Shown one piece after another: positions 1 through 50,451 of a DNA stretch of 50,451 nucleotides. The stretch lies in assembly GCA_903898755.1 (NCBI GenBank), contig CAIUGT010000109.1:1-50451 (forward strand), in the 5' to 3' direction. The translations under genes and the position numbers were made by a program. The notes beneath the pieces were generated by a model, which saw only the letters and a list, made by a program, of their open reading frames with translations, was not told the DNA's origin and ran no database searches. Within the stretch, counting starts at the first letter, position 1. Each line of letters begins with the position of its first letter. This DNA comes from an uncultured bacterium (GTDB lineage: Bacteria; Planctomycetota; Phycisphaerae; Phycisphaerales; SM1A02).

Positions 1-723
1 CAGTTGCGAAACGCTTCCGGGAACGGCATCAATGTCCACGCGGTGCACAAGCTGAATTGAATCAACAACCAGTACGGTGGGATTGAGTTTGCGCGCTTGC
101 TCAATAATGCGGGCAAGATTGCTCTGCGCGTGAATCCATAAATTTTTCTCGCGCGAAATATTTTGGGTGCGCTTGTTTGTGGTGAAGGTTTCTTGCGTGT
201 TGCTTGAATCGGTTTGTGGATTTTGCGAAAGAGAATTTTCAAACGAAGAAGTTGCGGCACTCTGTGTGTGGCTTAAAGAAATTGTGGCGGCGGTCTCAAG
301 ACGCTCCGCGCGAAGACGCAATTGATGCGCGCTTTCCTCACTGCTTGCGTACAGCACGGTGCTGCCACCATCGGCCAAGGCCGCAAGCGCTTGCAGAAGA
401 AGCGTGCTTTTACCAATTCCGGGATCGCCACCAAGTAACACCACGCTGCCTGGAACAAATCCGCCGCCAAGCACGCGATCAAACTCCGCTACGCCACTGG
501 CAATACGGGGAATAAGCGACGCCTGAATTTCACCAAGCGGTTGCGCCTCGCTGCTGAGCTCTGTGTCCATGTGAACACTGACCGGCAACATGCCTGGTGT
601 TGGCTTTGCTTCCACAAATCGTTGTAGTGAATCCCATGTGCCGCAATCTGGGCACTTGCCCAACCACTTTGGATGGTTGGCGCCACAAGCACCACAGAGA
701 TAAGACACGCGTTCTTTTGCCAC
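1..723 (-). CDS. radA: DNA repair protein RadA, N-terminal 241 residues (cut by window edge)
   Basis: RadA/Sms is a RecA-like ATPase that promotes branch migration and strand invasion in recombinational repair. The frame is open to the left edge, so the C-terminal Lon-like domain is missing. Seen: a four-Cys zinc finger (C10, C13, C24, C27), a Walker A motif GGDPGIGKST at residues 98-107, and a Walker B-like strand LVVDSIQ near 218-224 followed by the family motif PGSVSQ. The start is a GTG giving MAKERVSYLC, which matches the family N-terminus; no ribosome binding site is obvious. Odd: residues about 150-195 are a Ser/Thr/Gln/Asn-rich low-complexity stretch where RadA normally has only a short link between the ATPase strands. 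The next gene upstream on the same strand is nuoH, but about 750 bases lie between, so it probably has its own promoter. Confidence 0.93.
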   Translation of the reverse strand, partial: MAKERVSYLCGACGANHPKWLGKCPDCGTWDSLQRFVEAKPTPGMLPVSVHMDTELSSEAQPLGEIQASLIPRIASGVAEFDRVLGGGFVPGSVVLLGGDPGIGKSTLLLQALAALADGGSTVLYASSEESAHQLRLRAERLETAATISLSHTQSAATSSFENSLSQNPQTDSSNTQETFTTNKRTQNISREKNLWIHAQSNLARIIEQARKLNPTVLVVDSIQLVHRVDIDAVPGSVSQL

Positions 724-1074
724 GCGGCGATTCTACGGTGCGGGCGGGTACGTTAGAGAAAACTGGCGCAAATGCCGCGATATTTATCACTTTGTGCTGG
801 GCAATGCAGACAGCGACACCAATCGAGTCGGAGTTTCGATCGGCGTCGCATAGTGACGAGCATGAGGTGTGCTGTGGTGATGCGCCATCGCGTCACCAAA
901 GTTGGCAAGTGCGCAAGCGCTCTTGTTGTGAACAATATAGTGCGTCTTTGACATTTGTCACAGTGATTGTTGGAATTATTTTGAAATTTGTTGCGCGCGT
1001 CATAAGTGAGTGATTGATTACGATGATGCGCGCATGCTTTCAAACCAACACAATGCCCATACGTTGGAGAATCA
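724..1074. other. Intergenic stretch without a convincing gene
   Basis: This lies between the radA start (minus strand) and a small plus-strand gene. A 180-codon minus-strand frame crosses it, but its composition (many Cys, His, Arg, no hydrophobic pattern) looks like chance, and it also covers the small gene at 1075. It should hold the radA promoter and the promoter of the small gene. I see no tRNA, terminator or strong repeat. Confidence 0.6.
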
Positions 1075-1287
1075 ATGAAGCACACACTTGATGCGTTGTG
1101 GCAACTGGCACGGCTTGCGGTGTTATCCAAAATGAAATTGCGCGGCGCGTATTGGAAGTGGAGACGCGACACGGCTTTCGGAACAAACACATCAACTATG
1201 CCGTCGCGAGCGGCGCGCTTCAAGGCCATTGTTGAATATGGCGCGTGGGTTGGACAGATGCGGCGACTCGCTTCACGCGGGGATTGA
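1075..1287 (+). CDS. Small conserved-looking protein, 70 aa, unknown function
   Basis: This is a short frame with the marks of a real gene. GGAG sits five bases before the ATG. The protein has an amphipathic N-terminal helix rich in Leu/Ala, then the aromatic-basic cluster GAYWKWRRDTAFG, then a second helix with EYGAWVGQMRR. From memory, proteins with this ARL-x-GxYW-W-R-TAFG-EYGxWVxxMRR layout occur in Phycisphaerae; I could not check that here. It has no signal peptide, no cysteines and no recognised catalytic motif. The basic, aromatic character could suit membrane-surface or nucleic-acid contact, which is speculation. It stands alone, divergent from radA and convergent with nuoH. Confidence 0.62.
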   Translation: MKHTLDALWQLARLAVLSKMKLRGAYWKWRRDTAFGTNTSTMPSRAARFKAIVEYGAWVGQMRRLASRGD

Positions 1288-1470
1288 ATGTGCACAACGT
1301 GTGGCGCGCGGACATAACTTGCTTTTACAAAACGATTTGTACAAAAAATGTTTTGTGCATGAGTTGACGGTCAACGTTGTGAACGCCGTACTTTGCTGCA
1401 CTGAAAAATTGAACAGCAAACATCTGGCAAGGATTCAACAGACAGATCAAGTTGAGGTTTGTCGGACGAA

Positions 1471-2826
1471 CTAGTGAATACTCAATGGACCTTGACGCGG
1501 ATCTGGAATTGCCGCATCACTCATGGCAATTGGGTGGCGACTGACGGAACCAGTGCCATCGACCATGGGGCTGAAACGGCTTCCAACCATGGGAATACGG
1601 TGATTTGGAGAGGCTTGGCGCGGCATGAGCGGAGAAATTAAATACAGCACCGCGATGCAACCAATGGAGCCAATCCAGATGTATGAATTCCAACCCATGA
1701 ATACAAACGCCGCCGTCATAAGCAGCACCATGAGCGAAGTTGGAATGAGACCTTCCCAAGCCAGTCGCATGAGTTGATCAAAGCGAAAGCGAGGAAGGGT
1801 CCAGCGAATGGCCATGGCGAATGCGACCATGAAGATTACCTTTGCCATCATCACGGCAAATTGCGCGACGATGAGAAGCAGGCTGCCTTCAGCTGGTAAG
1901 TCAAACCACAAACCGAATGGACTAATGCTCCAGCCGCCAAGGAACAGCAAACTAAAGAACGCGGCGCCGGTGATCAGATGGAAATATTCGCCCAGGAAAA
2001 ACATAGCGAAGCGCATGCTGGAATATTCCGTGTGATAGCCACCAACTAGTTCGCTTTCAGCTTCGGCCAAATCAAATGGCGCGCGGTTGGCTTCGGCAAG
2101 CATGCATGTGTAGAAAATAATCGCGGCCACCGGTTGCTGCACAATGTTCCACATGCCGTTGCCTGTTTGCGCCACAACAATTCCGTATGGATCAAGATTG
2201 CCAGCCGTCAGAATGATGCAAAGCAGGGACAAACCCATGGGAATTTCATATGAAATCATTTGCGCGCTGGCGCGAAGGCCGCCCAAGAAACTGAACTTGC
2301 TGTTGCTGGCCCAACCACCAAGCGCAACGCCGTACACACCAAGACTTGCAATGGCCAGCAAATAAATCATGCCAATGCTCACCACGGCGCCGCACATTTT
2401 CACACTGATGCCTTCAAGACCAAGTGTTGCGGCAAGACCAAACGGCAGCGTGTCAAAGTTCAGCGTGCCGGCCCAAGGAACAATTGTGAACGTGATCATG
2501 GCCGGAACCATAAGTAGCGCGGGCGCAATCATGAATAAAATTTTGTCGGCGCCCGCAGGAATAAATTCTTCCTTCATAAGAAACTTCAAACCATCAGCGA
2601 TGGGTTGCAATAAGCCAAATGGACCAGTGCGATTTGGTCCCACACGGTCTTGCATCCACGAACTCAGTTTGCGCTCCAACATGATTGAGTAAGCGCAGCC
2701 AATCAAGATCACGTGCAACATGATCAAGATGACGATGAGGCCAACAATGATTTGCATGGTTTGCGGAAGCGCGGGAAGCCACGAGGGCAGATATTGATTC
2801 AGGTTGAGCGACATGTGGGTTGGCAT
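1471..2826 (-). CDS. nuoH: NADH-quinone oxidoreductase subunit H
   Basis: NuoH is the membrane subunit of respiratory complex I that joins the peripheral arm to the proton-pumping arm and forms much of the quinone pocket. The translation shows the family motifs ERKLSSWMQDRVGPNRTGPFG near residue 50, SYEIPMGLSLL in the middle, and the acidic loop NRAPFDLAEAESELVGG near residue 245, with about eight to nine hydrophobic segments. At 451 aa it is longer than typical NuoH (about 325-430); the extra part is a polar C-terminal tail after the last helix. The start is uncertain: ATG 2826 or ATG 2814 (MSLNLNQYLP), neither with a good ribosome binding site. No other nuo gene is adjacent, which is unusual for complex I. 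Confidence 0.95.
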   Translation of the reverse strand: MPTHMSLNLNQYLPSWLPALPQTMQIIVGLIVILIMLHVILIGCAYSIMLERKLSSWMQDRVGPNRTGPFGLLQPIADGLKFLMKEEFIPAGADKILFMIAPALLMVPAMITFTIVPWAGTLNFDTLPFGLAATLGLEGISVKMCGAVVSIGMIYLLAIASLGVYGVALGGWASNSKFSFLGGLRASAQMISYEIPMGLSLLCIILTAGNLDPYGIVVAQTGNGMWNIVQQPVAAIIFYTCMLAEANRAPFDLAEAESELVGGYHTEYSSMRFAMFFLGEYFHLITGAAFFSLLFLGGWSISPFGLWFDLPAEGSLLLIVAQFAVMMAKVIFMVAFAMAIRWTLPRFRFDQLMRLAWEGLIPTSLMVLLMTAAFVFMGWNSYIWIGSIGCIAVLYLISPLMPRQASPNHRIPMVGSRFSPMVDGTGSVSRHPIAMSDAAIPDPRQGPLSIH

Positions 2827-2964
2827 TCTAGGCAGATGCTAAAAAATGCAAGTGGGGGTTGCGGGCGAAGCGGGCAAGAATGGCGAAAGGACAATCTTTG
2901 TGTTGATGGTCGTCCATTTTTAAATTCCGTACTGGCCGCCACATTATTGGGCGATCCGCGCGAA

Positions 2965-5900
2965 TTAGTTGTGGACCGGCGCTGAGTGATGGTTTTTATT
3001 GGCGGCAGAATTGGTCTGAGGCGTTGGTGTTGACGCGGGTTTGAAAGCTGGACGCGCCAGGTGCGGAAAATAATCTTGAATTGCAAACACATTCCATGGC
3101 TCGGCCTGCATGCCTGCAATGGCTTGCACGGCGGCGCGCGCGCCAGAAATTGTGGTGACAATTGGAACGCCACTGCGAACCGCCTGCGCGCGAATTTTGC
3201 CCTCATCGGTTTCACCGCCCTTGCGCGTGGCGGTGTTCAAAATTAAATGCACTTCGCCGTTGCGAACAAGGTCAAGCACGTTGGGTCGCGCGCCCTCAGA
3301 AATTTTGCGCAACACGGTGGCGGGAATGTTTTGCTTGGAAAGTTCAGTGTGCGTACCGTGTGACGCGAATATTTTGAAACCCATGCGAATAAGCGATCGA
3401 CCAAGTTCACACACGTGACGCTTATCGCTTTCACGCACCGAAACAAAAACATTTCCTTTGGTGGGCAACATTACGCCCGCCGCAATTTGCGCTTTGGCAA
3501 AAGCAACAGGCAGGCTGCGGTCCGCGCCCATGACTTCGCCGGTGGAGCGCATTTCTGGACCAAGGATCACATCCACGCCAGGGAATTTTGAGAACGGAAA
3601 AACACTTTCTTTCACCGCGAAGAAACCCGCGTCGGGGGTTTCGTGCACATTGAGTTCATCAAGAGATGCACCCATCATGACACGTGCAGCAAGGCGGGCA
3701 TACGCCACGCCCTTGGCTTTGCTTACAAACGGAGTTGTGCGGCTGGCGCGCGGATTTACTTCAAGCACATAAATCACATCGTCTTTCACGGCCATTTGCA
3801 CATTCATAAGTCCGCGCACGCGGAGTTTTTTAGCCAGCGCCATGGACTGCTCGCGAATGCGTCGCACAATCACCGGTGAAAGTGAATAAGGCGGAACGGT
3901 GCAGGTACTGTCGCCCGAATGAATACCGGCTTCTTCAATGTGTTCCATGACGCCACACACAACCGCGCGCGGGTTGGCACTTTTTTGCGGAACAAGCTTT
4001 GTCTGGGAACTTTCGTCCGGCAAGAAGTCGGCGATTACATCAACATCAACCTCAATTGCGTCTGCGAGAAAGCGGTCCACCAAGATCGGCGTTTCAGCCA
4101 GGTCGCTCACCTCAACAGCCTTGGTCATATAGCGGCGCAAACTTGTTTCATCAAAGCAAGTTTCCATACCGCGACCGCCAAGCACATAACTTGGTCTCAC
4201 CAAAACTGGATAGCCAAGGCGGCCAGCAATTTCCACGGCTTGCTCAAGACCGCGCGCAATACCAGATGGGGGTTGCGCCAGACCAAGTTCATCAATGACG
4301 TTTTTAAATCGATCGCGATCTTCCGCGTCGTCAATGCTTTGCAGGCCCGTTCCAATGAGTGGAACACCAGCCTTGGCAAGTCCGTGCGCCAAATTCAGCG
4401 GAGTTTGCCCGCCAAATTGCACAATGACGCCAACAACACCACCACTACGCGCGCCATTATCAACACCGCCGCCGTTGAGGCGCTCAATACAGTTCAGCGT
4501 GTCTTCAAGTGTGAGTGGTTCAAAGAAAAGCAAATCACTGGTGTCAAAATCCGTGCTGACGGTTTCAGGATTGGAGTTGATCATGACGCTTTCAAGACCC
4601 ATTTCCGCGCACGCGAAAGAAGCTTGACAGCAGCAATAATCAAATTCAATTCCTTGACCAATGCGATTTGGACCACCGCCAAGAATGATGACCTTGGGTT
4701 TGGCGGTGATTCTGATTTCGTCATCAATCACACGCTTGCCGTTGTGTGTGAACGCGCGCTCATATGTGGAATAAAAATATGGAGTGGCTGCGTCAAATTC
4801 CGCGGCGCATGTGTCTACCAGTTTGTACACGGGCTCAATGCCGGCCTTCTTGCGGTGCGCGCGCACTTTTAGAATTGTGTCGGTGGTGATTGCGCCTAAA
4901 TATAAGTTGGCAAGTTGAGCGTCGGAGTAGCCATGCGCCTTGGCTTGGAACAAAATTTCGTTTGGCAGTTCGTCAAGCGATTTATATTTGCACAACACAT
5001 CTTCAAAGGCGACAAGTTCCGCAAGTTGCGCGACATACCACGGGTCATAACCAGTGAGCTCGCTAACGCGCTCCACGCTCCACGCACATTTCAGAGCGTA
5101 ACGCACGTAATACAAGCGGCCCTGACTTGCGACGGTGAGTTTGCGCAAAAGAGTTTCTTCCGCGATCGGCCATTCAACTTCGCTGCCATCAGCAAGATCA
5201 CTGGTGGTGCCACGCTGCGCCGCAAGCCACTTGTCGTTTCGATCAAGACCAAATCCGTGGCGCTTGACCTCCATGGAGCGAATGACTTTTTGCAGCGCCT
5301 CTTTAAAGGTTCGACCAATACTCATGGCCTCGCCCACACTTTTCATTTGAGTGGTGAGGCGCTCGTCGGCCTCCGGGAATTTTTCAAATGTCCAACGCGG
5401 CATTTTCACCACGACGTAATCAAGTGTTGGTTCAAAGCACGCACTGGTGTTTCCCACAACATCATTGCGCAGTTCATCAAGCGCGTAACCAACAGCAAGC
5501 TTGGCGGCAATCTTTGCGATTGGAAAACCGGTTGCCTTGCTAGCAAGCGCGCTAGAGCGGCTCACGCGCGGATTCATTTCAACAACAACCATGTCGCCGT
5601 TGGCTGGGTTGATGGCGAATTGCACATTGCTGCCGCCAGTTTCAACGCCCACCGCACGCATAATGCTGAACGCCGCGTCGCGCATGCGCTGATATTCCTT
5701 ATCACTCAACGTCATGATTGGCGCAATGGTGATGCTGTCGCCGGTGTGCACGCCCATGGCGTCCAGGTTTTCAATTCCGCACACAATGATGCAGTTGTCC
5801 TTGCGATCTCGCACCACTTCAAGTTCATATTCCTTCCAACCCAGCGCGCTTTGATCAATTAAAACTTGGCCAATCATGCTGGCGGAAATTCCGCGGCGCG

Positions 5901-6489
5901 TGATTTCTTCAAGCTCATCCATGTTCCACGCAATACCGCCGCCGGAACCACCAAGCGTGAACGCGGGGCGAATGATCGCGGGCAAACCAATTTCTTGCAC
6001 GAATGTTTTTGCATCTTCAACCGTTGTCACGGTGCGCGACTTCGGTTGCTTGAGCCCAAGTTTTTCAACGATGGCTCGGAAAGCTTCACGATCCTCCGCG
6101 CGATGAATAGCCTTGCGATCGGCACCGATCATTTCAACATTCATGCGTTGCAATGTGCCGTCATCATGCAGGGCGCACGCGCAGTTCAACGCAGTCTGTC
6201 CACCAAGCGTTGGCAGCAGCGCGTCAATGGGTGTGCCAAGATCGCGCTCCTTCTCAAGAACTTTTCGCACCGCCTCTGGCGTGATGGGCTCAATGTAAGT
6301 GCGGTCGCTGAAGGACGGATCCGTCATAATAGTCGCGGGATTGGAGTTGATCAACACAACTCGATACCCCTCTTCGCGCAACGCCTTGCACGCTTGCGTT
6401 CCGGAATAATCAAATTCACAACCTTGGCCAATCACAATTGGACCGCTGCTGATGATGAGGATTGTGTGAATGTCTTCGCGTCGAGGCAT
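2965..6489 (-). CDS. carB: Carbamoyl-phosphate synthase, large subunit
   Basis: CarB makes carbamoyl phosphate from bicarbonate, ATP and ammonia supplied by CarA, feeding arginine and pyrimidine synthesis. Both halves are visible. The first ATP-grasp half begins [20 protein letters not shown], with TLGGQTALN and [21 protein letters not shown]. The second repeats the pattern with [27 protein letters not shown] and [19 protein letters not shown]-terminal MGS-like allosteric domain follows (from about residue 1020). At 1174 aa it is about 100 residues longer than E. coli CarB, through short inserts and a polar Pro/Thr/Asn/His-rich tail of roughly 30 residues. carA is not in this window. An 8-bp inverted repeat lies just upstream of the start (6504-6544). 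Confidence 0.97.
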
Positions 6490-6503
6490 GGAAATTTCTT
6501 ACG

Positions 6504-6544
6504 TGTGAAAGTGTTGGGGAACGCCGCCGTAAGTGGCTTTCACA
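6504..6544. promoter_or_regulatory. Inverted repeat in the carB leader
   Basis: The perfect 8-base arms TGTGAAAG (6504-6511) and CTTTCACA (6537-6544) are separated by 25 bases and end 15 bases before the carB ATG. In mRNA they could form a stem that affects carB translation, or in DNA a protein site. No T-run follows, so it is not a normal terminator. No match to known pyrimidine or arginine leaders was recognised. Confidence 0.3.
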
Positions 6545-6708
6545 AACAAACCAAGTCTAGCGAAGCGCGCAAAATTTTGAGCGTGTATTTGGATTGCAAA
6601 TTAATAAATATCAAATCGTTTGCCATAAATTTTGGTGGATGGGGTTGAAAATGACATGATCACCCGACGCGCACTTTAATGACGGCTAAAAATATTCCGT
6701 TCGCTAGC

Positions 6709-7347
6709 ATGGCGTTTGTGATCGCGGCAATCGAAGGTGAACTTGTTTCAGTTGGCGGACAATCGGCGTTGATTCGCTCGGGCGCTGTGACTTACGAGGT
6801 GCTTATTCCCGCCGCGGATGCGCCAGCGTTGGCGGGCGTGATTGGCTCCAACGTGAATTTCATCACCCTGCATTATCTGGAAAGTCAGGGGCAGGGCTCA
6901 AGCTTTTGGCCGCGCTTGATTGGGTTTCAATCGGTCAGCGACCGCGACTTTTTTGAGTTGTTGACCAGCGTGAAAGGAATTGGAAATCGCAAAGCATTGC
7001 GCGCGCTGCAGCGTTCTTTCGCCGACATTGCGGCCATGATTGAGCAGAAAGATTTCGCCGCATTGCAATCACTTCCGGAAATTGGGCGCAAGACCGCGGA
7101 AACGATTGTTGTTGAACTCAAGGACAAGGTTTCGCGATTTACTTTGGGCGCCACGAGTTCAGCGCGCGTTGGCGGCACTGCCAAACTTTCTGGCGCAGTG
7201 GCCGACGCGGTTGTGGTGCTGATGCAACTTGGTGAACCACGTGTTGTCGCCGAGCGATTGGCGGAGCGCGCATCGCTTGTAGCGGGTAAATCCGCCGCGG
7301 CCGAGGCCGTTGTTGCGGCGGCGTTGCAATTGAAAGATCAGGGCTAA
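6709..7347 (+). CDS. ruvA: Holliday junction branch migration protein RuvA
   Basis: RuvA binds four-way DNA junctions as a tetramer and loads the RuvB motor. Seen: an N-terminal OB-fold beginning IAAIEGELVSVGG, a middle helix-hairpin-helix region with LTSVKGIGNRKALRAL and LPEIGRKTAETIVVELKDK, and a C-terminal helical domain (VADAVVVLMQLG) that contacts RuvB. The ATG at 6709 gives 212 aa and fits the family N-terminus; an in-frame ATG at 6679 would add ten residues. Neither has a clear ribosome binding site. It is divergent from carB and heads a run of plus-strand genes. ruvB and ruvC are not in the window. Confidence 0.94.
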   Translation: MAFVIAAIEGELVSVGGQSALIRSGAVTYEVLIPAADAPALAGVIGSNVNFITLHYLESQGQGSSFWPRLIGFQSVSDRDFFELLTSVKGIGNRKALRALQRSFADIAAMIEQKDFAALQSLPEIGRKTAETIVVELKDKVSRFTLGATSSARVGGTAKLSGAVADAVVVLMQLGEPRVVAERLAERASLVAGKSAAAEAVVAAALQLKDQG

Positions 7348-7458
7348 AACTTTTTGCGTCCGGCGCGCGCAAGGCGCAATTCTTGTAAGCCTTCAATTTT
7401 CATCGCCTTCTAAATTAGGTTTACACAAATTCTTTGTATGTTTGGCTAGCATTCAGAC

Positions 7459-8538
7459 ATGCGTTACGCAATGATCATGGCGGGTGGTAGCGGCACGCGG
7501 CTTTGGCCAATGAGTCGCAAGACGCAACCAAAACAACTTCTTCCATTTATTGGCGGCAAAAGTCTTTTGGAAATCGCTGGCGAGCGCCTGCAGGGAATTG
7601 TTCCCGCGGATCGCAGATTGGTGTGTGCGTCGGATTCCTACCAAGCGCAAGTCATGCGCGCAGTGCCATCGCTTACACATGAAAATTGGTTGGGCGAACC
7701 CATGGGTCGCGACACGCTCAACGCGGTTGGGTTTGCCGCCGCGGTTCTTGCAAAGCGCGATCCAAATGCGGTTTTTATAGTTGTGACCAGCGATCATTTA
7801 ATCGAGCCACAAGAAGAATTTGCGCGTCGCGTTGACGCCGGCTTTCAACTTGTTGAAAAGGATCCAACACGATTTGTGACATTTGGAATTACGCCAACAT
7901 TTGCCGCCACTGGTTACGGATATGTGGAGCGCGGCGAAGCCATCGATGGCTTTGATAATTGTTTCACCGCCAAACGATTTGTGGAGAAGCCCGCCAAGGA
8001 AGTTGCGCAAATGTATTTGGCGGCTAAAACATTCAGTTGGAATAGCGGTATGTTTGTATTTCACGCCGCAAAATGTTTGGAGGCAATTTCTTGGTACAAG
8101 CCCGAAAGTTTCGCGGGTTTGGAAAAGATCGCCAACGCGTGGGGCACCGAGCAACAGAAACGGGTTGTCGACAGCGTCTATCCAACACTTCCAAAAATAA
8201 GTCTTGACTACGCGTTAATGGAGCCAGCCAGCAAGGATTCGCGGCGATCGATCGCCGTAGTGCCAATGGCTGTTCAATGGAAAGATGTTGGTAGTTGGCC
8301 GTCGTGGGCGGAAACATTGCAGGCCGACGCCGCCGGCAATCGAGCGAATTGCGAGACGGCTCATTTGGATTCTAAAAATATTTCCGTAGCCAGCGATGAC
8401 GACCACCACACGGTGAGCGTGATTGGTTTGGACAACGTGATTGTGGTGCGAACCAAGGACGCAACATTGGTGTGTCGCGCGGATATGGCGGAACGAGTGA
8501 AGGAAATCGCGGCCAACGTGCCGCCATCGTTGCAATAA
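7459..8538 (+). CDS. manC: Mannose-1-phosphate guanylyltransferase
   Basis: This enzyme makes GDP-mannose from mannose 1-phosphate and GTP, for glycans and polysaccharides. The nucleotidyltransferase signature AGGSGTRLWPMSR is at residues 8-20, with QPKQLLPFIGG next to it. Also seen are TSDHLI (metal and sugar binding), FVEKP, WNSGMFVF and VGSW, all typical of the family. At 359 aa it is the short form without the phosphomannose isomerase cupin domain found in bifunctional ManC/AlgA. It lies between ruvA and ruvX on the same strand with short gaps, without an obvious pathway link. The substrate is inferred from the family and was not proven. Confidence 0.92.
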   Translation: MRYAMIMAGGSGTRLWPMSRKTQPKQLLPFIGGKSLLEIAGERLQGIVPADRRLVCASDSYQAQVMRAVPSLTHENWLGEPMGRDTLNAVGFAAAVLAKRDPNAVFIVVTSDHLIEPQEEFARRVDAGFQLVEKDPTRFVTFGITPTFAATGYGYVERGEAIDGFDNCFTAKRFVEKPAKEVAQMYLAAKTFSWNSGMFVFHAAKCLEAISWYKPESFAGLEKIANAWGTEQQKRVVDSVYPTLPKISLDYALMEPASKDSRRSIAVVPMAVQWKDVGSWPSWAETLQADAAGNRANCETAHLDSKNISVASDDDHHTVSVIGLDNVIVVRTKDATLVCRADMAERVKEIAANVPPSLQ

Positions 8539-8580
8539 ATTATTTGCGTTCATCTGAAAGTAGAGAACACAAACCACACA

Positions 8581-9045
8581 ATGAAACAAAAGATCGCTCG
8601 ATTTCTTGCGCTTGACCTTGGTGATCGAAGAACGGGTTTGGCGTTGGGTGATTCTCTCACCAACATTGTGTCACCCATTGGAACAATCAACGTGGCAAAA
8701 GGTCCGGCGCTTCTTGCCGCCTTAAAAAAGGTTCTGGAAGAAAACGCGCCAGATGAAATTGTGATTGGACTTCCACTGAACATGGATGAAAGCGAGGGCG
8801 CCGCCAGCAAAGCGGTGCGCGAGTTCGCGTTGCAAATTGCGCAACTCACCAACAAGCCAATTCATTTACATGATGAACGCCTAACAACATTTGAAGCGGA
8901 TTCTCGAATGGCGCAGTCGGGTCGCACGCACGCGGAAAAAAAAGCGCTGCGTGATTCATTGGCGGCCGCCGCCATTCTTGAAGATTATTTGCGAGCACGA
9001 TCCGAGCGTCATTCGCAATCCGACGAATCACCAAGCGATTCATAA
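8581..9045 (+). CDS. ruvX: Holliday junction resolvase-like RuvX/YqgF, pre-16S rRNA nuclease
   Basis: RuvX/YqgF has an RNase H-like fold and acts in E. coli in 16S rRNA 5' end maturation; the resolvase name is by fold. Seen: LALDLGDRRTGLALGD near the N-terminus with the first catalytic Asp, IVIGLPLNMDES, then HDERLTTFEADSRM and the final helix with DSLAAAAILEDYL carrying the last acidic residue. The length, 154 aa, is slightly above the usual about 140 because of a polar Ser/Asp tail. It ends 11 bases from the convergent pgl gene, too little for a separate terminator. Confidence 0.92.
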   Translation: MKQKIARFLALDLGDRRTGLALGDSLTNIVSPIGTINVAKGPALLAALKKVLEENAPDEIVIGLPLNMDESEGAASKAVREFALQIAQLTNKPIHLHDERLTTFEADSRMAQSGRTHAEKKALRDSLAAAAILEDYLRARSERHSQSDESPSDS

Positions 9046-9056
9046 TCGCGCGCAAA

Positions 9057-9851
9057 TCACGCCGCGGGCTTGCCTTCACACGCGGCGCGATCCACATACC
9101 AAACAAATTCGCCACTGATTGGGTGAATGCCTTTTATAGGCAGCGCTTGATACGTGTCCTGACCCGTTGCCACCTGATGCAACATGGCTGTTTTCTTTTC
9201 GCCCAACACAAGCACTGCGACAAACCGCGCGGCGTTGATGGCGGGATATGTCAGAGTGATCCGTCGCGGCGGAGTCACGGTTGGACCCTCGCACACATCG
9301 ACAAAGCGGGTTTGTTCTTCAAGCACCGGCGTGTGCGGAAACAAACTTGCGGTGTGACCATTGTCTCCCATGCCAAGCAAAACAAAATCAAGACGGTTCT
9401 GACCCTTGGGACGAGTTGAAAGTATTTTTAAATACGTGCTTTCATAATCGGCCGCTGGATCAGGCAGCGAAGTTTGAATTGGATGAACGTGACTAGCGGG
9501 AATATCCGTGTGCTCAACAATAATTTCATTGATCTGCCGAAAATTACTCAACGCATTATCAAACGGAACATTGCGCTCATCCACAATCCAAAGATGCGTT
9601 TTCTCCCATGGAATGGCGCGGTAGCGCGGGTCATACATTAACTGTGTGTACAACGGCATGGGCGTGGTGCCACCAGAAAGAGCGATATGAAAATCACCAA
9701 ATGTGTTGACGCACTGCAACGAATGCAAAAGCAGGTCGGCGCTGAGCGCGTCAAAGACCCCCTCGGGATCCTCGCGTGAGACAATTTTTCCAGGAAGTGG
9801 CGGCGTCTTGATTGGAGTATCGCGTAAATCGGTTGGAAGAAGATCGCTCAT
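9057..9851 (-). CDS. pgl: 6-phosphogluconolactonase
   Basis: Pgl hydrolyses 6-phosphogluconolactone, the second step of the oxidative pentose phosphate pathway. Seen: the phosphate-binding loop ALSGGTTP, the family motif WIVDERNVPFDNALSNF, and LLGMGDNGHTASLFPH with the catalytic His. The start is taken at ATG 9851 (MSDLLPTDL, 264 aa); an upstream in-frame start at 9899 would add 16 non-conserved residues. It is the second gene of a zwf-pgl pair, 75 bases behind zwf, so the two enzymes of consecutive steps are probably co-transcribed. Confidence 0.94.
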   Translation of the reverse strand: MSDLLPTDLRDTPIKTPPLPGKIVSREDPEGVFDALSADLLLHSLQCVNTFGDFHIALSGGTTPMPLYTQLMYDPRYRAIPWEKTHLWIVDERNVPFDNALSNFRQINEIIVEHTDIPASHVHPIQTSLPDPAADYESTYLKILSTRPKGQNRLDFVLLGMGDNGHTASLFPHTPVLEEQTRFVDVCEGPTVTPPRRITLTYPAINAARFVAVLVLGEKKTAMLHQVATGQDTYQALPIKGIHPISGEFVWYVDRAACEGKPAA

Positions 9852-9926
9852 GTTTGAATGGTAACGCTTGACGCACCGTGAATTCAAGACAGGTTTCAAA
9901 GCGAAAAAAGTTTTTGAAAATTCAAC

Positions 9927-11432
9927 TCACACCGCCCAAGTTCGACCGTCGCGCGCCAATAGGTCCGTTGCGGATTGTGGTCCCCAAGAACCAGGTGCAT
10001 AATTGCTTTGAATATTTTTTCGAAGCGGCGCGCTTGCCTCGTTCAGGAACGGCATGATTGCGTTCCAAGCGCTTTCCACCTCCAACCGGTGCTTGAATAA
10101 ACTTTGATCACCACGCATCGCGTCCATCATCAACGGACCGTACGCCTCCACCACCGTTGCGCTAAATGAATCCGCGTAATCCATTTCCATTTCAACGGGC
10201 TGAATATTCATGGGCCCAGGAACCTTGGCGTTGAATTGAATTTTCAGTTGCTCGTTTGGAGCAATATCAATAGTCATTCGATTTCCAGCCAGTGGCTCCT
10301 TCACTATTTTCTTGAATAGGTTCGCGGCTGGCGGTTTGAACTGAATCACAACCTGTGTGCTCTTTCGAGCAAGGCGCTTGCCGGTGCGAAGATAAAAAGG
10401 AACTTTGGACCAGCGCCAATTATCAAAATGCATTTTGAGCGCGGCAAATGTTTCCGTTTTTGAATTTGGCTCCACTCCCTTGAGGTCGTGATACGCGCCT
10501 TCGTTTCCGTCGCCCGCATATTGTCCAAGCGATCCCCACTCCGCGACACTATCTAGCGGCGGAGTCTGAAGCGCGTCGACCACTTTAATTTTCTCCGAGC
10601 GAATGTGATCCGCGGAAAAACTAGTTGGCGGTTCCATGGCCACAAACGCCATGACCTGCAACAAGTGGCTTTGAATCATGTCGCGAATGGCGCCGGTCTT
10701 GTCATAGAACGCGGTGCGTTGGCCAACCCCAACGGTTTCTGCCGCGGTGATTTGCACATGGTCGATATAGCGATGATTCCAAACTGGTTCAAACAACGAG
10801 TTGGCGAAACGAAACACCAAAAGATTTTGCACCACTTCTTTACCAAGGTAGTGATCGATTCTGTAAATCGCGTCCTCTTCAAACACGCGTCCAAGCGCGC
10901 GGTTTAAACTTGCTGCGCTTTCGTCATCAAAACCGAACGGCTTCTCAACAATAATTCGTTGCCATGATTTATTATTCGGCGTAATGCTGCACCAACGGCG
11001 ACCCTCGGTCACCATGCCAGCAGCCTCAATTTGCGCCACGATGGGTTCGTACAACTCTGGCGCCACGCTCATGAAGAATAAAACATTTTGAGCGCACTTG
11101 TGTTGTGTATCCAGTTCGGACACACGCGCGGCAAGTCGTGGATACGGCTCATTTGTGGCCGCGTCTCCCGAAATGTAAAAAATTCTTTTAGCAAATTCAG
11201 CCCATACATCCTCGCGGAAACCCTTCACTTGTTTTTGCAGCCATGGCTTCAATTCATCGCGCCATCCGGCGTCCGTCTTCACAGATCGACTCATTCCAAG
11301 AATGCAGGTGGCTGGATTTAAAAACCCAGCCTCCGCCATTTCATACATGGCAGGAATAAGTTTGCGGCTGGTCAAGTCACCGCTGGCGCCAAGAATAATC
11401 AGAACGCATGGATCGGCTGTTCGCATGTTCAT
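9927..11432 (-). CDS. zwf: Glucose-6-phosphate 1-dehydrogenase
   Basis: Zwf oxidises glucose 6-phosphate with NAD(P)+ and opens the oxidative pentose phosphate pathway. Seen: the Rossmann loop LGASGDLTSRKL at residues 14-25, IIVEKPFG, and the substrate-binding signature RIDHYLGKE with the catalytic His, followed by VQNLLVFRFAN. The 501 aa length is normal. The ATG at 11432 is preceded by GAGG about ten bases away; a second ATG lies two codons further in. It is followed by pgl. Confidence 0.97.
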   Translation of the reverse strand: MNMRTADPCVLIILGASGDLTSRKLIPAMYEMAEAGFLNPATCILGMSRSVKTDAGWRDELKPWLQKQVKGFREDVWAEFAKRIFYISGDAATNEPYPRLAARVSELDTQHKCAQNVLFFMSVAPELYEPIVAQIEAAGMVTEGRRWCSITPNNKSWQRIIVEKPFGFDDESAASLNRALGRVFEEDAIYRIDHYLGKEVVQNLLVFRFANSLFEPVWNHRYIDHVQITAAETVGVGQRTAFYDKTGAIRDMIQSHLLQVMAFVAMEPPTSFSADHIRSEKIKVVDALQTPPLDSVAEWGSLGQYAGDGNEGAYHDLKGVEPNSKTETFAALKMHFDNWRWSKVPFYLRTGKRLARKSTQVVIQFKPPAANLFKKIVKEPLAGNRMTIDIAPNEQLKIQFNAKVPGPMNIQPVEMEMDYADSFSATVVEAYGPLMMDAMRGDQSLFKHRLEVESAWNAIMPFLNEASAPLRKNIQSNYAPGSWGPQSATDLLARDGRTWAV

Positions 11433-11538
11433 AGCCTAACGCCTCTTGTGCTTGCGTAAAGCAAGACGTAGCATTTCAAACATTTACTGCACGCGGTTTT
11501 GAAATTCTTTTCTGGCGCGCGTTTCAAAAACTCTCAAT

Positions 11539-12462
11539 TCAGACCGCTTCGCGCGGATGAAACTTGCGTAGCACCTCGCGCAAACGTCGTTGATCAACGT
11601 GCGTGTAAATTTCCGTGGTTGCAATGTCCGCATGGCCAAGAAGTTCCTGCACAACACGTAGATCCGCGCCGCCACCTAATAAGTGAGTGGCAAACGAATG
11701 GCGCAATTTATGCGGATGCACGCCATGCAGACCAGACAGGTCCGCATATTTGCGCACAATTTGCCATACGGCCACGCGTTCCAACGGCTTGCCACTGAAT
11801 GAAAGAAACAATCGAAACAGGTCGCGCCCATCGCGGAATCGCGCCAATGAAGGCCGCGTTTCTTTTACGTATTCATCAATCGCCGCGATTGCGGGCTCGC
11901 CAACAGGAACCATTCGTTGTTTGTTTCCCTTGCCGATCACCACAAGACAACCAAGAGTCGCGTTGAAATCATTCATCTTCAGCGATCCAATTTCACTGGC
12001 TCGTAAGCCCGCCGCATACATCACTTCAAGTATGGCGCGATCACGTCGCCACAAATCGCCAGTCTCCGCATTTGGCGCCTCAACTAATTTTCGCATTTGA
12101 CCAGGCGTCAGTGTTCCAGGCAATCTTCTCCATCGATGTGGTCGATCCAGCAAGCGCGCGGGGTCTCGCTCAATTTTTCTTTCCGCTTGTAGCCAGCGAA
12201 AAAAAACACGCATGGATGCAAGGTGCCGCGTGACGGTGCTTGAGTCCAAACCTCGCTCGCGTTTTAATTGTTGAAGGTGTTGCGCCAGATGCTCCATACG
12301 AACGGCGTCAGGAGATTTCACTCCAGCACCAACCAAATATTCTTTCATGTAACGCAAGTCGCGACCGTAGGCCTCAAGCGTTGAAGGACTCAACCCAGTT
12401 TCAACGCGCGCCCAGGTTAGAAATTCACGCGCGGCGTGATCGAATGGAGATACTTTGTCCAT
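11539..12462 (-). CDS. xerD: Tyrosine recombinase of the XerC/XerD type
   Basis: Xer recombinases resolve chromosome dimers at dif. Seen: an N-terminal SAM-like core-binding domain (FLTWARVETGLSPSTLEAYGRDL; SSTVTRHLASMRVFFRWL) and a C-terminal catalytic domain with Arg in YAAGLRASEI, Lys in GKGNKQR, HKLRHSFATHLL, LLGHADI and the nucleophile Tyr in TTEIYTHVD. The 307 aa length fits. It is closer in feel to XerD, but XerC is possible and I see no second Xer gene or dif site here. The ATG at 12462 has AGGTGA eight bases upstream and lies inside the end of the small Cys-rich gene, suggesting translational coupling. It reads as a housekeeping Xer and not as an integron or phage integrase. Confidence 0.93.
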   Translation of the reverse strand: MDKVSPFDHAAREFLTWARVETGLSPSTLEAYGRDLRYMKEYLVGAGVKSPDAVRMEHLAQHLQQLKRERGLDSSTVTRHLASMRVFFRWLQAERKIERDPARLLDRPHRWRRLPGTLTPGQMRKLVEAPNAETGDLWRRDRAILEVMYAAGLRASEIGSLKMNDFNATLGCLVVIGKGNKQRMVPVGEPAIAAIDEYVKETRPSLARFRDGRDLFRLFLSFSGKPLERVAVWQIVRKYADLSGLHGVHPHKLRHSFATHLLGGGADLRVVQELLGHADIATTEIYTHVDQRRLREVLRKFHPREAV

Positions 12463-12718
12463 GCGCTGTCACCTGTACTGGAAGTGTTCCGTCGCCGGCG
12501 CCACGCGTAAGGCGCCTAGTGACAACGGGTTTTTCCAGCGTGCCGTGTGACCCCTCCATATTGATTCGGTGAAATGTCGCGCAGCCGTGATAGGCATTGC
12601 AGCACACCGAAAACGCGCTTGCAACCGTAGCCATTGTGAAGCGGTGGTTGCATCGCAAATCTCCCGCATCCATATGCGGGCAGAAGTGGTCGGCGCTGTT
12701 GTTGGAAGGTTCGTTCAT
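12425..12718 (-). CDS. Small Cys/His-rich protein, 97 aa, overlapping the xer gene
   Basis: The N-terminal half has a spaced Cys/His pattern: CPHMDAGDLRC near residues 13-23, then FSVCCNAYHGCATFHRIN near residues 37-54. This resembles a zinc- or metal-binding fold. From memory, small planctomycete proteins with a CPH-x-RC-x-F-x-AFSVC-x-C-x-H layout exist; this could not be checked here. The second half is basic and low in hydrophobics. The stop lies 38 bases inside the Xer gene, which has its own Shine-Dalgarno within this frame. No function is known to me. The ATG at 12718 lacks a good ribosome binding site, and the C-terminal part could be less conserved than the Cys-rich part. Confidence 0.6.
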   Translation of the reverse strand: MNEPSNNSADHFCPHMDAGDLRCNHRFTMATVASAFSVCCNAYHGCATFHRINMEGSHGTLEKPVVTRRLTRGAGDGTLPVQVTAHGQSISIRSRRA

Positions 12719-13037
12719 GGCAGTGGTCAGAATGGAATCGGATGAAAAGAGTCTAGAACTGTAAAGATAACGAAATTGTTCATGGATTCAAATGTTTGAT
12801 AAAGCAATGGTTACACAATTAGGGCGTGGCGCAAGAGGTGCATTGCGCTTGCTTGGGACTTCAAAAATAAGTTTAAGGCTCGCGGCTTGGTTTAACCGCT
12901 CCAGGTGGCGCTTATTTCATCAGCAACCACATTCTGTGGGAGTTGATCTAAACCAATTTCTAAATTCGCAACAATATCTCAGATCAGAAAATATCCCAGC
13001 AGACTTTCGAAGCAAACCATTTTTGTTCGTGCCTAAA
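12719..13037. other. Intergenic stretch, nothing recognised
   Basis: This lies between the small Cys-rich gene and the end of trpS, both on the minus strand. An 88-codon plus-strand frame (12792-13058) runs into the trpS end, has no ribosome binding site and looks like chance. The stretch is more AT-rich than its surroundings and probably holds the promoter of the small protein-xer pair. I see no hairpin with a T-run for trpS. Confidence 0.5.
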
Positions 13038-14135
13038 TTAGGGGTGGGTGGGATATGAAAGTGTTCGCGGAAAGAAATGTAGCCCCGCTGCTTTTCTTGC
13101 CGCCTCAAGCGTGATTTCCGCGGTCACATTCGCCTTGCGGCAACCCGCGCGCAAAATATCCAGAACCAAATCATCGCGACCCTCAAGCGCGGCGCGACGT
13201 TTCTGCATGGGAGCAAGCAACACGTTGATGGCCTCCGCCACTTCCTTTTTAATATGCCCGTCACCAATATTGTCGCCGCGGGTATAACGGTCTTTCAATT
13301 CAGCAACACGCCCAGCGTCCGGAATAAATGTTTCCACATATTGAAAGAGCGCATTCTTCACGTCACCGGGTTCGGTTGCGCTTTGGCGACCAGTGAAAAT
13401 ACGCATCACCTTCTTTTCAACCTCTTTTGGTGGATCGGAAATAAAAATGGCGTTGCCTAAACTTTTGCTCATTTTATTTTTTCCATCAACACCCATCAGG
13501 CGACCCACCTCGCCAACATCCGCCCGTGGCACGGGAAACACGCCGCCAAGTTGAACGTGCTCGTGGTCCTCCGCTTTCTCACCTACACCGCAATACATGT
13601 GATTGAAACGGCGCGCAACCTCGCGCGTCATTTCCAAATGCGGCACTTGATCTTCACCAACCGGAACACCTTCAGGTCGGAATGAAAGGATGTCGGCGCA
13701 TTGACCAACGGCGTACAGCGGAAAACCAAATGAATAGGTCTCGCCCAAATCCTTCACTTTGATTTCGTCTTTCAATGTTGGATTGCGCATGACGCGGTTG
13801 AAGGGCAACAACATGGCGAATAAAAATGTGAGTTCGTGAATCGTTGGCACTTCGCTCTGCAAGAAAATGGTGGAGAGATCGGGATCAATTCCCATGGCGA
13901 TTAAATCGCGCACAATTTCCAATGAATCACTACGAATTTCTTTGGGTTTGTCGGCGCGAGTGGTGAACGCGTGATAGTTGGCAACAATGAAATAGCAATC
14001 ATGCGTGTGTTGCAACTGCACTCGCCGCTTCGCGCTGCCAACCCAATGACCTAAATGCAAACGGCCCGTGGGCGTATCACCTGTCAAAATGCGGGACTTG
14101 CTTGTGGCGCGTGTGTGTGAATCGGCGGCGTTCAT
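13038..14135 (-). CDS. trpS: Tryptophanyl-tRNA synthetase
   Basis: This class I synthetase charges tRNA-Trp. Seen: the ATP-binding HIGH-type motif GRLHLGHWVGS at residues 24-34, GEDQVPHLEMTREVARRFN in the tryptophan/ATP pocket, and the KMSKS loop GKNKMSKSLGNA. The 365 aa length is slightly above the usual about 330-350. The start ATG overlaps the stop of the upstream CPBP gene by four bases (ATGA), so the two are probably translated together, although no functional link is obvious. Confidence 0.96.
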   Translation of the reverse strand: MNAADSHTRATSKSRILTGDTPTGRLHLGHWVGSAKRRVQLQHTHDCYFIVANYHAFTTRADKPKEIRSDSLEIVRDLIAMGIDPDLSTIFLQSEVPTIHELTFLFAMLLPFNRVMRNPTLKDEIKVKDLGETYSFGFPLYAVGQCADILSFRPEGVPVGEDQVPHLEMTREVARRFNHMYCGVGEKAEDHEHVQLGGVFPVPRADVGEVGRLMGVDGKNKMSKSLGNAIFISDPPKEVEKKVMRIFTGRQSATEPGDVKNALFQYVETFIPDAGRVAELKDRYTRGDNIGDGHIKKEVAEAINVLLAPMQKRRAALEGRDDLVLDILRAGCRKANVTAEITLEAARKAAGLHFFPRTLSYPTHP

Positions 14136-15097
14136 TTAGGAAGCATAGAGAACAGAAAAAGATTTGCACAATTAAACAGCGCGTGCGCGATGAATGAACT
14201 CCACAAGCGGCCAGCGCGCTCCATAATTACGCCAAGCGCAACCCCAAATACGGCCAAGGCTGGAATCGCCGCGGCGCGCCCATATTCAGGCACTGCGCCC
14301 CAGTGAACCAGCGCGAACATAGTGGCCGTTATCAAAATAGCCGCGGCGCGCGGCAATCCAATTTGTTTCAGTCCTTGTTGAATGGCTCCGCGCCAAATTA
14401 TTTCCTCTGCCAACGGCCCCAGTATCACAATTGTAAAAACCAATCCCCATGTCACGGGATTGTTTCCCTGCTCACGAATGGTTTCAAGAAATTGATGCCC
14501 CACCGTTGGCGCACGCACGCCTGTGAATACAAATTGAACTGCGCCACCAAGCGCGGATGTCATTTGAATCAAGGGCCACACAATTAAAAACCCAATCACG
14601 CCTACGGCAATATTGGTTACAACTCGATTTGTAGATGCTTTTGAAACATGCTCATGTACAGAGCCCTGGGCGACTCCGCGTGAAATTTGAATCAACACCA
14701 GAAATACGGTGATTGTGGTGAGCGAACCGGCGACCAACGCCACCAACAACGCGAACGATGGAAGTGGACTTTCTGTGGCCACGCCCATTGCGCGCAAAAG
14801 CAACGCCCCAACAATTCCCGAAAGCAATATTCCACACGCCGCCAACAAGACGTTTTGATTTGTGTTCAGCCGCCACTGGTGTGGCGCCGCACACGTGGGG
14901 TAAAACCACTTCAATTTCCAAAGCAAGGCCACAGACACGCCAGCCCACGCCCAGGTGATTGATGCAGGTATGAATTCGGGGTTTGTGGCCGTGTCTTGTG
15001 ACGCAATGTCGGCGCCACTGCATAGACTTGCAGAAAATATGCCCAACGCACTCCAGAAAATTGTTGCAAGAAAAGTAATTGAAGTAGAAGCGCGCAA
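14132..15097 (-). CDS. CPBP-family intramembrane metalloprotease
   Basis: The CPBP (Abi/CaaX protease-like) family are integral membrane proteases. Seen: the catalytic motifs PLAEEIIWRGAIQQGL (EExxxR), ATMFALVHWGA (FxxxH) and FIAHALFNCANLFLF (HxxxN), with six to seven hydrophobic segments. The start is uncertain. No ATG fits: the first in-frame ATGs lie deep inside trpC on the other strand. A TTG at 15097 has GGTGAG six bases upstream and would start a plausible signal or membrane segment (ITFLATIFWSALGIFSASL), but it overlaps the trpC 5' end by 59 bases. A GTG at 14938 would avoid the overlap and lose that segment. The gene overlaps trpS by four bases at its stop. Its substrate is unknown. 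Confidence 0.75.
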   Translation of the reverse strand: MRASTSITFLATIFWSALGIFSASLCSGADIASQDTATNPEFIPASITWAWAGVSVALLWKLKWFYPTCAAPHQWRLNTNQNVLLAACGILLSGIVGALLLRAMGVATESPLPSFALLVALVAGSLTTITVFLVLIQISRGVAQGSVHEHVSKASTNRVVTNIAVGVIGFLIVWPLIQMTSALGGAVQFVFTGVRAPTVGHQFLETIREQGNNPVTWGLVFTIVILGPLAEEIIWRGAIQQGLKQIGLPRAAAILITATMFALVHWGAVPEYGRAAAIPALAVFGVALGVIMERAGRLWSSFIAHALFNCANLFLFSMLPK

Positions 15098-15845
15098 GCA
15101 ACACTCACCACTGGAACTTCTACAAGACAAGGTGCGTTCTATGCCCCGTCCGCGAAATTTCTTTCGCGCCGTTGTGCGGGACAGCGCGGAACCGGTTCGT
15201 GTCATAGCGGAAATTAAAAAGAAGAGCCCGTCCGCTGGACTTATTCGCAATGATTTTGATCCCGTGGACATTGCCCAACGCTATCACCAAGCTGGCGCTG
15301 CAGCCATTAGTTGCCTGACCGATGAGGACGACTTTGGTGGACATTTGGATTTCATAGAACGCATTCGTGAAGCGGTTCCGCTCCCTGTTCTGCGAAAAGA
15401 TTTTATTGTTGATAGTTGGCAAATTTGGGAAAGTCGAGCGGCTGGCGCTGACGCAATTTTGTTGATCGCCGAATGCTTGACCGAACAAGACATTGTTGAT
15501 TATCAAATTCTCGCCGTCGAACTTGGCCTGACTATTTTGTTAGAGGTGCATGATGTTGAAAGTTTGTACCGCGTGCAAAATCATGTTGGCTTTCCACACG
15601 CCGGATACTCTCTTTTGGGCATCAACAATAGAAATCTCAAGACCATGACAACGGATTTGGCCCACACATTTCGCATGGTTGATTTAATAGAGGATCGCCG
15701 CGTGGTGGTGAGTGAAAGTGGAATTCGCACCGCGCAAGATATTCAGCGCCTGCAACAACACGAGGTTGGAATTGTTCTTGTTGGCGAGCACTTGCTTCGT
15801 CAACCCGACCCTGGCCAAGCGCTGCGTGAAATGCGCGGGGGTTAG
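15039..15845 (+). CDS. trpC: Indole-3-glycerol phosphate synthase
   Basis: TrpC closes the indole ring in tryptophan synthesis, making indole-3-glycerol phosphate from CdRP. It is a TIM barrel. Seen: the N-terminal helix LQKIVARKVIEVEARKQ, the catalytic AEIKKKSPSAG, LRKDFIVDSWQ, LLGINNRNLKT and VVSESGI with phosphate binding near the end. The ATG at 15039 gives MPNALQKIV and 268 aa, matching the family; in-frame upstream starts at 15006 and 14955 exist but add non-conserved residues. It has no other trp biosynthetic gene beside it and stands divergent from the CPBP-trpS pair, with overlapping 5' ends if the CPBP TTG is right. Confidence 0.94.
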   Translation: MPNALQKIVARKVIEVEARKQHSPLELLQDKVRSMPRPRNFFRAVVRDSAEPVRVIAEIKKKSPSAGLIRNDFDPVDIAQRYHQAGAAAISCLTDEDDFGGHLDFIERIREAVPLPVLRKDFIVDSWQIWESRAAGADAILLIAECLTEQDIVDYQILAVELGLTILLEVHDVESLYRVQNHVGFPHAGYSLLGINNRNLKTMTTDLAHTFRMVDLIEDRRVVVSESGIRTAQDIQRLQQHEVGIVLVGEHLLRQPDPGQALREMRGG

Positions 15846-16007
15846 GTCATTTTAATTTTTTCATTTGTCATTTCAAAAATTAGACCCAAAAACATTTGCG
15901 GCATACAAATGCCAACACAATTTATGGCGTGCCGCTTTTGCAGTCGCAATTCAATATTCAAATTCATATTTCAAACCGCCACGTAACAGTAGTTGGCGAA
16001 TTTGAAA

Positions 16008-17081
16008 TTAAGCCGCGATTAAAAATTCAACAATTTGAACGGCGTTCAGCGCCGCGCCCTTGAGCAACTGATCTCCAACCACCCACAGCGCCAATGATTT
16101 TCCTGGGGCGCCGCCATGGTCAACGCGAATTCTTGAAACCAAAACTTCATCAAGACCAGAAACCATTTGCGGGTCGGCAGGTTGATCGCCATTGGATTCA
16201 TCAACCACGCGCACACCAGGCGCATGCGCAAGAATATTCAGTGCTTGCGCAGGAGAAATTGCGTTTGCAAATTCCAAATGCAACGCAACGGCGTGGGCGC
16301 GCAGTGTTGGCACACGAACACAGGTGGCGCTTACTCGCAAGTGATCATGGCCCAAAATTCGCCGACTTTCACGAACAAGTTTGTGTTCCTCCTCATTGGA
16401 TCCATCAGGTTGACGGGGAGAGTTGTGTGGAAACACATTGAATAAAATCGGCCTTGGAAATAATTGGCCCGCAACTTTTTCACCAGCGGCCCACGCGCGC
16501 GTTTGTGATTCCAACTCATGCATGCCCGCAAGACCAGCGCCAGAGACGGCTTGATAGGAACAGGCGGTCATTCGTTCCAGATGCGCCACGCGATGAAGAG
16601 GAGCGGCGACCATTAAAGAAATAATCGTGGTGCAATTTGGATTTGCCACCAAGATTGGTTTGCCCTTTAACGTTTCACCATTTATTTCAGGAACAACAAG
16701 AGGGATAGCGGGATCTGTACGAAACGCGCTTGAATTATCCACCGCAATAATATTGAATTCCGCCAGCATGGGCGCCAACGCGCGCGCGGTTGCGGCGTCT
16801 GCGCACAAAATGGCGTAGTCGCTTCCCGCCAACGCCTCACGATCAATGGTTTGCGCCGCTAGAGTTTGTCCGCAAAACTGGAATTTTTCCCCTGCGGATC
16901 GCTCGCTGCAAAACAGGCGTAACTGCGAAATTGGAAATTTTCTCTTCTCAAGCAGTTGAATGACTTCTCTGCCAACCGCGCCAGTTGCGCCGATGACTGA
17001 AACACAAAAAGTTTTCGTTCCAGCTTTCGAATTTTTTATTGTGGACAATGCGGGTGATGCACCTGCGTTCACACCACTCAC
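16008..17081 (-). CDS. asd: Aspartate-semialdehyde dehydrogenase
   Basis: Asd reduces aspartyl phosphate to aspartate semialdehyde with NADPH, the branch point to lysine/diaminopimelate, threonine and methionine. Seen: the Rossmann loop VIGATGAVGREV at residues 29-40, DNSSAFR, VPEING, the catalytic Cys150 in ANPNCTT, QAVSGAG, and HNSPRQPDGSNEEEHKLV. The first about 25 residues before the Rossmann strand are a non-conserved extension. The start is a GTG that overlaps the apaG stop (GTGA), showing coupling. Confidence 0.95.
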   Translation of the reverse strand: MSGVNAGASPALSTIKNSKAGTKTFCVSVIGATGAVGREVIQLLEKRKFPISQLRLFCSERSAGEKFQFCGQTLAAQTIDREALAGSDYAILCADAATARALAPMLAEFNIIAVDNSSAFRTDPAIPLVVPEINGETLKGKPILVANPNCTTIISLMVAAPLHRVAHLERMTACSYQAVSGAGLAGMHELESQTRAWAAGEKVAGQLFPRPILFNVFPHNSPRQPDGSNEEEHKLVRESRRILGHDHLRVSATCVRVPTLRAHAVALHLEFANAISPAQALNILAHAPGVRVVDESNGDQPADPQMVSGLDEVLVSRIRVDHGGAPGKSLALWVVGDQLLKGAALNAVQIVEFLIAA

Positions 17082-17485
17082 TGGTGTGGACCAATCAGAA
17101 AAAATCGCGCGATCTCAACCTCGAACAAGGATCCATCATCGCGCTCCATGACGTATGTCCCCTGCATGGTTCCCCACGCGGTTTGCAGCGGACAAAAACT
17201 TGAATATTCAAAATGATCACCAGGAGACAAATTTGGATGGTGACCCACGACACCCAACCCCTGCACCTCATGTTGTTCGCCCGCGGAGTCAACAATGACC
17301 CACTTGCGGCTGCGAAGACGCGCGCAACTTTGTCCCTCGTTGTGCATGACCACTTTGTAGTTGAACAAATATCGTCCATTGTCCGGGTCCGAATGCGACG
17401 GCAAGTAACGCGGCTCAACCGTGATTCGAATTCCGTGAGTCACGCACTCGCTGCCCTTGCATGTTCTTGCTGATGAAGTTGCCAT
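17078..17485 (-). CDS. apaG: ApaG domain protein
   Basis: ApaG proteins are small fibronectin-like beta sandwiches linked in enterobacteria to divalent cation resistance and Ap4A; the biochemical role is unsettled. Seen: THGIRITVEPRYLPSHSDPDNGRYLFNYKVVMHNEG, the middle strand RKWVIVDSAGEQHEVQGLGVVG and the end YVMERDDGSLFEVEIARFFL (motifs quoted in part), which match ApaG across nearly the whole length. ATG 17485 gives 135 aa; in-frame ATGs at 17515 and 17512 are alternatives. Its stop overlaps the asd GTG start. Confidence 0.9.
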   Translation of the reverse strand: MATSSARTCKGSECVTHGIRITVEPRYLPSHSDPDNGRYLFNYKVVMHNEGQSCARLRSRKWVIVDSAGEQHEVQGLGVVGHHPNLSPGDHFEYSSFCPLQTAWGTMQGTYVMERDDGSLFEVEIARFFLIGPHQ

Positions 17486-17576
17486 GGTTGTGGCACGATA
17501 TGCGAGCGACATCATTTCACCAAGTCAAAATGACGGCGGTCTTGAAATAAAAAAAATGACTTTTTGGAAAATGGCG

Positions 17577-18596
17577 CTACTCAAACCAACCCTTTTTTTG
17601 CAGGGCAATTTTAATCACTTCGCCCTCCTTCATTGAGCGCCAATCAAGACCCAGGGAAAATCGGCGATACCCAACGCAAGCAGCTTCAACTCCAAGTGGC
17701 ATAAGGTTTGGAATTGGGACTGGCGGAGTTACTCCGGCCGCATCACTGACAACAGCAAATGCGTTCGGGTCTGGCGGAAGGCCGTTGCGCTGCTCATCCA
17801 ACCGGACCACAACATTCTCGATATTTTTTTTACTCTCTGAATCAAAAATTTTAAACAGAATCGTTTTGGTTTCAAGTCGTCGAAGTTTCACTCTAAATTC
17901 AGATTCAGAATTACTCGCAAGAAAATCCTGCCGGACCTCTTGATAACCCGGCTTACGCACGGTGATGACATTACGAAAACCAGAGGCGTGTTGAATTGTG
18001 GAGCGACCTGAAGAATCACTTCGCTTATTTTGCAAATCGGGAAACCCCCAGCGATCCTCAAGCCCGGGCAGCGGCAAGTATAAAAAAGTTGTGGCCAATA
18101 CTTCGGCGTCATCAATTGGCGCGCCCGTTGTTTCATCAACCACCCCCACCGAAATCTGAACATATTTCACCGGAGCTATAGCAACCGTTTGTTTCGTCTT
18201 TCCGTCAAGATCATCAAAGCGCAACACCATGTGCGACGAACTATCCGCGGCAAGCATGCTGGTTGTTGTTTTAGATGAAAAAATACCGATCGAGGCCGGC
18301 TCAAATCCAGGCTCCAGAAATGTCAGCTTTGTATTGAATGGCGGAATCCAAATTCGTGCATCGCCAGAAGAGTCACTTTTCACGGCGTTGGAATTCGTTG
18401 GCAATAGTGAAAGCAAAGTCACGCTGTGGCGATGAATGGTGACCCCTTCAACCGGCTTGTTATTTACAGAATCCTTCATTTGCAAATCAAGAGGACGGGG
18501 AAAACACCCAAGTTGAAACATCAAAGCCAAAATCACAACAAGCGGATTGCGCGCGCGTTTCGTTGCTGTAATGAGACTCGGCAAAATAGGTTTCAA
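17577..18596 (-). CDS. Putative lipoprotein with carboxypeptidase-regulatory-like repeats
   Basis: This is not a known named gene. The open frame reaches upstream into the membrane-protein gene, but the coding part probably begins at a TTG at 18596, one base after that gene's stop. From there it reads as a basic n-region (KRAR), a hydrophobic core (NPLVVILALMFQLG) and Cys, a loose lipobox. Two or three Ig-like modules follow: NNKPVEGVTIHRHSVTLLS, then VDETTGAPIDDAEVLATT ending in VRKPGYQEVRQDF, then a third with SKKNIENVVVRLDE. These resemble carboxypeptidase-regulatory-like (DUF4198-type) folds common in exported planctomycete proteins. It is likely anchored at the cell surface and co-translated with the membrane protein. 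The start is not certain. Confidence 0.6.
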   Translation of the reverse strand: MKPILPSLITATKRARNPLVVILALMFQLGCFPRPLDLQMKDSVNNKPVEGVTIHRHSVTLLSLLPTNSNAVKSDSSGDARIWIPPFNTKLTFLEPGFEPASIGIFSSKTTTSMLAADSSSHMVLRFDDLDGKTKQTVAIAPVKYVQISVGVVDETTGAPIDDAEVLATTFLYLPLPGLEDRWGFPDLQNKRSDSSGRSTIQHASGFRNVITVRKPGYQEVRQDFLASNSESEFRVKLRRLETKTILFKIFDSESKKNIENVVVRLDEQRNGLPPDPNAFAVVSDAAGVTPPVPIPNLMPLGVEAACVGYRRFSLGLDWRSMKEGEVIKIALQKKGWFE

Positions 18597-18597
18597 T

Positions 18598-19458
18598 TTA
18601 TTCAACAATTTGGGGAGCGGATGAACCCAATACAAACACAGTGATGACGATAGAAGATGCGGCAAGTATGACGCATCCCAAGATTCGCGCCCACGCAGAG
18701 AGTGTTGGACGCGAATGAATAGTGGGCAATTCACCCAGCCATAAACCCAGGGGGGCGATTGACGCAAGTAACCAGGCGGCAACAGGAATATCGCTTGTGT
18801 CGTAACTCCAACCAGTCGCCGCGCCAAGAGCGGCAATGCATGCGATTACAACCGCGCCACTAAACCCAACACACTCATTCAGCGGCGCATTTGATTGAGT
18901 GGCCAATCGCACCAGTGAAACAAATCCAAGACAGCAAGAAGCCGCGCCAATTGGTATTGCAAGTTTTGCAAATCCCGAAAGCATTGCAAGTACCGAGGGT
19001 GCAATCAACGCAAAGCAAAGTGAAATGATCGTTGAGAAACAATTTCGCCTTCGAACCACAACAAACAATAATGTGGAACAGACGGCGGTTGCCACTCCAA
19101 GCAGTAATCGGCTTGTCACATTTTCCCACCCGGGGATATTTATAAAAAGTACGCCCAAAATTACGGATGAGCAGGAAATAAAAACACGCGCGCCAAATGA
19201 GCGAGAAAATAAATCACCAATGCCAGTTATAAATCCACATATCAAAATGGAGCACGGAAACCACAACCATCTATTCAGTGTTGTAAAATTCTGAAGCGAG
19301 TCTTCGGAGATTGCGCTTATAAATAAAACGCTCGCTATGGCAACGCCAAAAAAACTACCAAATCCAAACTCGCGAGAGCGGGTCACTCGCCACACACTGA
19401 ATGCAACACCAAAAATAACTGGCAACGCAATCCCAAACAACAAGATTTGCATTTCCAT
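18598..19458 (-). CDS. Polytopic membrane protein, about ten TM segments, unknown function
   Basis: The 286 aa are almost wholly hydrophobic helices separated by short polar turns, with about ten segments between residues 2 and 278. No catalytic or transport motif was recognised. It is unusually rich in Ser, Ala and Cys (SCSS, CSTLL, SCCLG). AAAGG lies eight bases before the ATG, so the start is good. It is followed directly by the putative lipoprotein, so the two probably form a pair acting at the envelope. The family is unknown to me. Confidence 0.75.
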   Translation of the reverse strand: MEMQILLFGIALPVIFGVAFSVWRVTRSREFGFGSFFGVAIASVLFISAISEDSLQNFTTLNRWLWFPCSILICGFITGIGDLFSRSFGARVFISCSSVILGVLFINIPGWENVTSRLLLGVATAVCSTLLFVVVRRRNCFSTIISLCFALIAPSVLAMLSGFAKLAIPIGAASCCLGFVSLVRLATQSNAPLNECVGFSGAVVIACIAALGAATGWSYDTSDIPVAAWLLASIAPLGLWLGELPTIHSRPTLSAWARILGCVILAASSIVITVFVLGSSAPQIVE

Positions 19459-19574
19459 ATTGGAAACCTTTCAATCGCAATAGTGAACCACAGAAAACGC
19501 TCTTGTGTAATTTAAGAAATCACCAAGTCTATCCCCCACTTTTATTGGGAATAAGCGCTGGTCTATGGGATGAA

Positions 19575-20255
19575 TTAAGAAGAGGTGGCTTCAAGCGCGA
19601 CAATAATCCGCACACTTTTCCCGATTGCATTTTTTTCAATTCCGTAGGTCATTCCAAATTCACTGCGATCAATTGTAAAAACGGCTTCAAATCCTATTTT
19701 ATTTCCGCGTGCGGATTCTGATTGACCAGTCATTTCCATATTCACCGTGATTGGTTTCGTGACTCCGTGCATAGTCAAATTACCGTTGACAGACCACGTG
19801 TTGCCTTCAAGTTTTTTAGAGGAAGTGCTTACAAACGACATTTCCGGAAATTCTTTCACACTGAAGAAATCTGGGCTTCGAAGGTGCGAATCCAAATCTT
19901 TATTCGCGCTTGATACGGAGTTGGTGTCTATGACCACATTGAGTGCTAGAGTCTCCATCGGTGTTCCACTTGTTGAGATTGTTCCGGTGACACCATCAAA
20001 TCTTCCCCAGAACATTCCTGCGCCAAAGTGTTGGACTCGGAATAATCCCATTGAGTGTGTGTCATCAATTTTCCAGGCCGTTGCAGCGCTTGATGTTTGC
20101 TTTGCGATTGTTTGCGTAGGTGATGCGTTTGGTGTGGGCGCCACCACTGGTGGTGTCTGCGTGCTTGGAGCATTAGAATTTTGTTGCGAATTTGCTGCCA
20201 ACATGATTATTAAAGTGGCGGCAAGTGTGAGTACTGGGGTGACGGGTAAAAACAT
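19575..20255 (-). CDS. YceI-family exported lipocalin-like protein
   Basis: YceI proteins form a lipocalin-like barrel that binds isoprenoid-type lipids; the exact role varies. Seen: an N-terminal hydrophobic export segment (VLTLAATLIIMLAANS), a Pro/Thr/Gln-rich linker to about residue 58, and then the domain from AWKIDDTHSMGLFRVQHFG, with LNVVIDTNSVSS, LRSPDFFSVKEFPEMSF, GNLTMHGVTKPI and the closing RSEFGMTYG. These match the family pattern well. GGAG is six bases before the ATG. A short hairpin around 19531-19553 lies after its stop but has no T-run. Confidence 0.9.
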   Translation of the reverse strand: MFLPVTPVLTLAATLIIMLAANSQQNSNAPSTQTPPVVAPTPNASPTQTIAKQTSSAATAWKIDDTHSMGLFRVQHFGAGMFWGRFDGVTGTISTSGTPMETLALNVVIDTNSVSSANKDLDSHLRSPDFFSVKEFPEMSFVSTSSKKLEGNTWSVNGNLTMHGVTKPITVNMEMTGQSESARGNKIGFEAVFTIDRSEFGMTYGIEKNAIGKSVRIIVALEATSS

Positions 20256-20602
20256 AAAGGCTCCGTTTTGGGGTTAGGTTTTCTAGGCCGCGCAACTGTA
20301 CACACGCAGCATTGATGAACGAGAAATATTTTTCAACATGAGGTGGTTTGGAATAAAAGACACAAAATTTAATCTTAGTTTTTTAAACAGGTTTCATCTT
20401 GAAATCCCATTTTGTTTGAGAGTAAAATTCAATGAAGTGCAATTCAAAAACGAGGCATGATCGTTTGAAAGACTCCAAGAAATATATGAATAACAGAATT
20501 TAAAGTCCTATAATATATAATATAGAAATTGTTCCACGTGGAACACACTTATGAAATTTGAGTGATACATTGATTGGACAAACTTCAATATGGAGCCCCA
20601 AC
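20256..20602. other. AT-rich parB upstream region
   Basis: These 347 bases lie between the divergent YceI gene and parB and are clearly more AT-rich than the rest of the window, with runs such as TATAATATATAATATAG just before the parS site. TATAAT at 20509-20514 could be a -10 box, without a convincing -35. No parA gene, DnaA-box cluster or coding frame is visible. It holds the parS-like palindrome at 20530-20545. Confidence 0.6.
20530..20545. promoter_or_regulatory. parS: parS-like centromere site 1
   Basis: TGTTCCACGTGGAACA is a perfect 16-base palindrome. Known parS sites of chromosomal ParB follow TGTTNCACGTGNAACA (established knowledge), so every fixed position matches. It lies 58 bases before the parB ATG, where ParB binding could both load the partition complex and repress parB. 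Confidence 0.88.
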
Positions 20603-21766
20603 ATGTCTAGCACACCCAATCAAAGCAATGACGCAAATATCAAATCACCGTTACAAACAGAGAAATTGAACTCTGAAAGCACAACAGAAAAACCGGTTGT
20701 GCCAGTGGTATCACAAACATCTGTTGGAAAACTTGGTCGAGGACTTGGCCGATTAATTCCAATTAAAAACTCTCAGGATAACACGGTAAAAACAGCTGTT
20801 TCCGGCACTATTTCTAGTACCCCTGTTACACGAGTCCCTATTCAACCTGATCTTTCAAAAAGTATTGTGACAACAGATAAGGTCACAATCAGCCCCGAAT
20901 TCGACAAGGGTTTAAAAGTTTCCGGGTTTGTCTTTGGAAAGGGTGTTGAGGAAATTAATATTTCTAAAATTTCTGCAAATCCAAGACAGCCAAGAACTGA
21001 CTTTAAAGTTGTGGAATTAGAGGGCTTGGCGGCTTCGATTAAATCAAATGGGTTGCTTCAACCAATCATTGTAAGGCCAATAGAAGGATCGGTCGGTCAA
21101 TTTGAAATTGTCGCAGGTGAACGCCGTTGGCGCGCCTTTAAAATGCTTGGGAAATTGTCAATTCCAGCTATTATTGTTCAAGCTTCTGACGAGCATTCTG
21201 GTGTTTGTGCCCTTATTGAAAATGTTCACAGAACAGATCTAAACCCAATGGATCGAGCTATTGCGGTTCAAAAACTATCTGAAGAGTTTTCGCTTACCCA
21301 TGACAAACTTGCAGAAAAGCTCTCTTTAGATAGATCTACGGTTACTAATTTGCTTAGGTTGGCCGAATTAGATACTCAAACAGCTGGGTTGGTTCGCCAA
21401 GGAATCCTGTTGCAAGGCCACGCTAAGGCGCTACTTGGAGTTCTAGATATTAAAGCTAGATCAACACTAGCCGAATCAGCCGTTCGGGGTGAGTGGTCAG
21501 TTCGCGCGCTTGAAAGAGAAGTACAGAGACTATCTGCAGAATCTAAAGGCAGAGTTCCACGTGGAACACAACCCGCAAGACGACAGGCAAACGTCAAAGA
21601 TTTAGAAACGAGATTGAGTTTGCTATTAGGAACCCGTGTCACAATCCAGCTTGGTCGAAAACCAAACACTGGAAAGGTTTCTATGGAGTTCTTTTCGCTG
21701 GATCAGTTTGAAGGAATGCTGGCCAAACTTGGACTGCGGACGGATCAAATTCAATTTGAAAATTAA
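20603..21766 (+). CDS. parB: Chromosome partitioning protein ParB
   Basis: ParB binds parS, spreads as a CTP-dependent clamp and helps segregate the origin region. Seen: the ParA-contacting N-terminal motif KLGRGLGRLIP, the ParB/Srx-like CTP-binding domain with ISANPRQPRTDF, SNGLLQPIIVRP and GERRWRAFKMLG, then ALIENVHRTDLNPMDRA, and a helix-turn-helix (EKLSLDRSTVTNLLRL). The C-terminal part with DLETRLSLLLGTRVTI is the dimer domain. The ATG at 20603 has GGAG seven bases upstream; a TTG at 20558 is a weaker choice. Between about residues 50 and 115 the protein has a Ser/Thr-rich linker. Base use is more AT-rich than in neighbours. No parA lies beside it, and a second parS-like site sits inside the gene. 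Confidence 0.95.
   Translation: MSSTPNQSNDANIKSPLQTEKLNSESTTEKPVVPVVSQTSVGKLGRGLGRLIPIKNSQDNTVKTAVSGTISSTPVTRVPIQPDLSKSIVTTDKVTISPEFDKGLKVSGFVFGKGVEEINISKISANPRQPRTDFKVVELEGLAASIKSNGLLQPIIVRPIEGSVGQFEIVAGERRWRAFKMLGKLSIPAIIVQASDEHSGVCALIENVHRTDLNPMDRAIAVQKLSEEFSLTHDKLAEKLSLDRSTVTNLLRLAELDTQTAGLVRQGILLQGHAKALLGVLDIKARSTLAESAVRGEWSVRALEREVQRLSAESKGRVPRGTQPARRQANVKDLETRLSLLLGTRVTIQLGRKPNTGKVSMEFFSLDQFEGMLAKLGLRTDQIQFEN
21553..21568. promoter_or_regulatory. parS: parS-like centromere site 2 inside parB
   Basis: AGTTCCACGTGGAACA matches site 1 in 15 of 16 bases and keeps the 14-base palindromic core GTTCCACGTGGAAC (21554-21567). It is in the coding sequence, near residues 317-322 (VPRGT), about 1 kb from site 1. 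parS sites inside genes, including parB, are known in other bacteria. Confidence 0.8.
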
Positions 21767-21873
21767 ATTAAGAACTGTGAATATTCAGCAGTAAGGTTTG
21801 GCTTTATTTTAAAGCAAAAAGCTGCTGTATCGCGCATTTAACCCATCAATTCATAATTTTAAAAAAGCAGCCT

Positions 21874-21893
21874 GTTGTAATAATTTTTACAAC
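21874..21893 (-). terminator. Possible weak terminator between convergent genes
   Basis: GTTGTAA and TTACAAC form a perfect 7-base stem around a 6-base loop, between the convergent parB and beta-CASP genes. On the minus strand it is followed by AGGCTGCTTTTTT, a T-run a few bases away. The stem is AT-rich and weak, so this is tentative. Confidence 0.35.
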
Positions 21894-21912
21894 GCATCCA
21901 ATTAATTTTTGG

Positions 21913-23367
21913 TTATAAGACTTCAATACTCTTCATAAAGTCCGGCAATTCGGTTTCCAAACCAAGAGATGCTTGAATTGCTCCAGAAAGTGCAACGCGT
22001 GAAGCCTGCTCACCATGATTCAAAATAACTCTGGGGGTTCCTCCCTCTCGTGCACCAATCCAAGCGACTAAATCACCTTGATCCGCATGCCCGCTTAATC
22101 CTTCCAGATGAACACGTTCTGCCTTCACTTCAAACATTCCTTCTTTGAGCTCGATCAACTTCGCATGATGCAAAATTGAATGTCCAAGCAAGCCAACAAT
22201 TTGATGGCCCGCGAATAAAATCGCGTTTCGTGAATCTGCAATGAGTGCAGCAAGATGATGGAGCACCGGACCAGCATCGCAAAATCCGCTGCCAGCCAGA
22301 ATAATTCCAAGCTGCGTGCTCTTTGCAAGTTTTAAACTTTGCCTTCGATTAAATAAATGTTGCAGACCCGCGAATTGAAGCGGATCATTTCCGGCTTCCG
22401 CCGCAGTACGAAGTGTTGGTTCAAGCAAGGCCGGATATCGACCACACAATTCAGAGGCTCGAATAGCCATGGGCGAATCTAAATACACGTTCATTCCATG
22501 CAATTGGTTTGAGCGCGACAGGTCCGCCAAACGTAATAATAATGTTTGCGCGCGACCCAGCGCGAAAGTTGGAGCCAGTATTTTTCCGCCACGGGCCGCA
22601 ACGCGCTTCACTACATCTGCAAGCGCGTCCGCCGACGAAGACCCGGCAGAGAAATTACGCGCTCCATTTGTACTTTCCATGAGCACAATATCTACATCTG
22701 GAAGTAATTCGCGGGCGCGAAGCAGGGGGCTGCGAGCAGGCCCCAAATCACCTGAAAACAGCACCTTTTTCTCATTTCCGTTTATTATAAATGCAACCTC
22801 AACACTGGCTGAACCTATAATGTGCGATGCGTCGTGAAATCGAAATCGCAGACCCGGTTTAATTTCGCGCCACACATTATATTCAACAGGACAAACTGTT
22901 TCGGCCGCAAGCATGGCGTCATGTGCGTCGTATAAAATTGGTGGCTCTGGGCTTGAGGCCTTGCTCTTTGTTCCAGGTTCTGGTGGGGGATCTATAACGC
23001 GAGCAATCGGCGTGGTTCCATTGCGCCACTCTTCGTGGCGAAGTACTTGCAGGGACGCACTGGAGCGCAACACGCGCGGCAACAAATCAGCCGTTGGTGG
23101 AGTTGCGAAAATGGGCGCGGCGCAGCGAAGCCGCGGCAACATTCCAAGGCGACCACAGTGGTCAACGTGGGCGTGCGTGACAATCACGCCATCCACATGT
23201 GGCCAATCAATTTCTGGAACCTGCAAATTTCTATGTTCTTGCTCTGGCGATCCTTGGAAAAGTCCAAAGTCAATCACAACGCGACCTCGCGGTGTATCCA
23301 ATAATGTGCAAGACCCCGTTACTTCTCCCGCAGCACCTAATAATGTGATTGTTGCTCGTTCAGACAC
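21913..23367 (-). CDS. MBL-fold/beta-CASP nuclease-like protein
   Basis: This is a member of the metallo-beta-lactamase/beta-CASP family, which includes CPSF73-like RNA endo- and exonucleases. Seen: the metal motif THAHVDHCGRLG (HxHxDH at residues 65-70), DASHIIGSASVEV, FSGDLG, the beta-CASP signatures APTFALGRAQ and AGSGFCDAGPVLHHL, and the late His motif LEGLSGHADQGDL. At 484 aa it is normal for single-chain bacterial YSH1-type proteins. All main metal ligands appear present, so it is probably an active nuclease, with substrate unknown. A Pro/Ser/Glu-rich insert sits near residues 125-145. An array of short repeats lies upstream (23457-23504). Confidence 0.88.
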   Translation of the reverse strand: MSERATITLLGAAGEVTGSCTLLDTPRGRVVIDFGLFQGSPEQEHRNLQVPEIDWPHVDGVIVTHAHVDHCGRLGMLPRLRCAAPIFATPPTADLLPRVLRSSASLQVLRHEEWRNGTTPIARVIDPPPEPGTKSKASSPEPPILYDAHDAMLAAETVCPVEYNVWREIKPGLRFRFHDASHIIGSASVEVAFIINGNEKKVLFSGDLGPARSPLLRARELLPDVDIVLMESTNGARNFSAGSSSADALADVVKRVAARGGKILAPTFALGRAQTLLLRLADLSRSNQLHGMNVYLDSPMAIRASELCGRYPALLEPTLRTAAEAGNDPLQFAGLQHLFNRRQSLKLAKSTQLGIILAGSGFCDAGPVLHHLAALIADSRNAILFAGHQIVGLLGHSILHHAKLIELKEGMFEVKAERVHLEGLSGHADQGDLVAWIGAREGGTPRVILNHGEQASRVALSGAIQASLGLETELPDFMKSIEVL

Positions 23368-23456
23368 AGAAAGTGAGCATAGCCATCATTTGAAATGACG
23401 CAGTAATGTGTCGAATATCATCCCTGACCCACAGGTAAAAACCGCTTCAACCTACC

Positions 23457-23504
23457 CAAAGTCGATTTAGAGCCACCCAAAGTCATAATCAAAGTCACAA
23501 AGTC
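23457..23504. repeat. Four short direct repeats CAAAGTC
   Basis: CAAAGTC occurs at 23457, 23478, 23490 and 23498; the first two copies are longer (ACCCAAAGTC). They lie about 90-140 bases upstream of the beta-CASP gene start and just after the isomerase stop. They could be an operator for the beta-CASP gene or leftover tandem slippage. Confidence 0.4.
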
Positions 23505-23539
23505 CGCCATATCCACAAAACGCCACCCCTCATTTTGAT

Positions 23540-24424
23540 TTAGTCGCCCGAACAGGCGGCAATAGCAGCCCGCAACTCGGCTTTGGAATCTTTTGTGGGC
23601 ATAAACTCGTGCCCAATGAATCCGCGGTACCCCGTGGCGACAATTGCCCGCATGATCGCCGGGTAATACAACTCCTGTTGAGTATCCAGCGGACCCCGAC
23701 CAGGCACCCCAGCGGTGTGATAGTGAAGAATCCACGGCGCAGCCTTTTGGATGGTTCGGATCACGTCGCCATCCATGATTTGCATGTGATAAATATCAAA
23801 CAGCAAACCAAATCGATGGTCATTCACCGCTTCGCAAAGTTGAAGACCCCAAGCGGTGTGGTCGCCCATGTGATCTTTGTGATCAATGCGCGAGTTGAGC
23901 AACTCCATCACCACTCCAAGATTTGATTTTTGAGCGATGGGTAAGAGCCGCTTTAATCCAGCCACGCAATTCTCCAAGCCCTTCGCGTCATCAAGACCAC
24001 TGCGATTACCGGCAAACACAATTACAAGCGGCGCGCCAGATGAAGAAATTTGCGGAAAAAGAATTTCCGATCGTTTCATAATGTCGTCGTGATTTTCCAA
24101 GCGATTCAATCCGTCCGCAATTGTCGTGGGACCATTCGCAACCGGACACGCTAATTTTGCGGCGCGCACTTTTTGAATGTCGGGTGGATCAAGAAGATCA
24201 ATCCCATCCAGGCGTACCGACTTTGCCAAGTCGATCACTTGTTCTATGGTCATTGAGCCCAAGCACCAACGCGCAACGCTTTGCCGAAGCAATCGCCCGT
24301 CATCTTTTGGAGCGCGGCTTCCAAACTGTTTCGAAACGTCGGCGGCGCCAAGATCAACCGCGTGCGCGCCACGAACCGCCGTTGCCAACAAACCAGCAGC
24401 AAGAATTTGTCGGCGGTTCATCAT
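23540..24424 (-). CDS. Exported TIM-barrel sugar isomerase/epimerase-like protein (hydroxypyruvate isomerase-like)
   Basis: This is an AP-endonuclease-2-family TIM barrel, as in hydroxypyruvate isomerase and related sugar epimerases. Seen: NRRQILAAGLLATAVRGAHA at the N-terminus, a Tat-like signal, then SVRLDGIDLLDP, the metal ligands in VVMELLNSRIDH and FGLLFDIYHMQIMDGD, HYHTAGVPGRGPLD, and the closing YRGFIGHEFMPTKD. The ATG pair at 24424/24421 starts four bases after the gcvP stop; the longer open frame into gcvP is not coding here. The tight spacing behind gcvP suggests one transcript. A link of glycine or glyoxylate metabolism with hydroxypyruvate is attractive, but the real substrate cannot be read from sequence and the Tat-like signal argues for an exported enzyme. 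Confidence 0.85.
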   Translation of the reverse strand: MMNRRQILAAGLLATAVRGAHAVDLGAADVSKQFGSRAPKDDGRLLRQSVARWCLGSMTIEQVIDLAKSVRLDGIDLLDPPDIQKVRAAKLACPVANGPTTIADGLNRLENHDDIMKRSEILFPQISSSGAPLVIVFAGNRSGLDDAKGLENCVAGLKRLLPIAQKSNLGVVMELLNSRIDHKDHMGDHTAWGLQLCEAVNDHRFGLLFDIYHMQIMDGDVIRTIQKAAPWILHYHTAGVPGRGPLDTQQELYYPAIMRAIVATGYRGFIGHEFMPTKDSKAELRAAIAACSGD

Positions 24425-24428
24425 GTGT

Positions 24429-27407
24429 TTAGTGGTACGCGCTGAGCGGCTCACACGAACACACAAGGTTGCGATCACCATATGGATTGTCAACGCGACC
24501 AACAGCCGGCCAGAATTTTCGATTGCGAACCCAAGGCAACGGATACGCGGCCTGCGCACGCGTGTACTTGTGATTCCAAGAGTCGGAACAAATCGCCTCA
24601 GCCGTATGCGGCGCGCCCTTGAGAGGATTATCTTTGCGATCGCTTTTTCCCTGTTCAATCTGCGCAATTTCAGCGCGAATAGCAATCATCGCCTCGCAGA
24701 ATCGATCCAGTTCCTCTTTCGATTCGCTCTCTGTTGGTTCAATCATGAGCGTGCCAGGCACGGGCCAACTCATTGTTGGAGCGTGGAAACCAAAATCCAT
24801 TAAGCGCTTTGCAATGTCATCAATTTTAATTTCCGCTGACTGGTCAAACGTGCGGCAATCAATGATGAACTCGTGCGCGCAACGACCGTTCTTGTTGACA
24901 AACATAACCTTGTAATCATTTTGCACGCGCTTCGCCATGTAGTTCGCTGCAAGAATGGCAACCTGTGTGGCCTTGCGCAAACCATCCGCGCCCATGAGCG
25001 AAATGTACATCCAAGAAATTGGAAGAATGCTGGCGCTTCCATAAGGAGCGGCAGACACCGGACCAATGGCATGTTTGCCAGCGTTGGCTGGATTGATAAC
25101 TGGATGACCCGGTAGAAAATCACACAGATGCGCGGCTACACCAATCGGACCAACGCCCGGGCCACCACCACCGTGTGGAATGCAAAATGTTTTGTGCAGA
25201 TTCAAGTGGCACACATCTGCGCCAATTTCACCGGGGCGAGTTAAACCAACTTGCGCGTTCATGTTGGCGCCATCCATATAAACCTGACCGCCGTGTTCGT
25301 GAATAATGTCGCACAACTCCCTGATGCGATCCTCAAATACTCCGTGCGTGCTTGGGTAGGTCATCATGCAACACGCCAAATCATTGGTGTGAAGCGCGGC
25401 CTTGGCGCGCAGATCGGCAAGATCAACATTGCCCTCACTGTCGCAATCAACGGCAACAACGTGCATGCCCGCAACAACCGCGCTTGCTGGATTTGTTCCG
25501 TGCGCACTTTCTGGAATCAAGCAGACATTGCGATGGCCCTGTCCGCGTTGCTCGTGATACGCGTGAATGACCATTAATCCCGCATATTCACCATTGCTTC
25601 CAGAGTTTGGTTGCAAGCACATTCCCGCGAATCCGGTGATGTCACACAACCAATTTTCCAGCGTGCGGAAAAGTTCCACATATCCAGCGCATTGATCAAG
25701 CGGCGCAAATGGATGTAATTTCCCAAAGGTTGGCCAAGTCACCGGAATCATTTCCGATGTTCCATTTAATTTCATCGTGCACGAACCAAGCGCAATCATG
25801 CTGTGCGCAAGGCTGAGATCGCGCCCCTGTAATTGGAAGATGTAGCGCAGCAACTCGGTTTCACAGTGGTAACTATTAAATACATCTTGCGTCATAAAAC
25901 TTTTGGTTCGCTTCAAAGAAGCAGGAAGCGCATCGGTTGCGTGAAGCGAAGCAATCTTTGGAGTTGGTTTGCCCGTGCCTGCGGCAAAGCATTCCAGAAT
26001 GTCTTGCAAATCATTTGGCAAGACGGTTTCATCCAATGAAAAACCAATAGTTCCATCGGCGTAGTTTCTAAAATTAATTTTGTGCTTCTTGGCGGCGGCA
26101 TTCACGTTGTCCGCGGTGGTGCCCTTGAGTTGCACGCGCACCGTGTCAAAGAAATGTTCTGGGCCAGGTAGGTGTCCAAGCATTTTCAAACCCGCAACTA
26201 CGGTGGTGGTTGCGCGGTGCACGCGTTCGGCGATTCTTTTCAGACCATCTGGTCCGTGATACACGCCGTAAAATGCGGCAATGTTTGCCAACAGCGCTTG
26301 AGCTGTGCAAATATTGCTAGTGGCTTTGTCGCGGCGAATATGTTGCTCGCGTGTTTGAATGGAAAGCCGAAGCGCTGGACGACCCGCGGAATCGCGGCTG
26401 ACACCAATTAATCGTCCAGGCATTTTTCGAACATGCTCCGTCTTTGTGGCAAAATACGCGGCGTGCGGGCCGCCGTATCCCATAGGTACACCAAATCGTT
26501 GCATGGAACCAATCGCAACATCGGCGCCCAATTCACCAGGAGAAGTCAGCAGAGTTAACGCGAGTGGATCTGCCGCCATGACCACCAACGCGCCGCCAGC
26601 CTTAATTTTTGTAATCGTTCCGCGCCAATCTCGGATACGACCATCGGTCGCCGGATAAGAAAGCAACGCTCCACAGAAATCGTTTTTTGAAAAATCAATT
26701 TTGTCGGCCTCGCCAACCACAACGGTGACACCAAGGCCGTAAGCGCGGGTTTGAATCACGCCGATTGTTTGCGGATGCGTTGCGGCGTCAATGAAAAACT
26801 TGACGCAACCATCTTTTGCCATTCCAAAGGCCATGTTCATAGCCTCGGCTGCCGCGGTCGCTTCATCAAGCAAGCTGGCTCCAGCAATTTCTAATCCCGT
26901 GAGTTCGGTCACGATGGTTTGAAAATTCAACAAACTTTCAAGGCGGCCCTGCGAAACCTCAGGTTGATAGGGCGTGTACGGCGTGTACCAACCTGGATTC
27001 TCCAGAACGTTCCGCAGAATCACTCCGGGTGTAAGACAATCGTTGTAGCCCATTCCTATATATGAGCGGAACACCTCGTTCTTGCCAGCCAACATTCCAA
27101 TTGCCGCAACACATTCCGCCTCACCGCGCATTTTGAAAGCCCCGCGATTGGTTGGATCGCTAATCATAAGTGGACGCGTTGAGCGAATGGATTCTGGAAT
27201 AGCCGCGCGCGTGAGCGCGTCCAAACTTTCATAACCCAGATAAGTCAGCATTTCGGCAATGTCGGCGTCGCTTGGACCAATGTGGCGGCGCGCGAATGTA
27301 TCGAGCGGCTCAAGCGAATTGATGGTGCTGCTGGTTGAAGACGCAACTTTTTCAAGCATTGACATGCGAGGAGTATAGAGAGAGTGAATGGCGAAATTCT
27401 TGCTCAT
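24429..27407 (-). CDS. gcvP: Glycine dehydrogenase (aminomethyl-transferring), P-protein
   Basis: GcvP is the PLP-dependent decarboxylase of the glycine cleavage system. It is a single chain of 992 aa holding both halves, not the split gcvPA/gcvPB form. Seen: [17 protein letters not shown] near residue 38, [44 protein letters not shown] in the first half, then [34 protein letters not shown] and [19 protein letters not shown] with the PLP lysine. The start is uncertain (27407, 27365 or 27359). gcvT and gcvH are not in the window, and no glycine riboswitch was recognised upstream. Confidence 0.96.
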
Positions 27408-27470
27408 TTGATTTGATTTTTACAAAAACACAATTTTTAAAACAATGATCGACGTCAGCGTCTACGAAAT

Positions 27471-27497
27471 AAAAAACCGCCCCGAAGAGGCGGTTTT
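27471..27497 (-). terminator. Rho-independent terminator of the SYLF lipoprotein gene
   Basis: On the minus strand, AAAACCGCC and GGCGGTTTT form a 9-base stem around a 7-base loop, ending in six T. It lies 63 bases after the SYLF stop and about 65 before the gcvP start, and should insulate gcvP from read-through. Confidence 0.9.
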
Positions 27498-27559
27498 GAT
27501 CGGCACGAATTGATGAGCAAGAAGAAGCGGTGGCGCTTAACCAAGAGTTTCTCGTGCGC

Positions 27560-28117
27560 TCACTTTTCCATAGTCATCGGTCGATAGTTGAATTGCTGTC
27601 CACCAATGGATGCGTCAAACATAAGTCCAGAAGGATTGGTGATAAAGACGGCGACGCCTTCCTTATATGAAGCGCTGCCACCGGCGCCCGCAGCAATAGC
27701 AACAGCCGATGCGTTTGCCGCGAAGACGAATTTTCCGTTGATGAAGTTCTCGTATCGATCCTTGTCCTTAAAGAAGATCAACTCGGAAAATGTTTGGCCT
27801 CCCAAGGTTGCACCAATTGTTCCTTTGCTCAGGTCGCAATAACCAGTTGCCTTGCCGCCTTGAAATACCTGCCCGCGTCCGTAACTGAAAGCAAGTCCGG
27901 CGCCGCCATTTCCAACTTCAGGAAAAATTGCGTAGCCATAATTGTCTTTAAAAAACTTGTCAAGCGATGGGTCTTTTGCTTTTGAGTTCGCAACAGCCGC
28001 GTTGACTGAAGCTGTGAGCGCTTCGCGGTCGGCGGCGGTTTCTGGAACAGTGGAGCAATGAACCATCGCGAGTGATGTGAAAACCAAAATTGCGCACAGC
28101 GAGATTTTTTGAAACAT
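27560..28117 (-). CDS. SYLF-domain (Ysc84-type) lipoprotein
   Basis: SYLF domains bind phospholipids; bacterial versions are exported or lipid-anchored proteins of unclear role. Seen: an N-terminal hydrophobic segment ending LAMVHC, a loose lipobox, then KFFKDNYGYAIFPEVGNGGAGLAFSYG, GQVFQGGKATGYCDLSKGTIG, GGQTFSELIFF and FVFAANASAVAIAAGAGGS (in parts), all characteristic of the family. The chosen ATG at 28117 gives 185 aa and fits the signal; the frame extends upstream to 28354 with no coding look. A strong terminator follows. Confidence 0.9.
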   Translation of the reverse strand: MFQKISLCAILVFTSLAMVHCSTVPETAADREALTASVNAAVANSKAKDPSLDKFFKDNYGYAIFPEVGNGGAGLAFSYGRGQVFQGGKATGYCDLSKGTIGATLGGQTFSELIFFKDKDRYENFINGKFVFAANASAVAIAAGAGGSASYKEGVAVFITNPSGLMFDASIGGQQFNYRPMTMEK

Positions 28118-28332
28118 GGAAATCTTTCTTTTAGGAATATTCAAACCCGCCTTCGCAATCGCGCGAAAGCCCAACCGAAGGAAGGAGTCTATAAGAAGAA
28201 GTCCGGAATAGTTACGATTGAAAATATATGGCGGTTGATGTTGAACCAGATGTAAGTTTGACCACGAATTTTTGTTCGGCATATGACCAACATCGCACTT
28301 AGTATGAGAAGCCCCCAACAATGGAGCCACCC

Positions 28333-30429
28333 ATGAACAGCGTCCGTATTTCACTCAGTGTCATTCTTGCGACTTTTTCGGCTGCCGCATTCGCAATCGT
28401 GCCTCCCTCAACAACTGCGCCCGAAGCACCCACAACAACTCAATCACCCGCGCAAACAACAGAAAATGCGCCAAGCAACATTCAAACTGAAACGGCTGAA
28501 AAATCCAAAGCTCCAACAGACGCCATCAAGCCGCCACACAAGGGCGAACTCGTGGAAGGCAAGTCGGTCAATCCTTACACGTATTCACCCGACGAAATTC
28601 CAGCGGATCCAAATAATCCAGCCGAAACAGATTTGCGCGCCGCGCTTACGGCCATGGGTCCAGTCGCCATTGAGTGGTATCAACATGTGCAAACACTTTC
28701 GAATCCGTTTTTTGAGGGACGCGTTCCGGGAAGTCGCGGCAATGATTTAGCCGCGGAGTATGTTGAATTTTTTATGAAGCAGGCCGGACTTGAGCCAGCG
28801 TTTGCAACAGCCGGAGACGCGTCGGTAAAAACTTTTCGCCAGCCATTTGAACTTGAGGGCGGCGCACCCAAAGTTGAAACAGCTGTTGTAAGTATGAGTG
28901 GCAATTCGCTCAAGCGCGGTGATCAGTTTGAGGTCATCGGAAGTTCCGGCAGTGGTGTCGTGACAGCGCCACTTGTATTTGCGGGTTACGCCATTGAGGC
29001 GGGACAAGATGGATACACCAGCTTCAGTGAAAAAGATGATTTTTCGGGTAAAATAGTGATGTTTTTGCGATATGAACCGCTCGATGAAAGTGGACGAAGC
29101 TTGTGGAGCGATCGTCGCTTTAGTGGGTATGCCGGCATGCGTCCAAAACTGGACGCGCTCGCAGAGCGAAAGCCTGCTGCGTTGATCATGGTGAATCCAC
29201 CGGAATGTAAAAGCGGCGCCCGGGGTCTTGAGAACACCGAGAGCAGTGTGTTTGGTTCAAGTTATGAATTTCCAATTGTGCAAATTACGCAGGAGCAGGC
29301 GGACGTGTTGGTGAAGTCCGCCGACGAAAGTGGTCGGTCATTAATGGACATGCGCCGTCTAGCCGACGATGGAAAAATAAAAACACTCGCGCTGAAATCC
29401 GATGTCAAGGTAAGCATCAATGTTGCCATTTCTGAAAAAGGCTTGGCGGCGCAAAATGTTGGTGGCATTATTCCGGGCAAGGGCGCGCTGGCAAGCGAGT
29501 GGGTCGTTCTTGGATCGCACTACGACCATGTTGGAATGGGCTACTTTGGCGCGCAGCCAAACAATCGCGGCAAGTTGCACCCGGGCGCGGATGACAATGC
29601 AAGCGGAACTTCCGCCATGTTGTGCCTTACGAAAAAGTTGAAGGACTACATGGGCTCCAAAGAGGCGCCGGAAAACTGTCGCAGTATTTTGCTCATGGCG
29701 TTCACCGCCGAGGAAATGGGTCTTGATGGAAGTCGCGAGTATGTGAAGCATCCGACAATTCCGGCCGACAAAATTGCGGCAATGTTGAACATGGATATGG
29801 TCGGTCGCCTGAGTGGCGATCGTTTGGCCATGAGTGGCACTGGCACGGCCCAGGGTTTTACCGATCTCATTCGGCCCGCGGTTGTTGCGAGCGGTTTGAC
29901 GGTTGACGCGGACTCCACGGGGAGTGGACCAAGTGACCACGCCAGTTTTTACGCCGCAGGAATTCCAGTGTTGTTTCTCTTCACACGAACTCATCCTGAA
30001 TATCACACGCCACTCGATCAAGGTTTTACGGTCAACCCATATGGCGCCAGCAAGGTCATTGCGCTGGCAGAGGGCTTGATCAAAATTCTTGTGACAACTC
30101 CGACCAAGCCCGTGTTTCAAAGCACAGACAGTTCCGGGGGCGCAAGTCGCGGTTATGCAAAAGTTCGACTTGGAATTTCACCTGGTCAAGGGAAGCGCAA
30201 AGATCCAGGACTATTGATTGAGGGAGTTACTGCGCAAACCAGCGCCGCAGATGCTGGTTTAAAAAAGGGTGATGTTATTTTGAAATGGGATGATCAACCC
30301 ATGAGTGATTCCGGCGAACTGATGTCTCGGTTGCGCGAGAAAAATCCCGGCGATGTGGTGACGTTGCACATCAAGCGCGATGGTTCGGAACAAGATGTGA
30401 AAGTCACGCTAAAGGCTTCTGAAAAATAA
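28333..30429 (+). CDS. Secreted M28-family metallopeptidase with PA and PDZ domains
   Basis: This is a zinc aminopeptidase-type enzyme of the M28 family. The N-terminus is a signal peptide (SLSVILATFSAAAFA) followed by a Pro/Thr/Gln-rich linker to about residue 75. A PA-type lid domain follows (APLVFAGYAIEAGQDGYTSF), then the M28 core with the zinc ligands in VVLGSHYDHVGMG, HPGADDNASGTSA, AFTAEEMGLDGS, LNMDMVGR and THPEYHTPLD. A C-terminal PDZ domain (RLGISPG; AADAGLKKGDVILKWDDQPM) occupies about the last 90 residues. The ATG at 28333 has GGAG six bases upstream. It probably degrades peptides outside the cytoplasmic membrane. Confidence 0.95.
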   Translation: MNSVRISLSVILATFSAAAFAIVPPSTTAPEAPTTTQSPAQTTENAPSNIQTETAEKSKAPTDAIKPPHKGELVEGKSVNPYTYSPDEIPADPNNPAETDLRAALTAMGPVAIEWYQHVQTLSNPFFEGRVPGSRGNDLAAEYVEFFMKQAGLEPAFATAGDASVKTFRQPFELEGGAPKVETAVVSMSGNSLKRGDQFEVIGSSGSGVVTAPLVFAGYAIEAGQDGYTSFSEKDDFSGKIVMFLRYEPLDESGRSLWSDRRFSGYAGMRPKLDALAERKPAALIMVNPPECKSGARGLENTESSVFGSSYEFPIVQITQEQADVLVKSADESGRSLMDMRRLADDGKIKTLALKSDVKVSINVAISEKGLAAQNVGGIIPGKGALASEWVVLGSHYDHVGMGYFGAQPNNRGKLHPGADDNASGTSAMLCLTKKLKDYMGSKEAPENCRSILLMAFTAEEMGLDGSREYVKHPTIPADKIAAMLNMDMVGRLSGDRLAMSGTGTAQGFTDLIRPAVVASGLTVDADSTGSGPSDHASFYAAGIPVLFLFTRTHPEYHTPLDQGFTVNPYGASKVIALAEGLIKILVTTPTKPVFQSTDSSGGASRGYAKVRLGISPGQGKRKDPGLLIEGVTAQTSAADAGLKKGDVILKWDDQPMSDSGELMSRLREKNPGDVVTLHIKRDGSEQDVKVTLKASEK

Positions 30430-30605
30430 TATTTTATGTGGGGCGCTTTGTTTTGCGCACAAAACTTTGGGTAGATCAGGCTTGCTCAGCGTGATGGCGC
30501 AAGGGTTTTTGTTGTGAAATTTCGGGATTTGACTTCATATTTTTAAAATTACAAGATGGACCATATCTTCCAACGCGACTCGCGCCGAGTGCGTATCGTT
30601 GCGGC

Positions 30606-31709
30606 ATGAACCACGAATCTTTGAAGAACTACGTCACGCTTGGTCGCTCTGGTCTTCGCGTCAGCCCGATGTGTTTTGGAGCCATGACGTTTGGCGACGA
30701 GTGGAAAATAGGAACGGACAGTACAGAAAGCCACGCCATGCTGACGCACTACTTGCAGGCTGGCGGCAACTTTATTGATTGCGCCAACATGTACAACAAG
30801 GGCCACAGCGAAAAAATTGTTGGTGATTATTTTTCAACTGGCGCGGGCAGGGGCACACGCGATCGCGTTGTCATTGCCACAAAGTTCATGGGCAATATGT
30901 GGCCTGGCGATCCCAACGGCGGCGGCGCCGGTCGCAAAGCCATTCGCCACGCGGTGGAAGACTCATTGCGCCGTTTGCAAACCGATCACATTGATTTGTT
31001 GTGGGCGCACTTTTGGGATCAACACACGCCTGTTGAAGAAATGATGTCGCAAATGGATCAGTTGGTGAAAGCTGGAAAGGTGTTACACATTGGTTTGTCT
31101 GATCATCCAGCGTGGGTGTGTGTGAAATGTCAATACACGGCGTTGATGCGTGGTTGGGAACCGTTGTGCGCTTTGCAAATTGAATATTCACTTTTGCAGC
31201 GCACCGTGGAAAGCGAACTCATGACTATGGCGCGCGACCTCAATCTTGGCGTCACGCCGTGGGGTTCGCTTCGTGGCGGCGTGCTGAGTGGAAAGTTTGA
31301 TCGCGGTCATTTGCCAAATGACTCCGGCGCAACACGCGTGAAATCAACATCACCATGGATGGTTGAAAAAACATTTGTCTTGCTTGATTGCCTGAAGGAA
31401 ATTGCCGCGGCACACCAATCCACGGTTGCACAAGTTGCGTTGCGCTGGGTGCTAGATCAAAGCGGCGTCACAAGCGTCATTATTGGCGCCCGCCACAGCG
31501 CGCAACTGACCGACAATTTGGGCGCGTTTGCGGTGAAATTGACAGTTGAAGAGCGCGCCACGTTGGCCGAACTGACCAAGTTTGAGCCGCCGTTTCCCTG
31601 GAAATTTTTCGAAACCATACCAACTGCCATTCAAAATGGAACCACGGTGAATGGACAAAAGTCCGATGTGTGGGACGGTTCACCCAAGACAGCGGCGGAA
31701 CGTTTCTAA
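30606..31709 (+). CDS. Aldo/keto reductase
   Basis: A NAD(P)H-dependent (beta/alpha)8 oxidoreductase. Seen: LGRSGLRVSPMCFGAMTFG at the N-terminus, the catalytic Asp and Tyr in NFIDCANMYNKGHSE, Lys in VVIATKF, His in DLLWAHFWD, and the cofactor-binding end VTSVIIGARHSAQL. The 367 aa length is normal for the YajO/Tas-like branch. The substrate cannot be told. It is convergent with nuoA, with three bases between the stop codons. It has no ribosome binding site and starts at ATG 30606. Confidence 0.93.
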   Translation: MNHESLKNYVTLGRSGLRVSPMCFGAMTFGDEWKIGTDSTESHAMLTHYLQAGGNFIDCANMYNKGHSEKIVGDYFSTGAGRGTRDRVVIATKFMGNMWPGDPNGGGAGRKAIRHAVEDSLRRLQTDHIDLLWAHFWDQHTPVEEMMSQMDQLVKAGKVLHIGLSDHPAWVCVKCQYTALMRGWEPLCALQIEYSLLQRTVESELMTMARDLNLGVTPWGSLRGGVLSGKFDRGHLPNDSGATRVKSTSPWMVEKTFVLLDCLKEIAAAHQSTVAQVALRWVLDQSGVTSVIIGARHSAQLTDNLGAFAVKLTVEERATLAELTKFEPPFPWKFFETIPTAIQNGTTVNGQKSDVWDGSPKTAAERF

Positions 31710-31712
31710 ATT

Positions 31713-32141
31713 TTAATCCCAGCGAAAGACGCCCTTGCGCCACGCGTAGATGTACGCGACCACGCTTGTCCCAATGAAGAACAGAATGCGCGCCAAGAAC
31801 AGCAACGCCTCCGGACTCTTTGGTTCAAGTTGGGTGAAGGTGACGGCCCATGGGTACAGGAAAATAATTTCCACGTCGAACACCAAGAAGGTCATGGCCA
31901 ACACATAGAAACGAATGTTGAAACGCTTGCGCGTGGTGCCAATGGCATCCATGCCGCTTTCCACGGGGGTTCCCTTTGTAGCGCCGACATTTTTTGGTCC
32001 AAGAAGCGAACTCGCAACTTGATTGAAAGCCGCAAAGACCGCGGCCATCACAAATACAATTAAAATTGGCGCATACGAGCTCAACATGAAATCGGTTGGT
32101 GCTGGTTCGGTCATCGCAAGTTCCGTAATCATTGCATCCAT
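31713..32141 (-). CDS. nuoA: NADH-quinone oxidoreductase subunit A
   Basis: NuoA is a small membrane subunit of complex I with three helices. Seen: the first helix APILIVFVMAAVFAAFNQVA, the conserved loop VESGMDAIGTTRKRFNIRFYVLAMTFLVFDVEIIFLYPWAV (quoted as its family pattern, ESGxxxxGxxRxRFxxxFYxxAxxFxxFDVE), and the last helix ARILFFIGTSVVAYIYAW. ATG 32141 has AGGA just upstream and gives 142 aa; a TTG at 32168 is possible. In most genomes nuoA begins a nuo operon, but here it stands alone between an aldo/keto reductase and a tRNA gene. Confidence 0.93.
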   Translation of the reverse strand: MDAMITELAMTEPAPTDFMLSSYAPILIVFVMAAVFAAFNQVASSLLGPKNVGATKGTPVESGMDAIGTTRKRFNIRFYVLAMTFLVFDVEIIFLYPWAVTFTQLEPKSPEALLFLARILFFIGTSVVAYIYAWRKGVFRWD

Positions 32142-32215
32142 GAATTCCTGAAACCATTCGTTCAACAACGCCGCATGATTGATCGGTCAAACTTCTTCCA
32201 ATCTTGCACAAACAA

Positions 32216-32289
32216 TCGGGGCAGCCGGACTCGAACCGACGACCTTCTGGTCCCAAACCAGACGCTCTACCAAGCTGAGCTATGCCCCG
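32216..32289 (-). tRNA. tRNA-Pro (anticodon TGG)
   Basis: A full cloverleaf reads on the minus strand. The 7-base acceptor CGGGGCA pairs with TGCCCCG, the D arm is GCTCAGCTTGGTAGAGC, the anticodon arm is CTGGTTTGGGACCAG with TGG in the loop, and the T arm contains CGGTTCGAGTCCG. The discriminator is A and CCA is not encoded. Length 74 bases. Confidence 0.96.
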
Positions 32290-32321
32290 CCAACAAATCA
32301 GTGAGGGAACAAGTCTAGCAA

Positions 32322-32543
32322 TTAAAGCGGGGTGCGGAAACCCATGGCGCGCATGGCGCACCAGCCAAGAATGCCTTCCATAATTGCGAACCAACCGCCG
32401 GCAACGCAGCCAATCGCGGGCCAAATGAGCCACGCGGGTCCGCCCATGAACCACCATATGCCTGCGGCAATTCCCAGCGACTCAATCGAAGCGCCCATGA
32501 TGATGCGCGCGGTTCGGCCTTGCTGATTGATGTTGCATTTCAT
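32322..32543 (-). CDS. Small DUF2892-type membrane protein
   Basis: A 73 aa protein beginning MKCNINQQGRTARIIMG, a family hallmark, with two hydrophobic helices (SLGIAAGIWWFMGGPAWLIWPA and an adjoining GGWFAIMEGILGWCAM, quoted in part). DUF2892 proteins often carry a rhodanese partner; none is seen here. AAAGG is eight bases before the ATG. Function unknown. Confidence 0.85.
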   Translation of the reverse strand: MKCNINQQGRTARIIMGASIESLGIAAGIWWFMGGPAWLIWPAIGCVAGGWFAIMEGILGWCAMRAMGFRTPL

Positions 32544-32665
32544 TTTTGAAACCTTTTAAAAACGTGTTGACAGTGACCTGAACAAAAATTTTATTTTAAG
32601 AAACGAATTCATCACAAGCAAATCCAAGCATGGCAATTTAATTTCTGTGAACGATCAACACAGTA

Positions 32666-34078
32666 TTAAAACTCGCACGTGCCCGTGGCGCGCGGAAATG
32701 GAATGCAATCACGAATATTTGTCAGACCTGTCGCGTAAGAAATTGTCCGCTCAAACCCAAGACCAAAGCCCGCGTGCGGTACCGAACCATAGCGGCGCAA
32801 ATCGCGGTACCAACCATAATCCGCTGGATCCAAATGGCTTTCACGCATGCGCGTGTCAAGAACATCAAGACGCTCTTCGCGCTGGCTGCCACCGATAATT
32901 TCTCCAATGCCTGGAGCAAGCACGTCCATGGCCGCAACGGTTTTGTTGTCGTCATTCAGGCGCATATAAAAAGCCTTGATGCCCTTTGGATAATTCATCA
33001 CTACCACTGGGCGACCAACCACCTCTTCCGTGAGATAGCGCTCGTGCTCGCTTTGCATATCAATGCCCCACGACACTGGATATTCAAACTTCTTCCCGTT
33101 GGCAATTGCCACTTCAAGCCGCTTGATGGCCTCGGTGTAATCCATGCGTTCAAACGGACTTTTTACAAACGCCTCCAGCCGCTGCACGCACGATTTATCC
33201 ACTCGTTCCGCCATAAACGCCATGTCATCGGCGCGTTCATTCAGCGTTGCGGTGAAAATAGATTTCAATAAACCCTCGGCAAGATTGGCGTCCGCCACCA
33301 AATCTGCGAACGCAATTTCGGGCTCAATCATCCAGAATTCAGACAGGTGGCGGGACGTGTTTGAATTCTCCGCGCGAAATGTTGGACCAAATGTGTAGAC
33401 CTTTGACAGCGCCAAGCACCAACACTCAACATTTAGTTGACCGCTGACTGTGAGATGAGCCTCCTTGCCAAAGAAATCTTTATTCCAATCCACTTTTCCA
33501 TCTGGCGTGCGCGGCGGATTGACAGCGTCAAGCGTGCTCACACGAAACATTTGTCCCGCGCCTTCGCAATCATTGGCTGTGATAATGGGTGTGTGAATCC
33601 AAAAGAATCCTTGCTCATGAAAGTAACGGTGAATAGCCATGGCCATGGTGTGACGAATTCGACCGACTGCGCCGAAAGTATTTGTGCGCGGACGTAAGTG
33701 CGCTACCTCACGTAAATATTCATACGTATGCGCTTTGGGTTGAATTGGATATGTGTCTGGGTCATCTACAAATCCGTGCACGCGAATTGACTCCGCCTGC
33801 ATTTCTAAAGTTGGAGTTTTACCCTGACCCATGACCAATTTGCCTTCAACTTCAATTGAGCAACCCGCCGTCAACTTCATAATTTCATTTGTGTAATTCG
33901 CCAATGCGGCGGGAGCCACAACCTGCAACACTCCCTGGCAACTTCCGTCGGACAGATTTATGAAACTAATTCCGGCCTTGGAGTCGCGGCGTGTTCGTAC
34001 CCAGCCTTTCACGCACGCGGCTGTATCAATGTGTGTGGTTGGCGAGCGAAGAATTTCTGCGATGGCGGTTGAGTGCAT
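32666..34078 (-). CDS. asnS: Asparaginyl-tRNA synthetase
   Basis: A class IIb synthetase that charges tRNA-Asn. Seen: the OB-fold N-terminus with [20 protein letters not shown], motif 2 in [19 protein letters not shown], and motif 3 in [21 protein letters not shown] near the C-terminus. Asn specificity, rather than Asp, is suggested by the close match to AsnRS motif 2 and the ending IPFPR. The 470 aa length is normal. The ATG at 34078 has GGAG five bases upstream. It is divergent from the receiver-groESL cluster. Confidence 0.96.
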
Positions 34079-34236
34079 GGTTGCTCCAAGTAGGGGAAGT
34101 GCATCTTGGATTGAAGTTGGCTTCTAGGCAACCGCAAATACAATTAGATCGGCTTCAAAATGAACAACCATCAACCTCAATGAACTGCGTCGAATTGGCA
34201 GTAAATAGAGATTGGATATCAAATCCAGCAGTTAAG

Positions 34237-34288
34237 GTCTTATAAAAACACAATTAAAAGTGTTTTATAAGTATATAAGTCTTATAAC
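34237..34288. promoter_or_regulatory. AT-rich inverted and direct repeats ahead of the receiver-groESL genes
   Basis: CTTATAAAAACAC (34239-34251) faces GTGTTTTATAAG (34260-34271) across an 8-base loop, matching except for one extra A. GTCTTATAA occurs at 34237 and again at 34279, and TATATAAG lies between. The cluster lies 64-115 bases before the receiver ATG, in the divergent gap with asnS. It could be an operator for heat-shock control or a stem in the leader. No CIRCE element (TTAGCACTC and its complement) is present. Confidence 0.45.
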
Positions 34289-34351
34289 CATATCAAAATA
34301 CATGCCACAAACCAGCCCAATTGGTATGGCAATTGCTTTGAATACAGCTCA

Positions 34352-34876
34352 ATGCTTCCATCTTCGTCAAATCCAAGCACGCAACACGCGCAAACCAATG
34401 CGAATTCACAAGTGAATTCCACCGGTTCTACGCGTTTGAACTTGTTGCTGAGCCACGGCGATTGGCGGGATGACACATTCGCCGAACAACTTCCGCCACT
34501 GCTTCGGCCCATGGGCGTGCATTGCGTCCAGGCTCGCTCCGCAACAGAAGCCGCGCGCGTTTTAGAAACCCAGCGCATTCACGTGGCCGTGGTTGATGTA
34601 AGTCTGCCCATGGAAGATGGCGTGCTTGGAGTCGATCCCGCGGGCTCGCGCGTATTGCAAATTCTTCGTCGTTTGGAGCAACCGCCTCCAACCGTTGTTG
34701 TTCGTCCGCCACAACCCAGCGCGCGCGAAGCCGTGCGCAGCTTGCAAAACATGTTGCAAGAGGGTGCGTTCGCGGTCATCGATCGTCCGTTTCCAGTTGA
34801 GTCAATGCTTGAGCTGCTGCGCAGAATCTTGCAACGACATTACGCAAATGTCTGGCCAATGCGGCCGGGTGTTTGA
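34352..34876 (+). CDS. Degenerate receiver-domain protein next to groESL
   Basis: The 174 aa protein has a disordered N-terminal 28 residues, then a response-regulator receiver fold: LNLLLSHGD (strand 1), RIHVAVVDVSLPMEDG with Asp82 at the phosphorylation position, PPTVVVRPP and a last strand and helix GAFAVIDRPFPVESMLELLRRI. Key receiver residues are missing: the acidic pair after strand 1 is not DD, the Thr/Ser switch is absent, and the essential Lys is Arg145. It has no output domain. It ends 33 bases before groES on the same strand, suggesting one transcript. It may act as a phosphorylation-independent regulator or partner; this is inference. The start at 34352 has no ribosome binding site. 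Confidence 0.7.
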   Translation: MLPSSSNPSTQHAQTNANSQVNSTGSTRLNLLLSHGDWRDDTFAEQLPPLLRPMGVHCVQARSATEAARVLETQRIHVAVVDVSLPMEDGVLGVDPAGSRVLQILRRLEQPPPTVVVRPPQPSAREAVRSLQNMLQEGAFAVIDRPFPVESMLELLRRILQRHYANVWPMRPGV

Positions 34877-34908
34877 TTCTTTTACCCCGTTTTGAAGGAG
34901 ATACTTTC

Positions 34909-35199
34909 ATGAAGGTTCGACCACTTGGCGACAAGATTCTTGTGAAGCGTGATGAAGCCGCGACCAAAACCGAAGGCGGAATTTTTCTGCCCGAGAGCGC
35001 AAAGGACAAGCCGAAGCAAGGCAAGGTCATCGCTTTAGGAACTGGACCGCTCAACAAAGACACCGGCGCCCGCTTGGCGTTCAGCGTGAAGAAGGGCGAC
35101 ACCGTCATCTTCTCCAGCTACTCCGGCACCGAAGTCAAGATTGACAACGAGACATACCTCATCGTGACCGAGGAAGACATTCTTGGGGTCGTCGAGTAA
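34909..35199 (+). CDS. groES: Co-chaperonin GroES
   Basis: GroES caps GroEL as a heptamer. The 96 aa protein starts MKVRPLGDKILVKRDEA and has the mobile loop TKTEGGIFLPESAKDKPKQGKV and the end NETYLIVTEEDILGVVE (in parts), all typical. The ATG at 34909 has AAGGAG eight bases upstream; a longer in-frame start at 34873 is not needed. groEL follows after 60 bases. Confidence 0.97.
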   Translation: MKVRPLGDKILVKRDEAATKTEGGIFLPESAKDKPKQGKVIALGTGPLNKDTGARLAFSVKKGDTVIFSSYSGTEVKIDNETYLIVTEEDILGVVE

Positions 35200-35259
35200 A
35201 TCAACTCGCCCCAAAAACAAATTTCATTTCAAATCACTTCAAACTTAAAGGAATAAAAA

Positions 35260-36936
35260 ATGGCTGCAAAACAAATTACATACGAAAATGACGCGCGTGA
35301 ACGAATTCTTCGCGGCGTGCAAAAGTTGGCCAAGGCCGTCAAGGTCACTCTTGGTCCAGCTGGTCGCGTTGTTGTGCTTGAGAAAAGTTTCGGCGCGCCA
35401 ACCGTTACCAAAGACGGCGTGACTGTCGCCAAGGAAATTGAACTTGAAGATGCCTATGAAAACATGGGCGCGCAAATGGTCAAGGAAGTAGCCAACAAAT
35501 CCAGCAAAGACGCTGGCGATGGCACCACAACCGCAACCATCTACGCGGAAGCCATCTTTCAAGAAGGCCTGAAGAACATCACCGCTGGCGCAAATGTGAA
35601 CGCGGTGAAGCGCGGCATTGACGCCGCGGTTCGCACCGTCACCGACGAGCTTAAGAAAATGAGCAAGCCAGTGAAGGACTCCAAGGAGATCGCGCAAGTT
35701 GGTTGCTGCTCCGCCAATCAAGACATGAACATTGGCAAGATCATTGCCAACGCCATGGACAAAGTTGGCAAGGACGGCGTGATCACAGTTGAAGAAGGCA
35801 AGAGCCTTGAGACCGAAGTTGAATTGCTTGAAGGCATGCAATTTGACAAGGGTTGGCTCAGCCCGCACTTCGTCACCAATCCAACCGACATGGAATGCGT
35901 GCTTGAAGACGCCTACGTGTTGGTGAACGAGAAGAAGATCAGCGCAGCAAAAGACCTGCTTCCAATCTTGGGCAAGATCGCCGAGAGTGGTAAGGCTCTT
36001 CTGATTGTTGCCGAAGACATTGATGGGGAAGCGCTTGCCACACTTGTGGTGAACAAGCTTCGTGGCGTTCTTAAAATCTGCGCCGTCAAGGCGCCAGGTT
36101 TTGGTGATCGTCGCAAGGAAATGCTCGGCGACATTGCCACACTTGTTGGCGGTGAAGCAGTGATGGAAGAACTCGGCGTGACGCTTGAAAATCTCACGCT
36201 GACACAACTTGGTCGCGCAAAAAAGATCACGGTGGCCAAGGACACTTGCACGCTTGTTGAAGGCGCCGGCAAGACCAAGGACATTCAAGGTCGCATTGAG
36301 CAGATCAAGGGTCAAATGGAAAATACCTCCAGCGATTACGACCGTGAGAAGTTGCAAGAGCGTCTTGCCAAACTTGCCGGCGGCGTTGCGCAAATCAATG
36401 TCGGTGCTGCCACCGAAGTTGAAATGAAGGAGAAGAAGGCCCGCGTTGAAGATGCTCTTCACGCGTGTCGCGCAGCCGTGGAGGAAGGCATTCTTCCTGG
36501 CGGTGGAGTTTCTGTTCTTCGCACACGCAAGGCGCTTGATCGTCTTGCGAAGTCTTTGGAAAATGACGACGAGAAGGTGGGCGTTGATATTGTTCGCCGC
36601 GCACTCGCCGCTCCTTTGAAGCAAATCGCGACCAACGGTGGTCTAGATGGCTCGATTGTGGTTCAGAAGGTTGAAGAGTCAAGCGACACCAACTTTGGTT
36701 TCAATGCTTTGACTTGCACCTACGAAGACCTGGTCAAGTCGGGCGTGATTGTTCCAACCAAGGTTGAACGCGTCGCTCTGCAAAATGCAGCCAGCATCGC
36801 TGGACTTTTGTTGACCACAGACTGCGCGATCACCGAGATCAAAGAGAAAAAGGCCAAGCCTGAGATGGGTGGCGGCGGCGGTGGTGGCATGGGTGGTATG
36901 GGCGGAATGGGTGGCATGGACGGAATGGATTTCTAA
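35260..36936 (+). CDS. groEL: Chaperonin GroEL
   Basis: GroEL is the ATP-driven folding chamber. Seen: [32 protein letters not shown], the nucleotide motif [26 protein letters not shown] near the C-terminal signature, and a Gly-Gly-Met tail ([14 protein letters not shown]). The 558 aa length is slightly above the usual 545. AAAGGAA lies just before the ATG. Only one groEL is seen in the window. A strong terminator follows. Confidence 0.98.
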
Positions 36937-36969
36937 GCCCACGCTTTCATTACAGAGATAAGTAGATAC

Positions 36970-37015
36970 ATGGGGTCTTGCGACGCACGGGCGTTTCAAG
37001 ACCCCATTTTATTTT
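36970..37015 (+). terminator. Rho-independent terminator after groEL
   Basis: ATGGGGTCTTG (36970-36980) pairs perfectly with CAAGACCCCAT (36997-37007), an 11-base stem, followed by TTTATTTTT. It ends the groESL transcript. Confidence 0.93.
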
Positions 37016-37070
37016 TAGAACATCTGTCGTATTGATGTTGAATGCACATCATGGACGGCGCGTTCGCCGC

Positions 37071-37103
37071 AAAAAAAGAAACCGCGTCTTTCAACGCGGC
37101 TTC
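37071..37103 (-). terminator. Rho-independent terminator after the pilin pair
   Basis: On the minus strand GAAGCCGCGT pairs with ACGCGGTTTC (10 pairs, one G-U) around a 6-base loop, then seven T follow. It lies about 55 bases after the stop of the second pilin-like gene and faces the groEL terminator. Confidence 0.88.
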
Positions 37104-37157
37104 TAAAGTATCTAAGAAATGTGCTGTGAAATAAAGCTCACGCCACTTTACAATCTC

Positions 37158-38396
37158 TTACTTAGCAATCAAGAAATCTCGACCCAAAATGCCATCGACA
37201 GTGAAAATATGGAACGAGGTATTGACTTGCGTGTCGTAATTAAAATTAGCACCAGCTGGCTTGTCATCTGGACCAGTCCAGTAGCCACCCATTCCACCCC
37301 ATGGTCCTGGTGACTTGGTCAGAGTGGCTGAAGCAAATAAGCCTTTCTCTAGGGCCGTTGAACCAGAAGCTGAATTTGCGGCAAGCACTTGAGCGTTGGC
37401 ATCCATGCTGTCATTGCAACCTGCCAATGAAACATGGCTGTCGTAATACAGAGTGGCTGGCGTGGAATTGATGCACTGATTGAAGTAGTACGGATAATTA
37501 CCACCAGCCCAGTTAGGATTAAATTCAGGACCTTCCCTGTTTTGAAGCCATTGATGCTCCAGCATTCGTGTTTTCAATTCTGGATACGCAGCCTGGCCCG
37601 AACTTGGAGATCGAAATACGGCTGGAGGAAGACCAGCTCCCTTGAGAGAGAGACAGCCCTTTTTAGAACCAAAGACTTCTGGCGCGTACATGCCAGCTGG
37701 GCTGAAACAATATGTTGTATCAACACCGTGGCCCGCAATGTGGCAAAGATTTGTGAAGTCATCACCCTTTTCAAATGCGGGTTGCGCCAATTCAAGTGAG
37801 TACTTGTCTTTGGGCGCGTAGAAAACCTTATCGTAATACTTGCTGTTTACATATTGGCTAAACGCGCGGCAATTGGCGAGTTTGAAACCACCTTCACCAG
37901 CGGGTCCACCCCAAGAACTATCCATGATCATTGGGGTTGCGTATGTCACACCACCAGCGCTTCCACCTTCGCACACATTCCAAATGCCCCAGATTCCGTA
38001 AACCGGACCAGCAACGCCGCCCTTCAAACCACCACCACCACCGCCACCCTGTTGAGGGCAGGTACCAATTTGACCGCCGTAGCCCACAATAATTGATGGC
38101 GGGCAAGCGCCTGTTGCGGCTTCATATTGCGTGGCCGCTTTGGCGGTAAATGATCCACCAATGTGTTGCGCAAAATCATCCAAGATAAAAGTTGGTTGGC
38201 GATCATTCCAATCTGCTCCGTAACTTCCACAAGCGCCAGCAAGATTGCGTAAGTTTCCAAGGCTTTGTGTAGTCAAAGCTCCGTCACGTGCTTTTCCAAC
38301 TGCGGGAATAAGCAAAGACAGCAGCAAGCCAATAATTGAAACAACGACAAGAAGTTCAATAATGGTGAAACCCATTTTGCGAGAATTTGAATTCAT
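37158..38396 (-). CDS. Type IV pilin-like (pseudopilin) protein A
   Basis: The N-terminus has a prepilin cleavage and methylation motif, RKMGFTIIELLVVVSIIGLL, with Glu at +5 and a hydrophobic helix, as in type II secretion pseudopilins and type IV pilins. ATG 38396 (MNSNSRK) gives 412 aa, long for a pilin. The globular part has a Gly-rich stretch near residues 115-125, paired cysteines (about ten in all) and the ending FHIFTVDGILGRDFLIAK. It is a clear paralog of the neighbouring gene upstream (shared FYAPKDKYSLE, YCFSPAGM, FRSPSSGQAAYPELKTRMLEHQWLQN). Planctomycetes carry many such proteins, but I cannot name this family. It is the second gene of the pair. Confidence 0.87.
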   Translation of the reverse strand: MNSNSRKMGFTIIELLVVVSIIGLLLSLLIPAVGKARDGALTTQSLGNLRNLAGACGSYGADWNDRQPTFILDDFAQHIGGSFTAKAATQYEAATGACPPSIIVGYGGQIGTCPQQGGGGGGGLKGGVAGPVYGIWGIWNVCEGGSAGGVTYATPMIMDSSWGGPAGEGGFKLANCRAFSQYVNSKYYDKVFYAPKDKYSLELAQPAFEKGDDFTNLCHIAGHGVDTTYCFSPAGMYAPEVFGSKKGCLSLKGAGLPPAVFRSPSSGQAAYPELKTRMLEHQWLQNREGPEFNPNWAGGNYPYYFNQCINSTPATLYYDSHVSLAGCNDSMDANAQVLAANSASGSTALEKGLFASATLTKSPGPWGGMGGYWTGPDDKPAGANFNYDTQVNTSFHIFTVDGILGRDFLIAK

Positions 38397-38448
38397 AAAA
38401 TTTCCAATGTGTAAGAGTCTAAAAAACAATCAACGCATTTCGCAGAAC

Positions 38449-39609
38449 TTATTTTGAACCAAGGGTGTCTCGGCCCAAAATTCCATCAGCAGTGAGAACA
38501 TGATATGAAACCGCATATCCACCATTGTCGGCCGCTGGATCAAACGCACCATACTTGTAGCCATTTGGCATTGGGAATGTTGCACCAGAACCATTTCCAA
38601 AATAAGTTCCTTTTTGGACAAGGGTTGCGGCATCGGTTTTGGTCACACGACTATTAGCATCGATCGCTTCGGTTACACCTAGTTGAGCAATGTGGCCGTC
38701 AAAGAATACGGTTGCTGGAGCAGATTGACCGCCCTGATTAAAGAACCATGGCATGGATCCACTTTTTCGAATTGCGGGCGAGAATGAATCTACATTCGCA
38801 ATACCAGCCGAGATACCAGAACCCTTTCGTGGCCCATCCATGGTGTCAAGATTTGGCTTGTTTTGCAGCCATTGATGCTCAATACAGCGAGTTTTAAGAT
38901 CTGGAAATGAAGCCTGGCTTGCCGCAGGAGACCGAAATCCAGCTGCTGATTTCGTTGGATCTTGGTAGCCCTTTTTCTTTGACAAAATGTCTGGTCCCCA
39001 CATTGCAGCAGGACTCCAGCAATAGCTGCTTAAAACAGCCTGTTGAAGAGTTCCTGTGTAATCGTCACCGGTTTCAAGAAATGTTCCAGCTTTTTCAAGA
39101 GTGAACTTATCCTTTGGTGCGTAAAAAATCGGGCTGTAAAACTTATTTGTGGCGTATTTGTTAAAGCTCTTTGCATTCACTAATCGCCAAGAACCAAAAT
39201 TACCTGTTTTGGACAGGCTGAAATCACATGGCCAATAGGCTTTTGCAACATCACATGTTGGGCTTGGTGGCTTCACGCCACAACTAGCAGCTTGTGGAAT
39301 GAAAAATCCAACGGATGCGCCTTCTTTATCAAATCCTAAAGTCAATTGCGCGGAGCAGCGCTTTGGCGAATAAATGCTGCAATCACCACCATCACGACCA
39401 ATGTCATCCGACACCGCGGTCCATTGTCGATCTTGGAAGTCGGCTCCGTAAATACCAGCCGCCTGACCAATGGCGCGAAGATTTGATTGGCTCTGTGTTA
39501 ACAGTGCGGAATCCCGTGCTTTTCCGATGGCGGGCAAAAGAATTGCCACAAGCAAACCAATGATGGAAACAACAACAAGAAGTTCGATAATAGTAAAGCC
39601 CTTACGCAT
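38449..39609 (-). CDS. Type IV pilin-like (pseudopilin) protein B
   Basis: A 386 aa paralog of protein A. It starts MRKGFTIIELLVVVSIIGLLVAILLPAIG (motif in parts) with the prepilin motif right at the start. Then come KFYSPIFYAPKDKFTLE, YCWSPAAMWGPD, FRSPAASQASFPDLKTRCIEHQWLQN, TVFFDGHIAQLG and the ending YHVLTADGILGRDTLGSK. AAAGGAG lies ten bases before the ATG at 39609. It sits 52 bases ahead of protein A and is probably co-transcribed with it. No pilus ATPase or prepilin peptidase is nearby, so assembly would use genes elsewhere. Confidence 0.87.
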   Translation of the reverse strand: MRKGFTIIELLVVVSIIGLLVAILLPAIGKARDSALLTQSQSNLRAIGQAAGIYGADFQDRQWTAVSDDIGRDGGDCSIYSPKRCSAQLTLGFDKEGASVGFFIPQAASCGVKPPSPTCDVAKAYWPCDFSLSKTGNFGSWRLVNAKSFNKYATNKFYSPIFYAPKDKFTLEKAGTFLETGDDYTGTLQQAVLSSYCWSPAAMWGPDILSKKKGYQDPTKSAAGFRSPAASQASFPDLKTRCIEHQWLQNKPNLDTMDGPRKGSGISAGIANVDSFSPAIRKSGSMPWFFNQGGQSAPATVFFDGHIAQLGVTEAIDANSRVTKTDAATLVQKGTYFGNGSGATFPMPNGYKYGAFDPAADNGGYAVSYHVLTADGILGRDTLGSK

Positions 39610-39883
39610 AAAAAGGGTACTCCTTTGAGTTTGCGGCTTGTTGCCGCGTGTGGAATGAGTAAAGAATTTGATGACAAATAGGTCGGGCTTCATTCGAATT
39701 AGTGTGAGCCGTGTGAACAATTCGCTTGATTTCAACGATGGGTTCCGTGAAAAGGACAGAATCAGACAGGTAAGGATGATACCTTCGGCGTTCATTGGAA
39801 TGAAAGTAAATTAATAAGCAAGCTCAATTTTTTGCATTCGGATGAATCATCAAGATCAATTGTGACGAACCCAAGGAACCCAT

Positions 39884-40459
39884 ATGAAGCTGTACACCAA
39901 GTCTGGAGATGATGGAACAACTGGACTTTTTTCCGGCGCCAGGGTGAGCAAGGATCATCCAAGAATTGAGTCTTATGGGACAATAGATGAGTTCAATGCC
40001 ACTTTAGGCATGTGTTCAGCGACGTGTAAGGCTGATAATGCGTTGCACCGAAGGCTTTTGGATATTTTTGGAAGGCTTCAGAGTCGCATGTTTGACATAG
40101 GTGCGGACTTGGCAACTCCTGAGGGTGCCAACAATGAATCAAAAATTCAGCGCATTGGTGAGGAACATGTTCAAGAAGTTGAAAAATGGATAGATGAGAT
40201 TGATGGCGCCAATACCCCGCTAACAGCATTTGTAATGCCCGGAGGAACGGAATTGGCTTCTAGACTTCACTTGGCTAGGACGATTTGTCGCCGAGCCGAG
40301 AGACAAATGATTCATCTGAGCCATACTGAGCCAGTCGGGTCCTCTCTAATTATGTATGTAAACAGGGTTAGCGACTTTCTTTTTGCAGCGGCCAGGCTTG
40401 TTAATAAGAATTCTGACGTCGAAGATGTGCTGTGGATACCATCTGTTTCTAGTAAATAA
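39884..40459 (+). CDS. Cob(I)alamin adenosyltransferase, PduO type
   Basis: This enzyme makes adenosylcobalamin from cob(I)alamin and ATP. Seen: the N-terminal ATP motif KLYTKSGDDGTTGLF and YGTIDEFNATLGM, RLQSRMFDIGADLATP, and the conserved RTICRRAERQMI and YVNRVSDFLFAAARLVN. The 191 aa length is normal. AAGGAA is five bases before the ATG. No cobalamin riboswitch was seen upstream and no B12-dependent enzyme gene is adjacent. Confidence 0.95.
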   Translation: MKLYTKSGDDGTTGLFSGARVSKDHPRIESYGTIDEFNATLGMCSATCKADNALHRRLLDIFGRLQSRMFDIGADLATPEGANNESKIQRIGEEHVQEVEKWIDEIDGANTPLTAFVMPGGTELASRLHLARTICRRAERQMIHLSHTEPVGSSLIMYVNRVSDFLFAAARLVNKNSDVEDVLWIPSVSSK

Positions 40460-40604
40460 GCACCATTTTACAGCAAGAATGCAAAAGTGTTGTTTCTGGC
40501 TAATTTATAAATCGGCTTAATTTTTGGTATGTTTAATTAGAAGATGACACCAAGATCGCGCTATTTTAGGCATAGATTGTGATTAATTCAGATTATTTTT
40601 AAAC

Positions 40605-40633
40605 AAGAAGACAGCATTTTGCTGTAAGAAGAC
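40605..40633. repeat. Palindrome flanked by a direct repeat
   Basis: ACAGCATTTTGCTGT (40611-40625), a 6-base stem with a 3-base loop, is overlapped on both sides by the direct repeat AAGAAGAC (40605 and 40626). It lies between two convergent genes, 27-55 bases after the upp stop on the minus strand. It could help end upp transcription, but no T-run follows directly. Confidence 0.4.
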
Positions 40634-40659
40634 GTATTTTTAGTCATTTTTATGTGTAT

Positions 40660-41310
40660 TTAAGCTGGAGTACCAAAAACTCTATCACCGGCATCACCTA
40701 GTCCTGGTCGAATGTAGGCATTCTGATCAAGTTCACGGTCTAATGCTGCGGTGTAAATAGTGATGTTTGGATGTGCGGAAAGCATTTTTTCTACTCCTAC
40801 CGGTGCAGCAACCAGGCAAATCATTTGAATTTTGGAGCATCCAAGTTTGCAAAGGTGGTCGGCCGCATGCACGGCGCTTCCGCCCGTTGCCAACATTGGG
40901 TCAACAATAATCACTGGACCCGCAGAAATGTCCTGTGGAAAGTGCGAGTAATAGTGAACGGGCAATTTTGTATGTTCGTCGCGTTGAATTCCAATATGAC
41001 CAACGCGGGCTTCTGGAAAGAGCCGCAGAATTCCATCGGTCATGCCAAGGCCAGCACGCAAAATGGGAACAAGCGTGACGGGTTGCGAAAGACGCTTGCC
41101 CTGCGCAGGTTCAAGCGGGGTTTGCACGGTGTATGAGGTCGTAAAAAAATTGCGCGAGACTTCATACACCATGAGTCCAGCGATTTCGTTTAGAAGACGT
41201 CGAAATTGATCTGGTGGCGTGATTTGGTTGCGCGCCAGCGAAAGCTTGTGATGAATCAGTGGGTGATCAAAGATTTGCAGATTTTTGAATTGCGTGGATT
41301 GGGTAAGCAC
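40660..41310 (-). CDS. upp: Uracil phosphoribosyltransferase
   Basis: Upp salvages uracil to UMP with PRPP. Seen: FDHPLIHHKLSLARN, TLVPILRAGLGMTDGIL, the PRPP motif IIVDPMLATGGSAVHAADHL, and the ending YIRPGLGDAGDRVFGT with the uracil-binding part. The 216 aa length fits. The start is a GTG at 41310; no closer ATG matches the family N-terminus. Confidence 0.96.
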   Translation of the reverse strand: MLTQSTQFKNLQIFDHPLIHHKLSLARNQITPPDQFRRLLNEIAGLMVYEVSRNFFTTSYTVQTPLEPAQGKRLSQPVTLVPILRAGLGMTDGILRLFPEARVGHIGIQRDEHTKLPVHYYSHFPQDISAGPVIIVDPMLATGGSAVHAADHLCKLGCSKIQMICLVAAPVGVEKMLSAHPNITIYTAALDRELDQNAYIRPGLGDAGDRVFGTPA

Positions 41311-41332
41311 GTGCGGAGTGTAAGCGAGTGGT

Positions 41333-42190
41333 TCACGGCTGATTCAATTGCTGAAAGCTTGCTTGTGCTGCGGTGACTTGCGCCTTGTAGCCATCGATTT
41401 GCTTTTGCATTTGCTGCTTGGCGGACACCATTTGATTCAGTTGTGCTTGCAATGCTGCGGGATCTGAAGGAGATTGTTGCGCGCCAGCAGGCATGCCGCC
41501 CGCACTTTGGCCGTTCATGGAACCCATTGAGCCCTGCGCTCCCATGCCACCCATTGCAGCGCCGCCGCCCACAAGTTGATCTGCGGGAGCGCGTGTTAAA
41601 AGCAATCGAACTGTTCCAACAGCTGTGCCACTTTCGGAATAGAGCATGGTCCAGCCAATTTGATCGGGTTGTGAAAAATCAATGAGCGATGTGATACTGC
41701 GAGGCGCATCGGTTTGAGTTGGACTTGCATTGAGGGATTGAAATGTAAGTTGCGAACCCGTGGAATTAAATGAACCGCGTTGCCAAATCATGCTTTGATC
41801 TTGATCGGTTAAGAGCGTGCGCTGGAAAAATTGTCCGCCGCTATTGAAACCAATGGTGTCGACTTCTTGAATTGCGGCCGCGCCGTTGTTGAGAACGGTG
41901 TCACCGAAAAGAAATACGCCGCCAAGCGCCCATTGCCAAACGGCGCGGCCTTGTAAACGCTTTTCAACCTGTCCCGTTGGAGAGGCGGCTTCACCGGAAA
42001 TATTCCACGCGCCAACAAGACGCGCAAGAAGTTGGTGCGCAGTCTCCACGGAAATTTGTGTAGGGGGGACTGGCGGCGCAGTTTGCGCCGAAGCGACCGC
42101 AGTTGAAGTGCGCGAAAACAATATTGATGCAATCAGAATTGTTGTAATTGAGAAAGCAAACACAATTTGTGCGCGGTTAAAATTTTTCAT
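41333..42190 (-). CDS. Secreted DUF1579-like protein with C-terminal coiled coil
   Basis: Not a named gene. It has an N-terminal export segment (IVFAFSITTILIASILFS), then a domain with LARLVGAWNISGEA, RLQGRAVWQWALGG and GWTMLYSESGTAVGTVRLLLTR that resembles DUF1579, a lipocalin-like fold of unknown role. A Gly/Met/Ser-rich linker and a Gln/Ala-rich helix (AALQAQLNQMVSAKQQMQKQ) close the protein and probably form a coiled coil. The 285 aa protein is probably exported. It is followed by upp at close distance, and the GH63-like gene ends 54 bases before its start. Confidence 0.7.
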   Translation of the reverse strand: MKNFNRAQIVFAFSITTILIASILFSRTSTAVASAQTAPPVPPTQISVETAHQLLARLVGAWNISGEAASPTGQVEKRLQGRAVWQWALGGVFLFGDTVLNNGAAAIQEVDTIGFNSGGQFFQRTLLTDQDQSMIWQRGSFNSTGSQLTFQSLNASPTQTDAPRSITSLIDFSQPDQIGWTMLYSESGTAVGTVRLLLTRAPADQLVGGGAAMGGMGAQGSMGSMNGQSAGGMPAGAQQSPSDPAALQAQLNQMVSAKQQMQKQIDGYKAQVTAAQASFQQLNQP

Positions 42191-42244
42191 GCCGTGAAGA
42201 TATGCGATCTTGAAGTTTAAAAATTTTGCACGCAGAAGAACTTT

Positions 42245-44989
<2,745 letters not shown>

Positions 44990-45046
44990 TGGTATATGAG
45001 AGCATGTTTAACGCATCTTTACAAGCAAATTGGTTACGCTGTAGAA

Positions 45047-45628
45047 ATGAATTGTTGTACGACCATTTTTTTAGAAACTGGCGCAAAAATTGTGGCGGCA
45101 GTCAGTTTGTTTTTATTTGTAAGCGCCTGGAATTGTGGGTGTGAGACAACGACAACGCCAGTTGATGAATCGGGGTGGCTCACGAAGCGCGATGATTCAG
45201 CGGCGGTGCAGAAAGATGTGAAGGCGGATGGGGGACTGAAGGCCACAGCGGTAAACCGCGGGCAAGAAAAGCCATGGGACAAGCCTATTCCAGTTGAGCA
45301 AAAATCCGCATTTGTTGCCCCAAATGCGCAGCAATTGAAAGAGTATTTGGCTGGGGCGACTTGGATTAAGTTGGATGAAAACGGGACTCGTCGACGAAGT
45401 TTACAACTAAAGACTGATGGTTTTTTTGTTGCCAAATCAGACGGTCAAAGCGGCGAGTTACCGGCATTTGATGGATTGAAAGTGCAAGCGAATGGAAGTT
45501 GGTCCGTGAAAGAAAATGAATTGCGATTGCTTCCTTATGCGGGTGACCCAGTAGTGGTGCAACTTCAATGGTTGGGGGACAAGCGAATCATGATGTTCAA
45601 CGGCGAGTCGTGGATACGGGGCGAGTGA
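45047..45628 (+). CDS. Small exported lipoprotein, unknown function
   Basis: The frame is open from 44957, but ATG 45047 gives a signal-like N-terminus: hydrophobic GAKIVAAVSLFLFVSAW, then NCGC and a polar Thr-rich start, a loose lipobox. After a polar linker (residues 40-95), a compact domain follows: LKEYLAGATWIKLDENGTRRRSLQLK, then the final strand-rich part LLPYAGDPVVVQLQWLGDKRIMMFNG, with a lipocalin-like repeat of strands (quoted in parts). 193 aa. No named family. It is divergent from the GH63-like gene and convergent with the sigma factor gene. Confidence 0.65.
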   Translation: MNCCTTIFLETGAKIVAAVSLFLFVSAWNCGCETTTTPVDESGWLTKRDDSAAVQKDVKADGGLKATAVNRGQEKPWDKPIPVEQKSAFVAPNAQQLKEYLAGATWIKLDENGTRRRSLQLKTDGFFVAKSDGQSGELPAFDGLKVQANGSWSVKENELRLLPYAGDPVVVQLQWLGDKRIMMFNGESWIRGE

Positions 45629-45758
45629 CGCGACTATTTGTATTTGCGATCACAGACGTAATATGAGCGGCGCCACAACTTGGGATAGTCACGGCGAAGT
45701 TTCGCGCTTCGCTTCATTTCAATTTACGCAATTTGTTAAGCCAATTTGGGTGAAAGGT

Positions 45759-46730
45759 TTAACCTTCATCTATGCGCATACGTGCAATTTCTTCGCGCAT
45801 TTGATCAAGCACGCGCATTTTGGCGTGGCGAATAGAAGCTTCGCTCATTTTTAAATCTTGAGCGACGCTGGCGACTGGTTCGCCGCGGACACCGTAGCGC
45901 TCGAAAGCTTCAAGCGTTTTGGGTTGAATATTGGTCCGCACTTTTTCAAGCGCGCGGCGCAGCAAATGCTCCGTCCATTCGCGGTCCCACACTGCGTTCA
46001 ATTCACTTTGTTTTTCCGGTGGATCAAAATCCTCGGGCAAGCCAACGCTTGGACGCTTGCGGCGATAGCGATCGCGAAGGGCGTTCAGTGTGATGCGCTT
46101 GAGATAGCCCCGGAAGCGGCCCTTCGCAGGATCGTATTCAAACATGCGTGATTGCTTGAAAAACCCAAGCATGACATCTTGCAAGATGTCATCCACTTCT
46201 TGTGGCTTTGCTCCGGCATTGCGCGCAAAACCAGCGATCACAGAGCCATACATTTTGGAGAAATCATTCCAGCCAACTTGGCGATCAAGCGTTCCGTCGG
46301 CGCGTAAACGCAACAACATGGACGCACTGGTTTGATATGGATCTTTGGAATCGGTTGGCGGCGGAGGCGGAAGTTCTGGAATTTCCTGTTCACTATCACC
46401 ATCATCCGTGGTTGTGCGCGCGATAAATGTCCACGGACCAATTGTGAGGACATCGCGATCGTGTAAATAAATTTTGTCGTTTGGTTCAAGCCGCACGCCA
46501 TTGAGCAATGTTCCAAGAGAACTTGTGGCGTCTTCAATGCTGGCGCCCTTGCGATCAATTCGAAGCACCGCATGTCTGCGAGATACGGATTCATCTTCCA
46601 GCACCAAGCCAGAATCGGTTGCTCGACCAATGATGCAGGTGGAATTTCCCTCAATGCGAACGCCCGGGCATGCAGGACCGTTGGCTCGAATGAGAGAAAG
46701 AAATTGGATTGTTTTTGACAACGGTGACAT
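45759..46730 (-). CDS. ECF-type RNA polymerase sigma factor with N-terminal FHA domain
   Basis: The 323 aa protein fuses two modules. Residues about 12-105 form an FHA phosphothreonine-binding domain: IIGRATDSGLVLEDESVSRRHAVL (Gly35-Arg36, Ser50, Arg52, His53), then SSLGTLLNGVRL with Asn77-Gly78. A Pro-rich linker (ELPPPPPTDS) follows. Residues about 155-222 are sigma region 2 (EVDDILQDVMLGFFKQSRMF; FRGYLKRITLNALRDRYRRKR), and residues about 255-315 are region 4 (TLEAFERYGVRGEPVASVAQDLKMSE, motif in part). It lies 51 bases behind the kinase gene, so kinase and sigma are probably one transcript and one circuit. No anti-sigma gene is seen. FHA binding to phosphothreonine on the kinase is the obvious model (inference). 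Confidence 0.9.
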   Translation of the reverse strand: MSPLSKTIQFLSLIRANGPACPGVRIEGNSTCIIGRATDSGLVLEDESVSRRHAVLRIDRKGASIEDATSSLGTLLNGVRLEPNDKIYLHDRDVLTIGPWTFIARTTTDDGDSEQEIPELPPPPPTDSKDPYQTSASMLLRLRADGTLDRQVGWNDFSKMYGSVIAGFARNAGAKPQEVDDILQDVMLGFFKQSRMFEYDPAKGRFRGYLKRITLNALRDRYRRKRPSVGLPEDFDPPEKQSELNAVWDREWTEHLLRRALEKVRTNIQPKTLEAFERYGVRGEPVASVAQDLKMSEASIRHAKMRVLDQMREEIARMRIDEG

Positions 46731-46781
46731 TGGACAAGTTGAATATTGCCCGCAAATTGTCGTCGATGCAAGCGGGTAAAT

Positions 46782-48593
46782 TTACTTCTTGACAGGCGCG
46801 TTCAGAGTGTTTGAAAGCGTTGAGGAGAATGCTTTCATTTTCTTAACCAATTTTTCGGATGGCTCTGGAGCATTTTGCAAAGAGGTTGTTGCTTGCCGAA
46901 GAAAAGCCGCGGCATCCGCATTTTGTCCTTCTGCGGCTGAAATACGCGCCAATTCAAAATATGCACGGGCAATATCGTCGGAGTCACTGGGGGATTCCGC
47001 CAAAAATTCAAGGCGAGCCCTGTTGGCGTTGTGGCGAGCCTCACGAAACGAACCATCCTCGCGAAGCGATCCGGCCAAGAGCAATTCTGTTTCCGCAAGC
47101 AAGCGTCCTTGATCGTTTGTTTGAAGCAGTTCAATCGCGCGAGAAAATTCTTGAGTGGCAAGGTCGTTGCGATGTTGAGAGGTCCAAAGGTGGCCCATGG
47201 ACGCACGAACGCGCGCCTCCATAATGGGATCGTTGTTCAGACGAAGTCCAGCAAGTCGACTTGCCTCCGCCAAAATGTCCTGAGAGGTTCGTGGAGCGGC
47301 GCTGGGTTTTGAAACAATTTCCGTAAGCAGCTCCGTTATCAGAATGGTCGCGTCGTTGGCGCCCTGCGAAGAAATCTCCGCACGATCTTTTGCCGCGACG
47401 GCAATGGTTCGTTGCGAATACGCGTTGAAGACACTCGCAGTCAAAGCAATCACGGCGGCCAACCCCAGAGTGAAAGCAACAATGTGGTGGCGAATGGCGC
47501 GCTTGAGCCGTCGCGGCGGAGTGTCGGGGCGAGCCAGCACGGATTCACCGCGGCGAAAACGCTCTAAATCTTGGGCGAGCGCGAGTGCGGAGTCATATCG
47601 ACCGCGCGGATCACGGCAAAGACAACGAGCGATGATTGCATCAAGATCACCACTGAGTGTTGAAATAATTTTGGCTGAAGTTGTATTTCGATTTTGAATC
47701 GCCACTTTCTTTTCATCGATAGAAAGGCCTTCAAATAATTGATGGGCAGCAAGCGTTTTGGAATCATCAGGCAAGCAGTCGGTGAGAAGTCGCAGCATGA
47801 CCGCGCCAAGCGCGTAAATATCCATACGGGAATCAGCCTCACCCGCGCGAAGATTGCGCGCTTCTGGCGCCATGAAAGCTGGCGTTCCAACCAGGGCACC
47901 AGCGCGCTCGTCGGGATTCATGGGATCGAACGCGGCGCGCGCAATTCCAAAATCAATCACTTTCACAACAGCCTCGTCGGCATCAAGTGAAACCAAAATG
48001 TTTGAAGGCTTGAGGTCGCGGTGAATCACGCCGCGTTGATGGGCGTGGTGAACGGCGCGGCAAACCTGCGCCATGAGATCAATCCGTTGACCCAGTGAAT
48101 GACCGGCGACATCGCACGCTTGGGTAATGGGCGAACCCGCGGCCAATTCCATGGCGAACCACGGACGACCATCTGGTGATTCGCCAGCCTCAAAAATTTT
48201 AATCAGGCCAGGATGATCAAGCAGCGCGACAACATGACGCTCGCTTTTAAAGCGCTCTCGACTAGATGAATCCAGCCGATCAGGTCTAAGAATTTTAACC
48301 GCCACCGAACGGCGAAGCGGTTCATCTTGTTCGGCCAGCCACACAATTCCAAATCCGCCCTCGCCAAGCACACTGCGAAGCAGATAGTGACCAATACGAA
48401 TTTCAGGCTTGATTTCTGTTTGACCCAACGCGCTTTGCGGCGCGTTCCCAACGGTGGGCAACATTTCTAAAGCCTTGTTCAGAGCGGAGCGATTGCCGTG
48501 AAGCAACTCGCGCAAGGCCGCGGCGCGACGAGACGCGGGCAGTGAAAGCACCTTGCGAATTGCTTCTTCTGGTGTGATTGCAGGCGACGCCAT
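46782..48593 (-). CDS. Transmembrane serine/threonine protein kinase
   Basis: A 603 aa PknB-type kinase. After an N-terminal about 65-residue helical region, the kinase domain shows GEGGFG (77-82), VAVKIL with Lys100, Glu118 in FKSERH, HRDLKPSNIL (191-200), DFG (214-216) and APE (242-244), so it should be active. A single membrane helix is at about residues 371-390. The outer C-terminal part (400-600) has TPR-like helical repeats (ARVRASMGHLWTSQHR; AYFELARISAAEGQNADAAAFL), likely a sensor or protein-binding domain. It is followed by the FHA-sigma gene, a probable partner. Confidence 0.95.
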   Translation of the reverse strand: MASPAITPEEAIRKVLSLPASRRAAALRELLHGNRSALNKALEMLPTVGNAPQSALGQTEIKPEIRIGHYLLRSVLGEGGFGIVWLAEQDEPLRRSVAVKILRPDRLDSSSRERFKSERHVVALLDHPGLIKIFEAGESPDGRPWFAMELAAGSPITQACDVAGHSLGQRIDLMAQVCRAVHHAHQRGVIHRDLKPSNILVSLDADEAVVKVIDFGIARAAFDPMNPDERAGALVGTPAFMAPEARNLRAGEADSRMDIYALGAVMLRLLTDCLPDDSKTLAAHQLFEGLSIDEKKVAIQNRNTTSAKIISTLSGDLDAIIARCLCRDPRGRYDSALALAQDLERFRRGESVLARPDTPPRRLKRAIRHHIVAFTLGLAAVIALTASVFNAYSQRTIAVAAKDRAEISSQGANDATILITELLTEIVSKPSAAPRTSQDILAEASRLAGLRLNNDPIMEARVRASMGHLWTSQHRNDLATQEFSRAIELLQTNDQGRLLAETELLLAGSLREDGSFREARHNANRARLEFLAESPSDSDDIARAYFELARISAAEGQNADAAAFLRQATTSLQNAPEPSEKLVKKMKAFSSTLSNTLNAPVKK

Positions 48594-48680
48594 GAATGCA
48601 TACTAAGCGGCGCAGCGTCAAAGTTGATATTTAATTTTTGCATGAAATGACAATGTTCGAAGTTCACAAACGCAGGGTCG

Positions 48681-48694
48681 TTTCAAATTTGAAA
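48681..48694. promoter_or_regulatory. AT-rich 14-base palindrome in a divergent promoter region
   Basis: TTTCAAATTTGAAA is a perfect palindrome between the divergent kinase and SDR genes, followed by a further half-like ATTCAAATG. It could be an operator for either gene. Short AT palindromes also arise by chance. Confidence 0.3.
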
Positions 48695-48738
48695 TTCAAA
48701 TGTATGAAACATGCTGGAGAACGGTTACCTTTGCGCTC

Positions 48739-49563
48739 ATGCCCAACCGTTCATTACAAGGAAAAACCGCGCTGGTTTGCGGTGCCACGCAGGGAATAGG
48801 TTGCGCCGCCGCGCACGCTTTGGCCGCGGCGGGAGCAAAGGTGATTCTGTGTGGACGCAATGATGAAGGCCTTGCCAAAGTCCTTGCTGAATTGCCGAAA
48901 TTGGCGGAAGTTGGGTCTGGGGCTACGTTGAATGTTGCGCGCCAACATGAAATCATGTTGGTGGACCACGCAAATCCATCAGCGGTGGAGAAGGCGGCCG
49001 ACGCGTTCGTTGCGCGAATTGGCGCGGTGCACATTGTGGTTGTGAATACGGGCGCACCAGAGGCTGGATATTTAATAGATGCATCAACAGAAGAAATTGA
49101 TAAGTGTGTTGCGCAACTTTTATCCACCGCGCACAAGTTGGCGCAAGTAACCGCGCCGGGAATGCGCGCTGCAAAATATGGGCGCATTATTGTGGTTGGA
49201 AGCACAAGTATTGAGCGGCCTATTCGTGGTCAAGGCGTGAGCAATGTTGCACGCGCCGCCATGGCAAACTGGACTCGCACTCTTGCCGGCGAACTTGGTG
49301 GATTTGCAATTACTGCGAATTTAATCATGCCCGGTTCAACACGCACGCAAAGATTGGAATCAATCATCGCGGGCCGCGCAAAGCGTTCGGGTAGTTCAGT
49401 GGATGAAGTAGGGGCCTCCATGATTGGAAAAATTCCGGTGGGGAGATTCGCGTCACCACAAGAAATTGCCGCCGTGATTGTGTTTATCGCTTCACCAGCG
49501 GCCGCGTATGTAAACGGCGCGTTGATTCCCGTTGATGGCGGAATGTTGTGCATGCAGAGTTGA
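48739..49563 (+). CDS. SDR-family oxidoreductase, atypical active site
   Basis: A short-chain dehydrogenase/reductase of 274 aa. Seen: the cofactor loop CGATQGIGCAAAHAL (Gly15 to Gly21), CGR at the next strand, a NAG-like motif as VVNTGAP, Ser155/Ser157 in VVGSTS, and the ending VVIPVDGG-type sequence (GALIPVDGGMLC). The classical YxxxK is missing: the aligned position reads SNVAR, Ser168 and Arg172, with the same 13-residue spacing from Ser155. From memory, a subfamily with SNxxR exists. It may therefore be a binding or differently active protein. ATG 48739 is chosen; a longer start at 48700 adds 13 residues. Confidence 0.88.
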   Translation: MPNRSLQGKTALVCGATQGIGCAAAHALAAAGAKVILCGRNDEGLAKVLAELPKLAEVGSGATLNVARQHEIMLVDHANPSAVEKAADAFVARIGAVHIVVVNTGAPEAGYLIDASTEEIDKCVAQLLSTAHKLAQVTAPGMRAAKYGRIIVVGSTSIERPIRGQGVSNVARAAMANWTRTLAGELGGFAITANLIMPGSTRTQRLESIIAGRAKRSGSSVDEVGASMIGKIPVGRFASPQEIAAVIVFIASPAAAYVNGALIPVDGGMLCMQS

Positions 49564-49591
49564 ATTTGGACAAGACCGCTACCATGATCGA

Positions 49592-50451
49592 GTGAAAAAC
49601 ATTCTTTCAAACCCTAAATTCGTTTTTAAAATTTCAATTCAAATTGCCGTGTGCGCAAGCGTTTTAAGCGGATGTATTGCGGCAGCGCGCAAGATTGGCT
49701 CCAGCGCCAACAACGCTGAGTCGGGCGCGACAAGTTCACATGACATATCCACCACGGCATTGCGTTGGTCTGGGTCATTCATGAATTCCAGCGGAACTTC
49801 AGGAGGTCAAGCGCGTTTGGTGATTGAGCAATCAGGACGCATGCGCGGAAGCATGACCGACACGGTGTGGTCACAGGCCAATCCCACAGTGCCACCGCGC
49901 GTTGGAACGGTTTCGGGTTTGTTGGGCCCGGGCGACGACATTGGGATTACGGTGACATGGACCGGCGGCGCGTATGTTTCATATGCGGGTACATGGTCGC
50001 ATCCAACTACGGGTTCGCTTGGCGCAAATTTGAAGGCGACCACATCCAAAGGACAGAGCGATGTGGATCAAATCACGCTCGCGTTGCATGAGCAAGGAAT
50101 TCCTGGCGCGCCACCATACGGTGTTGCGCAAAAAACTGTCATGCCAGATTTCCAGAAGCAGTGGACGGGAACATGGACGGTGAATTGGTATGACGGTGGT
50201 GCGGATTGGGGAACGGGCACCGTTCGCGTCACGGCCGACGGCGCAATGAGTGGCGCATTGGTGGATGATGGATTTAATTCAACCGAATGGAATCAATCTG
50301 TTTCTGCGACATTTGCAGGGAAAATTTCACCTGATGGAAGCACCACAGCAACCGTGACGTGGTCTGACACGCGGCCAGTGTGGCCGGTCACGGGTAAGGC
50401 TTATTTTGTTGATCCAGAAAAGTTTCAGTTGAACTTTTCTCCTGCGAGCAA
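49592..50451 (+). CDS. Lipoprotein with internal repeat, cut by window end
   Basis: The start is a GTG giving MKNILSNPKF, with a clear lipobox VLSGC after a hydrophobic core (ISIQIAVCASVLSG). At least 286 residues are visible and the frame stays open to the end. Two similar modules occur, each beginning with a Trp pair (RWSGSF near residue 58; WTGTWTVNW near 190) and continuing G-x-V-x-x-DG-x-MSG/MRGSM and W-NQS/WSQ. This suggests an outer-surface, beta-sandwich repeat protein, rich in Thr, Ser, Gly and Trp. No named family recognised. Confidence 0.75.
   Translation, partial: MKNILSNPKFVFKISIQIAVCASVLSGCIAAARKIGSSANNAESGATSSHDISTTALRWSGSFMNSSGTSGGQARLVIEQSGRMRGSMTDTVWSQANPTVPPRVGTVSGLLGPGDDIGITVTWTGGAYVSYAGTWSHPTTGSLGANLKATTSKGQSDVDQITLALHEQGIPGAPPYGVAQKTVMPDFQKQWTGTWTVNWYDGGADWGTGTVRVTADGAMSGALVDDGFNSTEWNQSVSATFAGKISPDGSTTATVTWSDTRPVWPVTGKAYFVDPEKFQLNFSPAS

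Follow-up and report, generated by a model that had tools for sequence, protein, structure and literature searches.

An FHA-ECF sigma factor encoded next to a membrane kinase

The question raised by this locus is how a sigma factor that carries its own FHA domain might be connected to the transmembrane Ser/Thr kinase encoded next to it, and in particular whether the FHA domain docks the sigma factor on a phosphothreonine made by this kinase. In the window, that is, the whole stretch of 50,451 nucleotides that was analysed, the two genes lie on the minus strand in the order kinase, 51 bases, FHA-sigma gene, with the coordinates, strand and spacing exactly as given in the initial annotation (Table 1). 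The list of terminator-like sites has none in this gap, and the two genes are likely to be co-transcribed. The layout is that of an EmbR-PknH-like pair, in which the genes of an FHA-bearing regulator and a kinase adjoin in a single likely operon. The pair is flanked on one side by the gene of an SDR oxidoreductase and on the other by that of a 223-aa protein that matches no family. None of the four neighbour genes scanned (41333-42190, 42245-44989, 44957-45628, 48700-49563) belongs to an anti-sigma family, so that the absence of an anti-sigma gene noted initially holds for these genes. Profile matches in the whole assembly number only 7 for kinases, 11 for sigma region 2 and 4 for FHA; given these small numbers and the recurrence of the pair in 15 of the 16 genus genomes, the adjacency exceeds what is expected by chance.

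Table 1. Coordinates of the features discussed, in positions of the window
Feature	Coordinates	Strand	Basis or remark
MGH1-like/GH63-like glycoside hydrolase gene	42245..44989	minus	Pfam, on the window and L044 proteins only
FHA-ECF sigma factor gene, 323 aa	45759..46730	minus	FHA and sigma profile matches
ECF sigma domains, residues 132-323	45762..46337	minus	Pfam, TIGR02937, model
Region 2.2 acidic motif EVDD, residues 178-181, DAED equivalent	46188..46199	minus	
Flexible linker, residues 108-131	46338..46409	minus	pLDDT <50 at 109-128; length and sequence variable
FHA domain, residues 10-107	46410..46703	minus	Pfam, residue conservation, model, fold search
Gap from kinase gene to sigma gene, 51 bases	46731..46781	minus	
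Transmembrane Hanks-type Ser/Thr kinase gene, 603 aa	46782..48593	minus	Pkinase profile, fold search
Probable extracytoplasmic helical, TPR-like region	46785..47423	minus	Model, weak TPR match
Transmembrane segment, about residues 371-390	47424..47483	minus	By eye; inside modelled helix 371-428
Kinase catalytic domain, residues 65-347	47553..48401	minus	
Thr47 (LPT), nearly invariant, at the start of a disordered stretch	48453..48455	minus	Weak candidate docking site

Domain architecture of the sigma factor

The fusion of an FHA domain with an ECF-type sigma factor in a single protein, as proposed initially, is borne out by matches to PF00498 (FHA) at residues 33-98 (E 9e-16), to PF04542 (Sigma70_r2) at residues 160-226 (E 4e-11) and to TIGR02937 (sigma70-ECF) at residues 156-314, the latter above the cut-off. 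A Pfam search for sigma region 4 gives no match at E up to 1, and the model of the protein contains C-terminal helices at residues 270-322; the overall organization is that of an ECF factor, with regions 2 and 4 and no region 3. The FHA and sigma domains have no firm placement relative to each other in the predicted model (pTM 0.38).

The N-terminal domain combines the FHA fold with the G-R, S-R-x-H and N residues. G35, R36, S50, R51 and H53 are invariant in the 62 distinct FHA-sigma proteins, drawn with profiles built without 14 locus rows, and N77 is present in 58 of these (the exceptions are L117, L121 and the second copies in L083 and L084). We take these six positions to be the phosphothreonine site, and with this assignment the site proposed for checking in homologs is indeed retained. 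In a Foldseek search with the FHA model, structures of FhaA and GarA occupy the first places and EmbR ranks 19th; FHA domains that bind phosphothreonine are thus among the closest solved folds. Comparison of the window gene with six relatives gives dN of 0.014-0.149 for the FHA part against dS of 0.48-2.5, that is, dN is far below dS in the window clade; in the sister group, the FHA dN is about 0.29-0.30 (three pairs), more than twice the dN of the sigma part (0.11-0.14). The FHA domain of the window is a predicted phosphothreonine binder.

The acidic character of region 2.2 is a general feature of the family: among the 66 of 68 FHA-sigma rows that were scored, all three scored acidic residues are present in 62 and two in the other 4. 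Sigma factors that lack FHA and are encoded next to kinases have all three in 27 of 34 cases. The window protein, with EVDD, does not show the combination of an uncharged region 2.2 and a phospho-acceptor Thr that characterizes ECF43, and the acidic region 2.2 across the family makes an ECF43-type switch in this region unlikely.

The kinase

The 603-aa protein matches PF00069 (Pkinase) with E 1e-40 and contains all of the HRDLKPSN, DFG and APE motifs, which is to say the intact catalytic motifs of a Hanks-type enzyme. Together with a membrane segment that was recognized by eye, this upholds its description as a transmembrane Ser/Thr kinase with an intact catalytic core. In the model, which was built from an alignment of only 12 sequences, helix 371-428 is followed by paired helices at 437-597; the TPR match in this protein (PF13424) is weak (E 0.0016, below the Pfam cut-off). 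A fold search with the kinase model lists kinases, with PknS, the closest solved kinase, in the first place.

In the activation loop of the kinase, there is no conserved Thr besides that of the GT preceding the APE motif. In the PknB/GarA pair, FHA docking reportedly occurs at the activation loop; without a further conserved Thr, docking of this kind is not obvious here. T47 was considered as a docking site and was set aside because, although nearly invariant, it shows no resemblance to the other kinase tails described below; T358, near the membrane, is not conserved. A search of the window genome (G000; assembly 92% complete) with PF13672, the only PP2C phosphatase profile used, gave no match despite the seven kinase matches.

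Distribution of the FHA-sigma family

The family is found in 35 of 61 genomes (that of the window and 60 relatives) at E 1e-15, including all 16 of the genus; in G010 and G012, only half genes are present, at contig ends. Across the taxonomic family of the window, 68 of 181 genomes, from 16 of 45 genera, match at E 1e-60 or better, with the match limited to the sigma part in G012 and G810. In a sample of 298 genomes of the class (about 7 candidates scored per genome), the full-length proteins among the matches listed come from 7 genomes, all of this taxonomic family, and all other listed matches begin at query position 110 at the earliest. In the phylum sample of 392 genomes (about 5 candidates scored per genome), 3 genomes match at E 1e-48 and these again belong to the same family. 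Thus, among the matches listed for these 298 and 392 genomes, no full-length FHA-sigma protein comes from outside the taxonomic family of the window.

A scan of a named genome collection yielded 78 loci, 57 of which encode FHA and sigma in one frame; by their record titles, 39 of the 57 are Phycisphaerae or Phycisphaerales, 14 bear other planctomycete names and 4 are from uncultured bacterium records. No FHA-sigma relative was confirmed in viral contigs. A 1017-aa protein in G021 was discarded as a longer fusion, and only its FHA-sigma part was retained, the remainder resembling, by eye, another frame.

Gene neighbourhoods and phylogeny

In the genus, the kinase gene is located directly upstream of the FHA-sigma gene in 15 of 16 genomes, and in the remaining one (G012) the contig begins inside the sigma gene; the pair is also present in g16 (L052). 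To this extent the two-gene neighbourhood that the initial annotation proposed to look for is conserved, but it is not a property of the whole family. For the 68 distinct FHA-sigma genes, a kinase is encoded just upstream on the same strand in 15 cases, divergently in 8, just downstream in 5 and further off in 11, including four soluble kinases two genes upstream; the flanking DNA covered contains no kinase for the other 29, some of which have short flanks (L089, L093, L101, L108, L204). Sigma genes that lack the FHA part mostly precede the kinase, with the order sigma-then-kinase in 31 of 46 rows.

The sigma and kinase trees both place the window type in one starred 14-row group. The kinase tree further separates the 8 divergent kinases and 3 of the 5 downstream ones as another starred lineage, together with one kinase adjoining an FHA-less gene, and the upstream kinase of L205 groups with kinases found beside FHA-less sigma genes. 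This tree leaves out matched stretches below 200 residues and all further-off kinases (including those of L083 and L084), and it contains neither the two-genes-upstream kinases nor four of the 31 beside FHA-less genes, presumably because of the same length filter. The sigma tree was built without L108 and L058, which are incomplete, and comes with long-branch warnings; two long FHA-less rows, L203 and L126, are at the unresolved base of its FHA-sigma side, and since the L203 protein (G795:C8) aligns to query positions 53-316, its assignment as FHA-less is unsure. The association of one type of sigma factor with at least three kinds of kinase is the strongest sign of a working link, although the common kinase lineage of the divergent and downstream arrangements implies few independent pairings.

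A large FHA-sigma clade of 22 rows has no adjoining kinase, with 2 of its members located about 4 kb from the kinase of a second FHA-sigma copy; this clade counts against a working kinase link. Four genomes of the clade, identified by matching coordinates (G019, G022, G787 and G795), have 10-18 kinase matches each, so that action at a distance is possible there. The loci with a second copy (L083:6004-11251 and L084:5977-11199) encode two FHA-sigma genes within about 4 kb, and the second gene overlaps the kinase gene or is 30 bases away from it; in these second copies, N77 is replaced by Asp. A different arrangement is seen in L208:3709-6900 and L212:5998-9277, where a soluble kinase, a protein that by eye resembles HAD phosphatases and a further frame precede the FHA-sigma gene.

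Relatives of the glycoside hydrolase gene start 3 bases after the sigma gene in three loci (L044:6943-9621, L045:6937-9630, L078:6976-9645), whereas in the window the two are separated by a convergent gene. The glycoside hydrolase gene is a possible target of the sigma factor or a possible third gene of the operon. Autoregulation from an ECF promoter was considered and abandoned because the region upstream of the kinase gene contains conserved TACCAT-like boxes instead of a recognizable ECF promoter. In this stretch (48594-48740), which separates the SDR gene from the divergently oriented kinase gene, TACCATG is found just before the kinase start in 11 of 12 sequences (TAGTATG in the window), and an AGGTA box faces the SDR gene in 11 of 12 (all except L078). 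These boxes might suit leaderless transcripts, and the SDR gene may start at 48740 and not at 48700.

Kinase tails

The tails of the kinases differ between pair types. Two pair types other than that of the window contain a stretch resembling an FHA ligand, an acidic residue followed by Thr and, after two positions, Leu or Met. A strict pattern, [DE]T..[LMIVD] within the last 90 tail residues, is found in 8/8 divergent and 4/5 just-downstream kinases (12/13 together), and a looser version in 8/8 and 5/5 (13/13); the kinases of L083 and L084 are grouped here with the just-downstream set although the pattern count itself tallies them as further off. The strict pattern occurs in only 1 of the 15 kinases upstream of FHA-sigma genes (L205), in 3 of 5 other further-off kinases (L057, L111, L206) and in none of the four encoded two genes upstream. 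Beside FHA-less sigma genes, it is found in 4/31 downstream (likewise 4/31 with the looser version), 1/6 far and 0/3 divergent kinases, and the other six kinases of the window assembly all lack it. The window kinase and its clade lack the acidic-Thr stretch altogether (0/14, one tail being incomplete).

Kinases just downstream of FHA-less sigma genes have a motif of their own: W[FY]...LL is present in the N-terminal tail of 21 of 31 (e.g., L158, L165, L168) and is absent from all 37 kinases that lie closest to FHA-sigma genes, as well as from those otherwise placed around FHA-less sigma genes (0/6 and 0/3). This motif may be a sigma-docking element. Since both tail patterns were formulated after viewing the tails, in rows that are related to each other, they are best treated as leads.

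Possible mechanism and alternatives

We give about even chances to a mechanism in which a phosphothreonine made by the kinase is the docking point for the FHA domain of the sigma factor, so that kinase and sigma factor form a single route from the membrane to the promoter. The kinase would use its outer helical region to sense a signal and would make a phosphothreonine, most likely on itself; the N-terminal FHA domain would dock there and bring the sigma factor to the kinase, which would then phosphorylate or release it to join RNA polymerase. Here we infer docking as such, its site and its sign (activation in preference to holding). This reading is favoured by the retained pairing and the other kinase lineages adjoining FHA-sigma genes, by the conserved residues and low dN of the FHA domain, by its similarity to the FhaA, GarA and EmbR folds, by PknS as the closest kinase, by the tails of the other pair types and by the EmbR-PknH precedent. 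Counted against it are the 29 FHA-sigma genes without a nearby kinase, the loose domain placement in the model, the lack of both an acidic-Thr tail stretch and a further conserved activation-loop Thr in the window clade, the absence of a PF13672 match, and a report, in the part of the literature covered, that phosphorylation of EmbR went undetected in vivo in one study.

The most serious alternative, although an unlikely one, is that the FHA domain reads phosphothreonines placed by other kinases on other proteins and that the neighbouring kinase is co-transcribed without being the docking partner. The FHA-sigma genes that lack a kinase nearby, the 6-21 kinase matches per genome in 11 sampled genomes and the tail of the window kinase, devoid of a ligand-like stretch, all agree with this possibility; the preservation of the pair throughout most of the genus and the pairing of separate FHA-sigma clades with different kinase lineages are at odds with it. 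Distinctly less probable is an intramolecular switch, in which a phosphorylated Thr in the linker of the sigma factor occupies the FHA domain of the same protein, with masking of the sigma domains. GarA and OdhI reportedly bind their own phosphothreonine in this manner, the FHA folds here are GarA/OdhI-like, and some linkers have Thr near acidic residues (TTTDD in the window, ETH in L045 and L047); yet no linker Thr is conserved across 23 aligned proteins, and T134, which is invariant, is also found in 29 of 34 FHA-less relatives (the other 5 are gapped).

We consider it improbable that the sigma domains are activated by direct phosphorylation as in ECF43, at region 2.2 or, in the style of EcfK T106, in the inter-domain linker, with the FHA domain being incidental. 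ECF genes adjoining kinases are already known and, in the part of the source covered, EcfK is phosphorylated by PknS in both regions while keeping one acidic residue in region 2.2; this scheme fits poorly with the acidic region 2.2 of the present family and with the acidic residues that were also seen, by eye, in the inter-domain linker. The least probable reading is that the FHA domain is a phosphate-independent protein contact or a dimer module, given that the FHA fold alone is no proof of phosphothreonine binding but the residues presumed to form the site are invariant or nearly so.

A broader but more tentative proposition, to which we attach somewhat less than even odds, is that a sigma family found so far in one family, Phycisphaerae by its record titles, uses its built-in phosphothreonine reader to sense the output of kinases, and that FHA docking replaced another contact. 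The W[FY]...LL tails beside FHA-less sigma genes, as against the acidic-Thr tails in two groups of FHA-paired kinases, would fit such a replacement; the window kinase group, with neither tail, the FHA-less neighbours in other positions, which lack the W motif, and the post hoc patterns in related rows argue against it. If true, this would extend the known routes by one that runs straight from kinase to sigma factor and dispenses with an anti-sigma factor. The fused reader offers a concrete handle for mutation, since a change of one Arg or Ser would be predicted to abolish kinase control.

Comparison with known systems

GarA, OdhI and FhaA are among the closest FHA folds to that of the window; unlike the window protein, they are said to have no sigma domains. 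The portions covered of eight articles (PMC11032199, PMC8195603, PMC2754498, PMC8103513, PMC8999054, PMC13147305, PMC6213207, PMC9239209) contain no description of a sigma factor fused to an FHA domain, so that the initial impression of an undescribed system agrees with this literature, which excludes the 2021 ECF classification. The combination of an FHA-tagged sigma factor and an adjoining membrane kinase hints at a mode of gene activation by kinases that has apparently gone undescribed.

The ECF43 pairs EcfP-PknT and EcfK-PknS similarly combine a sigma factor with an adjoining Hanks kinase, and PknS is the closest solved kinase here. According to the parts covered of two reviews (2021 and 2022), ECF43 factors are without the DAED motif and acquire the charge when phosphorylated; the 2021 review extends this idea to ECF59, whereas the 2022 review notes that other kinase-linked groups possess a DAED-like motif and might act by a different mechanism, which it leaves open. 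A 2026 paper, likewise covered in part, reports that PknS phosphorylates EcfK, a factor with one acidic residue left in region 2.2 that additionally requires phosphorylation in the linker joining its sigma domains. ECF43 thus lacks most of the acidic motif, in contrast to the present family with its acidic motif and fused FHA domain. Phosphorylation has also been proposed, in the portions covered, to activate ECF59, 61, 62, 217 and 283, four of which have planctomycete examples; in a difference from the window pair, the FHA-less relatives found here, which might belong to such groups, have no FHA domain and are mostly in sigma-then-kinase order. The former ECF87-89 resemble the window protein as planctomycete ECFs with N-terminal extensions, and a review notes that mechanistic data on regulation by such extensions are lacking; the nature of the extensions is unstated in the part covered, and overlap with the present family is possible.

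The nearest precedent is the EmbR-PknH system of Mycobacterium, in which an FHA-bearing transcription regulator and a Ser/Thr kinase are likewise encoded in one operon. In the sources as covered, EmbR docks on the kinase of its own operon, and the FHA domain is reported to be essential for both interaction and phosphorylation. Unlike the sigma factor described here, EmbR is a DNA-binding regulator of the OmpR/SARP type, its FHA domain is C-terminal, and its gene is located upstream of the kinase gene.
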